Source: Prevotella sp. (lineage in GTDB: Bacteria; Bacteroidota; Bacteroidia; Bacteroidales; Bacteroidaceae). From it: a stretch of DNA of 49,129 nucleotides. The notes beneath the pieces are model-generated. The model worked only from the letters and a program-made list of their open reading frames with translations. It made no database searches and had not been told where the DNA came from. Where the stretch lies: assembly GCA_017619275.1 (NCBI GenBank), contig JAFZSR010000075.1, positions 1 through 49,129 of the forward strand. The letters are read 5' to 3'. The translations under genes were made by a program, and so were the position numbers. Below, in pieces: positions 1-49,129 of this stretch; the stretch's first letter is position 1; each line of letters begins with the position of its first letter.

Positions 1-460
1 CATTGACAATTCTATTCTTTGCCTGCGGCGCTACACGCGCTCGGCTCTGCCGCTTGCTACCGAAGGGACGCAAGAATAACCACAAATGAACACAAATTAT
101 CCATAAATATTTTATCCTAATTATTTACGAGACATTCATGGCCAATTACGGATATTCAAGTAGCGTCGCAGACACATAAATATCCATTGACAATTCTATT
201 CTATGCCTGCGGCGCTACACAAATAACCACAAATGAACACGAATTTTTCATCAATATTTTATCCTAATTATTTACGAGACATTCATGACCAATTACGGAT
301 ATTCATGTAGCGTCGTAGACACATAAATATCCATTGGCAATTTAATTCTATGCCTGCGGCGCTACGCGAATAACCACAAATGAACACAAATTATCCATCA
401 ATATTTATGAGACATTCATGGCCAATTACGGATATTCATGTAGCGTCGCAGACACATAAA
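1..460. repeat. Three tandem copies of a 130-180 bp intergenic repeat
   Basis: Copies run approximately 1-184, 185-331 and 332-460. Each starts near CATTGACAATTCTATTCTAT and ends near CGCAGACACATAAA. Inside each copy TGCCTGCGGCGCTAC (20-34 in copy 1) is matched by an inverted partner GTAGCGTCGCAGACA (160-174), 13 of 15 positions, so each copy can fold into a long stem. Copy 1 carries about 40 extra bases that contain the 26-mer also found at 33952-33977. No open reading frame in this stretch looks real. Function unknown; this resembles a non-autonomous, array-forming repeat. Confidence 0.8.
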
Positions 461-482
461 ATTCAGGATTAATGGCTTTATA

Positions 483-514
483 TTTCGGTTTTCGCTAGAT
501 TCTTCGTACCTTTG
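483..514 (+). promoter_or_regulatory. Bacteroidetes-type promoter of the symporter gene
   Basis: A -7 element TACCTTTG lies at 507-514. A weak -33 element (TTTC, one mismatch to TTTG) lies at 483-486, 20 bases upstream. Transcription should start near 519-521. This favours the ATG at 538 over the upstream in-frame TTG at 523. Confidence 0.7.
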
Positions 515-537
515 CAGCAAAATTGGATTTTAGCCAC

Positions 538-1896
538 ATGGATACAATCAACGATTTCTTCTCGCTGCTCAGCTCACTGCTGTGGGGCTGGCCCATGATC
601 GTGCTGCTGCTGGGCACCCACGTGTTTCTCACCCTGCGCCTGGGAATCCCCCAGCGCAAGCTGCTGACGGGTATCCGCCTGTCGGTGCAGAAAGACAAGG
701 ACGCGCCGGGCGACGTGAGTCAGTTTGGGGCATTGGCCACCGCGCTGGCCGCCACCATCGGAACGGGAAACATCGTGGGCGTGGCAACGGCAGTGGCGCT
801 GGGAGGCCCCGGCGCTGTGCTATGGTGCTGGCTGACGGGCATCTTTGGCATGGCCACGAAGTATGCCGAGGGGCTGTTGGCAGTGAAGTATCGTGTGCGG
901 GGTGAAGATGGTCGCACCTACGGTGGACCGATGTATGCGCTGGAGCGTGGCTTAGGCATGAAGTGGCTGGCGCTGCTCTTCGCCGTGTTCACCGCGCTGG
1001 CATCGTTTGGCATCGGCTGCACGGTACAAGCCAACTCTATCGCCTTGCTGGCCAACGAGACCTTCGGTGTGCCCACCTGGGTGGTGGGGCTGTTCGTCTG
1101 CGTGCTCACGGCCTTGGTCATCATGGGCGGCGTGCGGGCCATTGCCCGCGTATGCACGGTGTTGGTGCCCTTCATGGCAGCACTCTACGTGCTGGGCTGT
1201 GTGGTCATCCTCGTACTGAATGGGGAATATGTGTGGCCGGCGCTACAGCTCATCGTCACCTCGGCGTTTAACCCGTCGGCGGCAGGTGGCGGCTTTGTAG
1301 GGGCTACGGTGATGATGGCGGCACGCTACGGCATCGCCCGCGGACTGTTCTCGAACGAGAGCGGCATGGGCAGCGCACCCATCGTGGCAGCTGCAGCGAA
1401 GACGCGCAACCCTGTGCGACAGGCGTTGGTGAGCAGCACGGGCACGTTCTGGGACACCGTGGTGATCTGTGCCCTCACCGGAATGGTGCTGGTGAGCAGC
1501 ATCCTGGCCTATCCCGACATCAGCTATGCCGACGGCGCCACGCTGACGAAGATGGCCTTCTCGAAGATACCCTACGTGGGAGCACCGCTGTTGGCCTTCG
1601 GCATCCTGACCTTCGCCTTCAGCACCATCCTGGGGTGGAGCTACTATGGCGAGAGTGCCGTGAACTACATCGAGCACCAGCGCCACAACCGCTTCTACCG
1701 CATCCTCTACATCGTGGCCCTATTCTTCGGTAGCATCATCAGCCTCGACATCATCTGGAACATCGCCGACTGCATGAACGCCCTCATGGCCATACCCAAC
1801 CTGGTGGCACTGCTGCTACTGAGCGGCGTGGCTGCCCGCGAAACAAAGAAGTATTTATGGGGCGGACGACTGGACGAGGACATGCCCGAGGAATAA
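538..1896 (+). CDS. Sodium/cation:alanine-glycine symporter (AGCS family)
   Basis: A 452-residue polytopic inner-membrane protein that should import alanine or glycine with Na+ or H+. The family signature is visible near residues 75-90 as GTGNIVGVATAVALGGPGAV, followed by a helix containing WCWLTGIFGMATKYAE. Another conserved block, SNESGMGSAPIVAAAAKTRN, lies in the middle of the protein. Hydrophobic segments run along the whole length and the size is normal for the family. ATG 538 is preferred to TTG 523 because the promoter predicts a transcript start near 520. The gene is monocistronic and converges on the SusD gene at 2260. The exact amino acid and coupling ion cannot be read from sequence. 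Confidence 0.93.
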   Translation: MDTINDFFSLLSSLLWGWPMIVLLLGTHVFLTLRLGIPQRKLLTGIRLSVQKDKDAPGDVSQFGALATALAATIGTGNIVGVATAVALGGPGAVLWCWLTGIFGMATKYAEGLLAVKYRVRGEDGRTYGGPMYALERGLGMKWLALLFAVFTALASFGIGCTVQANSIALLANETFGVPTWVVGLFVCVLTALVIMGGVRAIARVCTVLVPFMAALYVLGCVVILVLNGEYVWPALQLIVTSAFNPSAAGGGFVGATVMMAARYGIARGLFSNESGMGSAPIVAAAAKTRNPVRQALVSSTGTFWDTVVICALTGMVLVSSILAYPDISYADGATLTKMAFSKIPYVGAPLLAFGILTFAFSTILGWSYYGESAVNYIEHQRHNRFYRILYIVALFFGSIISLDIIWNIADCMNALMAIPNLVALLLLSGVAARETKKYLWGGRLDEDMPEE

Positions 1897-1949
1897 GACA
1901 ACGGATTAAAACGGATTATACGGATTAAACGGTCATTAAGACCAATTTA

Positions 1950-2103
1950 GGATAAACGACGCGCAGCCACTCCCCTCCTGAACCCTGCCCTTACGGGAAG
2001 GGGTTTGGGGTGGGGTCTCTAAAATCCTGCAAATGAAGAATATACAAACCCCACCCCTGCCCCTCCCCTTGAAGGGAGGGGAGTGGCTGCGCGTAGTTTA
2101 TCC
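1950..2103. repeat. MITE-like GC-rich inverted-repeat element between convergent genes
   Basis: The 1897-2259 gap starts with a short ACGGATT-type repeat (about 1905-1935). It is then filled by a 154-bp element whose ends, GGATAAACGACGCGCAGCCA and the complementary right end at 2079-2103, are inverted. Each half holds its own hairpin of C-rich and G-rich arms (CCCCTCC / GGAGGGG type), and the inner edges read GGGGTCTC and its complement. A second copy lies at 24231-24354. No transposase is present. The element sits between the 3' ends of the symporter and SusD genes. Confidence 0.8.
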
Positions 2104-2188
2104 CAGACCTATATAAAGCATTTCCTTTACACCAGTAGAATAAAAACGATTACATTTAGAGGAAATGGGGTTTAATGACCGTATAGGT

Positions 2189-2220
2189 AAAAAGAGAGGG
2201 GGGCGCAGCGCGTCCCCCTC
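2189..2220 (-). terminator. Intrinsic terminator of the FAS1/SusCD locus
   Basis: Read on the minus strand, an 11-bp GC-rich stem (arms 2210-2220 and 2196-2206, one mismatch) with a 3-base loop is followed by a T-rich run, CTCTCTTTTTACC. It lies 40 bases past the SusD stop codon at 2260. Confidence 0.8.
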
Positions 2221-2259
2221 GTCTCATTACATTGATTCCTTCCTTAAAAACAGGAATGG

Positions 2260-4092
2260 TTAGAAGCCGATTCTACCCTTCCACTTCATGTACCAGTTTT
2301 GCTGGTTGGTGAGGTCGACCTTGATCTCGCTGCGGGTGGCAGCTTCGTTGCCGGCTCCACCGCGCTTGTAGATCTGGTTGGCCAGGAACTGCCCTGGGTT
2401 GGGCTGGCGCAAAGCGAAGCGCATGATGTCGTAGAAGCGTGTGCCCTCGAAGGCGAACTCAAGTCCGTTCTCGTTGAGGAGCAGACTGTCGACATACTCC
2501 TGCTGCACAGCTACGGGAACAGCCACGTTGACGCTGTCCTGCATGACAGAGTCGGGGAACTGGTAGTACTCGTTCATGGGTGTCCAACCCGAGCCACGGG
2601 TGTGGATGCCAATCATGTTCTGCAGATCGGTAGGACGGGTGATGGCTCCATTGACATCGAGCACAGCATAGCGCACATCGGTGAAATTGAAGCGGCTGAG
2701 GAAGATGGAGTCCGACTCGGTGTTGTAGTAGGGCATGACCTCGCTGGCGATGACCCTGTTGCTGAGTCCCTTCTGCAGGATGAGGAAGGCCATGCGAGGA
2801 TAGCCGGCACCATTGAGGGCCTCGGCCAAGTGGAGATAGACGGTCATGTTGCGCCAGAGGTAGACGTGCTGCGAGTTTTCGCGATACTTCTCGATGCTCT
2901 GTGTGCGCACGCGCTCCTCGGTGTACTGGTCGTAGTTCCATCCTTCGCTCCACACCGACGGCAGACGCAGGTCGCCCGAGCGGTGCTCGTCGAGTCCGGC
3001 AGGAGCGTAGGTGACGCTGGTGCCATCGACGGAAAGGATGGCATTGGCCTGCGACTCTGACAGCTCGAACATGCCATTCGACGGCGTGATGCTCACGCGG
3101 TAGTTGTTTTCGCGGCGCGAGGTGAAGAGGTCGCGCAGCTCGCTATAGCTACCGGCGGCGGCAGTACTTCCGTAGGCAATCATGGTGATGAGCTCGTTGT
3201 TCTCTGTGATAGGATAGAGTCCCGAGAGACGACCACGGAAGAGGTTCTCGCCCGGATCCCAGCTGAGCCTGTCGGTGCTGGTGGGATAGGTGCTGTTGTC
3301 GCCGTTGCGCTCGCTGATGAACTGGAAGTACTGCAGTGCAGCCTGGCGATAGTCCTCCTTGTTGCCGGTGGCGCTGGCACGCCAGAGGTAGAGCTCGGCC
3401 CTGACAAGGCTCAAGGGGAAGAAGAGCTGCTTGGTGTCGCTGACGCCACTGATGTTGGTGATTCCATCGAGCGGGAACTTGTTGTTCAAGTCGGCGCGCA
3501 GGTTGGCAAGGTCGTTGATGAAATAGGTGCACACCTGCTGCAGGTCGGCAATCTGCGAATTCTCGGCCTCCTCGGCAGCCTCGCGGCTGAGCAGCGGCTC
3601 GGTGACGAAAGGCACCTGTCCATAGTTGAGCACCAGCTGCAGATAGGTCCATGCGCGGATGGCCTTCACGGCAGCAAACTCCTCCATGAGCACATACTCG
3701 TTGCGGTTGCGCAGCGACGTGTCGGCATGGGCAATGAAGTAGTTGCAGTTGTTGATGACGGCATAATAGTCGCTGGGGCGGTTGTACTTGTTGTCGTCGC
3801 TAATGCTGAAGGTAGCCAGCTCGCGCAGGTCGTTGTTGGCTTCACCGGTGAGGCTCACCAGGTCGCCGCGCACCTCGCCGAGCAGCACGGTGCGGTCGCC
3901 CAGCTCTTGTAGCTTGGCCAGGATGCCAGCCACGGAGTAGACGGTGTCGACGTTGTTGTTGAGGTGCTCCACGTCGTCGTAGAGCACATCGCTCGACTCC
4001 TGGTTGAAGAAATCCTCGCACGAGGTGAGGGTAGCGGAAATGCCGCAACACACGAGACAGCCACAGAAGAATTTATATGCTTTGGTAATCAT
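2260..4092 (-). CDS. SusD/RagB-family nutrient-binding outer-membrane lipoprotein (pair of 4134-7457)
   Basis: 610 residues. A lipoprotein signal peptide ends in the lipobox LTSC with Cys25, so the mature protein should be lipid-anchored on the cell surface. The fold is recognised from the TPR-like helical N-terminal half (conserved AIRAWTYLQLVLNYGQVPFV) and the C-terminal LEFAFEGTRFYDIMRFALRQ, both typical of SusD/RagB. SusD proteins cap the SusC TonB-dependent channel and capture ligand. Last gene of the seven-gene locus, 41 bases after the SusC gene and followed by a terminator. The ligand is unknown: no neighbouring degradative enzyme gives a hint. Confidence 0.95.
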   Translation of the reverse strand: MITKAYKFFCGCLVCCGISATLTSCEDFFNQESSDVLYDDVEHLNNNVDTVYSVAGILAKLQELGDRTVLLGEVRGDLVSLTGEANNDLRELATFSISDDNKYNRPSDYYAVINNCNYFIAHADTSLRNRNEYVLMEEFAAVKAIRAWTYLQLVLNYGQVPFVTEPLLSREAAEEAENSQIADLQQVCTYFINDLANLRADLNNKFPLDGITNISGVSDTKQLFFPLSLVRAELYLWRASATGNKEDYRQAALQYFQFISERNGDNSTYPTSTDRLSWDPGENLFRGRLSGLYPITENNELITMIAYGSTAAAGSYSELRDLFTSRRENNYRVSITPSNGMFELSESQANAILSVDGTSVTYAPAGLDEHRSGDLRLPSVWSEGWNYDQYTEERVRTQSIEKYRENSQHVYLWRNMTVYLHLAEALNGAGYPRMAFLILQKGLSNRVIASEVMPYYNTESDSIFLSRFNFTDVRYAVLDVNGAITRPTDLQNMIGIHTRGSGWTPMNEYYQFPDSVMQDSVNVAVPVAVQQEYVDSLLLNENGLEFAFEGTRFYDIMRFALRQPNPGQFLANQIYKRGGAGNEAATRSEIKVDLTNQQNWYMKWKGRIGF

Positions 4093-4133
4093 AATTATTC
4101 TTTATTATTTGTTCTTTAATCATTAGCACTGCG

Positions 4134-7100
4134 TTACAGGTTGATCTTCACACCAGCCACCACACTACGGCTCTGGCCCAGACGGCCCAGGTCGATGCCC
4201 TGGCCAATGACACTGCTGGTCATAGAGAACTCAGGATCGCTGCCGAGATACTTGGTGAACGTGAGCAAGTTGTTGCCCTGCACCCAGAACTGGAAGCCCT
4301 GGATATACTCGGACTTGATGGGGAGGTCGTAGCTGAGGGTGACCGACTTGAGGCGCAGGTAGGAACCGTCCTCAATCCAGCGGTCGCTGAAGCGGCCATT
4401 GCCCAGAGGATCCTGGAAGGTGATGCGAGGAATGTCGGTGACCTGGTCCTCAACCTGCCAGCGGCGCAGCAGAGCGGTGCTCTGGTTCATGAAGCGGCTG
4501 CCGCCTTCGAGCTGTGAGCGCAGGTAGTTGTAAACATCGTTGCCCAGCGAGTAGTTGAAGCGCACATCGAGCTTCAGGCGCTTCCAAGCCAGCGTGGTGA
4601 AGATGTTTCCGTAGATGTCGGGGTTGGGGTCGCCGATGACCATCTGGTCGGCATCGGTGATTTGTCCGTCGCCATTGAGGTCGGCAAAGTGCATGTCGCC
4701 AGCCTCGAAGTAGTTCTTGTCGACACCATTGTCGGAGAGGAAGTAGAGGCCCTTCTCGCCGGGAGCACCAGCAGCCTGGGCTTCCTCGGCATTCTTGAAC
4801 ACGCCGAGTGCCTTGTAGCCATAGAAGGCATTTGCCACCTGGCCCACCTCCGAGCGGATGGTAGCTCCGTAGATTTCGTTATCGACATAAGCCTTGCCAT
4901 CGGGCAGCTCGGTGAGCTTGTTCTTATAGTGGCCGGCGCTGGCGCCAATCTGCCACTGCCAGTCCTTCAAAGCGAGGAGCTTGGCCGTGAAGCTCACATC
5001 GAAGCCTTCGTTCTGCAGCTTACCGCCGTTGCTCCAGTTCTCATAGAGTCCGCTGAGGAATCCGAGCGACTGCTTGGTGAGCAGGTTGCTGGTGGTGGAA
5101 CGGAAGTAGTTGACGCTGAATCCCAGGCGGTCCTTGATGACGCTGGACTCCAAGCCGACGTTGAAGCGGCGTGTGGTCTCCCACTGGATCTTGGTGTTGC
5201 CAATGCCCTCGAAGGCCAGACCCGAGATACTCTTCAAGTACTGCATGGCGCGGAAGTAGGAACGCGATGCGTAGTAGTTGATGTCGTCGTTACCGCTGAC
5301 ATCGAATCCGGCCGACAGGCGCAAGTAGTTGATGCCATTGACGCGGGCCATCCAAGGCTCGTTGGTGATAACCCATGAAGCCTGCACGCCGGGGAAGATG
5401 CCCCAAGCGGCCTTGAACAGGTTGATGTCGCCACCATCCTGACCGAAGCGTGAAGAACCATCGACGGTGAGGTTGGCCTGCAGATAATAGCGGCTGAGGT
5501 AGTTGTACTCACCCTGCAGATACCACGACAGCGAGTTCCAGTTCTCGTTGATACCATCGAGCTTCATGTCGTTGCCAGTGTGGAAAGGCTGCTTATCGCT
5601 ACTGGTGTCGTAGCTGAGTGCCGAGCTGGAGGTGAAGCTCTCCCAGTTGATGCGGGCGCCGCCGAAGACGTGGAATAGATGGCCGTCGAAGCGCTTGTTC
5701 CAGTCGAGGCGTGTGTCGCTCATCACGGAGTTTTGCTTCGAAGCCAGGGTGCGCTTCTCGTTGTTGTGCGAGCGTCCCAGGCTGGCCACATAGTAGCTGG
5801 GCGTACCGTTCAAGGGGATGTAGAACATCTCGTTGGTGTTCACCAGATTGTAGCTGAAGTGCTCGCTGATGGAGAGTCGGCGATTGATTTGGTACTTCGG
5901 CGTGATGGTGAGGTTGAGCATGGAGTTCTCAAAACGGTTCTTGTTCTCGCCCTCGGAGTATTCCAGGATGGCAGCGGGGTTGCCCAGTCGCCAGTTGTAG
6001 CTGTTGTAGCGAGTCATCACCTCGTCGAGGTAGCTCTCGTTGGTGATATCGAACTTGGTTTCGGAGAAGCGTCCGGAGCCGGTCTCGTCGTGACCATAGC
6101 TGTAGGGGCTCATGAAAGGAGCCTTGACGTAGGCCAGGAACGAGGGGTTGCCAGGCGTGCCCTCTTCGTAGCCCGAGGGAGCACCGTCGCCGCGCAGGTC
6201 GCGGGTGACATTGCTGAACGAGGCATCGAAGCGCACATCGAGCTTCTGCGAGAGCGAGATGTCGGTATTGAAACGCACGTTCAGGCGGCCCATGCCGTTC
6301 TTCTTCATCGTGCTCTGCGCATTGCTGTAGCCCACCGAGAGGTTGTAGTTGGCCACGTCGTCACCACCCTCGATGTTGATGCCATAGTTCTGGGTGATAG
6401 CAGTGTGGTAGACATAGTCTTTCCAGTCGGTGTTCTGATGATACTGGTCGTAATAATAATAGGTGGGATCCTCGTTGAGGAACTTGAACTTGCGGATGGT
6501 GGTGTTGGTGGAGTTGAGCATCTCGGAGACATAGCTGCGATACTGCCCGGCATCCATCACCGACACAAACTTGGGTTCGAAGACGGCCGAAGCAGCGACG
6601 TTGGCCGTGATGCGCGTGGCCATCGACTTGTTGCGGCGCGTCTGAACGAGCACCACACCATTGGCACCCTTGGCACCATAGAGGGCAGTACCGTTGCGCA
6701 GCACTGTGACCTTCTCGATGTCGGCAGGGTTGATATTGGTGAGGATGTCGTTGAAGAATCCGTCGTGCAACAGCTCGCGGCCATACTGCTGGTCGACGAT
6801 GACACCATCGACCACCACAAGCGGCTGGGCGTTGACGTTGAGCGAGTTCAGACCCTGCACAAACATCACGTTGCCCACACCGGGAGTGCCGTTGCGGCTG
6901 ATGGTGTGAACGTAGGCACCCAGCTGGTTCTCAATCTCGTCCTTGATGTTGACGGCATTGGTGTACTTGAAGTTGGTAGCCTCCTGGTCGTTGCGCACGT
7001 TGGTTGTCGTGGTGTACTGTGCATCGAAGGTAGTGGGATAGAGCAGCACGTCCTTCTGGCGCTGGTCGGCGATGAGACCGATGCGAGTGGGGTTATGGTC

Positions 7101-7457
7101 GGGCGTGGTGACTATCAGAGCCGACGTAAAGAGGGGCACCTTGATGGAGAAGGTTCCGTCGTCCTCAGTAAGCACACTGTAGCCATCCACTTCGGCGGCA
7201 CGCACCATGGCACCTGCCACGGGCTGCAACGTGGTGGCATCGAAGACACGGCTGGTAACGGTGCGCGTCTCGTAATGCTTTTGAACAAAGACCTTCCTGA
7301 CAACAGGCGTTTCCTCCTCATCGTCGAAGTCGTCGAATTGTGCAAAAGACGACATGGGGAAAGCCACCATCAGCGATGCGAGAATGCAAAAATTCAAATA
7401 TTTAAATTTTAAAAAACTGTTCCGATTCATAGGGCATGATTTTTTTACATTGTTCAT
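4134..7457 (-). CDS. SusC/RagA-family TonB-dependent outer-membrane transporter
   Basis: 1107 residues from ATG 7457; an internal ATG at 7430 is an equally possible start for the signal peptide ending near residue 40 (SSFAQ). After the signal comes an acidic stretch, FDDFDDEEE, then a carboxypeptidase-regulatory-like domain (about 65-130, with TLQPVAGAMVRAAE and DDGTFSIKVP), a plug domain (about 165-285, VVVDGVIVDQQYG and IEKVTVLRNGTALYGAKGA), and a 22-strand-type beta barrel to the end. No STN domain is present, so it is not expected to signal to an anti-sigma factor. It should import a SusD-delivered ligand. It lies 20 bases after the FAS1 gene at 7478 and 41 bases before its SusD. Confidence 0.95.
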   Translation of the reverse strand: MNNVKKSCPMNRNSFLKFKYLNFCILASLMVAFPMSSFAQFDDFDDEEETPVVRKVFVQKHYETRTVTSRVFDATTLQPVAGAMVRAAEVDGYSVLTEDDGTFSIKVPLFTSALIVTTPDHNPTRIGLIADQRQKDVLLYPTTFDAQYTTTTNVRNDQEATNFKYTNAVNIKDEIENQLGAYVHTISRNGTPGVGNVMFVQGLNSLNVNAQPLVVVDGVIVDQQYGRELLHDGFFNDILTNINPADIEKVTVLRNGTALYGAKGANGVVLVQTRRNKSMATRITANVAASAVFEPKFVSVMDAGQYRSYVSEMLNSTNTTIRKFKFLNEDPTYYYYDQYHQNTDWKDYVYHTAITQNYGINIEGGDDVANYNLSVGYSNAQSTMKKNGMGRLNVRFNTDISLSQKLDVRFDASFSNVTRDLRGDGAPSGYEEGTPGNPSFLAYVKAPFMSPYSYGHDETGSGRFSETKFDITNESYLDEVMTRYNSYNWRLGNPAAILEYSEGENKNRFENSMLNLTITPKYQINRRLSISEHFSYNLVNTNEMFYIPLNGTPSYYVASLGRSHNNEKRTLASKQNSVMSDTRLDWNKRFDGHLFHVFGGARINWESFTSSSALSYDTSSDKQPFHTGNDMKLDGINENWNSLSWYLQGEYNYLSRYYLQANLTVDGSSRFGQDGGDINLFKAAWGIFPGVQASWVITNEPWMARVNGINYLRLSAGFDVSGNDDINYYASRSYFRAMQYLKSISGLAFEGIGNTKIQWETTRRFNVGLESSVIKDRLGFSVNYFRSTTSNLLTKQSLGFLSGLYENWSNGGKLQNEGFDVSFTAKLLALKDWQWQIGASAGHYKNKLTELPDGKAYVDNEIYGATIRSEVGQVANAFYGYKALGVFKNAEEAQAAGAPGEKGLYFLSDNGVDKNYFEAGDMHFADLNGDGQITDADQMVIGDPNPDIYGNIFTTLAWKRLKLDVRFNYSLGNDVYNYLRSQLEGGSRFMNQSTALLRRWQVEDQVTDIPRITFQDPLGNGRFSDRWIEDGSYLRLKSVTLSYDLPIKSEYIQGFQFWVQGNNLLTFTKYLGSDPEFSMTSSVIGQGIDLGRLGQSRSVVAGVKINL

Positions 7458-7477
7458 ATTTTAATTTTTACATCTCC

Positions 7478-9370
7478 TTAACGTTGCATATACCACCATC
7501 TGGTGACGCGGTCGGTGTACTGTCCGTGAGGATAAAGCATCACGCCAGGCGTGCCACGATGGGTGGGCTTGATTTCAGGCAGATCGGGCAGGGCGTCGAC
7601 CAGCTCCAGCGTGCCGTGAGGCACAAGCAGGAAGCAGTTGGCATACACCGTACGGGTGAACATCTTGTTACGCTGCTCGGGACTGGTGACGCGGGTCTCC
7701 ATGCGCAGGAGGATCTGCTTGTCCTCGTCGTCCAAGCCGTATGTGCAAACGGGGAACTTGTAGTCCTCGGCCAGCAACATATAGTACACACTGTCGGGAA
7801 CAGTGGTGAAGACGTCCTTACCATCGGGACCCTTGAGCACCTCGTCCTTCTGTCCGGGAATCTGCAGGGTGAAACGCAACTTGGTGGGAACACGCACATC
7901 GGCAATAGCGTTGCTATCGGCGGCCAACACAGGAGCCACCACCATGTAGATGTCGTAGCCAACATTGGAGAGCACGTCGCGCAGATAGTACAACACCTGA
8001 TGGTTGACGGTGCTGAAGTTGGGGCTATATTCTACAAATACATTGTTCCACAGCTTGTTGTAGAAGCGGCTGTTGTCGCTGTTCACATGATGGGGAATCT
8101 CGGAAACGGTGGGAACTTGGTCGCCATGGCTGTCGGCCATCTTGGAGAGTTCCTTGACGTTGCGAGCGTTGTTCACATCCACACGGATGAACTGGTTGAA
8201 GGTCATGCGCTTGTCGATGTTCCAACGAGTGGCCTTGCGCACCTCGCCATTGCTGCACTGCACAATATCGGTCTGTGCCAGCACGCCAGTAGGCTGCTCC
8301 AACGGCTTGCGATACTGGAAGTACTCAAAGGGCAGTCCGCCCCACTGTGACCTACGGCTGTTGTAGTCGCGAGAGCTACTCTCAGAGGTGCAGGAGTCTT
8401 GCAGCGTCTCGTCGCTGTTGAACGTGCGGCTGAAGGTGGTGCCTCGCATGATGGCCAAGCGCGAGTTGGTGTAGACAAACGAGTCGCGCTTGTCGATGCC
8501 TTCAGGATAGTTGAAGTAAGGCTCGTACTCCTCGATGAGTTCCTTCCACACCTCGTTTGTGGGAGCCACCATGATGTAGGAGCTGTCTTCGGAGTTGAGA
8601 CGGCCCAGATAGGTGAACAGCTCGTTGCGCGTCATGAAGACGGAGTCGAGATACTGTGTCTTACCGTCGACGATGCTGCCCGGCACACTGAGCTCGTCCT
8701 GGAACTCACGATAGTAGAAATGACTATCATAGAGGAATCTGTAGACGCTGTCGAGGTCGGGGTCCTTGCGAAGGTACTCGAACACGCTGGGCAGGTAGCT
8801 CACCTGGTCGGAAACCTTGAACAGGACACCGTTGGTGTAGAGCTGGTTCTTGGTGATGAAGCGGTTGCCGTCGATGCTCTCGTAGTTGAGCAGGGCGTAC
8901 TTACCGTTCATGAGCACGATGGAGTCGCTACCCATTCGTGATACGCTATGGTTGTAGAGTGACACGTGGTTATAGATGAACTCCTTCAGCGCGGTGTTGT
9001 CTTCCTCCACCACTTTCTCGGCCACCTGCTGCTTGTACTCGTCAATCAGGCGCTGCACCTGCTCTTTGGGCAGCTTGTCGTTGGTGGGTGCAAAAACGGT
9101 GAACACCTGACTGCTGTTGAGTGTCTTGTCGAATTCGCAGCCTTTAATAACCTCAGCAAAGTTTTTCAGGTCAGGGTCGTTATTAATGGCCTCCCAGAGT
9201 GTGCCCTCGTGCAGCGTGGCTTCGCCTTCGCCACCGCCCAGGCTCTCGTAGTGGTCATCCCAGGTGTCGGTGCAAGAGACCCCCACCCATCCTCCCCCTG
9301 CGAGGGGGAGGAGTATATAGACGAGGAAGTTGAAGAACTTCTTAGTCTTTATATTTAGGTATTGTTTCAT
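7478..9370 (-). CDS. FAS1 (fasciclin)-domain surface lipoprotein, two modules
   Basis: 630 residues with a lipoprotein signal ending GVSC (Cys33). Two FAS1 modules are suggested by the hallmark strands VFTVFAPTNDKL (near residue 85) and SYIMVAPTNEVWKEL (near 260), each followed by a helical and strand pattern typical of FAS1. Known FAS1 domains mediate adhesion or protein contacts. In Bacteroidetes they accompany some SusCD pairs, probably as accessory surface binding proteins. Residues 20-32 (LLPLAGGGWVGVS), the hydrophobic core of the signal peptide, are encoded by a GC-rich hairpin repeat. 20 bases before the SusC gene; same transcript likely. Confidence 0.85.
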   Translation of the reverse strand: MKQYLNIKTKKFFNFLVYILLPLAGGGWVGVSCTDTWDDHYESLGGGEGEATLHEGTLWEAINNDPDLKNFAEVIKGCEFDKTLNSSQVFTVFAPTNDKLPKEQVQRLIDEYKQQVAEKVVEEDNTALKEFIYNHVSLYNHSVSRMGSDSIVLMNGKYALLNYESIDGNRFITKNQLYTNGVLFKVSDQVSYLPSVFEYLRKDPDLDSVYRFLYDSHFYYREFQDELSVPGSIVDGKTQYLDSVFMTRNELFTYLGRLNSEDSSYIMVAPTNEVWKELIEEYEPYFNYPEGIDKRDSFVYTNSRLAIMRGTTFSRTFNSDETLQDSCTSESSSRDYNSRRSQWGGLPFEYFQYRKPLEQPTGVLAQTDIVQCSNGEVRKATRWNIDKRMTFNQFIRVDVNNARNVKELSKMADSHGDQVPTVSEIPHHVNSDNSRFYNKLWNNVFVEYSPNFSTVNHQVLYYLRDVLSNVGYDIYMVVAPVLAADSNAIADVRVPTKLRFTLQIPGQKDEVLKGPDGKDVFTTVPDSVYYMLLAEDYKFPVCTYGLDDEDKQILLRMETRVTSPEQRNKMFTRTVYANCFLLVPHGTLELVDALPDLPEIKPTHRGTPGVMLYPHGQYTDRVTRWWYMQR

Positions 9371-9446
9371 AAACTATATCAGATTAAAATTGTTGTTTTT
9401 ATTTGTCTGACTTCTCCCCTCCCTCGTGGGAGGGGTTGGGGGTTGG
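9276..9446. repeat. Pair of GC-rich hairpin repeats bracketing the FAS1 gene start
   Basis: One copy (9276-9313, CCTCCCCCTGCGAGGGGGAGG core) lies inside the coding region and encodes signal-peptide residues 20-32. The other (9405-9446, CCCCTCCCTCGTGGGAGGGG core) lies in the 81-bp intergenic gap upstream. The two are in inverted orientation with the start codon (9370) between them. Both carry the GGGG-GTCT / AGAC-CCC signature seen in the large elements at 1950 and 24231. Confidence 0.75.
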
Positions 9447-9451
9447 TTGGC

Positions 9452-11656
9452 TTAGAGGTCGTCCTCCATGGCGCCCTCTTGATCGACACCATAAACGCTC
9501 TTCGGCACCATCTCGAAGTAGTCGAGCATAAATTCGTTATCGTTACCTTGCTTACCATCGCTGGCCACGCGGAAGCGGATGTAGTGATCCTGTGTGGCAT
9601 CGATTCGGGTCTGGCAAAGAATCTTACGGTATGTACCATTGTCGCCCAGGAAGTAGCCCTTACCACCACCGGAACCGAAGTGATAGGTGCTGCGTCCGGC
9701 ACGATAGGCACCGAGGTTCTTCAGCAACTTCTGCTCCTCGGCCTTCTCCTCGTCGGTCTTCTTCAGGTAGTCGTCATAGCTGCACATCTCGTCGCCCAGA
9801 TAGATGGTGGAGTTCAGCTCCTTGGTCATATCGAGGGGGATACCCTGCGGCTTGCCGTCGTAATACACCTGCATGACGCCACGGGTGGGGATGGCGCAGA
9901 ATCCCAGGCGCAACTGCCACTCACCAGTATAAGGCACGGGCGGGATGCGGAAGGTCATGTCGTAGTCGCCAAAGAGGTTCCACTCGTCGCCCTGCCACGA
10001 CCAGAAGTTGCAGTGGGGACGGCGCATCACCAAGTGACAGTTGGGATTGAAGGTGACACCATCGAGATAGCCTAATGGGAAGTAGAAGTTACGTCCGTTG
10101 ACAGGTGTGTTGGAGTCATCGGGATGGTCCTGTGCGTCGTCGACAAGGTAGTTACCCTTCAGACGCATGTCGTTGGTCATCACCTCGGGCCAAACAGTGG
10201 AGAAGTCCATGCGGATACGCATGTTCTGCACAACATTCTGCACGTCATAGCTGAACACCACCAGGTCGTCGACATAGAAGTAGTGTCCGTTAAGGGCATC
10301 GTGGGTCTTATCGACAGTGTTGTCGACCAGGGCGCCACGATAGTTATACTCGGGTGCTGCATAGCGACGGTTGACGAAGTGACGCTGTATGCAGTCGGCA
10401 TCAATGCCGCGGCAGTCGTTGCCTTGCTCGTCCTTGTTCATCGTGAGCTGCTCAATCTTCAACATGGTGTGAGGCAGCAAAGTCTGATACCATTCGCAGG
10501 GATTCACCTTCTTGGAATCGAAGCCGAATGCCTCCTTCGTCACCTTGGGGATGAGGGCCGTGAGGTCGGCAGTGCCGGGCACGTAGCGAGTCATGAAGTG
10601 ATATTGGATGAAGCGCCTCAGCGGGTTGATGCTGTCGGTCAGATGGTCAAAACCCCAACCGGGCTTCTTGCTGTCATCTTCCACAATATCATCATTCCTG
10701 TGGACTCCATATTCGTCGGTTCCGTCGCCATAAACGCCATTATAGAACTTAACGGCCAAGTCGTAAAGCGCTTTCAAATTGCCCTGGGATGTGTCGATAT
10801 TAAACTCCTGGAACTTTGCCAAGAAGACCGAGTCGGTCTCGATAAAGCCGGTGAAACCATATTTCTTGGTGTCGGGCACCCAGGCCACTTCCTTCCACAC
10901 GTGCGACTTGTAGTAGTACTTGGGATAGGCTTTGTTGTCGTAGTCGGGATCGATGAACGGCAGGATCTGCTCCCTCACGCCGGTCTTCACCAGAGCCTCG
11001 TAGAAGATGCTGATGGAGGGGTCGTTGCGCAGAATGTCGGCCACGAAGCTGTTCGATTTCTCAATCACCTTGTCGATGGGCTGCACGATACCGTTCTCCA
11101 CCGAGTCGTTCTGGTGCACTTCCTGTCCATCGTCGAGCAACTTGCTGAAGATGATGCGTGCATTGCCTTCGAGCATGACGACGGCATTGCTGTCGGCGTC
11201 GACGCTCTGCTCAGTGGCGAGGTAGCGGCCCAGCATGTTGGCCGTGGAGAGCACGTCCTGGGTCATGTCGAAGGTGGAGTACATATTGGCCACGAGGTGG
11301 GTGCGTGCGATGGTGTCGCAGTCTTCGAACGAGAGGTCCTCAACCGACTTCAACCCACGCTCTTTGAGGAATTCCTGCATGGCATCGTTGGAAGGCAAGA
11401 AGCATGTGTAGCTGCCGTAGGTCGACAGCAAATCCAACATCTTGGCTTGTCTCACGACGTAATAGAAATCACTGTATTGTGGACGATTGGCCAGATAATC
11501 GCTGAGCATCTCACCCGTGAAGGTATAGAAGTGATCAGTATCCGGCTCGTCGGAGCAGGAGGTGACAAGAAGCCCCCCGCCAACTACCCCGAAGGGGAGA
11601 GCCAACAGCATCAAAGCTTTGGCTGCAAGTGCTTTTATGTTATTCATAACTGTCAT
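9452..11656 (-). CDS. FAS1-domain surface lipoprotein with C-terminal beta-rich domain
   Basis: 734 residues; ATG 11656 or the third-codon-downstream ATG 11647. The lipoprotein signal ends in the lipobox VTSC (Cys34). A clear FAS1 module follows (SYTCFLPSNDAMQEFLKERG; closing strand VENGIVQPIDKVIEKS). A second, weaker FAS1-like stretch follows (about 220-420). The last 280 residues are a beta-rich region with a jelly-roll-like pattern (GEWQLRLGFCAIPTRGVMQV, then YDGKPQGIPLDM). Signal-peptide residues 19-31 are encoded by a repeat hairpin (11564-11601). Likely surface-exposed partner of the adjacent SusCD pairs. Ligand unknown. Confidence 0.82.
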   Translation of the reverse strand: MTVMNNIKALAAKALMLLALPFGVVGGGLLVTSCSDEPDTDHFYTFTGEMLSDYLANRPQYSDFYYVVRQAKMLDLLSTYGSYTCFLPSNDAMQEFLKERGLKSVEDLSFEDCDTIARTHLVANMYSTFDMTQDVLSTANMLGRYLATEQSVDADSNAVVMLEGNARIIFSKLLDDGQEVHQNDSVENGIVQPIDKVIEKSNSFVADILRNDPSISIFYEALVKTGVREQILPFIDPDYDNKAYPKYYYKSHVWKEVAWVPDTKKYGFTGFIETDSVFLAKFQEFNIDTSQGNLKALYDLAVKFYNGVYGDGTDEYGVHRNDDIVEDDSKKPGWGFDHLTDSINPLRRFIQYHFMTRYVPGTADLTALIPKVTKEAFGFDSKKVNPCEWYQTLLPHTMLKIEQLTMNKDEQGNDCRGIDADCIQRHFVNRRYAAPEYNYRGALVDNTVDKTHDALNGHYFYVDDLVVFSYDVQNVVQNMRIRMDFSTVWPEVMTNDMRLKGNYLVDDAQDHPDDSNTPVNGRNFYFPLGYLDGVTFNPNCHLVMRRPHCNFWSWQGDEWNLFGDYDMTFRIPPVPYTGEWQLRLGFCAIPTRGVMQVYYDGKPQGIPLDMTKELNSTIYLGDEMCSYDDYLKKTDEEKAEEQKLLKNLGAYRAGRSTYHFGSGGGKGYFLGDNGTYRKILCQTRIDATQDHYIRFRVASDGKQGNDNEFMLDYFEMVPKSVYGVDQEGAMEDDL

Positions 11657-11723
11657 GTTCTTTAATTGTTAATGAATGTAGGCTTGCTCTGCCCTCCTGT
11701 TGCGAGGGCAGGACGGGGAGCCT
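11564..11723. repeat. Second repeat pair bracketing a FAS1 lipoprotein start
   Basis: The in-gene copy (11564-11601, containing CTACCCCGAAGGGGAGAG) encodes residues 19-31 of the signal peptide. The intergenic copy (11682-11723, stem CTGCCCTC / GAGGGCAG) lies between the SusD stop and the FAS1 start. The arrangement is the same as at 9276-9446, although the core sequences have diverged and the GGGGTCT signature has become GGGGCTTC. Confidence 0.65.
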
Positions 11724-13526
11724 TTATTTTGTCTTCTCGTAGCTGGTGCTCTCACCCGAACCGAAGGCTGGGTTGGGAACCAGATTCTTGTTCACTTTCA
11801 TCTCCTCGAAGTTGTAGGGCCAGAAAATGGCATCCATCTTCTTGAAGAAGTTACCGGCAAAGTCCTTGTTCACATCGTCGCGTCCTTGCACGGCCGACAT
11901 GATGGAATTGGTGTTGCCCTCACGCATGGCATAGCGCACCAGATCGTACCAGCGCTTGCCCTCGTACATCAGCTCGCGACGGCGCTCACGCATCACCAAG
12001 TCATCCATTTGGTTTTTCGTGGTATAATCTGCGCGGTGCAGCGTGTCATCGTTCTGCAGCACAGCCTTGCAGAGTGAGCGCTTGTTGATGGCGTTCACCA
12101 GATTGAAGGCCTTGTCGAGGAGCGGCTCGTTGTAGGCAATCACGGCACTGTCGCTACCTTCGCGCATCTGCTGGCACAGGGCCTCGGCTTCGAGCAGCAT
12201 GATGTCGGGCAAACGGTAGATAATCCACTGGCTGCAATTCTTTCCCTCAGTATAGTAGGAGGTACCATCTTGCTGTGGCTGCGTATCGGTTTGCCTGATG
12301 TTGCTGCCATTAATGGTGATGCGCTGCAGGGCCAGCTTGTAGATGACGCCGTCGACGAAACCATAGTTGTAGTAGATGCGGGCATCGAGGTTCTTGTTCT
12401 TCTCCTCATAGATGTTCTTCACATCCTCCTTCATGTTCTCAGAGGGAGCCAACAGTCCTTTGGGTGTGCGGCTGTCGCCGAAATAGCTGCTGACGGCCGA
12501 GTTCACGGGCTGGTTGGGATTGCTGGTGAGTGAATAGGCATTGGTGTTGTTGCCATAGAACAGCTCGAAAATGGTTTCGCGGCTCATGCCATCGACAAAA
12601 ATCTTCTCGTAGGCGTCGCCGAAGCTGGTTCCCGTGAGGTTGTCGTTCTGCAGGGGATAGCCGTTGGTACGTGCCTTGAGCGTGGCCAGGTTGGTGCCCA
12701 GCTGATTGCGGTTTCCGGGCTTCTGCACCAGCTCCTCAAAGTAGTCGGTCTTCGACTTGATGACTTCCTCGGCATACTTGATGCAGTTGTTGTAGTCCTT
12801 CTTCCAAAGATACATCTCGCAGAGCATGGCTCGAATGGCATCCTTGGTGATGCGTCCAGTCTGCAGGCGCGGGTCGGTCTCGGGATAGCGGCTCACGGCA
12901 TCATTCTTCACTTTCTCCAGGTCGAGGATAAGACTGTCGAGCACATCCTCGAAGGGCGTGGCGGGCAGGTCCATCTTCTGGTCGTCGTCGGTGAAGGCCA
13001 CGGATGAATAAGGCACATCGCGGAACGTGCGGATGAGGTAGAAATAGCACAGGTCGCGCAGTGCCGACACCTCAGCAATGGTGGCGCGCAAATCGCCTTG
13101 GGTATAGCTGGGGTCTACGGCAGCGACGCCGGGTGCATACTTGATGACGGTGTTGCAACGATTGATGACATCGTAGAACTTGTCCCAAGTGGTAAAGTCG
13201 TTCTTTGCGGTGATATTCTCGCGCAGCACGTTGTAGAGGTTAGCGTCGGTGTTGGCATTGGGTCCCGAGACCACGTTGTCGCTTCGCACCTCGCCCCACA
13301 CCATCATTCGCTTGCGCACATCGGCATTCTGAAGCATGTTGTAGCAACCGTTGACGATGTTCTCGACGTCGGTCTTCTCGTTCCAGAAGTCCTCCAGGAT
13401 CACTTGGTCCTGAGGTTTGATTTCAAGGAAGTCGCCACAAGAGCTCAGCATCGTGAGGGCAGCCACCATGCCGCAGCACAGCGACCCAGCCCCATATATT
13501 TTATTGATAGTCGTCATATTCTTCAT
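11724..13526 (-). CDS. SusD/RagB-family outer-membrane lipoprotein (pair of 13554-16922)
   Basis: 600 residues; start ATG 13526 or 13517. The signal peptide ends MLSSC (Cys30), directly followed by GDFLEIKPQDQV, a very typical SusD mature N-terminus. Other family blocks are SALRDLCYFYLIRTFRDVPY (helical core) and the C-terminal RRRELMYEGKRWYDLVRYAM. It should form the lid of the SusC channel encoded 27 bases upstream. Sequence similarity to the other SusD here (2260) is low by eye, so the two pairs probably bind different ligands or different parts of one ligand. Confidence 0.95.
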   Translation of the reverse strand: MKNMTTINKIYGAGSLCCGMVAALTMLSSCGDFLEIKPQDQVILEDFWNEKTDVENIVNGCYNMLQNADVRKRMMVWGEVRSDNVVSGPNANTDANLYNVLRENITAKNDFTTWDKFYDVINRCNTVIKYAPGVAAVDPSYTQGDLRATIAEVSALRDLCYFYLIRTFRDVPYSSVAFTDDDQKMDLPATPFEDVLDSLILDLEKVKNDAVSRYPETDPRLQTGRITKDAIRAMLCEMYLWKKDYNNCIKYAEEVIKSKTDYFEELVQKPGNRNQLGTNLATLKARTNGYPLQNDNLTGTSFGDAYEKIFVDGMSRETIFELFYGNNTNAYSLTSNPNQPVNSAVSSYFGDSRTPKGLLAPSENMKEDVKNIYEEKNKNLDARIYYNYGFVDGVIYKLALQRITINGSNIRQTDTQPQQDGTSYYTEGKNCSQWIIYRLPDIMLLEAEALCQQMREGSDSAVIAYNEPLLDKAFNLVNAINKRSLCKAVLQNDDTLHRADYTTKNQMDDLVMRERRRELMYEGKRWYDLVRYAMREGNTNSIMSAVQGRDDVNKDFAGNFFKKMDAIFWPYNFEEMKVNKNLVPNPAFGSGESTSYEKTK

Positions 13527-13553
13527 TTTTCTTTTGTTGTCGAAAAAACTGCA

Positions 13554-16500
13554 TTAGAACTGGACAGTGATACCCAGTGTGTAGGAACGTGAACGCGGTG
13601 TCTGGGCGCTGTCGATGGCGGGATCCTCACCTCCGAAGGCGATATCCGGGTCGACGCCCGAGTACTTCGTCAACACAAACGGGTTGTTGATACTCAAGTG
13701 GAACGACACGCCGCCAATTCCAAGTGCCTTCAGCTGGCTCTTACGCAATGAGTAGGACAGCTGTGTGTAGCTCATACGGAGGTAAGAGCCGTCCTCAACG
13801 AAGCGGTCGCTGATAAGGGTGTTGTAGTTCGACGAGTTGCCAAACATGGCACGCGGAATCGAGGTGACATCACCCTCCTTACGCCAGCGGTAGTTCACGG
13901 CCTGGCTCTGGTTGTCGTTGCTCACCATGGCCTCGGCGTTCAGACGGGCCTTGTTGATGATCTTGTTGCCCACACGATAGGTGAACTGTGTGTTCAAGCC
14001 CCAAGCACCGTAGTGGAACGAGAAGCCGAAACCACCAGTGAGCTTAGGCAGCGACGAACCCAGGTAGGTAATATCGAGTGCGTTGATCTGTCCATCGTGG
14101 TTGATATCCTCGTAGATGGCATCACCACCGTTGAAGCCTGGGAAGCTCTGGTTGTGACCCGTACCATCGATGCGATAGTCGTAGCGCATGCGGAGCGGCA
14201 CGTTGTTGGCATCGAGGATGATCTGTCCCTGCTCGTTGGTGGCCACAGGAGCGGTCTTGCCTTCGGCTACGAACTGGTTCCACCAAGCGTAGATGTCTTC
14301 CTTGTCCATGCCCGATACGGCATTCTTGACCGTATTATAATTATATTGGTATACACCGTGGTACTTGAAACCGTAGATGGCGCCGAAGGGGTTGTGCAGC
14401 TGCACGCGCTTCAGGTGCTCGCCGTTTTCATAACCATAGACGGAGTTCTTCTGGTCGAGGATGTACTCGTCGAGTTCCAGAATCTCGTTACGGTTGTTAC
14501 CGAAGTTGGCGTTGACGTCCATCCAGAACTTGCCGGCCTTGATCACCTGGTTGGAGTTGATATGGAACTCCCAACCGGTGTTGCGCATCTTACCATTGTT
14601 ATGATAAGGCACGGTGGCGAAACCAGAGTTCGACGGGATGCGGAAGTTACCCATCAGCATGTCGGAGCGGGTGGTGGAGTATCCCTCGACCGACATGTGG
14701 AGTCGGTTGTCGAAAAATCCCATATCCACACCATAGTTCCAGCTGGTGATAACCTCCCACTTCATGTCGGTGAGTCGGATGTTGTCGGGCTTGAACGAGC
14801 CGTTGCCCAGATAAGTGGAGCTGACGCTGGAGTACTTCGAGGTGTAGAGGTAGTTCTGTCCGGGCTGTGTACCGTTGCGACCCCAACCGAGACGCATAGC
14901 AAACTCGGAGAGTGTGGGCTTCAGCTTCTGCATGAAAGGCTCGTCACTGGTAATCCACTTCAGTGAGCCTGAAGGGAAGTAACCCCAGCGGCGACCTGGT
15001 CCGAAACGGGTGGTACCGTCGATACGCACGGTGAAGTCGGCGATGTAGCGTCCCTTGTAGGCGTAGTGGGTAGAGAAGGTATAGTACATCGAGCGCCACT
15101 GGCTGAATCCCGAGTTCATGTTGTCGAGGATGCCGCCGGCGGCAGGGTCGGTGATATGCTGGCTGGTGGATGGCAGTCCGTGGCCACGTCCCGACTGCGA
15201 GTTCGAAGTACCGCTGGTGAGTTCGAAACGTCCCATCATCATCATCTGATGATCCTTGTTGTGGAAGGCAGGCGTCAAGGTGAGCGTCTGCTTGGTGTTG
15301 AACGAAACGCTCTTCGACGAGCTGTTCTCGGCACGGTTGATTTGGTCGCCCGTCATCACGCCGTTCTGCAGTTCCTGCGGCAGGAACGAGTTGTTATACT
15401 GGTTGCCGATGTTCATCAGCACCGAGCCGCGCCACTTCAGCTGCCAGTGGTCCTCGTCGAGTCCCAGCAGGTTGTAGTCGATGATGAGCTCGGGGTTCAT
15501 GTCATAGCTGCGGCGCTGGCTCTTTGCCAGATAGGCCACGGCCACGGGGTTGCGCATGGAGCGCTGGTCGCTCAGGTAGTCGGTTTCGCCGGCACGAGCC
15601 TGAGGCATGGTGTAGAAGCGGTCGGTGTCGTTGCCGTTCTCGTCCTGCTCGTAGATGGCCATGTTAGGCATGCGGCGCTGTGCGTTGCCGAGCAGTCCCT
15701 CGTAGTTCATGTCGTTCTTGGTGTAGGTGAGCGAGAAGTTGGTGCTCACGCGGATGCGCTCAGAGATGTTGTAGTCGAGTGCCACACGGGTGGAGAAGCG
15801 GTCGAGCTTCTGCTTGATGATGGTACCCGTCTCATGGTCGTAACCACCGGCGATACGGAACGAAGCCTTTTCACCACCACCCGAGATGGTGACGTAGTGG
15901 TTCTGACGCAAACCCCACTGGGTGACGGCGTCGCGCCAGTCGGTGTTGTTGTTGAACTGCTCGTACTCCGAGAAGGTGGGCTCGTAGTTGATTTCGTGGA
16001 TATTGGCCGACTTGTTGTCGTCCTGCTGCGGGTTGAAGTAGGCCTCCTTCAGCATCATGGTGTAGTCGTCACCATTGAGCAGGTCCATGCCCTTGGGCTG
16101 ATAGGTACCGGTGAGACGCAGCTGGTAGGACACACGGGGCTTGCCTCGCATACCACGCTTGGTGGTGAGCTCGATCACACCGTTACCACCCTGCGAACCG
16201 TAGACGGCGCAGGCGGCGGCATCCTTCAGCACGGTGATGCTGGCGATGTCCTCCGGGTTGATGTTCAGCAGCTCGGCAAATTTCTCGTTGTTGGCGCCTG
16301 CCATATCAAAGTTGTCGAGGTTCACCTCGCGGATGTTGCCGTCGACGACGATGAGCGGGTTGGCATCGGTGAGCGACGAGAGCGAGCCACCACCACGCAA
16401 ACGCATGGTAGAGCCGGCGCCCAGGTCACCAGAGTTTCCGATGATGTCGAGACCAGCGATACGACCCTGCAGGGCCTCGTCGATGGTGGTCAGTCCCAGT

Positions 16501-16922
16501 CCCTCGAACTCCTTCATGGAGAGGGTCTGCGATGAGTAAGAAATTTCTCGCTCAGGGATGGGCAGACCGTTACCTTGTGCACGTTTCTTCGACACGATGG
16601 TCACATCCTTCAGGGTGGTGGCACTCTTCATGTGGATGTTGAACGTGGTTTTGTTGATGGGCAGCACCTGTGCGGCCATACCCACGTAGGTGAAGCGGAT
16701 CTTGTCCTTTGGGTTCTTCACCTTCATGGTGAAGTTACCGTTGAGGTCGGTGACGGCCGAGTTGATGATACGCCCGTTGGCGTCGATCTCAACCACGGTG
16801 GCACCCATCAGTCCGCCCAGCTCGTCGCTCACTGTTCCGTGAACCGACGTTATCTCCTGTGCCTGCATGGCCGTGGCAAATGTCAGGGCCAATGTCAATA
16901 TGATGGCTTTAAGTATTTTCAT
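13554..16922 (-). CDS. SusC/RagA-family TonB-dependent outer-membrane transporter
   Basis: 1122 residues. Signal peptide 1-22 (ATAMQAQ end), carboxypeptidase-regulatory-like domain about 27-105 (VHGTVSDELGGLMGATVVEI), plug domain about 120-245 (IDEALQGRIAGLDIIGNSGD, VVDGNIREV, SITVLKDAAACAVYGSQGGN), and a long beta barrel ending in LGITVQF with the terminal aromatic residue usual for barrel insertion. The SusC signature region between carboxypeptidase-like domain and plug is present. No STN domain. It lies between the 925-residue FAS1 gene (18 bases upstream) and its SusD (27 bases downstream). Confidence 0.96.
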   Translation of the reverse strand: MKILKAIILTLALTFATAMQAQEITSVHGTVSDELGGLMGATVVEIDANGRIINSAVTDLNGNFTMKVKNPKDKIRFTYVGMAAQVLPINKTTFNIHMKSATTLKDVTIVSKKRAQGNGLPIPEREISYSSQTLSMKEFEGLGLTTIDEALQGRIAGLDIIGNSGDLGAGSTMRLRGGGSLSSLTDANPLIVVDGNIREVNLDNFDMAGANNEKFAELLNINPEDIASITVLKDAAACAVYGSQGGNGVIELTTKRGMRGKPRVSYQLRLTGTYQPKGMDLLNGDDYTMMLKEAYFNPQQDDNKSANIHEINYEPTFSEYEQFNNNTDWRDAVTQWGLRQNHYVTISGGGEKASFRIAGGYDHETGTIIKQKLDRFSTRVALDYNISERIRVSTNFSLTYTKNDMNYEGLLGNAQRRMPNMAIYEQDENGNDTDRFYTMPQARAGETDYLSDQRSMRNPVAVAYLAKSQRRSYDMNPELIIDYNLLGLDEDHWQLKWRGSVLMNIGNQYNNSFLPQELQNGVMTGDQINRAENSSSKSVSFNTKQTLTLTPAFHNKDHQMMMMGRFELTSGTSNSQSGRGHGLPSTSQHITDPAAGGILDNMNSGFSQWRSMYYTFSTHYAYKGRYIADFTVRIDGTTRFGPGRRWGYFPSGSLKWITSDEPFMQKLKPTLSEFAMRLGWGRNGTQPGQNYLYTSKYSSVSSTYLGNGSFKPDNIRLTDMKWEVITSWNYGVDMGFFDNRLHMSVEGYSTTRSDMLMGNFRIPSNSGFATVPYHNNGKMRNTGWEFHINSNQVIKAGKFWMDVNANFGNNRNEILELDEYILDQKNSVYGYENGEHLKRVQLHNPFGAIYGFKYHGVYQYNYNTVKNAVSGMDKEDIYAWWNQFVAEGKTAPVATNEQGQIILDANNVPLRMRYDYRIDGTGHNQSFPGFNGGDAIYEDINHDGQINALDITYLGSSLPKLTGGFGFSFHYGAWGLNTQFTYRVGNKIINKARLNAEAMVSNDNQSQAVNYRWRKEGDVTSIPRAMFGNSSNYNTLISDRFVEDGSYLRMSYTQLSYSLRKSQLKALGIGGVSFHLSINNPFVLTKYSGVDPDIAFGGEDPAIDSAQTPRSRSYTLGITVQF

Positions 16923-16940
16923 ACGATGTGTCCTCCTCTC

Positions 16941-19718
16941 TTATTGGTTAAGTGCTTCTTCCACTGCCTCGTACCATGACTTCATAGATTCCTTCTTCGT
17001 TGTCAGGAGCGGGCTGTCGATAAGATGCATCACAATATTACTCGACTGATAGATTCGGCCGTCGGAGCGGAACCAGTATTCGCGGCAGACTTTGTTGTAG
17101 AGTCCGCTCTCGGTCATGACGTGATGCTCACTCTTGCTGGCATCTGTAAGGGTCATGTTCTGGGTGTCGTATTTCACTACGATGGGGAAGAATCGTCCGG
17201 TGTCGAGGTTGCGCTTCATGCTCTCGTAGGCCATTCCTGCTTCAGGGAAATTCTGCTCCTTGGCCATGCCAATGGCAACAGAGTGGTCTTGGATATGATA
17301 GCGCACGAAGTCGTTGACGAGGGTCTTGAGGACGTCGGCCACCTTGTTGCGGATGGTGGCTTGCTCAGTCTCAGTGGATCTCTCGGGATACCATCCTCGT
17401 GCCCAGCAGATGCTGTCGAGCACCGTATCATCGGTGTTGTCGCCCAAGGGACGGTCGTCGAGCACATCCCACGAAGGCAGCAAGTCGTTCTTCTGCAGTT
17501 CCTCTATCGATTCGTTGGTAGGAACATAGATGGTGTAGTTATAGTTTTCGAGGATGCGCATGTTCTTGTTGCCACGGCTTTTCATACCCGGGTCGTAGAC
17601 GCGGCTGAGTTTCTCGGCAAGCATGTCGCTGTATTCATTCTCGAGCAGCTTCAGGAAAGCAGAGAATTCGGGTGTCTCCTGCAGGGTGAGGTACACCGAC
17701 TTCTCGGCACCCATGGGAACGCCGGTCTCCAGCTGATAAGCCTTACCGTTGGTCTTGACGTAAGTCTGGGTTGAAACCACTGCAGCATTGTTGTGCTCCA
17801 ACTGCCATCCGCCCTGGAATGCCAAGTTTTGGGTGACGGGGTCACGGAAGACGCGCGTCATGGCTCCACCCTTGGTGAGGAAGTAGTTGTAGCCTTCATC
17901 AACATATGTTTCGATGGTCTTGGTGGTGTCGGGGATGACGATAATGAGCTGGTCGAGCATGTTCTCCAGCACGTCGAGCACCACATTGTTGGTGACAGTC
18001 CTCGTAGGAGTTGAGGTCTCCTCCAGATTACCGTTCTCGTCGACCAGCACCTCGTAACGTGTGCCCTGCACACGCTGAGCCATCGTCTTGGTCTTGTCGT
18101 AGTAGAAGGCCAGCTTGTCCGACATCTCCATGGTGAGGCTGTCGGCACCCGACTGGTCCTTAAACGTATAAGACTTTCCGTAGGAAGATGGGTCGATGTA
18201 GTTCAACATGGCGTCGTTGGTGGGCAACAGCAGTGCATAGCGCGAGTCCATGGAGAGCAGGTAGGGCAGGAAGTTGAAGCTGATGGCCTTACCCGTCTCA
18301 CCGCCCGACATAGCCCAGTAGATGACGTTCATCGTAGTGGCATGTGCCAGGGCAGGATAGGACACCGAGCGGAACTCTGCCGGCATGAACACCGTGTTGG
18401 TGAGGTACACCACGCCGTTGCATCCCATGAAGCACGAGTCAACATCGGCCTTGGTGATACCGAGCTGGTCCTTGGCATCGTTGAGCACCAGGTTGAACTT
18501 GGAAGGCACCGACTGCGAGAAGTTCGACAGCAGGTTCACGTTGATGAGCTTCGACAGGGTGACATCGGGAATGGAGTCCCACTCCTTGTACTCATCGCGA
18601 AGCTCGCGGCCCTCATTGTTCCACCAATAAGTCAGTGCGTCGTTGCTGGGCACAATCATCACACCAGCATCGAAGTGCACGTCGGCGGTGCTACCTTCAT
18701 CAAGATATTGGTTCCACCCTGGATCGTATTTCAGCACAGCATCCACCGTGTTGCCCATATCGTCTTGCTCCAGCAGTCGTCCTGTAGCGTTGTGGCTGCT
18801 GAAATAGCGGAGCACGAAGACGGAGTCGTCGCGGTTGTAGATACGGTTATAGTCTCTTGAGAACGACTCGTTGTAATACGGAGCGGAGTAGCGGTCGAGC
18901 AGGTGTGCCCACATCGACATGTTGGCATGCTGATGGGTGATCTCGGCCATGTTGGGCGACGACTCGATGACGCCGCTCACCTTGTGGATATATCCGTTCT
19001 TGCAGGTGATGTCGCGCTCCACCACTTTCTTGCCGTTCACCCAAGCCTCGGCGGTGCTGGTGGCCTGGTGGTTGGTGAGGATGGAGAGGTCTTCGTCGGT
19101 AATCTTGTTATACTGCATGTAGGCAGGCAGGAAGTGGATCATGGGTGCCGAGGTGGCATCGCGCAAGATGGGGATGGCCTTATCCCTGCCGCGTTCACGA
19201 CTCCATGCCGTTGTGAGCGGCATAGCCTCCACGGGCATGATGTAGACAGAGTCAAAGACGGTGGTTGCCGTCTCGCGGCGCATGGTGCGTCCAGCTTCGG
19301 GTGTGGCTCCATCGCCCTCAGCCTTTGCATTCGACATTAACTCGATAAGGTAAGCATTGTTCACCATCGAGTTGTTCAGCAGCAGTCGTTTCTGTGCGGC
19401 AGACATCTGCTCATAGCTGCGGACTCCCCACACGTTGTTACGATACCACTCCTGGAAGGCATTGTCGTCGGCGACGAACAGCGTCTTCGAGCCTGTGTGC
19501 CCCAGCACCTCGTGCTGGTCCAGGTCGTCAATGAGGCGCAACATGGTGGTGTAGTTCCCCTCGTCTTGCAGACGCTCGTAGATGGAGTTGCCCAGCCATG
19601 AGGGCTGGCCGGTGAGCATGTCGTCTTTACACGACTGGAGCATGCCCGAAACCATCACAAGGGCGCAAGAGGTGAGTACCACCTGTTGACCTCGCTTGAA
19701 GATAGTTTTTCGATTCAT
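16941..19718 (-). CDS. Large multi-FAS1 surface lipoprotein, first gene of the locus
   Basis: 925 residues, signal peptide ending MLQSC (Cys30). Up to four FAS1-like modules can be traced from the typical strand-plus-helix motif: KTLFVADDNAFQEWYRNN (about 80), GVMIVPSNDALTYWWN (about 350), YALLLPTNDAMLNYIDPS (about 500) and NYTIYVPTNESIEELQKN (about 760). It contains no recognisable enzyme motif. As promoter-proximal gene of the locus it should be made in the highest amount. It probably acts outside the cell with the SusCD complexes, as adhesin or ligand-presenting protein (inference). Codon use matches its neighbours. Confidence 0.83.
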   Translation of the reverse strand: MNRKTIFKRGQQVVLTSCALVMVSGMLQSCKDDMLTGQPSWLGNSIYERLQDEGNYTTMLRLIDDLDQHEVLGHTGSKTLFVADDNAFQEWYRNNVWGVRSYEQMSAAQKRLLLNNSMVNNAYLIELMSNAKAEGDGATPEAGRTMRRETATTVFDSVYIMPVEAMPLTTAWSRERGRDKAIPILRDATSAPMIHFLPAYMQYNKITDEDLSILTNHQATSTAEAWVNGKKVVERDITCKNGYIHKVSGVIESSPNMAEITHQHANMSMWAHLLDRYSAPYYNESFSRDYNRIYNRDDSVFVLRYFSSHNATGRLLEQDDMGNTVDAVLKYDPGWNQYLDEGSTADVHFDAGVMIVPSNDALTYWWNNEGRELRDEYKEWDSIPDVTLSKLINVNLLSNFSQSVPSKFNLVLNDAKDQLGITKADVDSCFMGCNGVVYLTNTVFMPAEFRSVSYPALAHATTMNVIYWAMSGGETGKAISFNFLPYLLSMDSRYALLLPTNDAMLNYIDPSSYGKSYTFKDQSGADSLTMEMSDKLAFYYDKTKTMAQRVQGTRYEVLVDENGNLEETSTPTRTVTNNVVLDVLENMLDQLIIVIPDTTKTIETYVDEGYNYFLTKGGAMTRVFRDPVTQNLAFQGGWQLEHNNAAVVSTQTYVKTNGKAYQLETGVPMGAEKSVYLTLQETPEFSAFLKLLENEYSDMLAEKLSRVYDPGMKSRGNKNMRILENYNYTIYVPTNESIEELQKNDLLPSWDVLDDRPLGDNTDDTVLDSICWARGWYPERSTETEQATIRNKVADVLKTLVNDFVRYHIQDHSVAIGMAKEQNFPEAGMAYESMKRNLDTGRFFPIVVKYDTQNMTLTDASKSEHHVMTESGLYNKVCREYWFRSDGRIYQSSNIVMHLIDSPLLTTKKESMKSWYEAVEEALNQ

Positions 19719-19777
19719 AAATAGTTGTTTAGTTGTTATTATAATATTGTAGTTTTCACTTTTGGCAATTGAACGTG

Positions 19778-19785
19778 CAAAGTTA
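19778..19785 (-). promoter_or_regulatory. Promoter (-7 element) of the FAS1/SusCD locus
   Basis: On the minus strand TAACTTTG is followed by CACG, a typical Bacteroidetes -7 element and start region, about 60 bases before ATG 19718. I see no convincing TTTG -33 element at the expected distance, so activation by a regulator is possible. Confidence 0.6.
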
Positions 19786-20015
19786 ATGATAATTCTTTAT
19801 ATGGTTGCCCGCCGGTGCCGACTTTTTGTTTCCCATTTGTAGCAAACAGTTTATCGCAAGTCTCCCTTTGGGTCGGTATATTCTCGTTAGGTGGCCTCTG
19901 CCAGCGGCAGTGGCTGATTGTTTTGGCTGCTTATCAGCAGCATTTCATTGTTCAAGGTTTACTCATTATTATATATTTGCGCGCATGTGCGTGTGTGCGT
20001 GCGTGCGAGAGAGGG
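19786..20015. other. Intergenic stretch without recognisable gene
   Basis: Lies between the locus promoter and the terminator of the upstream gene. Small open frames here have no coding character. The only notable feature is an alternating purine-pyrimidine tract around 19979-20008 (GCGCATGTGCGTGTGTGCGT and on), a sequence type that can adopt Z-form DNA. Confidence 0.5.
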
Positions 20016-20072
20016 AAAAAAAGGGAGTCGGTGACGGCCTCCGCTTTGTGTGTGGAGGCTGTCGCCGATCCC
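20016..20072 (-). terminator. Strong intrinsic terminator of the 1262-residue protein gene
   Basis: On the minus strand a stem of about 19 bp (arms 20054-20072 and 20023-20042, a few mismatches or bulges) is closed by a short loop and followed by CCCTTTTTTTCCC (T run at 20016-20022). It separates the 20122-23910 gene from the FAS1/SusCD locus. Confidence 0.85.
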
Positions 20073-20121
20073 TTTTCAGATTCAATCAGCTGTTTTCAGT
20101 TGATTCATGCTTTCAGTGGCA

Positions 20122-23100
20122 TTACTTCGTAATCTTCTTCATCATCACGGTGCCATTCTCCAAGGTCATCTTCTGGATCAAGATGCCCTTCTCCAGACCA
20201 GTGGCCTTGCGTCCGTCGAGTGTGAAGTACTCCACGGTGAAGCGCAGAGTTCCTGCGGCCTCATTGATGCTGGAGGGATCGCCTGTAGGCTCGAGCGAGC
20301 TGTTGGCTCCATGATAGAACAGGCGGAAGTTGTCCATGACAATCCAGTCGGCGCTGGCAGTCTCATCCTTGCGGATACCGATGCGGAGCTTATTGTCAAC
20401 AACCTTACACACAACCTCGTTCACGTATGTGTACTCGTCGAACATCTCGGCAGCAGCAATCAGCGAGCTGGGAGCTTCGTAGCCTTCGGGCAGACCGTCG
20501 GCCTGTGTGATGAGTTCCTTTCCGAAGGTCTGGCCACCCGACTCAGCATAGAGATAGGTGGGAGAAGCAGTGCGCTCCCAAGCGTTCACCTTCAAGGTAT
20601 AGGTTCCGTCGGGCAGACCCACGATGTCCTGATAGATGTGGAAAACACTCTCCCACGACTCCAGTGCAAGTGCGCTCAGCTGGTCGCTGTTACCAAACTT
20701 CTGACCGGTGGCCACCCAGCCGTCGATGCTGTTGGTGCCGTCCTTTTCGAAGCTCGGGGTCTGGATAATAGCGGTCACCTCGACAGGATTCTCGTCGGTA
20801 GCCTCCATCACGTTGGCAGGCAGGAGGAGCTTCGTCCTTGCAGCTTCAATCTTCTCGAAGAGTGCCTCGGCCTCTGCGTCGGTGAAGCTGTGTGAGTCAA
20901 TACCGTCAAGAATGGTGATGATGAGCGTCTTGGCCTCTTGGATGGCGGCCTCGTTGTCGGAATCATAGATGCTCTCCTGCAGTCCCTCGACAGCTTTCTC
21001 CAGACGTGTGAAGAGAGCCACAGAAGTGTTGATAGCTTCGCTCAGGTCATAGATGTCGGAGAGTGCTTCGAACATCTTCACGCCGTCTTCAGCAGCGATG
21101 GCTTCCTCGGCAGCAGCCTTCACGGCAACGGCACGCTCATAAACGTCCTTGCCCATAGGCAGATTCAGGTCGATCTTGGCCAGTTCCTCTTCGAGGACGG
21201 GCTTCACCAGTTCAGCTGTTGGCTCACGGTAGGTGAGTTTGAAGTTATCCCAGATGCACCACCAATCCTGGTCGGCGTCCATCTTCACGCCAATGCGGAA
21301 GGTGTCACCCTCCTTGGCAATGAGTCCATAGGCCTGCTTCTTGTACATGCCCCACTTGAAGCAGAGGCTGGCAGCACCCATAGAGTTGGGATAGTTTTCA
21401 ACGGCACCAGTCCAGGAATGGCCTTCCACCACGGGCAGCGAGCCATCTTCGAGGAAGTGCGAAGGATCGATAGCCTCGTCATAGACGCTGGGGAACGAAG
21501 TCTGAGCAGCGTTCATGTAGAGATAGACGGGTGAGGGGAAGTCGGGATCGATGGGATCGCCCTGGGTGTAGCCGCCAACCTCGCAGCGCACATAGCCCTG
21601 CACCTGCAGCTCGTACATTCCCACGGGCAGGTTTTTCACCTCCTGCCAAACGTCCCACTTGTGGCAGTGCCACGACTCGAAGCAGAAGTTCTTTTCACCC
21701 AAAGCGTTGATCATGATGTTCTGGTTGCTCTCTCCAAGAGGTCCGCGCACTACGTTACCACCACTGATGCGATCGATGGTCCAACCCTCGGCTGCGCCAG
21801 AGTTGATATCCTTATCGTCGTCGAAGCCTGGGTTGGCGATGTACTTGGTATAGTCCTTGCCATCCCATACATCGAGCTTCGACTTCTCAATGATGGCGTT
21901 GATCCATTCGTTCAGCTGTGCGATGGCAGCTTCCAGCTCCTCGTTGGTCAGCTCCAGTGCGTCGAGGATGTCGGACGACTCCATGTCGATATAGTCCATC
22001 ATGTCGTACAAATCTTCGATGCCATCATATTCAGGATCCACAGCCATTTGGGTACCCTTCACGAGTAGTGCCTGATAGTCTTTCCAGAGTTCGATGTTCT
22101 TCATCAGGTCGTTGTAGCTCTGGTCGATGGCGCTCATGATGGCGTTCACCTCTGCCAGGTTGTTGGCGGTCTTTTCGCCAGCGATGGCCTCGCGATAAGC
22201 AGTGAGATAGGCCTCGGTGTAGAGTGTGCCCTCCTCGGGTGTGTAGTCGCTGAAGTTCTTCAGGGCCTCTGCCAGATAGAGGTTGCAAGCGTCGGCACCC
22301 TCTCCGTAGAAGGTCAGCGAGAAGTCGTCGAACATTGACCAGTCGGCATCAATCAACGAAGACTTCTTCACACCAATAGTCAACTCACCAGCCTCGTCAA
22401 CAGCCACATACAGCTTGTTGGCATAGAGATGGAGATTGTGGAAGAAGTGATCGGCAGCTGCCATGGTGTTGGGCACATAAACGGTGACGGACTCGCCATT
22501 CTCATCTTGGTAGGTCACGGACACGTCGCCCACGCCCTGAGCTTCAGCTTGTCCACCAATCATCACGTTAACGATGGGAACCTGATTCTCAACAGCATTC
22601 TCACCAGCCTTGGCATAGAACTTGGCAAAGCGAGAAGCATCATTCTGGGCCAGCCAGTTTGTAATTGCAAGACCAGTGCCACCATCGTAGTTACCTGAAC
22701 GGTAATAACCATTCACGCCAACAGCATAGATACCAGGAGTAAGACCTGTAATCGTCTGATAGGTGTCGTAAGTCTTGCTGTAGTGCTCTGCACCGTCAGA
22801 AACCGTGCCGCCACGACCGAAGGCTGTACCACTCCAACCAGTGGTGCAATCGGCGTTGTCAAAATGAGGATTGACAATCTTAGCAGTCAGGTCGATAGGA
22901 TTCTCCACAGAGGCCTGGTTTGAAGCCCACTCCACATATGCGTTCTCAAGGTCGGTCAGAGCCTGCTCCACCTCGGCCAGCGTGGCCTGCGGATTGGTGA
23001 GCACAGCCTTGGCATCAGCAGTGGCAGTGAAGCCCTTTGACTCGTAATCCTCGATAGCATCCTTCAGCTTCTGCTTGGCGGTGATCAGCGGAGTCAGGTC

Positions 23101-23910
23101 GTTGGCGGCCTGGGTCAGCTGTTCAGCGGTGCTTGCGGTGTTGTTGTACACAGCCAGAGCTGCTGTCACGTCGATATACAAAGCCTCGGCTTTTTCAATG
23201 GTCTCTTTCAGAACGCATGCAGCGATGTAGGCCTTGGCACCGTTTTCGTAAGCAGCAAAAGCAGCCTCATCGGCTACAAAAGCCTCGTAGGAGTCAACGG
23301 TCACAGCCTTCCAGTCCACGCCGGCGCCCTCAGCAGAAGGAGACACATGCCTCAACACGCTGGTGTAGGCATCCAGGTTGCCAGCGCCAGTGCCGGAAAT
23401 CTCGGTGATGTTGAAAGAACCTGTGAATCCCAGATATGTGCCTGCATAATCAGGTTTGTCGGCGATAAAGGCCACATTCTGGAAACGGACGCAGTCGCCC
23501 ACAATCTCGTAAGCCCACGAGTAGTTGCCCTGTGTGCCATGATCAACCCATGAGGAGTTGCCGTCGTCGGTAAAGACGTTGCCATTACCGGTCGAACGCT
23601 CAGGGTTGAGGTTCTCATCCCACAGCTCGTACGAGCCATCGGGTGCATCTTCCTCAGTAGCTGGCTCGAGCCAGACCTGAATACCAAAGGTTCTGACACT
23701 GGCCTGTGTCCCCCAGTTGTTACCAGCCGAGAAGAACATCTTGGCAGCGGTGTTGTAGAGGTAGTAGTGTTCGCCGTCGTCTGTAAACGTCGTGAACTCC
23801 AGTCCCTGCGGCTCTGGCATTGTCCATACGCCATCGGGTACCTCTGCCCTCGCACCATTAGCCGCAAAGGCGAACAGTGCGCTCAAAACGAGTAGTTTTT
23901 TAAATTTCAT
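20122..23910 (-). CDS. Large secreted modular protein with carbohydrate-binding-like domains
   Basis: 1262 residues from ATG 23910, chosen because it begins a clean signal peptide (KKLLVLSALFAFAANGARA). The frame stays open upstream but without a better start. An N-terminal beta-rich domain (about 25-190, YYLYNTAAKMFFSAGNNWG) is followed by helical spacer repeats of FIVAR type (TAEQLTQAANDLTPLITAKQ). Three beta-sandwich modules open with N-P-x-F and G-W: IVNPHFDN, IANPGFDDD and IIQTPSFEKDG. Spacer helices lie between them. The C-terminus, FTLDGRKATGLEKGI and on, resembles a short sorting tail. No catalytic motif was recognised. Probably a cell-surface or secreted glycan-binding protein. Own promoter and terminator. 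Confidence 0.75.
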   Translation of the reverse strand: MKFKKLLVLSALFAFAANGARAEVPDGVWTMPEPQGLEFTTFTDDGEHYYLYNTAAKMFFSAGNNWGTQASVRTFGIQVWLEPATEEDAPDGSYELWDENLNPERSTGNGNVFTDDGNSSWVDHGTQGNYSWAYEIVGDCVRFQNVAFIADKPDYAGTYLGFTGSFNITEISGTGAGNLDAYTSVLRHVSPSAEGAGVDWKAVTVDSYEAFVADEAAFAAYENGAKAYIAACVLKETIEKAEALYIDVTAALAVYNNTASTAEQLTQAANDLTPLITAKQKLKDAIEDYESKGFTATADAKAVLTNPQATLAEVEQALTDLENAYVEWASNQASVENPIDLTAKIVNPHFDNADCTTGWSGTAFGRGGTVSDGAEHYSKTYDTYQTITGLTPGIYAVGVNGYYRSGNYDGGTGLAITNWLAQNDASRFAKFYAKAGENAVENQVPIVNVMIGGQAEAQGVGDVSVTYQDENGESVTVYVPNTMAAADHFFHNLHLYANKLYVAVDEAGELTIGVKKSSLIDADWSMFDDFSLTFYGEGADACNLYLAEALKNFSDYTPEEGTLYTEAYLTAYREAIAGEKTANNLAEVNAIMSAIDQSYNDLMKNIELWKDYQALLVKGTQMAVDPEYDGIEDLYDMMDYIDMESSDILDALELTNEELEAAIAQLNEWINAIIEKSKLDVWDGKDYTKYIANPGFDDDKDINSGAAEGWTIDRISGGNVVRGPLGESNQNIMINALGEKNFCFESWHCHKWDVWQEVKNLPVGMYELQVQGYVRCEVGGYTQGDPIDPDFPSPVYLYMNAAQTSFPSVYDEAIDPSHFLEDGSLPVVEGHSWTGAVENYPNSMGAASLCFKWGMYKKQAYGLIAKEGDTFRIGVKMDADQDWWCIWDNFKLTYREPTAELVKPVLEEELAKIDLNLPMGKDVYERAVAVKAAAEEAIAAEDGVKMFEALSDIYDLSEAINTSVALFTRLEKAVEGLQESIYDSDNEAAIQEAKTLIITILDGIDSHSFTDAEAEALFEKIEAARTKLLLPANVMEATDENPVEVTAIIQTPSFEKDGTNSIDGWVATGQKFGNSDQLSALALESWESVFHIYQDIVGLPDGTYTLKVNAWERTASPTYLYAESGGQTFGKELITQADGLPEGYEAPSSLIAAAEMFDEYTYVNEVVCKVVDNKLRIGIRKDETASADWIVMDNFRLFYHGANSSLEPTGDPSSINEAAGTLRFTVEYFTLDGRKATGLEKGILIQKMTLENGTVMMKKITK

Positions 23911-23992
23911 AAGCGTTAAAATAAGTAAAGTTAGTAAATAAAAGGTTGGAATTTCTTCATGTATATGCGCGCTTACACGCGTATAACGGGTG

Positions 23993-24000
23993 CAAAGGTA
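23993..24000 (-). promoter_or_regulatory. Promoter (-7 element) of the 1262-residue protein gene
   Basis: TACCTTTG followed by CACCCG on the minus strand, giving a 5' leader of about 75 bases. The leader contains an alternating purine-pyrimidine run near 23957-23985. No TTTG at the normal -33 distance. The rest of 24004-24230 holds no gene I can support. Confidence 0.65.
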
Positions 24001-24230
24001 CATAAATTATTTAATATCTCATAGCATTTCGCAAACTTTTTTTGGTTTTTAATAGTTAAAATCGCCATCTTTGAAGTAAATGTGAAGAGAGAAAAGAGAA
24101 GAGTGAGGTATTTTTTGGGTCCCGTTGGTTCTTTCAGTCGTATCGCCGTAAAAATCTGTCCCTAAGCGTGGCTGTTATTTCGCCCTTTGCGGTAGTTACA
24201 AGTTGTAATCCAAAATTCATACAAAAACAT

Positions 24231-24354
24231 TGCGCAGCCACTCCCCTCCCCTCAAGGGGAGGGGCTAGGGGTGGGGTCTCTAAATCCCTGCGAATGAATA
24301 ATATACAGACCCCACCCCTGCCCCTCCCCTTGAAGGGAGGGGAGTGGCTGCGCA
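24231..24354. repeat. Second copy of the MITE-like GC-rich inverted-repeat element
   Basis: 124 bp with terminal inverted repeats TGCGCAGCCACTCCCCTCCC and complement at 24335-24354. The interior, including GGGTGGGGTCTCTAAATCC and the AATGAATAATATACAGACCC junction, matches the element at 1950-2103 closely. Both halves fold into secondary hairpins. It lies between two minus-strand transcription units. Confidence 0.85.
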
Positions 24355-24391
24355 TAAAAAAGCACTGAGGACAGCAGCTTGATGGCGAGCC

Positions 24392-24417
24392 GAAAAAATC
24401 TCGTACGAGATTTTTTC
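24392..24417. repeat. Perfect 26-bp palindrome, bidirectional-terminator-like
   Basis: GAAAAAATCTCGT followed by its exact complement, with A/T runs at the stem base, so it could terminate in both directions. It is followed by CAAAAGT, as is the 68-bp palindrome at 37248-37315. Immediately after it TCGTTACCAAAAT occurs twice (24423-24435 and 24444-24456). It lies downstream of the CapA-like gene and upstream of the 1262-residue gene. Confidence 0.75.
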
Positions 24418-24492
24418 AAAAGTCGTTACCAAAATAAAAAAAATCGTTACCAAAATTTTGGAGGTCGGCATCGGTATGAAAATGCGGCAGAT

Positions 24493-24612
24493 GAAGAACC
24501 GCTGACCGGCCGAATTGAAGAACCGCAGACCCGCCAAATTGAAGAACCGGCGAACCGCCTAATTGAAGAACAGCCGAACCACCAAATTGAAGAACCGGCG
24601 ACCTGCCAAATC
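24493..24612. repeat. Five-copy 24-bp minisatellite abutting the CapA-like gene stop
   Basis: Five degenerate units of GAAGAACCGNNGACCNGCCAAATT run without gaps from 24493 to 24612, the last overlapping two bases of the stop codon (24611-24613) of the CapA-like gene. The unit length is a multiple of three, so the opposite strand reads an 8-residue IEEP-type repeat. That frame overlaps the CapA-like gene antisense and shows no promoter, so I do not call it a gene. Confidence 0.8.
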
Positions 24613-25552
24613 ATTGTCTCTTTGGGCGGGCGGCAATCGGCCTGTTACCCTCAATCTTTGCTGGTATGACATCGTAGTCGATGGGCTTGCCCGCTTTGAT
24701 GTTGAGCCTAACCATGATGCACTCGCGAGTGAGCGGGGGATGCTGGTCGAAGACGAAATTGCCGAGACTGTAGCACACGAGCGTATGGCCTATCGTGTCG
24801 ATGGGTTGTGTGACGTGCGGATGATGCCCAATGATGGCATCCACGCCCGCATCGGCCAGTTGGCGGGCAAGCATACGTTGCGAGAGGGATGGCATGCTGT
24901 TGAACTCTACGCCCCAATGCAGGACTGCCACGATGGCCGTTTCGGGATGCTGCGCCCGATAGGCAGTGATGGTCTGCACCAACTGTTGTGCCGAGGGCTG
25001 GCAGATGCCTGGCTTTCCTTCGATGTAGTGCCAGTTCTCGAGCGTCATCATCACTGCATTGAACAAGGCTGCGCGCGCCTTCCCCTTCTCTATGATGACG
25101 GGCGTAGACTGTTCTTCGTAGTTGGTTCCATATCCCAACGGCACGATGCCCCCCTCGTTCAGGTGTGTGTAGGTGGCCAGCAGCCCGCGCCGACCTTGGT
25201 CGTTGGTGTGGTTGTTGGCCAGGGCGGCATGGGTGATGCCTACTTGTCGCAGGTCTTCGGCCCACGCGGCATTGGCACGGAAGATGTAGCGTTTGTTCAC
25301 CGGCGAAAGGGTGTCGGTAAGTGGACATTCCAGATTGACTACCACCGCATCTGCCTGCCGGAAGGCCGTCTGCACACTATCGAACAGATAGTCCACGCCC
25401 CTGTGCTCGGCAATGGGGCGCACACCCCTGTCGAGCAGCACATCGCCAGTGAATAGAATAGAAAGCTGTTCCTCTTCTCCGGTGGTGGGAGAAGAGGAAC
25501 ACGCATACGCCATGAGCAGACTAACAGCCAGTGCTATAGAATATTTCTTCAT
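24611..25552 (-). CDS. CapA/PGA_cap-like metallophosphoesterase-fold lipoprotein
   Basis: 313 residues with a lipoprotein signal (MAYACSS, Cys18). The PGA_cap family pattern is clear: SILFTGDVLLDRGVRP at the N-terminus, VVVNLECPLTD, ALANNHTNDQGRRGLLATY, VAVLHWGVEF and IIGHHPHVTQPIDTIG, which supply the Asp, Asn and His metal-ligand positions of this calcineurin-like fold. Poly-gamma-glutamate synthesis genes are absent nearby, so capsule synthesis is not implied; many Bacteroidetes members are uncharacterised envelope proteins. Its start overlaps the DUF3160 gene's end by 32 bases, suggesting translational coupling. Confidence 0.9.
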   Translation of the reverse strand: MKKYSIALAVSLLMAYACSSSPTTGEEEQLSILFTGDVLLDRGVRPIAEHRGVDYLFDSVQTAFRQADAVVVNLECPLTDTLSPVNKRYIFRANAAWAEDLRQVGITHAALANNHTNDQGRRGLLATYTHLNEGGIVPLGYGTNYEEQSTPVIIEKGKARAALFNAVMMTLENWHYIEGKPGICQPSAQQLVQTITAYRAQHPETAIVAVLHWGVEFNSMPSLSQRMLARQLADAGVDAIIGHHPHVTQPIDTIGHTLVCYSLGNFVFDQHPPLTRECIMVRLNIKAGKPIDYDVIPAKIEGNRPIAARPKRQ

Positions 25553-27959
25553 TCACAGTGGGCTTCTTGTCGATGATGAGAGGCAGCATCCACTTGGGTC
25601 GTCCCGGTGCATCATTATTCTTGAGCCGCTCTTGCCACTCTTCGTCGGTGAGCCGCTTGCCTAGCTCATTCACAAACTCATAGTAGCTGTAGATGGCCCC
25701 ACGCGTGAGGTAGGTCTTGCCGTCAATTTCAACGATGACATAGATGGCGTCGGCATTGCCCGTGGCTTCATAAAGGATGCCACATTTGTCGCAGCCAAGC
25801 ACGTTGCGCGTGAACACGTCGGCCACCTGTGCAATAGAGCGGTCGGCACCTTCTACCATCCCCCACGACGAAAGGCTCATGTCGGGGTCGATGACGCCCA
25901 GCGTGAACCATTCGAGCGAGCTGCCGAGGTACTCAATCTGCCTATACTCCGGCTCGTCGAGCGCTTTGCCTTCGAGTTCTTTCTTGCTGATTGTGATGCA
26001 GAAGTCGATATGCTCCTGCAACCGTTCCGTCTTCTCCTGCAGGTCGGCATTCATCAGGTTGTTCTTGTCGAGCAGCGTATGGGTCATGGTGAGCATCTCG
26101 CGCATCTTGTTCCAGAACTTCAGGTTTGGCTCCACGTAGCCCACGAGGACGGGTTCGGGGAAGTCGGAACCGCCACCGCACTCAGCGCAGATGGGTTGTT
26201 CGGCATAGAGTATGGCATCGTGTTTCAGCTCGGCCCACGAAGCCAATCCCGTGTTGAGGTTCTTGCGTGCCCATGCGTTGGTGTTCATATAGCCGGGATA
26301 GTTCTTGTCGCTGTTCTGCAGGGCGACCAGACACTCGAACCACTTGTTATACATCGACTTGTCCCAGTCGGCATACTGTGTGAACTTGTCCTTCATCTTC
26401 TTCGACTCCTTCTCGTAGCCGCTCCACAGCGAAGGATAGTCGAGCACATCCTTGATGATGTTGTCGGCCTCTTCCACGCCGAAAGCCGAGAACACATCAA
26501 GTCCCGACGGGAAGGGCTTGTCGCTGTTTGCATTCTCGTCGAACATATAGGTCAGCACCTCGCCGTCGGGCGTGTAGCGCTGGGGCATGAAGTTGATTTT
26601 GTCCTCGCAGCCATTCTCTCTGATTTTAGACTTCACGCGGTTGCGCTCCTTGAACAAGTTCACCAGGAACGTATTGAGCGCCTTCAGCTTGGCGGCATCC
26701 ACGAGGTCGTCGACCGATGTGTAGTTCTGCTTGGCAAAGTACTCTGCCATGTCGAACACCGACACGTTGTCCACCTCACCCATGAGGAAGTTCAGCGTTT
26801 CATACACCTCCTGTCCGGGCAGCTTGCCACCGCTCTTCAGCGAGTTCAGCAGGTAGGCCATCATCGATGCGTACTTCACCGATGCTTCGTTCTCGCGACA
26901 GAACGTGCAGGTCTGCAGCCACATCATCGCGCGGAAGTACATCTTCTGAGCCTCCGTGCGGGTGTAGTGACCGCGTGGAGTGAAGAGGTCGTAAGCGAAA
27001 TCCTGGTTTCTGTAGGCCATCATCGGCGAGAGCCTCGTCTGCAGGGCTTCGATGTTAGCCAACTCACCTTCCACCTTCGACAGGTATCTTTCTGGCACGG
27101 CAAGGGTTTGGTTACCCGTGAGCAGACGGTCGCCGATGGCAAAGAAGGCCGCATTGTATTCTGCCATGTCCTTGATTTCGGGGTTGGTGGTCTGGCTGGC
27201 CACCTTCATCGCCCGCTCGTTCATCTTCACGCACACCTGGTGCAGGCGGCCGACAAACTCTCGGCGCTCCACCATCTTCAGCACATAGCTGAAATACATG
27301 TGGAAGGCCTGCAGATACACATCCGTAGTGATGTAACTGGGGATGCGGTTGTAGTCGTTCTGCTCGTAGATGTTGAACAGCTGCACATTGTCGGTGGGTG
27401 TGATGACGAAATTGTTCTGGTTCAGTTTGGCATAGAACTCTTGGTCGAAGTCGTCGAGTACGAACATATTCACCGTCATGGCAGGATTGAGCAATTTCTG
27501 TCCGCCGCGCTCCAGCTGGCGACTCTTCTCCATCTCTGCCATGCGGGCGTCGATCTTGTCAATGAATGCCTTTTCTTCGTCGGTCAGCTTAATCGTGCTG
27601 ATGTCGGTGTTCTCTTCCCAATCGTGAGCCTCCAAATAGTCGTAGCAACGCGAGTAATACCAATCACACTTGCTGCAGAAGAAAGCGTTGACCTCTCCCT
27701 CCATAAACCACACGCCCTTGGTGGCATAGACGTAGTCTTTCAGCAATCGGAGTTCCTGGTAGGTCATGTCCTTGATGTCCACGGTCAGGTCCACCTTGTC
27801 GGGCAACGAGTCCTTCGTCATCAAGAACGACTGGGGGTTGAACTCCTGGATTTCAGCCACTTCCTCATTGGCGAGGGGGTCTGCGCCTGGCTTGTTGCCT
27901 GTGTTCTTACATGCAGCCAACACGAGCAACATCGATAAAAAGAATAAACCCTTTTTCAT
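25521..27959 (-). CDS. YARHG/DUF3160-type lipoprotein of unknown function
   Basis: 812 residues. The lipoprotein signal ends VLAACKN (Cys17). An N-terminal segment (about 65-105, LRLLKDYVYATKGVWF to CDWY) resembles a YARHG module. The rest matches the DUF3160 type: NYNRIPSYITTDVYLQAFHM-like core (here NDYNRIPSYITTDVYLQAFH), long helices, and a C-terminal block around PICAECGGGSDFPEPVLVGY with a Cys-x-x-Cys pair. The molecular role of DUF3160 is not established. Middle gene of a three-gene lipoprotein unit: 12 bases after 27972-28502, overlapping the CapA-like gene by 32 bases. Confidence 0.82.
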   Translation of the reverse strand: MKKGLFFLSMLLVLAACKNTGNKPGADPLANEEVAEIQEFNPQSFLMTKDSLPDKVDLTVDIKDMTYQELRLLKDYVYATKGVWFMEGEVNAFFCSKCDWYYSRCYDYLEAHDWEENTDISTIKLTDEEKAFIDKIDARMAEMEKSRQLERGGQKLLNPAMTVNMFVLDDFDQEFYAKLNQNNFVITPTDNVQLFNIYEQNDYNRIPSYITTDVYLQAFHMYFSYVLKMVERREFVGRLHQVCVKMNERAMKVASQTTNPEIKDMAEYNAAFFAIGDRLLTGNQTLAVPERYLSKVEGELANIEALQTRLSPMMAYRNQDFAYDLFTPRGHYTRTEAQKMYFRAMMWLQTCTFCRENEASVKYASMMAYLLNSLKSGGKLPGQEVYETLNFLMGEVDNVSVFDMAEYFAKQNYTSVDDLVDAAKLKALNTFLVNLFKERNRVKSKIRENGCEDKINFMPQRYTPDGEVLTYMFDENANSDKPFPSGLDVFSAFGVEEADNIIKDVLDYPSLWSGYEKESKKMKDKFTQYADWDKSMYNKWFECLVALQNSDKNYPGYMNTNAWARKNLNTGLASWAELKHDAILYAEQPICAECGGGSDFPEPVLVGYVEPNLKFWNKMREMLTMTHTLLDKNNLMNADLQEKTERLQEHIDFCITISKKELEGKALDEPEYRQIEYLGSSLEWFTLGVIDPDMSLSSWGMVEGADRSIAQVADVFTRNVLGCDKCGILYEATGNADAIYVIVEIDGKTYLTRGAIYSYYEFVNELGKRLTDEEWQERLKNNDAPGRPKWMLPLIIDKKPTVNEEIFYSTGC

Positions 27960-27971
27960 ATCACAAAAGTT

Positions 27972-28502
27972 TTATAGGTTGTTTTGATACTGTAATCCAA
28001 ATCCCTGCTGACGATAAATCACCTCTACGGTTGTCCCATCTGTGTCGCGTTCCCAGGTGTGTATGACCGCCGGCACAGAATCGCGCTCCACCTTGAAGTC
28101 GATGAGCGGCAGTCCTACACGCGAGCCCAGCCACAGGGGGCGTATCTTCCGGCCTTTAAAGAGTTTGAAGATGAACAGCCGATGGTCCACTTCCTTCCGA
28201 TAGCGAGTAGCCCTGGTCACGCCCACCACTATCTCCGGGATGTTGTCGCCGGTCAGATCGCCGCAGTCGAACCTGTAAACGGGGTCGCTCAGCTTCCACA
28301 CGTCAAGCAAATCATTGCCCCTGTAGTGCCGTATCTCCCATGTCGAATCCACGGCGGCCAGCTGGATGCTGCCCGACAGTCGCTTCGACTGATAGGCGAA
28401 CGACGAGGGCGAGGTCTGGACGATGGCACATCCCTCTCGCCTCTCCGTGTCGCATCCAACCCACGTCAGACTCAACACAACGGCTATAACTATCCACTTC
28501 AA
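27972..28502 (-). CDS. Small lipoprotein with FG-GAP-like repeat, TTG start
   Basis: 176 residues if it starts at TTG 28502, which yields a clean lipoprotein signal (KWIVIAVVLSLTWVGC). The frame is open further upstream, but that part would overlap the divergent SDR gene and precedes the promoter at 28508-28515. The mature part contains DCGDLTGDNIPEIVVGVTRA, a calcium-binding FG-GAP/VCBS-like loop, then a beta-rich stretch (RLFIFKLFKGRKIRPLWLGS). The TTG lies about 6 bases after the -7 element, so the mRNA may be nearly leaderless. Function unknown; co-transcribed with the DUF3160 and CapA-like lipoproteins. Confidence 0.7.
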   Translation of the reverse strand: MKWIVIAVVLSLTWVGCDTERREGCAIVQTSPSSFAYQSKRLSGSIQLAAVDSTWEIRHYRGNDLLDVWKLSDPVYRFDCGDLTGDNIPEIVVGVTRATRYRKEVDHRLFIFKLFKGRKIRPLWLGSRVGLPLIDFKVERDSVPAVIHTWERDTDGTTVEVIYRQQGFGLQYQNNL

Positions 28503-28507
28503 TGGGG

Positions 28508-28515
28508 CAAAGATA
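28508..28515 (-). promoter_or_regulatory. Promoter (-7 element) of the three-lipoprotein unit
   Basis: TATCTTTG on the minus strand followed by CCCC. It directly precedes the TTG start at 28502. No clear TTTG at the normal -33 spacing. Confidence 0.6.
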
Positions 28516-28584
28516 CAACTTTTTCGGCAAATAGAGCGCGATAAATAGATTTTTTTGAGTCCGAAATTACTTCGTCTGGGCAAA

Positions 28585-28630
28585 AAAGGAACAAGTTCCT
28601 TTGTTTTGCGCCCAACTTTTCGTAACTTTG
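28585..28630 (+). promoter_or_regulatory. Promoter with overlapping operator-like palindrome, SDR operon
   Basis: -33 TTTG at 28600-28603 and -7 TAACTTTG at 28623-28630 with a 19-base spacer, then CACCC: a textbook Bacteroidetes promoter. The palindrome AAAGGAACAAGTTCCTTT (28585-28602; 8-bp arms, 2-base centre) covers the first three bases of the -33 element and is a candidate binding site for a dimeric regulator (inference). Confidence 0.75.
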
Positions 28631-28650
28631 CACCCAAATTGCGAAACGAC

Positions 28651-29682
28651 ATGAAGATATTAGTGACTGGAGCCAGTGGTTTCATTGGCTCGTTCATTGT
28701 GGAAGAAGCGCTCAGGCAGGGCATGGAGACGTGGGCGGTAGTGCGCAGCAGCAGCTCACGCCAGTTCCTAACCGACGAGCGCATACACTTCATCGAGCTG
28801 AACCTGAGTAGCCAGAAAGACCTGGAGATGCAGCTACTGGGCCACAAGTTCGACTATGTGGTGCATGCCGCCGGCGTAACGAAGTGCTTGCACAAGGAGG
28901 ATTTCTACCGCATCAACACCGAGGGCACCAAGAACCTGGTGCGGGCGCTGATGGCGCTGAAGATGCCCATCGAGCGCTTTGTCTACATCAGCTCGCTCAG
29001 CATCTATGGCGCCATACGCGAAAAACAGCCCTACACCGAGATTCGCGAGGACGACACCCCAAAGCCCAACACACACTATGGGCGCAGCAAGCTCGAAGCC
29101 GAGCGCTGGCTCGACGGGCTGGCCTTTGCCGACGAGACCCGCACCTACCGCGAGGAGGTGGGCGAGTTCCCATACGTCGTCCTCAGACCTACGGGCGTCT
29201 ATGGCCCTCGCGAGCGCGACTATTTCCTGATGGCCAAGAGCATCAAGCAGCACAGCGACTTCGCCGTGGGCTACAAGCAGCAGGACATCACCTTCGTCTA
29301 CGTGCTCGACGTGGTGCAGGCCGTGTTCCTGGCCTGCGAATGGGGACAGACGGGACGCAAATATTTCCTCAGCGACGGCGAGGTGTATCAGAGCACGACG
29401 TTCAGCGACCTCATCCGCGAGGAGCTGGGCCATCCCTGGTGGATTCGCATCAAGGCGCCCATCTGGGTGCTGCGCGTGGTGACATTCTTTGGCGACAAGA
29501 TAGGACACCTCACGGGCAAGATTTCGGCACTGAACAACGACAAATATCACATCCTGAAGCAGCGCAACTGGCGCTGCGACATCGAGCCGGCGCGCCAGGA
29601 GCTGGGCTATCAGCCCCTCTACACGCTGGAGCAGGGTGTAAAGATGAGTATTAGATGGTACAAGGAAAACGGATGGCTGTAA
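28651..29682 (+). CDS. Extended SDR / NAD-dependent epimerase-dehydratase-like reductase
   Basis: 343 residues from ATG 28651, placed just after a strong promoter; the longer frame upstream runs through that promoter. The Rossmann motif is at the N-terminus (TGASGFIGSFI), with YVVHAAGVTK, the catalytic Ser in VYISSLSIYG, and Tyr/Lys in HYGRSKLEAERW (Y-x-x-x-K), then LRPTGVYGPRERDYF. The cofactor fold and catalytic triad are intact. The substrate cannot be read off. Bacterial ceramide reductases (CerR) belong to this broad group, and the next gene is a PAP2 enzyme of the lipid head-group transferase type, so a sphingolipid step is a reasonable alternative to a nucleotide-sugar step (inference). 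Confidence 0.85.
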   Translation: MKILVTGASGFIGSFIVEEALRQGMETWAVVRSSSSRQFLTDERIHFIELNLSSQKDLEMQLLGHKFDYVVHAAGVTKCLHKEDFYRINTEGTKNLVRALMALKMPIERFVYISSLSIYGAIREKQPYTEIREDDTPKPNTHYGRSKLEAERWLDGLAFADETRTYREEVGEFPYVVLRPTGVYGPRERDYFLMAKSIKQHSDFAVGYKQQDITFVYVLDVVQAVFLACEWGQTGRKYFLSDGEVYQSTTFSDLIREELGHPWWIRIKAPIWVLRVVTFFGDKIGHLTGKISALNNDKYHILKQRNWRCDIEPARQELGYQPLYTLEQGVKMSIRWYKENGWL

Positions 29683-29687
29683 CGGCG

Positions 29688-29812
29688 TAAGCCCCCTAAG
29701 TTAGGGGGATGGGGGTCTGAACAAGGCTCCTCTTTACAAAACAACAATGGAGAAAAATAAAACAACTAATATAAATCGTTCAGACCCCCAACCCCCTAAC
29801 TTAGGGGGCTTA
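29688..29812. repeat. Inverted 35-bp repeats bracketing the PAP2 gene start
   Basis: The left arm (29688-29722, TAAGCCCCCTAAGTTAGGGG and on) and right arm (29778-29812) are inverted complements with one mismatch over 35 bp. Each contains its own hairpin, CCCCCTAA-G-TTAGGGGG, followed by GGGGGTCTGA or its complement. The 55 bp between them carry the PAP2 start codon (29747). The right arm is translated as residues 11-22 of the protein. Same architecture as 9276-9446 and 11564-11723. Confidence 0.85.
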
Positions 29813-30763
29813 AGGCTGTTTGAGTGGGTGGTGCTGGGCTATTGCGCATTCACGCTGTTGCTTATGGCCCTGCTATGGGGGCAACTGGTGCAGCCCATGC
29901 CCATGCTCACGGGGCGTTTGGGCATCGTGGCGATGACCATCGCTTTGTGGCAGCTACACCGCCGGTGGCCCTCGCGATGGACGATGATGCTGCGCGTGGC
30001 GGCACAGCTGATGGTGCTGGGATGGTGGTATCCCGACACCTACGAGTTTAACCGCCTCTTCCCTAACCTCGACCACCTCTTCGCTTCGGCCGAGGAGGCG
30101 CTCTTCGGCTGCCAACCCGCACTGGTGTTTTCCCAGACATGCACGTCGCCCCTCATCAGCGAACCGCTCAGCCTGGGCTACGTGAGCTACTTCCCCATGA
30201 TAGCCACCGTGGCACTCTATTACTTCATCCGCCACTACGACCGTTTCACCCATTGCGCCTTCGTCATCCTGGGGTCATTCTTCCTGTTCTACGTCATCTT
30301 CATCTTCCTGCCCGTGGCCGGACCGCAGTTCTACTACGCCGCCGTGGGTACCGAGCAGATAGCGCAAGGAGTGTTCCCCAACATTGGACACCATTTCCTG
30401 ATGCATCAGGAAGTGCTGCCCATCCCTGGTGCCGACGGCGTGTTCCACAACCTGGTGCAGATAGCCCACGATGCGGGCGAGCGCCCCACGGCCGCCTTCC
30501 CCTCGAGCCACATCGGCGCCAGCGTGGTGCTGCTCTGGCTGGTAAGGGAGGTGCGCGCCTACTGGCTGCTGGCCATCCTGGGCGTGCTTACCACGCTGAT
30601 GTTCTTCGCCACGTTCTACATCCAAGCCCATTACGCCATCGATGCCATCGCAGGAATCTTCGTAGGCACCGCCTTCTATTTCCTGCTGAGTAATGTGCAT
30701 AAATTGAAGCATAAAGTTCAAAGAAGACAAACCACAGATTCCACAGATTACTCAGATTTTTAG
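29747..30763 (+). CDS. PAP2-superfamily membrane enzyme (lipid phosphatase or head-group transferase)
   Basis: 338 residues, about six transmembrane helices. The active-site motifs fit the PAP2 superfamily: ERPTAAFPSSHIGAS (second motif, Ser-Ser-His) and YIQAHYAIDAIAG (third motif, His and Asp). This form resembles the inositol-phosphorylceramide synthase/AUR1-type branch more than soluble acid phosphatases. In the neighbourhood (SDR, acyltransferase, Glf) it probably works on an envelope lipid. The N-terminal residues SDPQPPNLGG come from a translated hairpin repeat, and the last ten residues TTDSTDYSDF come from another repeat (30731-30801), so both termini are repeat-derived and probably non-functional extensions. 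Confidence 0.85.
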   Translation: MEKNKTTNINRSDPQPPNLGGLRLFEWVVLGYCAFTLLLMALLWGQLVQPMPMLTGRLGIVAMTIALWQLHRRWPSRWTMMLRVAAQLMVLGWWYPDTYEFNRLFPNLDHLFASAEEALFGCQPALVFSQTCTSPLISEPLSLGYVSYFPMIATVALYYFIRHYDRFTHCAFVILGSFFLFYVIFIFLPVAGPQFYYAAVGTEQIAQGVFPNIGHHFLMHQEVLPIPGADGVFHNLVQIAHDAGERPTAAFPSSHIGASVVLLWLVREVRAYWLLAILGVLTTLMFFATFYIQAHYAIDAIAGIFVGTAFYFLLSNVHKLKHKVQRRQTTDSTDYSDF

Positions 30764-30801
30764 AATCAAAATAATCGGTGAAATCTGCGCAATCTGTGGT
30801 T
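30731..30801. repeat. ACAGATT-type inverted repeat covering the PAP2 3' end
   Basis: ACCACAGATTCCACAGATTA (30731-30750) and its inverted partner AATCTGCGCAATCTGTGGT (30782-30800) form an imperfect stem. The left arm encodes the last ten PAP2 residues and the stop follows it. Same family as 35320-35469 and, in an ACGGATT variant, 37481-37555 and 1905-1935. Confidence 0.75.
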
Positions 30802-30819
30802 AAAGTTTAAAGATAAAAG

Positions 30820-31953
30820 TTGAAGCCATACGACTATCTGATTGTGGGTGCCGGCCTCTTCGGCTGCACTTTCGCTTGGCGGGCACGTCAGGCGGGGCGG
30901 CGTTGTCTGGTCATCGACCGCCGTAATCACTTGGGCGGCAATATCCATTGCGAGCAAATCGACGGCATCAACGTGCACCAGTATGGCGCGCACATCTTCC
31001 ACACCAACAGCCGCGAGGTGTGGCAGTTTGTGAACAACTTTGTGGAGTTCAATCGCTACACCAATTCGCCGCTGGCCAACTACGAGGGGCGGCTCTACAA
31101 CCTGCCCTTCAACATGAACACCTTCTGCCAGATGTGGGGGGCCGTGACGCCGCAGCAGGCACGCGCCATCATCGACGAGCAGCGTCGCGAGGTGACCCTC
31201 AGGCTGCAGCGCGAGGGAGCCACCGAGCCTCGCAACCTGGAGGAGCAAGCCCTGATGCTGGTGGGACGCGACATCTACGAGCGACTCGTGCGCGGCTACA
31301 CCGAGAAGCAGTGGGGACGCCCCTGCACACAGCTGCCGCCCTTCATCATCAAGCGTCTGCCGCTGCGCTTCGTCTTCGACAACAACTATTTCAACGACCG
31401 TTTCCAAGGCATTCCCATCGGAGGCTACAACCGCCTGGTGGAGGGACTGCTGCAGGGCGTAGAGACACGCACCCAAGCCGACTTCATGGCCGACCGCAAC
31501 TACTGGGAACAGCAGGCCGAGAGGGTGGTCTTCACCGGGCAAATCGACGAATACTTCGGTTATGCGCTGGGCCGCCTTGACTGGCGCTCGCTGCGCTTTG
31601 AGCACCAACAACTTGACGAGGCCAACCACCAAGGCAACGCCGTGGTGAACTACACCAGCGCCAGCGTGCCCTTCACGCGCATCATCGAGCATAAGCACTT
31701 CGAGCTGTTCGGCAACGAGGTCTATCGGCTGCCCACCACCATCGTCAGCCGCGAGTATCCCACGGAGTGGGAGCCGGGGCGCGAGCCCTTCTACCCCGTC
31801 AACGACGAGCACAACAACCGCCTGGCAGCGCAATACCGCGAGATGGCCGCCGCGAAAGCCCCCAACGTCATCTTTGGAGGCCGCCTGGCCGAGTACCGCT
31901 ACTACGACATGGCTCCCATCGTGGAGAACGTGCTGAAAATGACTATCGAATAA
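30820..31953 (+). CDS. glf: UDP-galactopyranose mutase
   Basis: 377 residues. Converts UDP-galactopyranose to UDP-galactofuranose with reduced FAD in the cytoplasm. The FAD-binding start DYLIVGAGLFGCTFA and the family blocks NHLGGNIHCEQIDGINVHQY, GAHIFHTNSREVW, NSPLANYEGRLYNLPFNMNT and RGYTEKQWGRPC are all present, and the length is normal. The start codon must be TTG 30820: there is no ATG or GTG giving an intact nucleotide-binding strand. It sits just past the repeat at 30731-30801. Its product would supply the galactofuranosyltransferase-like gene two positions downstream. Confidence 0.96.
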   Translation: MKPYDYLIVGAGLFGCTFAWRARQAGRRCLVIDRRNHLGGNIHCEQIDGINVHQYGAHIFHTNSREVWQFVNNFVEFNRYTNSPLANYEGRLYNLPFNMNTFCQMWGAVTPQQARAIIDEQRREVTLRLQREGATEPRNLEEQALMLVGRDIYERLVRGYTEKQWGRPCTQLPPFIIKRLPLRFVFDNNYFNDRFQGIPIGGYNRLVEGLLQGVETRTQADFMADRNYWEQQAERVVFTGQIDEYFGYALGRLDWRSLRFEHQQLDEANHQGNAVVNYTSASVPFTRIIEHKHFELFGNEVYRLPTTIVSREYPTEWEPGREPFYPVNDEHNNRLAAQYREMAAAKAPNVIFGGRLAEYRYYDMAPIVENVLKMTIE

Positions 31954-32870
31954 TGAAGAAGTTCACCTATTACCTGCTCTACGGTTTTGTCTACGCCTTG
32001 TCGCTGCTGCCGTTCTGCGTGCTCTTCCTGCTGAGCGACGTGGTGTTCCTGCTCGTCTTCTACGTCGCCCGTTACCGACGGAAGATTGTGTGGAAGAACC
32101 TCACCACCTCGTTCCCCCAGAAGAGCGAGCAAGAGCTGCGCCAAGTGGAACGGCGCTTCTACCGCTGGTTCTGCGACTCCATCTTCGAGACTTTTAAGCT
32201 GCTCAGCATGAGCGACAAGAAGCTACTGCGCCATCTGGAATTCCGCAACGCGGAGCAGATGGAGCAGGTGTTCGACGAAGGCCGCGACATTGCCGCCATG
32301 ATGGGCCACTACTGCAACTGGGAGTGGCTGTCGGCCGTAGGGCTGGCTTTCAAGCGCCATCCCGATGCCGTGATGGGACTCATCTACCACGCCCTGCGCA
32401 ACGACCAGGCCGACTGGCTGTCGTTGGCCATCCGCTCGGCACATGGCGGCACTTGCGTGAACAAACGCTACATGCTGCGGCAGCTGATGCAATACAAGAG
32501 CGAAGGGCGCCGCTCGCTCTTCGGCTACATCAGCGACCAGACGCCCAAGTGGGAGAACATCCACCTGTGGCTCGACTTCCTGGGCCACGACACGCCCGTC
32601 TTCACCGGCGGCGAGCGCATCATGCACAAGATGGACGACGGCGTGTTCTACCTGGAGATGAGCCGCCCGCGCCGCGGCTATTACGTGTGCACCTTCAGAC
32701 TGCTCAGCTGGCATGCCGCGCAGGAGGAAGAGAACGCCATCACGCGCCGTTTCTTCCAGATGCTGGAAGCCGACATCAACCGCGAGCCCGCCTATTATCT
32801 GTGGACCCACAACCGATGGAAGCGCACCCACGAGGAATACGACAAACGCAAGCAATCCCAACAGTCCTAA
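31953..32870 (+). CDS. LpxL/HtrB-like lysophospholipid acyltransferase-family protein
   Basis: 305 residues. Start ATG overlaps the glf stop (TAATG), so translation is coupled. One N-terminal membrane segment (about 5-38) is followed by a cytoplasmic-face acyltransferase domain. The catalytic H-x4-D/E motif is seen as GHYCNWEW (His to Glu, about residue 113), and FTGGERIMHKM fits the later substrate block. The family adds secondary acyl chains to lipid A or related lipids. With glf and a galactofuranosyltransferase on either side, the acceptor could also be another glycolipid (inference). Confidence 0.88.
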   Translation: MKKFTYYLLYGFVYALSLLPFCVLFLLSDVVFLLVFYVARYRRKIVWKNLTTSFPQKSEQELRQVERRFYRWFCDSIFETFKLLSMSDKKLLRHLEFRNAEQMEQVFDEGRDIAAMMGHYCNWEWLSAVGLAFKRHPDAVMGLIYHALRNDQADWLSLAIRSAHGGTCVNKRYMLRQLMQYKSEGRRSLFGYISDQTPKWENIHLWLDFLGHDTPVFTGGERIMHKMDDGVFYLEMSRPRRGYYVCTFRLLSWHAAQEEENAITRRFFQMLEADINREPAYYLWTHNRWKRTHEEYDKRKQSQQS

Positions 32871-32873
32871 GCC

Positions 32874-33929
32874 ATGTCACGACTCTGCTACATCACCCGC
32901 AACTACCATCACCTGAACGGTGCCGGCAACAAAGCCAAGACCGACAATGAAGACACCCTGCAGCAGCTCGGGGCTGTCAATCTGGGGCTGCGTCGCACGA
33001 TGTATCCCAACAAGGTGGTCACCTTCTTTCTCGACCTGGCCGGAGTGGTGCATTATGTCTTTGCCGTCCGTTGTGGCGACACCATCTTGCTGCAGTATCC
33101 TGTGAAGAAATACTTTGCCTTCCTCTGCCGCGTAGCCGCGTGGAGGGGGGCCAAAACCATTGCGCTCATTCACGACCTGGGTTCCTTCCGCCGCAAGAAG
33201 TTGACCGTTGAGAAGGAAATTAGCCGCCTGATGCATGCCGACTACGTCATTGCCTCGAACGAAACCATGAAGCAGTGGCTCCTCGATGCCGGCTACAAGC
33301 ACCCCCTGGGAGCACTGGGACTCTTCGACTACCGTTCAGAGGCCAAGCATCAGCCCCTTTCCGACAGTCCCCTGCCCGCTGGCGACGCCAGTTCGCCCTT
33401 CCGGCTGGTCTATGCCGGCGCCTTGGCCATGCGCAAGAATGCGTTCCTGCTGAAGCTTGCACAGAAATCGCTGCCTTTCGAGTTGCACATTTATGGCAAC
33501 CGCAGCGGACTGCCCGACATGGCCGACAACCCCCACATCGTCTTCCATCCGTTCACCCCTGCCGACACGTTCATCGCCGAGGCCGAGGGCGACTTTGGCT
33601 TTGTGTGGGACGGCGATTCGCTCGATAGTTGTACGGGAAACTTTGGCGAGTATCTGCGCTACAACAGCCCACACAAGGTGTCGTTCTACCTGCGTGCCGG
33701 CAAGCCCATCATCATCTGGCGACAGGCTGCCGTGGCATCCATCATCGAGCGCGAGGGCATCGGCCTTTGCATCGACAGCATCGACGAGTTGGAACAGCTG
33801 ATGCAGCGACTTTCTCCCGATGAAATGGACAAAATGCGACGAAACGTGGAGCGCGTGAGCCAGCGGTTGGCCACGGGAAAATACTTGGAGGAAGCCCTGC
33901 AACAAGCGACGTTGAACGATGAACGATGA
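32874..33929 (+). CDS. Glycosyltransferase, galactofuranosyltransferase-like
   Basis: 351 residues, 3 bases after the acyltransferase stop. Begins MSRLCYITRNYHHLNGAGNK and carries IALIHDLGSFRRKKLTVEKE and VIASNETMKQWLLDAGYKHP, blocks I associate with Bacteroidetes beta-1,6-galactofuranosyltransferase (WbbI-like) proteins of GT-B fold. The C-terminal Rossmann half includes RLVYAGALAMRKNAFL and SFYLRAGKPIIIW. Co-location with glf supports use of UDP-galactofuranose. The acceptor is unknown. The last residues LNDER are written by a short GATGAAC repeat, so the true functional C-terminus may be a little shorter. Confidence 0.82.
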   Translation: MSRLCYITRNYHHLNGAGNKAKTDNEDTLQQLGAVNLGLRRTMYPNKVVTFFLDLAGVVHYVFAVRCGDTILLQYPVKKYFAFLCRVAAWRGAKTIALIHDLGSFRRKKLTVEKEISRLMHADYVIASNETMKQWLLDAGYKHPLGALGLFDYRSEAKHQPLSDSPLPAGDASSPFRLVYAGALAMRKNAFLLKLAQKSLPFELHIYGNRSGLPDMADNPHIVFHPFTPADTFIAEAEGDFGFVWDGDSLDSCTGNFGEYLRYNSPHKVSFYLRAGKPIIIWRQAAVASIIEREGIGLCIDSIDELEQLMQRLSPDEMDKMRRNVERVSQRLATGKYLEEALQQATLNDER

Positions 33930-33951
33930 ACGTTGCGCTCGACCTCAGGTC

Positions 33952-33977
33952 GCTTGCTACCGAAGGGACGCAAGAAC
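33952..33977. repeat. 26-bp dispersed repeat, second copy at 51-76
   Basis: CGCTTGCTACCGAAGGGACG followed by CAAGAA is identical at 51-76 and 33952-33977, with a related GCGCTCG stretch just upstream in both. GATGAACGATGAACG short repeats flank this copy. It lies in the purD leader region (33930-34022), where no promoter is obvious. Confidence 0.8.
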
Positions 33978-34022
33978 GATGAACGAAAGTCTCTCAACTC
34001 TAAACAATAAACACTCAACAAT

Positions 34023-35315
34023 ATGAAGATTCTACTCTTAGGCAGTGGCGGCCGCGAGCACGCCCTGGCATGGAAAATGGCGCAGAGCGCAAAGTGCGAG
34101 AAACTCTACATCGCCCCTGGCAACGCCGGCACGGCCACCGTGGGCACGGCTTCTTGCCAGGCAGAGAACGTGAACATGAAGGCCGACGACTTCGAGGCCA
34201 TCAAGCAGTTCGTAGCCCAGCAGGGCATCGACATGGTGGTGGTGGGACCCGAAGACCCATTGGTGAAGGGCATCGCCGACAACCTGCGCCGCGACCCCCG
34301 CACCAGCCAAGTGCCCGTGGTAGGCCCCTCGGCTGCCGGCGCCCAGCTCGAAGGCTCGAAAGACTTTGCCAAGGCTTTCATGCAGCGCCACGGCATACCC
34401 ACCGCACGCTATGCCACCTTCACCGCCGACACCCTGCAGCAGGGCTTCGATTTCCTCGACACCCTGCAGCCCCCATATGTGCTGAAGGCCGACGGACTCT
34501 GCGCCGGTAAGGGGGTGCTCATCGTGCCCACCCTCGACGAAGCCCGCCACGAGCTGAGCCAGATGCTCCACGGCATGTTTGGCAACGCATCGGCACGCGT
34601 GGTTATCGAGGAGTTCCTCACCGGCATCGAGTGCTCCGTCTTCGTGCTCACCGACGGCGAGCACTATCAGATTCTGCCCGAAGCCAAGGACTACAAGCGC
34701 ATCGGCGAGGGCGACACCGGCCTGAACACCGGCGGCATGGGCAGCGTGTCGCCAGTGCCCTTCGCCACCAAGGAGTGGATGCAGAAGGTGGACGACCGCA
34801 TCATCCGCCCCACCGTGGAGGGACTGAAGGCCGAGGGCATCGACTACAAGGGATTCATCTTCTTTGGACTGATGAACACCCCGCAGGGCGACCCCTACGT
34901 GATTGAATACAACTGCCGCATGGGCGACCCAGAGACCGAGACGGTGATGCTGCGCCTGAAGAGCGACCTCGTGGACCTGCTCGAAGGCGTGGCACAGGGC
35001 GACCTGGACCGCCGACAGGTGGAGTTCGACGACCGCTCGGCCGTGTGCGTGATGCTGGTGAGCGGCGGCTATCCCCAGGCCTACCAGAAGGGCTACCCCA
35101 TCACGGGCACCGACAACGTGCAGGGCAGCATGGTGTTCCACGCCGGAACAGCCCTCAACGCCGAGGGACAGGTGGTCACCGCTGGCGGCCGTGTCATCGC
35201 CGTGTCGTCCTACGGCACCGACAAGGCCGAAGCACTGGCCAAGTCGTTCACCGAGGCACAGAAGATACAGTTCACCGACCGCTACTTCCGCCGCGACATC
35301 GGCGCCGACCTGTAA
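34023..35315 (+). CDS. purD: Phosphoribosylamine-glycine ligase (GAR synthetase)
   Basis: 430 residues, the usual length. Catalyses ATP-dependent joining of phosphoribosylamine and glycine, the second step of purine synthesis, in the cytoplasm. N-domain [19 protein letters not shown], then [38 protein letters not shown], and the ATP-grasp domain with [15 protein letters not shown] and [17 protein letters not shown]. All key blocks are intact. It follows the lipid/glycan run by 93 bases and may be transcribed with it or from its own unseen promoter. Confidence 0.98.
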
Positions 35316-35319
35316 TAAT

Positions 35320-35469
35320 AACCACAGATTCCGCAGATTATACAGATTAGCAAGAAAGCGAAGAAAATTATCTGTGAAATCTGCGCAATCTGCGGTTAAT
35401 TAATCTATGAAATCTGCGCAATCTGCGGTTAATTAATCTATGAAATCTGCGCAATCTGCGGTTAATTAA
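35320..35469. repeat. ACAGATT-type hairpin followed by three tandem 33-bp units
   Basis: ACCACAGATTCCGCAGATTA (from 35321) is the left arm. The right arm is present three times as 33-bp units starting TCT(G/A)TGAAATCTGCGC at 35371, 35404 and 35437; units 2 and 3 are identical. It fills the gap between purD and the next gene. The tandem copies point to recent slippage or unequal exchange. Confidence 0.85.
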
Positions 35470-35475
35470 ACAATC

Positions 35476-36429
35476 ATGAAGCGGCTACAGAACAGGATTG
35501 CAGAAGGAGGAAAGACCCTGCCAACGGCGGCGGCATTTGGCGTGCTGGTGTGGCTTGCCATAGGCTTGGTGCAACGCCAGCTATGGCCACAGCTGGCATG
35601 CTTCGTGGCGTCGGTCTATCTGATGGTAGAGCTAACCAACCAGAACGCGCTGCTCCGCACCCGGAGCCGCATGGTGTCCAGCTCGTTCATCCTGCTCTCG
35701 TGCCAGAGCTGCTTCCTTTTCCCCCAACTCACGGGAGCCGTGGTGCAGTTGTGCTTCGTGGTGGCTTTCATCCTGCTTTTCCAGACCTACCAGGACCAGC
35801 AGTCTACGGGGCGCGTGTTCTATTCCTTCGGCCTCGTAGGCTTGGCCAGCCTGTTCTTCGTGCACACGCTATGGTATGTGCCCGCCCTCTGGGTGCTCAT
35901 GGGCACACAATTGCAGTCGCTCAGCGTGCGCACATGGCTGGCATCGCTCATCGGCCTGGCCACACCCTATTGGTTGGCCTTGCTGTGGCTGATGGTACCC
36001 TGGGGCGTGGAGCCTACGCAGTGGAGCCTCAGTCTGCAGCCACTGGCCGAGCATTTCGGTGAGTTGGTCGATATCCATTATGCGCTACCTCCCTACCTCC
36101 TGGAGCGGGGCATCCTGTTGCTCTTCGCCCTGGTGTTGGCCGCAGGCGGCATCATGCATTTCTGGAGCCGCAGCTTCGAAGATAAGATCCGCATACGCCT
36201 ACTCTACGGATTCTTCATCACGCTCACAGCGCTCACTGCCTTCTTCATCGTGGCCCAGCCGCAGCACTACGATGTGCTGATGCGCGTGCTCGCCGTTTGC
36301 GCAAGTCCGCTCATTGCCCACGTCTTCACGTTCACCAGTTCGCGCCTCTCTGGCATTCTCTTCTTCACGGCCATAGCCCTCTCCGTTGCCCTCACGGTGC
36401 TCAGCGCACTCACCACCTCTCAAATATAG
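35476..36429 (+). CDS. Polytopic membrane protein of unknown function
   Basis: 317 residues with about nine hydrophobic helices (for example AAFGVLVWLAIGLV, LWPQLACFVASVYLMVEL, VVQLCFVVAFILLFQTY, LLYGFFITLTALTAFFIVA). The motif LVELTNQNALLRTRSRM-like loop (here VELTNQNALLRTRSRM) is polar and conserved-looking. I do not recognise a characterised family. ATG 35476 follows the repeat array directly. It is probably an inner-membrane protein. Neighbours give no clear role. Confidence 0.75.
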   Translation: MKRLQNRIAEGGKTLPTAAAFGVLVWLAIGLVQRQLWPQLACFVASVYLMVELTNQNALLRTRSRMVSSSFILLSCQSCFLFPQLTGAVVQLCFVVAFILLFQTYQDQQSTGRVFYSFGLVGLASLFFVHTLWYVPALWVLMGTQLQSLSVRTWLASLIGLATPYWLALLWLMVPWGVEPTQWSLSLQPLAEHFGELVDIHYALPPYLLERGILLLFALVLAAGGIMHFWSRSFEDKIRIRLLYGFFITLTALTAFFIVAQPQHYDVLMRVLAVCASPLIAHVFTFTSSRLSGILFFTAIALSVALTVLSALTTSQI

Positions 36430-36431
36430 TC

Positions 36432-36484
36432 ACTCCTAACTCCCAACTCCTAACTCCCAACTCCTAACTCCTAACTCCTAACTC
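36432..36484. repeat. Heptanucleotide array ACTCC(T/C)A upstream of the YqaA-like gene
   Basis: Seven and a half tandem copies of ACTCCTA/ACTCCCA run from 36432 to 36484 and end five bases before ATG 36490, so the array occupies the ribosome-binding region. Copy number changes by slippage would shift leader length, not reading frame. Confidence 0.85.
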
Positions 36485-36489
36485 AAAAA

Positions 36490-36942
36490 ATGGACGGTTT
36501 CATCGAGCTTTTAGAGAGCTACGGCTACTGGGGCATGCTGATTGCGGCCTTCCTGGCGGGCAGCTTTTTCCCCTTCAGCAGCGAGGCGGTGATGGTGGGC
36601 CTGATGGCCGCCCACCTCGACCCTTGGCTGCTGATGATCTATGGCACCGTGGGCAATGTGCTGGGCTCGGTGGTAAACTACTGCATTGGCCGACTGGGGC
36701 GCGTGGAGTGGTTTGAGAAATATCTGCATGTCAGTCCGCAGAGCATGGAGCGTGCCAAGCGCTTCATGGGCGGGCGTGGCGCCTGGATGGGGTTCTTCGC
36801 CTTCATACCCCTGCTGGGCAGCGCCATCACCATCCTGCTGGGGCTGATGCGTGCCAACCCCGTCGTCACCTTCATCAGCATCACGCTCGGCAAGATCTTC
36901 CGATATGTCGTCCTCATCTATGGCTTCCGCCTTTTCACATAA
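36490..36942 (+). CDS. YqaA-like VTT/SNARE-associated (DedA-type) membrane protein
   Basis: 150 residues, about four membrane segments. Contains a DedA/VTT-like pattern: AAFLAGSFFPFSSEAVMVGL near the N-terminus, GTVGNVLGSVVNYCIGRLG with the Gly-rich helix and G-R-x-G motif, then FMGGRGAWMGFFAFIPLLGS and ITLGKIFRYVVLI. This is the size of the small YqaA branch. DedA-type proteins are linked to flipping of lipid carriers and membrane homeostasis, but the YqaA branch is not characterised. The gene is the last plus-strand gene before the convergent secreted-protein cluster. Confidence 0.87.
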   Translation: MDGFIELLESYGYWGMLIAAFLAGSFFPFSSEAVMVGLMAAHLDPWLLMIYGTVGNVLGSVVNYCIGRLGRVEWFEKYLHVSPQSMERAKRFMGGRGAWMGFFAFIPLLGSAITILLGLMRANPVVTFISITLGKIFRYVVLIYGFRLFT

Positions 36943-37026
36943 GGCAGACATAAAAGAAGGGTGGCGACGCAAGAATGGCCATAATGTCTCATAAATAATT
37001 TTTTTGCGAGGCATTTCTTAATGGTG

Positions 37027-37110
37027 GTTAAAAATCGACATTGCAGTGCAGGGTATTTCTCAACAAAGGTTAAAACGCGACGTTGCAGTGCAGGGTAATT
37101 CTCAACAAAG
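37027..37110. repeat. Two tandem 42-bp repeats
   Basis: Units 37027-37068 and 37069-37110 share TTGCAGTGCAGGGTA and TTCTCAACAAAG with few differences. A third unit starts (GTTAAAG) and stops. They lie in the repeat-rich gap 36943-37866, which holds no gene I can support. Confidence 0.8.
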
Positions 37111-37159
37111 GTTAAAGAAATGGTGTTTATGGCGTAAGAAATTGAAACACCAAAATATG

Positions 37160-37419
37160 TTGCACTACTTGCACTGCTTGCACTGGACGCCAGAGACCTG
37201 GAGTCTGAATCCTGGATATTTATTCATTTCTCGTGGAGGCCGTTTCTGAAAATTTGGCGCCTACTTTTGAAAATTTCTCACGTGAGAAATTTTCAAAAGT
37301 AGGCGCCAAATTTTCGGACGGCGTTCTGGGGCGCACAAATGAATACTTATACATGTCACCATGCATAAACATACAAATCATGGAATAATTCTTGGTGCAA
37401 GTAGTGCAAGTAGTGCAGG
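37160..37419. repeat. Nested inverted element with TTGCACTAC nonamer arms
   Basis: The left arm (37160-37185) is about three nonamers TTGCACTAC/TTGCACTGC. The right arm (37395-37418) is the inverted complement, GTGCAAGTAGTGCAAGTAGT and on, nearly matching. The 68-bp palindrome lies close to the middle. A further GTGCAAGTAGTGCAA follows at about 37449. Confidence 0.75.
37248..37315. repeat. Perfect 68-bp palindrome without loop
   Basis: Arms 37248-37281 and 37282-37315 are exact reverse complements, 34 bases each, meeting at CTCACGTGAG. The arm includes GGCGCC and GAAAATTT twice. It lies between convergent transcription units, so it may act as a bidirectional terminator. It shares a TCTCNNNNGAGA centre and the flanking CAAAAGT with 24392-24417. 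Confidence 0.92.
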
Positions 37420-37480
37420 TTATTTTCCATTTACATTTCAGGTGTCAGGTGCAAGTAGTGCAAGGTGTTTTCTTAATTCA

Positions 37481-37555
37481 AAAACGGATTAAAACGGATT
37501 TAACGGATGATTGCCATGCGCAGCCAATCCGTGAAATCCGTGCAATCCGTTGTTG
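37481..37555. repeat. ACGGATT-type inverted repeat
   Basis: AAAACGGATTAAAACGGATT and inverted ATCCGTGAAATCCGTGCAAT form an imperfect stem. Related to the ACAGATT repeats at 30731 and 35320 and the short run at 1905-1935. Confidence 0.75.
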
Positions 37556-37578
37556 GGAAAAAGTCATTTGTATAAGTG

Positions 37579-37869
37579 CCTACGGACTCATAGGACTATT
37601 AGGACTGTCCCTTTAGTCCTTCAAGCGTAGACACTCTCGGGTGTATTCCTGTGATATTGGCGCAAGGGCCACTCCTTTTCTCCTCCGCTCCTTAGATCCT
37701 TTTTGGCCGTGAATGCCCGTGTTAGTTCGTGGCTATTCATCCACTTCCGCTGAAAACCGTGTAGAACCGTGTAAAAACCGTGGCTTATCATCCACTTCCG
37801 TGTAAAACCGTGTAAAAACCGAGGTTCATCATCCACTTCCGTGTAAAACCGTGTAAAAACCGTGGCTTA
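37579..37869. repeat. Duplicated 3'-flank block of the tail genes, with 41-bp tandem units
   Basis: This block, starting CCTACGGACTCATAGGACTA, is clearly related to 43125-43323, which lies in the same position downstream of another tail-carrying gene. Here a 41-bp unit TCATCCACTTCCGTGTAAAA and on is tandemly repeated (37788-37828, 37829-37869) after a variant first unit; the 43125 block has only one. The last unit ends on the stop codon (37867-37869) of the next gene. Confidence 0.82.
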
Positions 37870-37950
37870 TTTCACCACCTGCTTCCGCCCGTTGCGGATG
37901 TACACCCCCGGCCGTGGCTGACCCTGCACGCGGCGACCCTGCAGGTCGAA
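37867..37950 (-). repeat. C-terminal tail cassette (one of six near-identical copies)
   Basis: 84 bases encoding FDLQGRRVQGQPRPGVYI and nine further residues (…GRKQVVK) plus stop. Closely matching copies end the genes at 40636-40719, 43324-43407, 45834-45917 and 47039-47122; a more diverged copy is at 44644-44727. Copies A, B and E differ at only about four positions per 80 bases although the proteins upstream are largely unrelated. Confidence 0.88.
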
Positions 37951-39441
37951 GAGAGGAGCGGCGACTCTGCCCCCCTGCATGCCCGAAGGATGTGCCCCGA
38001 TGCCCGACTGCCAAGTGTCGACAACTGGCTGCTGGTTCTCATAGATTAAGTTGCTGAATTCGGCATCGGCATAGCACTTGTCGAGATAGGAGAAGTACGA
38101 CTGGTAGGCGCTGGCGGGGTTTAGGTAGTCGAGCAGCAGCCCGTTGGAGTTGATGCAGCCCAGGCCCTCGATGAGCACCAGGCCATTGCTCAGCGTCAGA
38201 CGGCGGCGACCATCGCCGTCCTGCGTGGCCACCATGTCCTTCGCCACCACGGTGATGTCGTCGTGCCCCTCCACATGGGCGTATGCGTCGCCCACCTCCA
38301 TGGTGTAGTCATAGAGTATCACCTCCTGGCCGTCGTCGGTGAGGCGGTAGGGGAAGTAGCTGGGGTCGCCGAAGGTCCACAAGTAGTGGTCGGGCAGCAC
38401 GCCTGTGCTGAAGAACGACTGCTGCTGGTAGTGCACGAAATCCTCGCGGTCGACATACACCCGCCTGTCGGCGCGGCGCAGGGCGATGGTGTAGGTGCGC
38501 ACATCGTCGGTGGAGCGCATACGGCTTCTGTCGGTGGTGGTCCCAATCTCTTCACTCCTCATGCACACATAGCGGTGGCCGTTGCGCTCAATGGTATTGT
38601 CATCGTCAGTAATGAACGACCATGTCTGCCGCCCGCCGTTGCAGTAGACCGTATCACCCGCTTGCTGCCAGTTGTCAAGTGAGCAGTACATCCATGCCGT
38701 GCCATTGGGTGAGATATGTCCGTCATCCTGGGGGGTGCTTATGGCAGGCCGATGGAAGTCCTTCCGCTCAAAGATGCATGTGTCGCCGTCATAGACCGAA
38801 ACGATGCCCATCCATCTCAATGAGAAAGGATAGGGGGCCGATTCTATTGGGGGGAAAGGGCCATACGAGGTGCTGCCCATGCCCTCAATCCAATAACATT
38901 TACCCTCATCATCAGAATAGCCAAGCCACAGTCGCCTGTACAGTTGGCCGCGTACATTGATGGTGTCGACAGATTGAATTCTCATTTCAGGGCGATTCGG
39001 GCAAGCGTCTCCCACCTCAAGCGTGACATCCATTCCCAGCACCCATTCACCATTGCGCCAACTATACACTTTGCCGTCTTCTTCATACAAGTAGCCGAAA
39101 GAAGAGCTGTTACTGCTAAAAGACTTGTAGCAAAGCCGATTGTCAATGGTTTCAGTGCCAATGATATAATAGGTCCTGCTGATGGTATCCATTACAGTGG
39201 TGAAAGTGTACCATTCCTCTTCATCAGAATTCCATCTCGGATCATCAACATCTACTATATGGCCATCGAGATCAACGGCCACCGATTCTTGGTGTACTTC
39301 TATGTAGTTCCAAGAACGCCCGTCCTTCAGTATGGGCTTATAGTCGTCTGCAACAACTGACAACTGGCACAGAAGGCACATGCAGAGAAGAGCACCCACC
39401 CAAAGATGGTGGTGAATGAAGGAATAATCTTTTTTGCTCAT
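37867..39441 (-). CDS. Secreted protein with two repeat modules and a sorting-type tail
   Basis: 524 residues. Signal peptide 1-31 (LLCQLSVVA then DD). Two copies of a beta-rich module follow: the first about 33-230 (YKPILKDGRSWNYIE, VTLEVGDACPN, YWIEGMGSTSYGPF, GDTCIFERKDF), the second about 240-480 (GTAWMYCSLDNWQQAGDTVY, YTMEVGDAYAHVEGHDDI, VLIEGLGCINSNGLL). The same module is in the genes at 40636 and 43324. The protein ends with the 27-residue tail (FDLQGRRVQGQPRPGVYI and so on), reminiscent of type IX secretion type-A tails but much shorter. No enzyme motif. Own promoter at 39505-39536. Confidence 0.78.
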   Translation of the reverse strand: MSKKDYSFIHHHLWVGALLCMCLLCQLSVVADDYKPILKDGRSWNYIEVHQESVAVDLDGHIVDVDDPRWNSDEEEWYTFTTVMDTISRTYYIIGTETIDNRLCYKSFSSNSSSFGYLYEEDGKVYSWRNGEWVLGMDVTLEVGDACPNRPEMRIQSVDTINVRGQLYRRLWLGYSDDEGKCYWIEGMGSTSYGPFPPIESAPYPFSLRWMGIVSVYDGDTCIFERKDFHRPAISTPQDDGHISPNGTAWMYCSLDNWQQAGDTVYCNGGRQTWSFITDDDNTIERNGHRYVCMRSEEIGTTTDRSRMRSTDDVRTYTIALRRADRRVYVDREDFVHYQQQSFFSTGVLPDHYLWTFGDPSYFPYRLTDDGQEVILYDYTMEVGDAYAHVEGHDDITVVAKDMVATQDGDGRRRLTLSNGLVLIEGLGCINSNGLLLDYLNPASAYQSYFSYLDKCYADAEFSNLIYENQQPVVDTWQSGIGAHPSGMQGGRVAAPLFDLQGRRVQGQPRPGVYIRNGRKQVVK

Positions 39442-39504
39442 ACTTGTTGTCTTTTAATTGTCCTTTAATAGTAACCACACTCTAAAAATAGATATATGGC
39501 TCGG

Positions 39505-39536
39505 CAAATATACGTATTAATTTTCTTATTTCCAAA
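39505..39536 (-). promoter_or_regulatory. Promoter of the 37867-39441 gene
   Basis: Minus strand: -33 TTTG (39533-39536), 20-base spacer, -7 TATATTTG (39505-39512). Perfect match to the Bacteroidetes consensus. Leader about 55 bases. Confidence 0.8.
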
Positions 39537-39552
39537 TATTCTCCTGTTTTTC

Positions 39553-39945
39553 TTAGTTCCCAACAACGATTTTCATTGTAGCTCCTTCTTCAACCGTAAC
39601 ATTATTCTTTAGAATGACACCATCATTCCCATAAATTTCAACATCGCCCCCTTGAACAACAACTTCCCCTTGGGGTTTTGAACTCGTGACATTACTTCCT
39701 GCATAAATAAACCTGGAAACGACTGGGTAATATCCCGTTATCGTTTCTATATTTTTATCCAAGACGCCAGTCTTGGGCTTTACCGTCACCCTCTTCATGT
39801 CGACTTGAATTAGACTTCCATGTTGATCTATGTAAACCAAATCACCCATCCTGACGGTTTTCTGGTCTACAGGCTTCGAGGCAGAAAAGACATTCAGACA
39901 ACACAAAAAACTACTAAGAAACAATATACAAATTCTCATAAACAC
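39553..39945 (-). CDS. Small secreted protein, 3-coathanger-stack-like C-terminus
   Basis: 130 residues with a signal peptide (LSSFLCCLNVFSA). The C-terminal 35 residues, GGDVEIYGNDGVILKNNVTV and EEGATMKIVVGN, resemble the short beta 'coathanger stack' found at the end of many secreted Bacteroidetes proteins. Unlike most proteins in this cluster it lacks the FDLQGRRV tail. It starts 14 bases after the lipoprotein gene at 39960, so they are probably co-transcribed. Function unknown. Confidence 0.7.
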   Translation of the reverse strand: MFMRICILFLSSFLCCLNVFSASKPVDQKTVRMGDLVYIDQHGSLIQVDMKRVTVKPKTGVLDKNIETITGYYPVVSRFIYAGSNVTSSKPQGEVVVQGGDVEIYGNDGVILKNNVTVEEGATMKIVVGN

Positions 39946-39959
39946 AAAATTTTAGCAAA

Positions 39960-40439
39960 TCAGTAAACTACAACCATTTCCATCTTGTTGGTGGTGACCT
40001 TTGGAAATGTCTCCCAGAAAAACATATCACAAACTACTTCAAGCCACGCTCCCTCAGTACGGTGTGCAAGATTGACTTCGAGATGCGTCTTACCGCCGTA
40101 TATAAGTGACAAGCGCTTGATGTACCAACCACCAGAAGATACTAATATCTTCCCAACCACCACCGTATGGTTCTTCCAATCAACCGAGGGCAAATCTTCC
40201 ACATTGCCCCTGTAATGCCGAACCATCTCATCATAGCTGTTCAGGACCAGGATTGAATCCCCCTCTTCTTGTTCGTCGAAGAACTTGCTGCTTAGTGCAT
40301 CTAACGGTGATACCGTCAAACTCTCTTCTCTGTCGACGACAAATGGTTCTTTTTCCTCGCACTCTGAACAACCAAACAAGCAGAAAGGCATCAACACTGC
40401 CAGTGATAAAGCTAAGATATATTCTACACTTTTCTTCAT
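39960..40439 (-). CDS. Hypothetical lipoprotein
   Basis: 159 residues. Lipoprotein signal ends LFGCSEC (Cys24). The mature part has a low-complexity acidic start and a compact beta-rich domain (SILVLNSYDEMVRHY, HTVVVGKILVSSGGWYIKRL, KMEMVVVY end). I do not recognise the family. Its promoter is not evident: upstream lies the dead-gene remnant 40463-40639, and transcription may come from the gene at 42957. Confidence 0.7.
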   Translation of the reverse strand: MKKSVEYILALSLAVLMPFCLFGCSECEEKEPFVVDREESLTVSPLDALSSKFFDEQEEGDSILVLNSYDEMVRHYRGNVEDLPSVDWKNHTVVVGKILVSSGGWYIKRLSLIYGGKTHLEVNLAHRTEGAWLEVVCDMFFWETFPKVTTNKMEMVVVY

Positions 40440-40462
40440 TATGACTTAATGGGTTAAATTTC

Positions 40463-40639
40463 CTATTGACCAAGACTGATGTACCCGGTAAGGTAATAGC
40501 TTTCGTCGCCATAGAGGCGGATTTCATACTCGCCCTGCAGGGTGGGGGGCAGGATGACGTTGTTCGTTGGGGAGCTGACGAAGGTGGAGTAAACCACTGC
40601 GCCGCCCAATTGTCCGCCCGTGAGGGCAATGTGGCTCAA
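40463..40639 (-). pseudogene. 3' remnant of a DUF3244-like secreted protein gene
   Basis: Reading the minus strand one base out of frame from the end of the 40636 gene gives 58 codons to TAG at 40463: LSHIALTGGQLGGAVVYSTF, then NNVILPPTLQGEYEIRLYGD and ESYYLTGYISLGQ. The last part looks like a DUF3244 C-terminus (G-E-Y-x-I-x-L then Y-Y-x-x-G-x-I). It has no start codon of its own beyond a TTG inside the neighbouring stop region, so it appears to be a gene truncated by the insertion or recombination that placed the tail cassette here. Confidence 0.7.
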
Positions 40640-42957
40640 CGCACCACCTGCTTCCGCCCGTCGCGGACGTACACCCCCGGCCGTGGCTGGCCCTGCACGC
40701 GGCGGCCCTGCAGGTCGAAGAATGCGCCAGAAGACGACGCTTTATTCTCCTTGGGCACTGATATGCCAGTAAAGTCTGTGCAGCCTTCGCGCAGATAAAT
40801 GCACTTGCCGTCTTCGTAGACCGATACCAGCGTCACCGTGATGCCATCGGCATCATCGTGCCCGAAGGGGAACAGCGGGCCGTACTCCACGTTGCCTATA
40901 CTCTCAATCCAAGATATCTTGCGACCGTCGTGACACGTCAGCTCGAACTGCCTCAGACGGCGGTCGTCCATTTCGACGCAGTCAACCGATGTGCAGACAT
41001 CGTCGCCACCGCTGTTCATGAAGCTGGTGCCGAGCTTCATGTTGAAGATATACTTAGTGCCATCACCACGTACTTTTACCCTTCTGTCCTCCTCCTGCCA
41101 GTAGCTCTCGCTGGGCACCAGTGGACTCTTGTCGCCCTCGGCACGCATTACATAGTATGTATTCCTGCCGATAATGGTGTCGCCCACGATGCGCAAGGAA
41201 TAGTTTCTTTCAGTCTCCTCGCCGGCGTCGTCCTGCTGACTCTCACGGATGTTCCATACCTTGCCAATCTTCAGCATGGAGTAGTACGAATCGTCGGGCA
41301 CGCCTTCGTTCACAGGCAGTACGGTGCCTGGATATACTTCCTTGAACAAATCCACCTCCGACCAGTGCACACAAAGGGTGGCCGAGGCATCCATGCCCCT
41401 GAACAAACCTGTGTTCAGGTCCTTGCGCATAAACTGTCCCCAGATTTTCAGCGTGTCGAGGTGACAACCCTCAAAAGCGAAACCCTCTATCTTGGTGATG
41501 CTCTTGGGCAGGTCGAGCACCTTGAGCGACGTGCAATTTTGGAACGCCTGCACGCCTACCTGCCCGATGCCGTCGGCCAACGCCACGTCGGTCAGGCTGG
41601 TGCAGTCGCTGAACAGGTAGTTGCCGACGGTGGCAACCGTCGAAGGCACGCTGGCCGCCCTAAGGGAAGTGCATTTGGAGAAGGCGCTGGAGCCAATCGA
41701 GGTGACACCCTCCGGGACGTCCACCCGTTCAAGGCCACTGCATCCGTAGAAGGCCGAATGACCAATGTGCTTAACGCCATCGCTAATGACGATGTCTTTC
41801 AGGCTGGTGCACTCCATGAACACTTCATCGTTAATGTTGGACAGACTGCTGGGAAGCTCGACCCGTTCCAACGACTTGCATTTCCCGAAAGCAGAGGATG
41901 AAATATCCTGCACGCCCTCGGGCAGCACGACGGAGACCAGATGGGGATTGCGCGAGAACGCATCGCGACCTATCACCTCCACGCCATCAGGCACGGTGCA
42001 TGATTCGGCCTTGGCTCCAGCGGGATAGCAGTAGAGCCGCTTGCCGTCGACGGAAAGCAGCACGCCGCCGACAGACCGCAGCCACGGGTTGGCGGCATCC
42101 ACCTCTATGGCCTCCAGGCTGTTGCACGACACAAAGGGATTGTCGCTGGTGATGCTAATCGTTGCTGGCAGAGTGACACGGGTCAACGTCTGACAGCCCG
42201 AAAAAGCGTGTGCCTTCATGTTGGTCACGGTATAAGTCTGTTCGCCGTATTCAACCGTTGAGGGTATCTCAAGTTCGCCATTCCATCGGTTCTGCATTTC
42301 CAGCGTGGCCTCGTGCCGTTCATCGTCCAAGCGGTATTTCAGCCCACCCACCTTGACGATTCCCGACTCCCTGTCGCCCGACACGATGCCCAGCATCATC
42401 TCGTCGCCCTCGAAGAGTAGACGACCGTCCACCTCGCAAGTCGTCAGATGGCAATAATCCCCTGGAGTATAAACCCATGGGTCGTCCAAAGCCTGTCTGC
42501 CGCCAATGCCCGACACCCACACAGGTTGCAAGCCGGAGCCAGGCACGAATTTGAAGATGATGCGGCGGAAAGGCTCGCCTGTGGCACCAGTGATGGTGTC
42601 AACCCTCTCCACCTCATGGGCATAGCCATACTCATCGGTGACGGTGTCGCCGGGCATCAGCGAGAAGTCGTAAATCAGCTGCCAATAGTCCATGTTGTGG
42701 GAATAGCGGTAATACACTTTCTGCCCTTCTTCATGAAGGAAGGCGTAAAGCTTTCCATTTCTAAAGTATTTCTTGCATGCCTGGCCGTCAACGATGGTGT
42801 CACCCGAAATGTGGGCCACATAATCGTAATTATATGGAAATTCGTCAAAATAGGTTTTGAGTTCCCAAGTCTTCCCCTCCTCCACCAACGGGCGCCACGT
42901 TTGGGAGAATGCGGCCAAAGGCAACATGGCCAACATAATTGTCAATAGCTTCTTCAT
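40636..42957 (-). CDS. BspA-type leucine-rich repeat secreted protein with tail
   Basis: 773 residues from ATG 42957 (signal KKLLTIMLAMLPLAAFSQ). N-terminal repeat module (WRPLVEEGKTWELKTYFDEF, VWVSGIGGRQAL), then a BspA/LRR_5 region of about ten repeats (for example VTIDGRAFSGC-like MKAHAFSGCQTLTRVTLPAT, VKHIGHSAFYGCSGLERVDV, VTSIGSSAFSKCTSLRAASV), then a second copy of the N-terminal module (YYSMLKIGKVWNIRES, SWIESIGNVEYGPLFPFG, VSVYEDGKCIYLREG) and the tail. BspA-type LRRs commonly bind host or bacterial surface proteins. Strong promoter at 43016-43047. Confidence 0.88.
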   Translation of the reverse strand: MKKLLTIMLAMLPLAAFSQTWRPLVEEGKTWELKTYFDEFPYNYDYVAHISGDTIVDGQACKKYFRNGKLYAFLHEEGQKVYYRYSHNMDYWQLIYDFSLMPGDTVTDEYGYAHEVERVDTITGATGEPFRRIIFKFVPGSGLQPVWVSGIGGRQALDDPWVYTPGDYCHLTTCEVDGRLLFEGDEMMLGIVSGDRESGIVKVGGLKYRLDDERHEATLEMQNRWNGELEIPSTVEYGEQTYTVTNMKAHAFSGCQTLTRVTLPATISITSDNPFVSCNSLEAIEVDAANPWLRSVGGVLLSVDGKRLYCYPAGAKAESCTVPDGVEVIGRDAFSRNPHLVSVVLPEGVQDISSSAFGKCKSLERVELPSSLSNINDEVFMECTSLKDIVISDGVKHIGHSAFYGCSGLERVDVPEGVTSIGSSAFSKCTSLRAASVPSTVATVGNYLFSDCTSLTDVALADGIGQVGVQAFQNCTSLKVLDLPKSITKIEGFAFEGCHLDTLKIWGQFMRKDLNTGLFRGMDASATLCVHWSEVDLFKEVYPGTVLPVNEGVPDDSYYSMLKIGKVWNIRESQQDDAGEETERNYSLRIVGDTIIGRNTYYVMRAEGDKSPLVPSESYWQEEDRRVKVRGDGTKYIFNMKLGTSFMNSGGDDVCTSVDCVEMDDRRLRQFELTCHDGRKISWIESIGNVEYGPLFPFGHDDADGITVTLVSVYEDGKCIYLREGCTDFTGISVPKENKASSSGAFFDLQGRRVQGQPRPGVYVRDGRKQVVR

Positions 42958-43015
42958 AACACATTCAGTTTTAGGCAAAAGATAAATATCTATCGTGACT
43001 TATATTATGGTGCCG

Positions 43016-43047
43016 CAAAGATAGAAAAAAAAAAAGTAACAACCAAA
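43016..43047 (-). promoter_or_regulatory. Promoter of the BspA-type gene, T-tract spacer
   Basis: -33 TTTG (43044-43047), 20-base spacer that contains eleven consecutive T, -7 TATCTTTG (43016-43023). Similar T-tract spacers occur in the promoters at 45708-45738 and 48601-48633. Confidence 0.82.
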
Positions 43048-43080
43048 TTTTTGCAGCAAAAATGACCTTACAAAATTTCC
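43041..43080. repeat. 40-bp duplicate of the HTH-gene 3' end and promoter start
   Basis: Matches 48627-48666 at 38 of 40 positions, including the last codons (GAA ATT TTG TAA) of the HTH regulator gene and the -33 element. Here no regulator gene precedes it, so it is a fragment left by duplication of the regulator/promoter junction. Confidence 0.78.
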
Positions 43081-43124
43081 CTGTAGGCAATCGGCCGTAA
43101 ACGATTTCTTCCTTGCTGATTTAG

Positions 43125-43323
43125 TCTACGGACTCATGGGACTTATAGGACAGTCCTTTGAATCCTTATAGTCCGTAGATTATCTCGGGTGTATTCCAGT
43201 GATATTGGCGCGAGGGGCACTCCTTCTCTCCTCCGCTCCTTAGATCCATTCTAATGCCCATGTTAGTTCGTGGCTATTCATCCATTCCGCTGAGAACCGT
43301 GTAGAACCGTGAAAAACCGTGGC
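43125..43323. repeat. 3'-flank block related to 37579-37866
   Basis: Begins TCTACGGACTCATGGGACTT and ends on the stop region of the next gene. An imperfect hairpin (GGACTTATAGGA versus TCCTTATAGTCC) lies at about 43138-43173 and could terminate the minus-strand transcript. The 42958-43323 gap holds only this block, the 43041 duplicate and the promoter. Confidence 0.78.
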
Positions 43324-44625
43324 TCATTTCACCACCTGCTTCCGCCCGTCGCGGATGTACACCCCTGACCGTGGCTGGCCCTGCACGCGGCGGCCCTGAA
43401 GGTCGAAGCACCGTTGAGGGTGAAAGGTGAGGGATGAAGGGCGAAGGATTGCTTTAACACCATCGGTGTCGCTGCCAAAGTCCTTGCAGCCCAGGAACTG
43501 CAGATGATAGTAATTACTGCCGCCTGTGTGGTTCACCACTTTTGGGTCCATGTCGCTCCAGTAGGCAGGCAGGTCAATGCCGCACTCGCTGCCGATGCCT
43601 TCCGTCCAGGTGGTCAGGTCGGTCGTCTGCCCGTTCACTTGCTGCATCAGCAGTAGGCGGCGGTGGGCTGCGCCCTCCACCATCACCGTGTCTATGGCTA
43701 TCACCGTCATCATGCGGTGTGGCTCGCCAGCTGGCTCATAGACGTCGCCCACCTTCAGCGAGAAGTCGAACATCAGGCGTTCCTGCCCGCCGGGGCGCAG
43801 CTCATATACGCGGCCGTTCTCCTCGCGCATCGCTTTCTCATATATGAGTTCAGCTCTTTTCTGATAGATCTTTTTCCATTGAAGGCCGTTAATCAGCGTG
43901 TCGCCGTCGGCATACATATAGAAGTTGTAGGGCTCCTGAAGGTACCACTCTGCTTCCGAGTCGTGATACCACCACTCCTTCTTTTCGCGCACCAGCATCC
44001 TTCTGGGAGCATCCGTCTTCCCGCTAGGCATGTTCTTAAAGTTTTCTGACGTGAAAATACATTTGCCGTCCTCGTAGCAGGTTATCAGTTTGTGCGTGCC
44101 GCCGGTGACAGCCCATGAAGGCATTGTGTCCAGCAATCCCCTTGAGCTGCCAACGCCTTCCACCCAATAGCCTTCTACAACCTCGCCGGGAAATTCGCCC
44201 GGCTCTCTGAGATGGAACCGTCGGTACCAAGCTCCCTGCACGTAGATGTAGTCAATCGATATGACCTGCTGATTGCCGCCCGGCTTCGTGTCACCGACCT
44301 TCAGGTTGAAGTCGCAGAGCAGCTCCCTGCGGTCGTTAGTTACATGATAGACTCGCCGGTCCTTCTCAAGATATGCACTAGAACTGGTAGAAATTAGCTC
44401 GCCTGTGAGCATATTTCTGAAATCAACATACATCTTGAAGCATTTTTCGCCGTCTACGATGGTGTCACCTTTTATATAGAAGGTATAACTATACTCACGA
44501 AACGAGTTGCCTAAATAGCAGAACCATTCCTTCCCCTCTTTCAGCATCGGGCGGTAGGCTTCCTCTGCAAAGAGACAACCGAAGCAGGCAGAAAGCAAAA
44601 ACAACAGGATAATGCTCTTTCTCAT
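43324..44625 (-). CDS. Secreted protein with two repeat modules and tail
   Basis: 433 residues. Signal peptide 1-21 (LLFLLSACFGCLFA). Module 1 (about 23-200): YRPMLKEGKEWFCYLG, FYIKGDTIVDGEKCFKMY, CDFNLKVGDT, GYWVEGVGSSRGLLD, CYEDGKCIFTSENF. Module 2 (about 210-385): VREKKEWWYHDSEAEW, YADGDTLINGLQWKKIY, FDFSLKVGDVYEPAGEP, TWTEGIGSECGIDLP. Closely related in plan to 37867-39441 and the flanks of 40636-42957. Tail FDLQGRRVQGQPRSGVYI and on. It follows the LRR gene at 44644 by 18 bases and probably shares its transcript. Confidence 0.78.
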   Translation of the reverse strand: MRKSIILLFLLSACFGCLFAEEAYRPMLKEGKEWFCYLGNSFREYSYTFYIKGDTIVDGEKCFKMYVDFRNMLTGELISTSSSAYLEKDRRVYHVTNDRRELLCDFNLKVGDTKPGGNQQVISIDYIYVQGAWYRRFHLREPGEFPGEVVEGYWVEGVGSSRGLLDTMPSWAVTGGTHKLITCYEDGKCIFTSENFKNMPSGKTDAPRRMLVREKKEWWYHDSEAEWYLQEPYNFYMYADGDTLINGLQWKKIYQKRAELIYEKAMREENGRVYELRPGGQERLMFDFSLKVGDVYEPAGEPHRMMTVIAIDTVMVEGAAHRRLLLMQQVNGQTTDLTTWTEGIGSECGIDLPAYWSDMDPKVVNHTGGSNYYHLQFLGCKDFGSDTDGVKAILRPSSLTFHPQRCFDLQGRRVQGQPRSGVYIRDGRKQVVK

Positions 44626-44643
44626 AGTCGATACATAATTTTC

Positions 44644-45678
44644 TTATCTCACCACCTGTTTCTTCCCGTCCACGATGTAGATGCCGGGCTTTGGCTGGCC
44701 CATGACGCGGCGACCCTGCAGGTCGAAGTGTACGAGTGGGGTTGTTGAAACATCAGCTTTTATTGACAAGACCTCTGTAGTATATTCTTCTATGGGTCGT
44801 ATTGATCCAGAGAACACTTTCTTAAATTTTGGTATTTCGGAACGTTGGACGTATATAACCGTCGAATCGTCTATATAGTTGAAACTGTCGTTCCGGAGGT
44901 CTTCAGCAAAAGTACCCCTAATTACTAAAGCATTAAGATGGGTCCATCGAAAGACATTTTCGCCAAAGCGGCTAACATTCTGCGGAATATCAATCACACG
45001 CAGACTCTCGCAATTATCAAATAGATAGGGAGGTATATAAGTTATGCTCTCTGATAGCCTTACAGATTTCAGTTTTTTACAATTCGAAAAAATGCCGCCT
45101 GCCATACGCTGTACACTATTTGGCATTTCTACTGATTCCAGAAATGGACTGGCTTTAAAAGCATTTATTCCAATAAATGATACGCCGTCGGGCACAATAT
45201 AGTTAGCAGCCTTAGCACCCACTGGATAACTATAGAGATGCGTCCTGTCTTTGCTAAACAGCACACCATCTACAGAACACATGCTTGGGTTATCATCGTC
45301 AACCGTTATGCTCTCCAAACTCGTACAGCCATCAAAGGGATTCTTGCAGTCTTCCCATCCTGCGTAGTGTTGAATCTCTATCACCGTCTTAGGAATGGTC
45401 ACCTTCGTCAGCGAGCTACAATCCTTAAATGCTATCCATTCTATCTGCTTTACCGTGTACATCTCACCCTCGTAGGCCACTTGCTCAGGAATCAGTAGCT
45501 CACCCTCCCACCTATTGCCATTGGCCACTTTCGCAGAATGTTCCTCCGTATTTAGTTTATATAGGAGTCCATCAATACTCACCGTTGGATTGGGATCGCC
45601 TCCGCTCCAACCATCTTCGTCGCCTTGCGCATACGACAAGCAAGGCACCATGAACAATAATAGAAATATATACTTCAT
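44644..45678 (-). CDS. BspA-type leucine-rich repeat secreted protein with diverged tail
   Basis: 344 residues. Signal peptide (FLLLFMVPCLSYA). Five to six LRR_5 repeats: VKQIEWIAFKDCSSLTKVTI, PNSVQRMAGGIFSNCKKLKS, SITYIPPYLFDNCESLRVID, NVSRFGENVFRWTHLNAL. Tail reads FDLQGRRVMGQPKPGIYI then VDGKKQVVR, more diverged than the other five. Compared with the 773-residue LRR protein it lacks the flanking modules. Its promoter is at 45708-45738. Likely surface adhesin (family knowledge), target unknown. Confidence 0.86.
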   Translation of the reverse strand: MKYIFLLLFMVPCLSYAQGDEDGWSGGDPNPTVSIDGLLYKLNTEEHSAKVANGNRWEGELLIPEQVAYEGEMYTVKQIEWIAFKDCSSLTKVTIPKTVIEIQHYAGWEDCKNPFDGCTSLESITVDDDNPSMCSVDGVLFSKDRTHLYSYPVGAKAANYIVPDGVSFIGINAFKASPFLESVEMPNSVQRMAGGIFSNCKKLKSVRLSESITYIPPYLFDNCESLRVIDIPQNVSRFGENVFRWTHLNALVIRGTFAEDLRNDSFNYIDDSTVIYVQRSEIPKFKKVFSGSIRPIEEYTTEVLSIKADVSTTPLVHFDLQGRRVMGQPKPGIYIVDGKKQVVR

Positions 45679-45707
45679 ATAGCTCTAAGGTTTTTATATT
45701 CTGTTTG

Positions 45708-45738
45708 CAAAATAGGAAAAAAAACAATACACGCCAAA
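45708..45738 (-). promoter_or_regulatory. Promoter of the 45678/44625 gene pair
   Basis: -33 TTTG (45735-45738), 20-base spacer with eight T, and a slightly short -7 element TATTTTG (45708-45714). Confidence 0.65.
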
Positions 45739-45833
45739 TATTTTTGATTAAAAATCATAAGAATCACAGATTATTCCAGATTGGACCGCCGCTTTGAATA
45801 TTAGGATTTGTAATCCGATAAGACAACCGAGGC

Positions 45834-46994
45834 TCAACGCACCACCTGCTTGCGCCCGTCGCGGATGTACACCCCCGGCCGTGGCTGGCCCTGCACGCGT
45901 CGGCCCTGTAGGTCGAAGACTGTTGGGCTTTCTGCCATGGGCATGGCATTTGGCGCTACTCCAGTTTCTATGTCCTCAAAGACCAATGCCATTTCAACAT
46001 CAGTACTGGAGAAAGAAAAGTCGAACAGAAAATATGCCCTGAAAGGGCCTATATGCACACCACCCCAATACCCCCTACTTTCGCAGTCGAGCGTCTTGTC
46101 GACAAGCCAAACACTCCAATTCTCTGTGAACTGGAAACCGCGATGAAAGTATGAACCACGCAAATAGCACATTGTTGAGCCAAAAGCCAGGAACTGCACG
46201 TCTTCTGGCACGCAGTCCTTTCTGTCATAGTCCGACACCTTCAGCTCGAAGTCTGTTTCAGGAACGATGACATACGGGATGTTTGCTTGTGGTGAACACT
46301 CACGACTGAAGAAGATGGTTGACTCGCCATCGGGGTATGTCCCAACGTATTCATAACGGTTGGGAGAATAATACCTTCCCCAAGCTGGGTCTGGAGCTAC
46401 TGGCAGCACGATGGTGGCCGGCTGGTCTTGATAATAGAAAACCTTGTCAACAAGAACGACAGCATCCTTTTGATGCGTATTAAACAGATCATTGTAATAG
46501 GTGCAGTAGCCTGGGGCATACACAACAAGTTCGATGTTTTGAAGATCTTTCTTTGAGGAGAACACTCCATTATCATCCGTAAAGCTCTCCAGTTCAGGAT
46601 GCCCCCAAATAATGACATGTGCGCCCGCAACTGGCGAACCGTTTTGATTGACCACTTTGAACGAGAAACAGGTGCTCCCGTCTTGAGGGGTTGATGGTTC
46701 GGCTTGGCTGAGGACTATCTCCTGCTGGGGTGAATCGCTAAAAAATGTACCGTAATAGGTTTGATAATCTTGATGTGTAACGATAAACGGTAACATTCCC
46801 AATGACGTCCTACCAGTAAAGACCCCCTCCTCGTCGGTAAAGGTCTCGTTGGCCGGGACGCTTGGGAAAAAGACATGGGCACCCACCACGGGCTCGTTGT
46901 CGGCATTCATCACCTTGACAGAAAACTGTTCAGATTGTGCTTGCGAGACTGCCGACATCAGCATGCAGCAGATAATGGCTAAGAAATGTTTCAT
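45834..46994 (-). CDS. Secreted protein with two carboxypeptidase-regulatory-like domains and tail
   Basis: 386 residues. Signal peptide (ICCMLMSAVSQA). Two consecutive regulatory-like beta sandwiches: VKVMNADNEPVVGAHVFFPS (about 23-95) and FKVVNQNGSPVAGAHVIIWG (about 103-180). A third module follows, ATIVLPVAPDPAWGRYYSPN and PQANIPYVIVPETDFELKVS, shared with the next gene, then the tail. The start lies 44 bases after the 47039 gene's stop, without a clear own promoter, so an operon with 47039-48415 is likely. Carboxypeptidase-regulatory-like domains in secreted proteins usually serve as structural or binding modules. Confidence 0.8.
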   Translation of the reverse strand: MKHFLAIICCMLMSAVSQAQSEQFSVKVMNADNEPVVGAHVFFPSVPANETFTDEEGVFTGRTSLGMLPFIVTHQDYQTYYGTFFSDSPQQEIVLSQAEPSTPQDGSTCFSFKVVNQNGSPVAGAHVIIWGHPELESFTDDNGVFSSKKDLQNIELVVYAPGYCTYYNDLFNTHQKDAVVLVDKVFYYQDQPATIVLPVAPDPAWGRYYSPNRYEYVGTYPDGESTIFFSRECSPQANIPYVIVPETDFELKVSDYDRKDCVPEDVQFLAFGSTMCYLRGSYFHRGFQFTENWSVWLVDKTLDCESRGYWGGVHIGPFRAYFLFDFSFSSTDVEMALVFEDIETGVAPNAMPMAESPTVFDLQGRRVQGQPRPGVYIRDGRKQVVR

Positions 46995-47038
46995 ATCATA
47001 TACTTTTAAGGTTCATCATTTTATTTCAAACACAGCGC

Positions 47039-48415
47039 TTATTTCAGCACGAGCTTCCGCCCGTTGCGGATGTACACCCCTGACCGTGGCTGGCCCTGCA
47101 CGCGGCGTCCCTGCAGGTCGTGGAAAACGCCACCACTAAAAGCATTAGTCTCTAATGCCTCTATTGATGAATCCTCACCGATGAACACAAAAACGTCTCG
47201 ATCATCCGGAGACTTGTCTTTGATAAAGCATCTAAAGGGCGGGGTGCTTTCTATATACCTCTCTCGTTTTCTCCAGCCATTGTCACGGCCTTTCTCATCA
47301 AGGAAATAAAAACCAGTGCCATTGTCTACAGGCATCAACTGTTTGTTGCTGTAACATCCATATATTCCTGCTGCATCGTTCCAATCGGCAAAGCGTGGGT
47401 CGTCGTAAGGCAGAGGCACAAACACTGTGTCTGGTAGTTGGCTCAAGTCGTAGTCGGCAAGGATGACATCAAAGTCTTGCTCTGGAAATATCACGTAAGG
47501 GGTGTTGGCTTGTGGATTTTCTTCACGCTCAAAATAGAGCTTGATGGAATAGCTTGTGGACATTTCCCGGAAGGCCAACTTGTAATAGCGGGCCAGCGAG
47601 GGGTCAGGGTTCACCGGCAGGATGATGCTGGCCCGTTGTCCCGCCTTGTAATGCACGGCATCTGTCAGCACCACTTCAGATGGGTTTGTCTTACTGTCCC
47701 AAAAATACAACTCATGATACGGTGCACACCCAGGGGCTGTGATGCGACATTGCATACTAAGGTTCTTCCTCAGAGCCAAAGAATATTCACCCTTGCTGTT
47801 GGTTTGGGCTTTAAAAACTGATGAGAAATACTTTTGGTAAAGGAACAGTTGGGCGCCAGCCACAGGGAGGCCGTCTTGGTTGATGATGGTGCCCTCTATT
47901 GTTTGCATCTCTGTTAAAACTGTAACGATTGGGAAAGCCCCGCCTGAGTAGGTCTGAAAGAATACAGAATCCTCTCGACTCTCCCCCTCACTCTCCACGG
48001 TCAGAGATTTACTGCCGAACGCAATCACTGAATGAGGGCTTGGCAAATTGATGTCCATAAGTGCAATGGGGTCTTCTTCTGTGCCGCCATTGGGTATCGT
48101 GCACACATCATCGAATACTACAAAATTCTTCCCGCCATCCGCAAATGTTATTTTCACATGGCGGGTAATGTCGTTTCCTGGATTGTAGCCCTTGAACACC
48201 ATTTTGGTTATGAGGTCGCCTGGGCACAGGTCAAATTGCCCATTTCCCCAACTTAATGTCGATTTGCTATGTTCCACAGTCACGTCGATGGGAGCTGTGG
48301 TGGTGTAACCGTTTGGAGCTGCGGAATTGTGGGTGAGTGTCAACGTATCCCGTTCCTGTGCGAAAGCCAACAGGGGAAGGGCAAGGATGTGCAGTAACAA
48401 CAAAGTTCTTTTCAT
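47039..48415 (-). CDS. Secreted protein with carboxypeptidase-regulatory-like domain and tail
   Basis: 458 residues. Signal peptide (LLLHILALPLLAFA). An N-terminal beta domain (about 25-155) is followed by one regulatory-like domain (EGTIINQDGLPVAGAQLFLY), then the module ASIILPVNPDPSLARYYKLA and PQANTPYVIFPEQDFDVILA, the same as in the downstream gene. Tail FHDLQGRRVQGQPRSGVY and on. Immediately upstream is the dead-gene remnant 48427-48540, so the transcript would start at the 48601 promoter and carry a leader of about 180 bases through that remnant. Confidence 0.8.
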   Translation of the reverse strand: MKRTLLLLHILALPLLAFAQERDTLTLTHNSAAPNGYTTTAPIDVTVEHSKSTLSWGNGQFDLCPGDLITKMVFKGYNPGNDITRHVKITFADGGKNFVVFDDVCTIPNGGTEEDPIALMDINLPSPHSVIAFGSKSLTVESEGESREDSVFFQTYSGGAFPIVTVLTEMQTIEGTIINQDGLPVAGAQLFLYQKYFSSVFKAQTNSKGEYSLALRKNLSMQCRITAPGCAPYHELYFWDSKTNPSEVVLTDAVHYKAGQRASIILPVNPDPSLARYYKLAFREMSTSYSIKLYFEREENPQANTPYVIFPEQDFDVILADYDLSQLPDTVFVPLPYDDPRFADWNDAAGIYGCYSNKQLMPVDNGTGFYFLDEKGRDNGWRKRERYIESTPPFRCFIKDKSPDDRDVFVFIGEDSSIEALETNAFSGGVFHDLQGRRVQGQPRSGVYIRNGRKLVLK

Positions 48416-48426
48416 CGTGGTTATGT

Positions 48427-48540
48427 TTATTTAATGGTTATTGATGCTCCTTTCTCCACTTTGAAGCCCTCGTCGAGGAGGACTCCCCAGCTCCGAGAGT
48501 TAACGACCAACGCTGGGATACAAAGCCAGTCTGAGGTCAA
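48427..48540 (-). pseudogene. 3' remnant of a coathanger-stack-type secreted protein
   Basis: 37 codons to TAA at 48427: LTSDWLCIPALVVNSRS, then WGVLLDEGFKVEKGASITIK. The end resembles the C-terminus of the 39553 protein (GVILKNNVTVEEGATMKI). A stop codon immediately precedes it. Upstream, ATG near 48578 opens a ten-codon frame (MSPLENVALI) just after the 48601 promoter. This looks like the two ends of a collapsed gene. Confidence 0.6.
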
Positions 48541-48600
48541 TGTCTAATCAAATTAGTGCCACATTTTCAAGTGGACTCATGTATTACAAACTCTCCGCTG

Positions 48601-48633
48601 CAAATATAGCAAAAAAAACAAATACGAACCAAA
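48601..48633 (-). promoter_or_regulatory. Promoter upstream of the 48427 remnant and 47039-48415 gene
   Basis: -33 TTTG (48630-48633), 21-base spacer with eight T, -7 TATATTTG (48601-48608). It begins 21 bases after the HTH gene stop. Confidence 0.75.
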
Positions 48634-48653
48634 TTTTTCCAGCATAAATGACC

Positions 48654-49129
48654 TTACAAAATTTCCTGGGGCTGACAAATGCTCAAAATGAGGGTATCCA
48701 ACTCCTTCGGCGCCCCTTCGATGCCATACCTTTTCTTCAAGATGCGCCGCCTGAGGTTGGTGATGTAGCTACTGGTTAGTCCCAGCAGCTTGCAGATTTC
48801 TGACGGGGAGAAGAACGCGCGTGTCAGGAGGCATACCTCATACTCTATGGGCCTAAGCACACAATCGGGCGTGTTCAGCGAACCATAGAACGCGGGAATA
48901 ACTTCATCCACCAAGTCCCGGAGTTCCTTGATGTCGTCCGTGGAAGCTGGTTCTAGGGGATTCTTCTCAAGCAGCTCCCGCAGGTGCTGCACGATGCTTG
49001 ACTGCTCCAAGGCATCGTCTACACTTGGTTTACGAATTGATGCCATATATTCACATTTTTTCGGATCACAAATCTTGATACTCACAGCGAGCGGCAACTC
49101 CGACTGAACGTAGCCGTTACCATGACCGC
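48654..49129 (-). CDS. LuxR-like helix-turn-helix protein, 5' end outside the window
   Basis: The frame is open to the window edge, so the start is uncertain. ATG 49046 would give 130 residues, but coding character continues upstream. The C-terminus, LRPIEYEVCLLTRAFFSPSE followed by ICKLLGLTSSYITNLRRRIL, is the helix-turn-helix type that ends many Bacteroidetes TPR-containing transcriptional regulators. SSIVQHLRELLEK lies before it. It lies on the same strand as and just upstream of the secreted-protein cluster, with a duplicate of its 3' end at 43041-43080, so it may regulate the cluster (inference). Confidence 0.7.
   Translation of the reverse strand, partial: GHGNGYVQSELPLAVSIKICDPKKCEYMASIRKPSVDDALEQSSIVQHLRELLEKNPLEPASTDDIKELRDLVDEVIPAFYGSLNTPDCVLRPIEYEVCLLTRAFFSPSEICKLLGLTSSYITNLRRRILKKRYGIEGAPKELDTLILSICQPQEIL

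Follow-up and report, generated by a model that had tools for sequence, protein, structure and literature searches.

Two inverted copies of a C-rich hairpin repeat enclose the 5' end of a lipoprotein gene in the genome of a gut Prevotella sp., and one of the two copies is translated as the predicted core of the signal peptide of that lipoprotein. The gene (positions 7478..9370, reverse strand) encodes a FAS1-domain lipoprotein of 630 amino acids and lies in the window, i.e., the whole stretch of 49,129 nucleotides that was analysed; this stretch lies in contig C97 of a 3.59-Mb, 127-contig assembly that is 85% complete. The feature (9275..9446) is probably a REPIN-like element, and repeats of this sort would have supplied signal peptides repeatedly, either through the mobility of the repeat or through recombination between leaders.

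The open reading frame carries a single Fasciclin domain (Pfam, E=1.3e-7; the match begins at residue 67) and has relatives in 23 of 100 genomes, the nearest of which in named records come from assemblies, most of them metagenomic, of Prevotella, Prevotellaceae, and Bacteroidaceae. Its neighbours on the same strand are a second FAS1 gene, a SusD gene, and a gene for a protein with a TonB-receptor plug domain. Genes and signal peptides were called with home-made scripts and not with SignalP. The right arm of the pair (9275..9322, reverse strand) is a unit of 48 nt, GTC TAT ATA CTC CTC CCC CTC GCA GGG GGA GGA TGG GTG GGG GTC TCT, whose extent was taken from comparison with other copies. It forms codons 17-32, translated as VYILLPLAGGGWVGVS, and the codon TGC of the lipobox Cys33 (9272-9274, reverse strand) follows directly. 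A sequence-only reading of this DNA had assigned residues 20-32 to the repeat, which holds for the hydrophobic core up to Cys33 but falls short of the full arm. The spacer between the arms (9323..9404, reverse strand) comprises the end of the 5' UTR, the start codon ATG (9368-9370, reverse strand), and a lysine-rich n-region (residues 1-16). The left, inverted arm (9405..9446, reverse strand) was found where that reading had placed a second copy, just upstream of the start codon; its hairpin (9415-9436) lies between genes and ends 44 nt upstream of the ATG.

The leader of the protein, MKQYLNIKTKKFFNFLVYILLPLAGGGWVGVSC, has the basic n-region, the hydrophobic core, and the lipobox Cys of a type II signal peptide. 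The residue at position -3 of the lipobox is G (G-V-S-C); a strict lipobox has an L/V/I-type residue at this position, and the motif is laxer in Bacteroidota. Only one of the six reading frames of the right arm is clearly hydrophobic (best 10-residue mean 1.82; other frames <=0.77). The best 10-residue hydropathy of the N-terminus is 2.56 with the arm, which is the 21st value from below among 48 lipoproteins of the same genome (median 2.66), and removal of the repeat leaves no hydrophobic core (0.54). A true start downstream of the repeat had been named in advance as evidence against a translated repeat; the first in-frame Met after the start is residue 146, beyond the beginning of the FAS1 match, so that a downstream start would cost the protein its signal peptide, the Cys, and a part of the domain. 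Judged by hydropathy, by the position of the lipobox, and by the context of the orthologue, the arm presumably works as a secretion signal.

The hairpin which had been noticed inside the gene is confirmed at 9290..9312 and belongs to a dispersed family. A crude hairpin pattern has 13 matches in the window against 1.64 expected, and none of 100 shuffles had as many. Genome-wide, the pattern matches 83 times on the forward and 84 times on the reverse strand, and a reversed control 3 and 2 times, the copies being counted on both strands because the motif is palindromic. In the first 449-kb sample, eight of 11 copies of the family lie inside called genes and three are intergenic, with none in a signal peptide. 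The inner flanks GGGGAGTAGATAG and GTCTATATA are common to hairpin pairs inside ordinary coding regions (loci L099 and L107, with variants in L091 and L280), and the right inner flank is also found in an intergenic arm (L331). These pairs (L099 5640-5790, L107 5090-5230, L091 13690-13840, and L280 1640-1830, all of the same genome) are situated inside long coding regions and read ...PLPxGRGxDSSAVxxTNGKSIYxPP-type, in a frame that differs from the signal-peptide frame. Another copy of the hairpin occurs at about 1501-1519 of L024 (C21:16718 of the same genome) in a conserved gene (EVTLLGQNVNSYQTHSGEGSGVGFPQ), presumably MiaB-like.

The closest orthologue found in 100 genomes, that of genome G059, is 83% identical over residues 31-630 and stands in the same gene order. 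The aligned pieces cover most of window positions 2260-28562, the larger ones with 87-90% identity and two with 78%. The alignment breaks off at 9447, which is five bases beyond the upstream stop codon, and sets in again at 9274 in the Cys codon; what lacks homology in the syntenic genome is therefore precisely the whole inverted pair plus leader (9275..9446). In its place, G059 has unrelated DNA encoding another signal peptide, MKNPIKICGHTKATMVIGYCLLVIGFTAC; this orthologue without the repeat, the kind of comparison which the sequence-only reading had proposed as a check, does not keep the residues of the arm. The alignment has further breaks (e.g., 10643-10803, 20306-20599, and 23060-23844), so that what distinguishes this one is not the break itself but its exact coincidence with the element. 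The signal peptide of G059 sits on a period-7 array, and this GGTTATT array is not clearly dispersed there (12 matches in G059 vs 15 for the control). For the FAS1 gene next to the focal one (9452-11656), a repeat-made signal peptide was rejected, as none of 385 intergenic stretches of the focal genome matched the DNA that encodes it and G059 keeps a similar signal peptide.

The arm recurs across the genus at the level of DNA. Its pattern TATATACTCCTCCCCCTNNNNGGGGGAGGNTGG, scanned with up to 3 mismatches in 299 genus genomes, matches 40 places in 22 genomes, and the reversed control gave 0 in each; viral contigs contained no match to an exact pattern. According to the home-made calls, 39 of the 40 places are signal-peptide cores, the one exception (contig C95 of the focal genome) lying inside a long open frame in a different reading frame. 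All 30 loci that were fetched read YILLPLxGGGWVGVSC-type signal peptides, with the Cys a few residues further on in some, and the other ten places include nine signal peptides (five in G112 and four in G169, the arm-rich genomes with seven places each). Pfam scans of 20 of the 30 proteins returned SusD, Fasciclin, FKBP_C, SusE/SusF, and TIG, the SusD matches of L244 and L249 falling below the Pfam cut-off. For example, a SusE/F-type lipoprotein of the focal genome (C126:59130) carries the arm.

Across 100 genomes, a peptide profile built from 22 DNA-found copies had 21 matches, in 11 of the genomes. As 17 of these were known from the DNA pattern, peptides that look alike but choose their codons freely are few. 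Codons were read in 20 matches (one weak match was left out, and the set depends in part on the DNA pattern): the rare codons ATA and GGG are kept for 13/13 Ile (genome use 0.09) and for 18/20 and 17/19 Gly (genome use 0.08), and GTC encodes 15/15 Val (genome use 0.23). Conserved codons in unrelated genes imply identity of the DNA and not convergence on a peptide, and the same arm with the same rare codons in unrelated lipoproteins supports the earlier proposal that the repeat forms the predicted signal-peptide core. In the own-genome sample, a single intergenic stretch out of 385 matches the arm at E<=1e-3; the arm variant is thus hardly found outside signal peptides, and within the hairpin family it can at best be a specialised branch.

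Upstream of the start, at a distance of up to 160 nt, 32 of the 38 distinct cassettes carry a hairpin of the same type, which ends a median of 41 nt before the start; the other six have none there. The same search gave 1/55 lipoproteins and 13/540 genes of the own-genome sample, and 11/802 windows from 30 cassette loci. By script, 12 of the 32 upstream hairpins are inverted, 20 are undecided, and none is direct; by eye, the C-rich outer tail (GACCCACCCCC-type) is on the left in all except L240 and L256. The n-region of the focal spacer resembles those of unrelated lipoproteins with the same arm. Among unrelated non-FKBP families, the n-regions have a mean identity of 0.50 over 159 cross-family pairs vs 0.30 in the control, and half of the pairs exceed the 99th percentile of the control, so that leaders seem to have been copied as wholes. 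FKBP cassettes have an n-region of their own, with a mean identity of 0.39 to the others. The hairpin pair may move about as a leader cassette.

Little beyond a hydrophobic core is required of a signal peptide, and a repeat with one open, hydrophobic frame could replace one at little cost. The right arm, in its one hydrophobic frame of six, would provide the h-region together with the residues that directly precede the lipobox Cys, and the spacer between the two inverted C-rich repeats, which holds the 5' end of the gene, would supply the start codon and the basic n-region. Once formed, the leader and the repeat would be copied together to further lipoprotein genes. The arm would have arisen from the repeat rather than the reverse, and its spread would be owed to repeat mobility or to recombination between leaders. 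A bolder form of this proposal is less likely than not: a mobile hairpin pair would carry a complete secretion leader (5' UTR end, start codon, n-region, hydrophobic core, and pre-Cys residues) that turns any downstream sequence into a lipoprotein, and a second repeat, a heptamer array plus an S-P-A-G-A hairpin, would do likewise for Sec signal peptides. If so, signal peptides would offer selfish DNA a niche where being translated is favoured by selection.

The near confinement of the arm variant to signal peptides (39/40) and the likeness of n-regions across unrelated families (0.50 vs 0.30), with whole leaders seemingly copied, would also be expected if lipoprotein genes passed the leader to one another only via gene conversion or homologous recombination, with hairpins that are incidental or act as crossover sites and with no mobility of the repeat. 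This account deserves serious consideration while falling short of being the probable one, as the hairpin family is found with the same inner flanks, in pairs, inside unrelated coding regions and between genes, a hairpin also lies outside the gene in 32/38 leaders, and FKBP leaders bear the arm with a different n-region (0.39).

It is improbable that the hairpin is kept for an RNA function, in which the inverted arms would give the mRNA a folded 5' end that regulates the translation of lipoprotein genes, and the structure would constrain the signal peptide. The region folds at -66.1 kcal/mol (z=-4.85; 0/200 shuffles as good), a fold strong enough to make an effect on translation possible, and among the copies the stems are kept and the loops vary. 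Yet no Rfam family reached its threshold in 9000-9700, the better of two weak matches being a microRNA family (23.7 bits vs a cut-off of 70) over the long inverted repeat; moreover, the upstream hairpin is absent from 6/38 cassettes, and orthologues do without the hairpin. Random hydrophobic stretches can act as signal peptides, and GC-rich DNA with a hydrophobic run might by chance resemble a repeat. The rare codons kept across unrelated genes, the absence of reversed-pattern matches in 299 genomes, and the rate at which recoded peptides match intergenic DNA (1/2180) make such a coincidence hardly tenable for the arm, though it could still hold for the neighbouring gene at 9452-11656.

Repeats other than the arm are also found as signal peptides. 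FKBP matches are present in 98 of 100 genomes, and 12 of the best 30 FKBP loci have a repeat-type signal peptide of one of five kinds, namely the arm, another hairpin, and TTCACTA, TTTTACC, and GTTGTC arrays. The TTCACTA array is dispersed in G031 (173 matches vs 41 for the control), and dispersal is also seen for the GTTGTC array, which matches 4/385 intergenic stretches of the focal genome; the TTTTACC array matches 0/385 of these, but it stems from another genome. Translated TTCAACGTTCAACG-type arrays (FNVQR, TVQR) were noticed in the focal genome at about 7556 of L323, 14602 of L096, and 12408 of L331, two of the three being followed directly by segments such as YNLQGQRV and YTLSGVRL.

Signal-peptide classes, which were assigned by eye on both trees, turn over almost as freely as shuffled labels, being hardly more clustered. 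On a tree of 32 mature FKBP sequences with six classes (L231 and L236 were added because they bear the arm, and three duplicates were dropped), there are 12 changes, against a minimum of 5 and a shuffled mean of 13.3, with values as low in 33/200 shuffles. On the FAS1 tree of 30 rows, which includes paralogues and has L279 as a long branch, the 10 changes compare with a minimum of 4 and a shuffled mean of 10.4 (as low in 95/200). The sister pairs L031/L032 and L058/L060 differ in class. The arm is present in three of the five rows of the focal FAS1 clade and may therefore be ancestral, its loss in G059 being as possible as its gain in the focal genome.

A sample test covered 40 tiles (800 kb) of the focal genome, excluding the window, with a match cut-off of 36.3 bits. 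Signal-peptide windows matched intergenic DNA elsewhere in 8/109 cases vs 19/3653 for internal coding windows (p=5e-7), and the other controls gave 4/427 for other N-termini (one of the four, L324, being a missed signal peptide), 1/240 for internal membrane segments, and 1/2180 for recoded peptides. Of the eight matches, two extend across ATGAAGAAA/ATGAAAAAA-type starts, and their targets may be uncalled genes. At the strictest score of 48 bits there is no clear enrichment (1/109 vs 12/3653), because hairpin repeats also sit inside ordinary proteins.

A parallel case is given by a second repeat, TTTATCATTTGTCATTTATCATTT, for which 46+38 matches with at most 3 mismatches were counted in the focal genome and none for the control. 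Its 43 distinct loci there comprise 27 signal peptides and 16 intergenic sites, with none internal; the 27, of which at least two (L180 and L183) are doubtful, replace an early heptamer count of 14 N-terminal among 44 loci and include loci first classed as intergenic that pass a rule of open frame and codon score. These signal peptides are LSFIICHLSF-type and end in, e.g., SPAGAQ, SSAAAQ, or VALTSC. Behind the array, 24 of the 43 loci have a GC-rich hairpin; where this hairpin is AGCCCCGCAGGGGCG, it reads S-P-A-G-A, an AxA-type cleavage site. In 28 stretches of other genomes, the second repeat has 31 loci, of which 21 are signal peptides and eight are intergenic; one of the other two is inside a gene in a hydrophobic stretch, and one is at the start of a called gene.

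Several known systems resemble this arrangement in part. REP and REPIN elements are short, dispersed, GC-rich palindromes, often in inverted pairs and with some copies within ORFs, and many of the N-terminal copies may be extragenic ones with misannotated starts (PMC3733652, BMC Genomics 2013). The focal family is likewise a short dispersed palindrome with a conserved flanking tail (TTGGGGGTGGG-type), and the focal pair has the two inverted REPs and short spacer of a REPIN. REPs are by definition mostly extragenic, whereas eight of 11 copies here are in called genes and 39 of 40 arm variants in signal peptides; unlike in the REP/REPIN account (PMC3733652), the N-terminal arm here makes up a signal-peptide core that ends before the lipobox Cys. 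One report, in its main text, gives REP counts with no mention of Prevotella or lipoproteins (PMC12306157). Rickettsia palindromic elements are translated in frame in unrelated proteins (19 reading frames) and are described as inserts with a neutral or slightly detrimental effect (PMC2229807), whereas the repeat here makes a predicted targeting signal. Orthologues of Enterobacterales differ by the insertion or deletion of whole signal peptides, and an ISEScan search near their N-termini found no transposable elements (PMC5952966, Genome Biol Evol 2018); here, short repeats are a visible source of signal peptides. The predicted MITE-made signal peptides of Yersinia, where RU-2 partly forms that of, e.g., YPO1552, are a precedent (Delihas 2007, PMC2759123, PMC2229807). 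The Yersinia case as described concerns few loci and predictions, with no repeat pair spanning the start codon, whereas the use seen here, also predicted, recurs over a genus and involves several repeat families. In the open-access literature searched, which leaves most subscription journals outside its scope, no report of REPIN-made signal peptides or of repeat-made ones in Prevotella was found, nor any precedent for one genus drawing repeatedly on several repeats as signal peptides or for a hairpin pair around the start codon.

A further difference from REP/REPIN systems is that a cognate RAYT flanked by the C-rich hairpin was not found in the focal assembly, which at 85% completeness may lack it. 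A Y1 subclass with atypical structures, mostly of Bacteroidetes, has been described (PMC6006769). The focal genome has one Y1_Tnp match, a RAYT-like gene on contig C62 (L287 967-2033; REP_Tyr_transpos 75 bits vs a cut-off of 80). It was rejected as a proven mobiliser, as a different hairpin family (GGTCGGATTGCAAATCCGCCC / GGCTGGATTTGCAATCCAGCC) flanks it; its 3.2-kb locus contains no hairpin of the C-rich family, and the flanks carry GGATTTGCAAATCC-type hairpins.

As plain and repeat-made signal peptides occur side by side in relatives, it is directly testable whether dispersed repeats feed the export machinery. The same holds for changes in the surface-protein repertoires of gut Bacteroidota by leader swapping, and the annotation of start codons and signal peptides in such genomes has to reckon with translated repeats. 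SusD and FAS1 lipoproteins (window 2263-4092 and 11727-13526; L033, L036, and L103) share a MITKINK..G.LCCGIA.ALTAC-type signal peptide, which is perhaps another copied leader. A further hairpin family, CGCAGCCACTCCCC...GGGGTGGGGTCTCTAAA, occurs as inverted pairs about 80 bp apart at 1983-2002 and 2059-2082 and at 24240-24262 and 24320-24343 of the window, and several of its copies lie less than a few hundred bases from contig ends.
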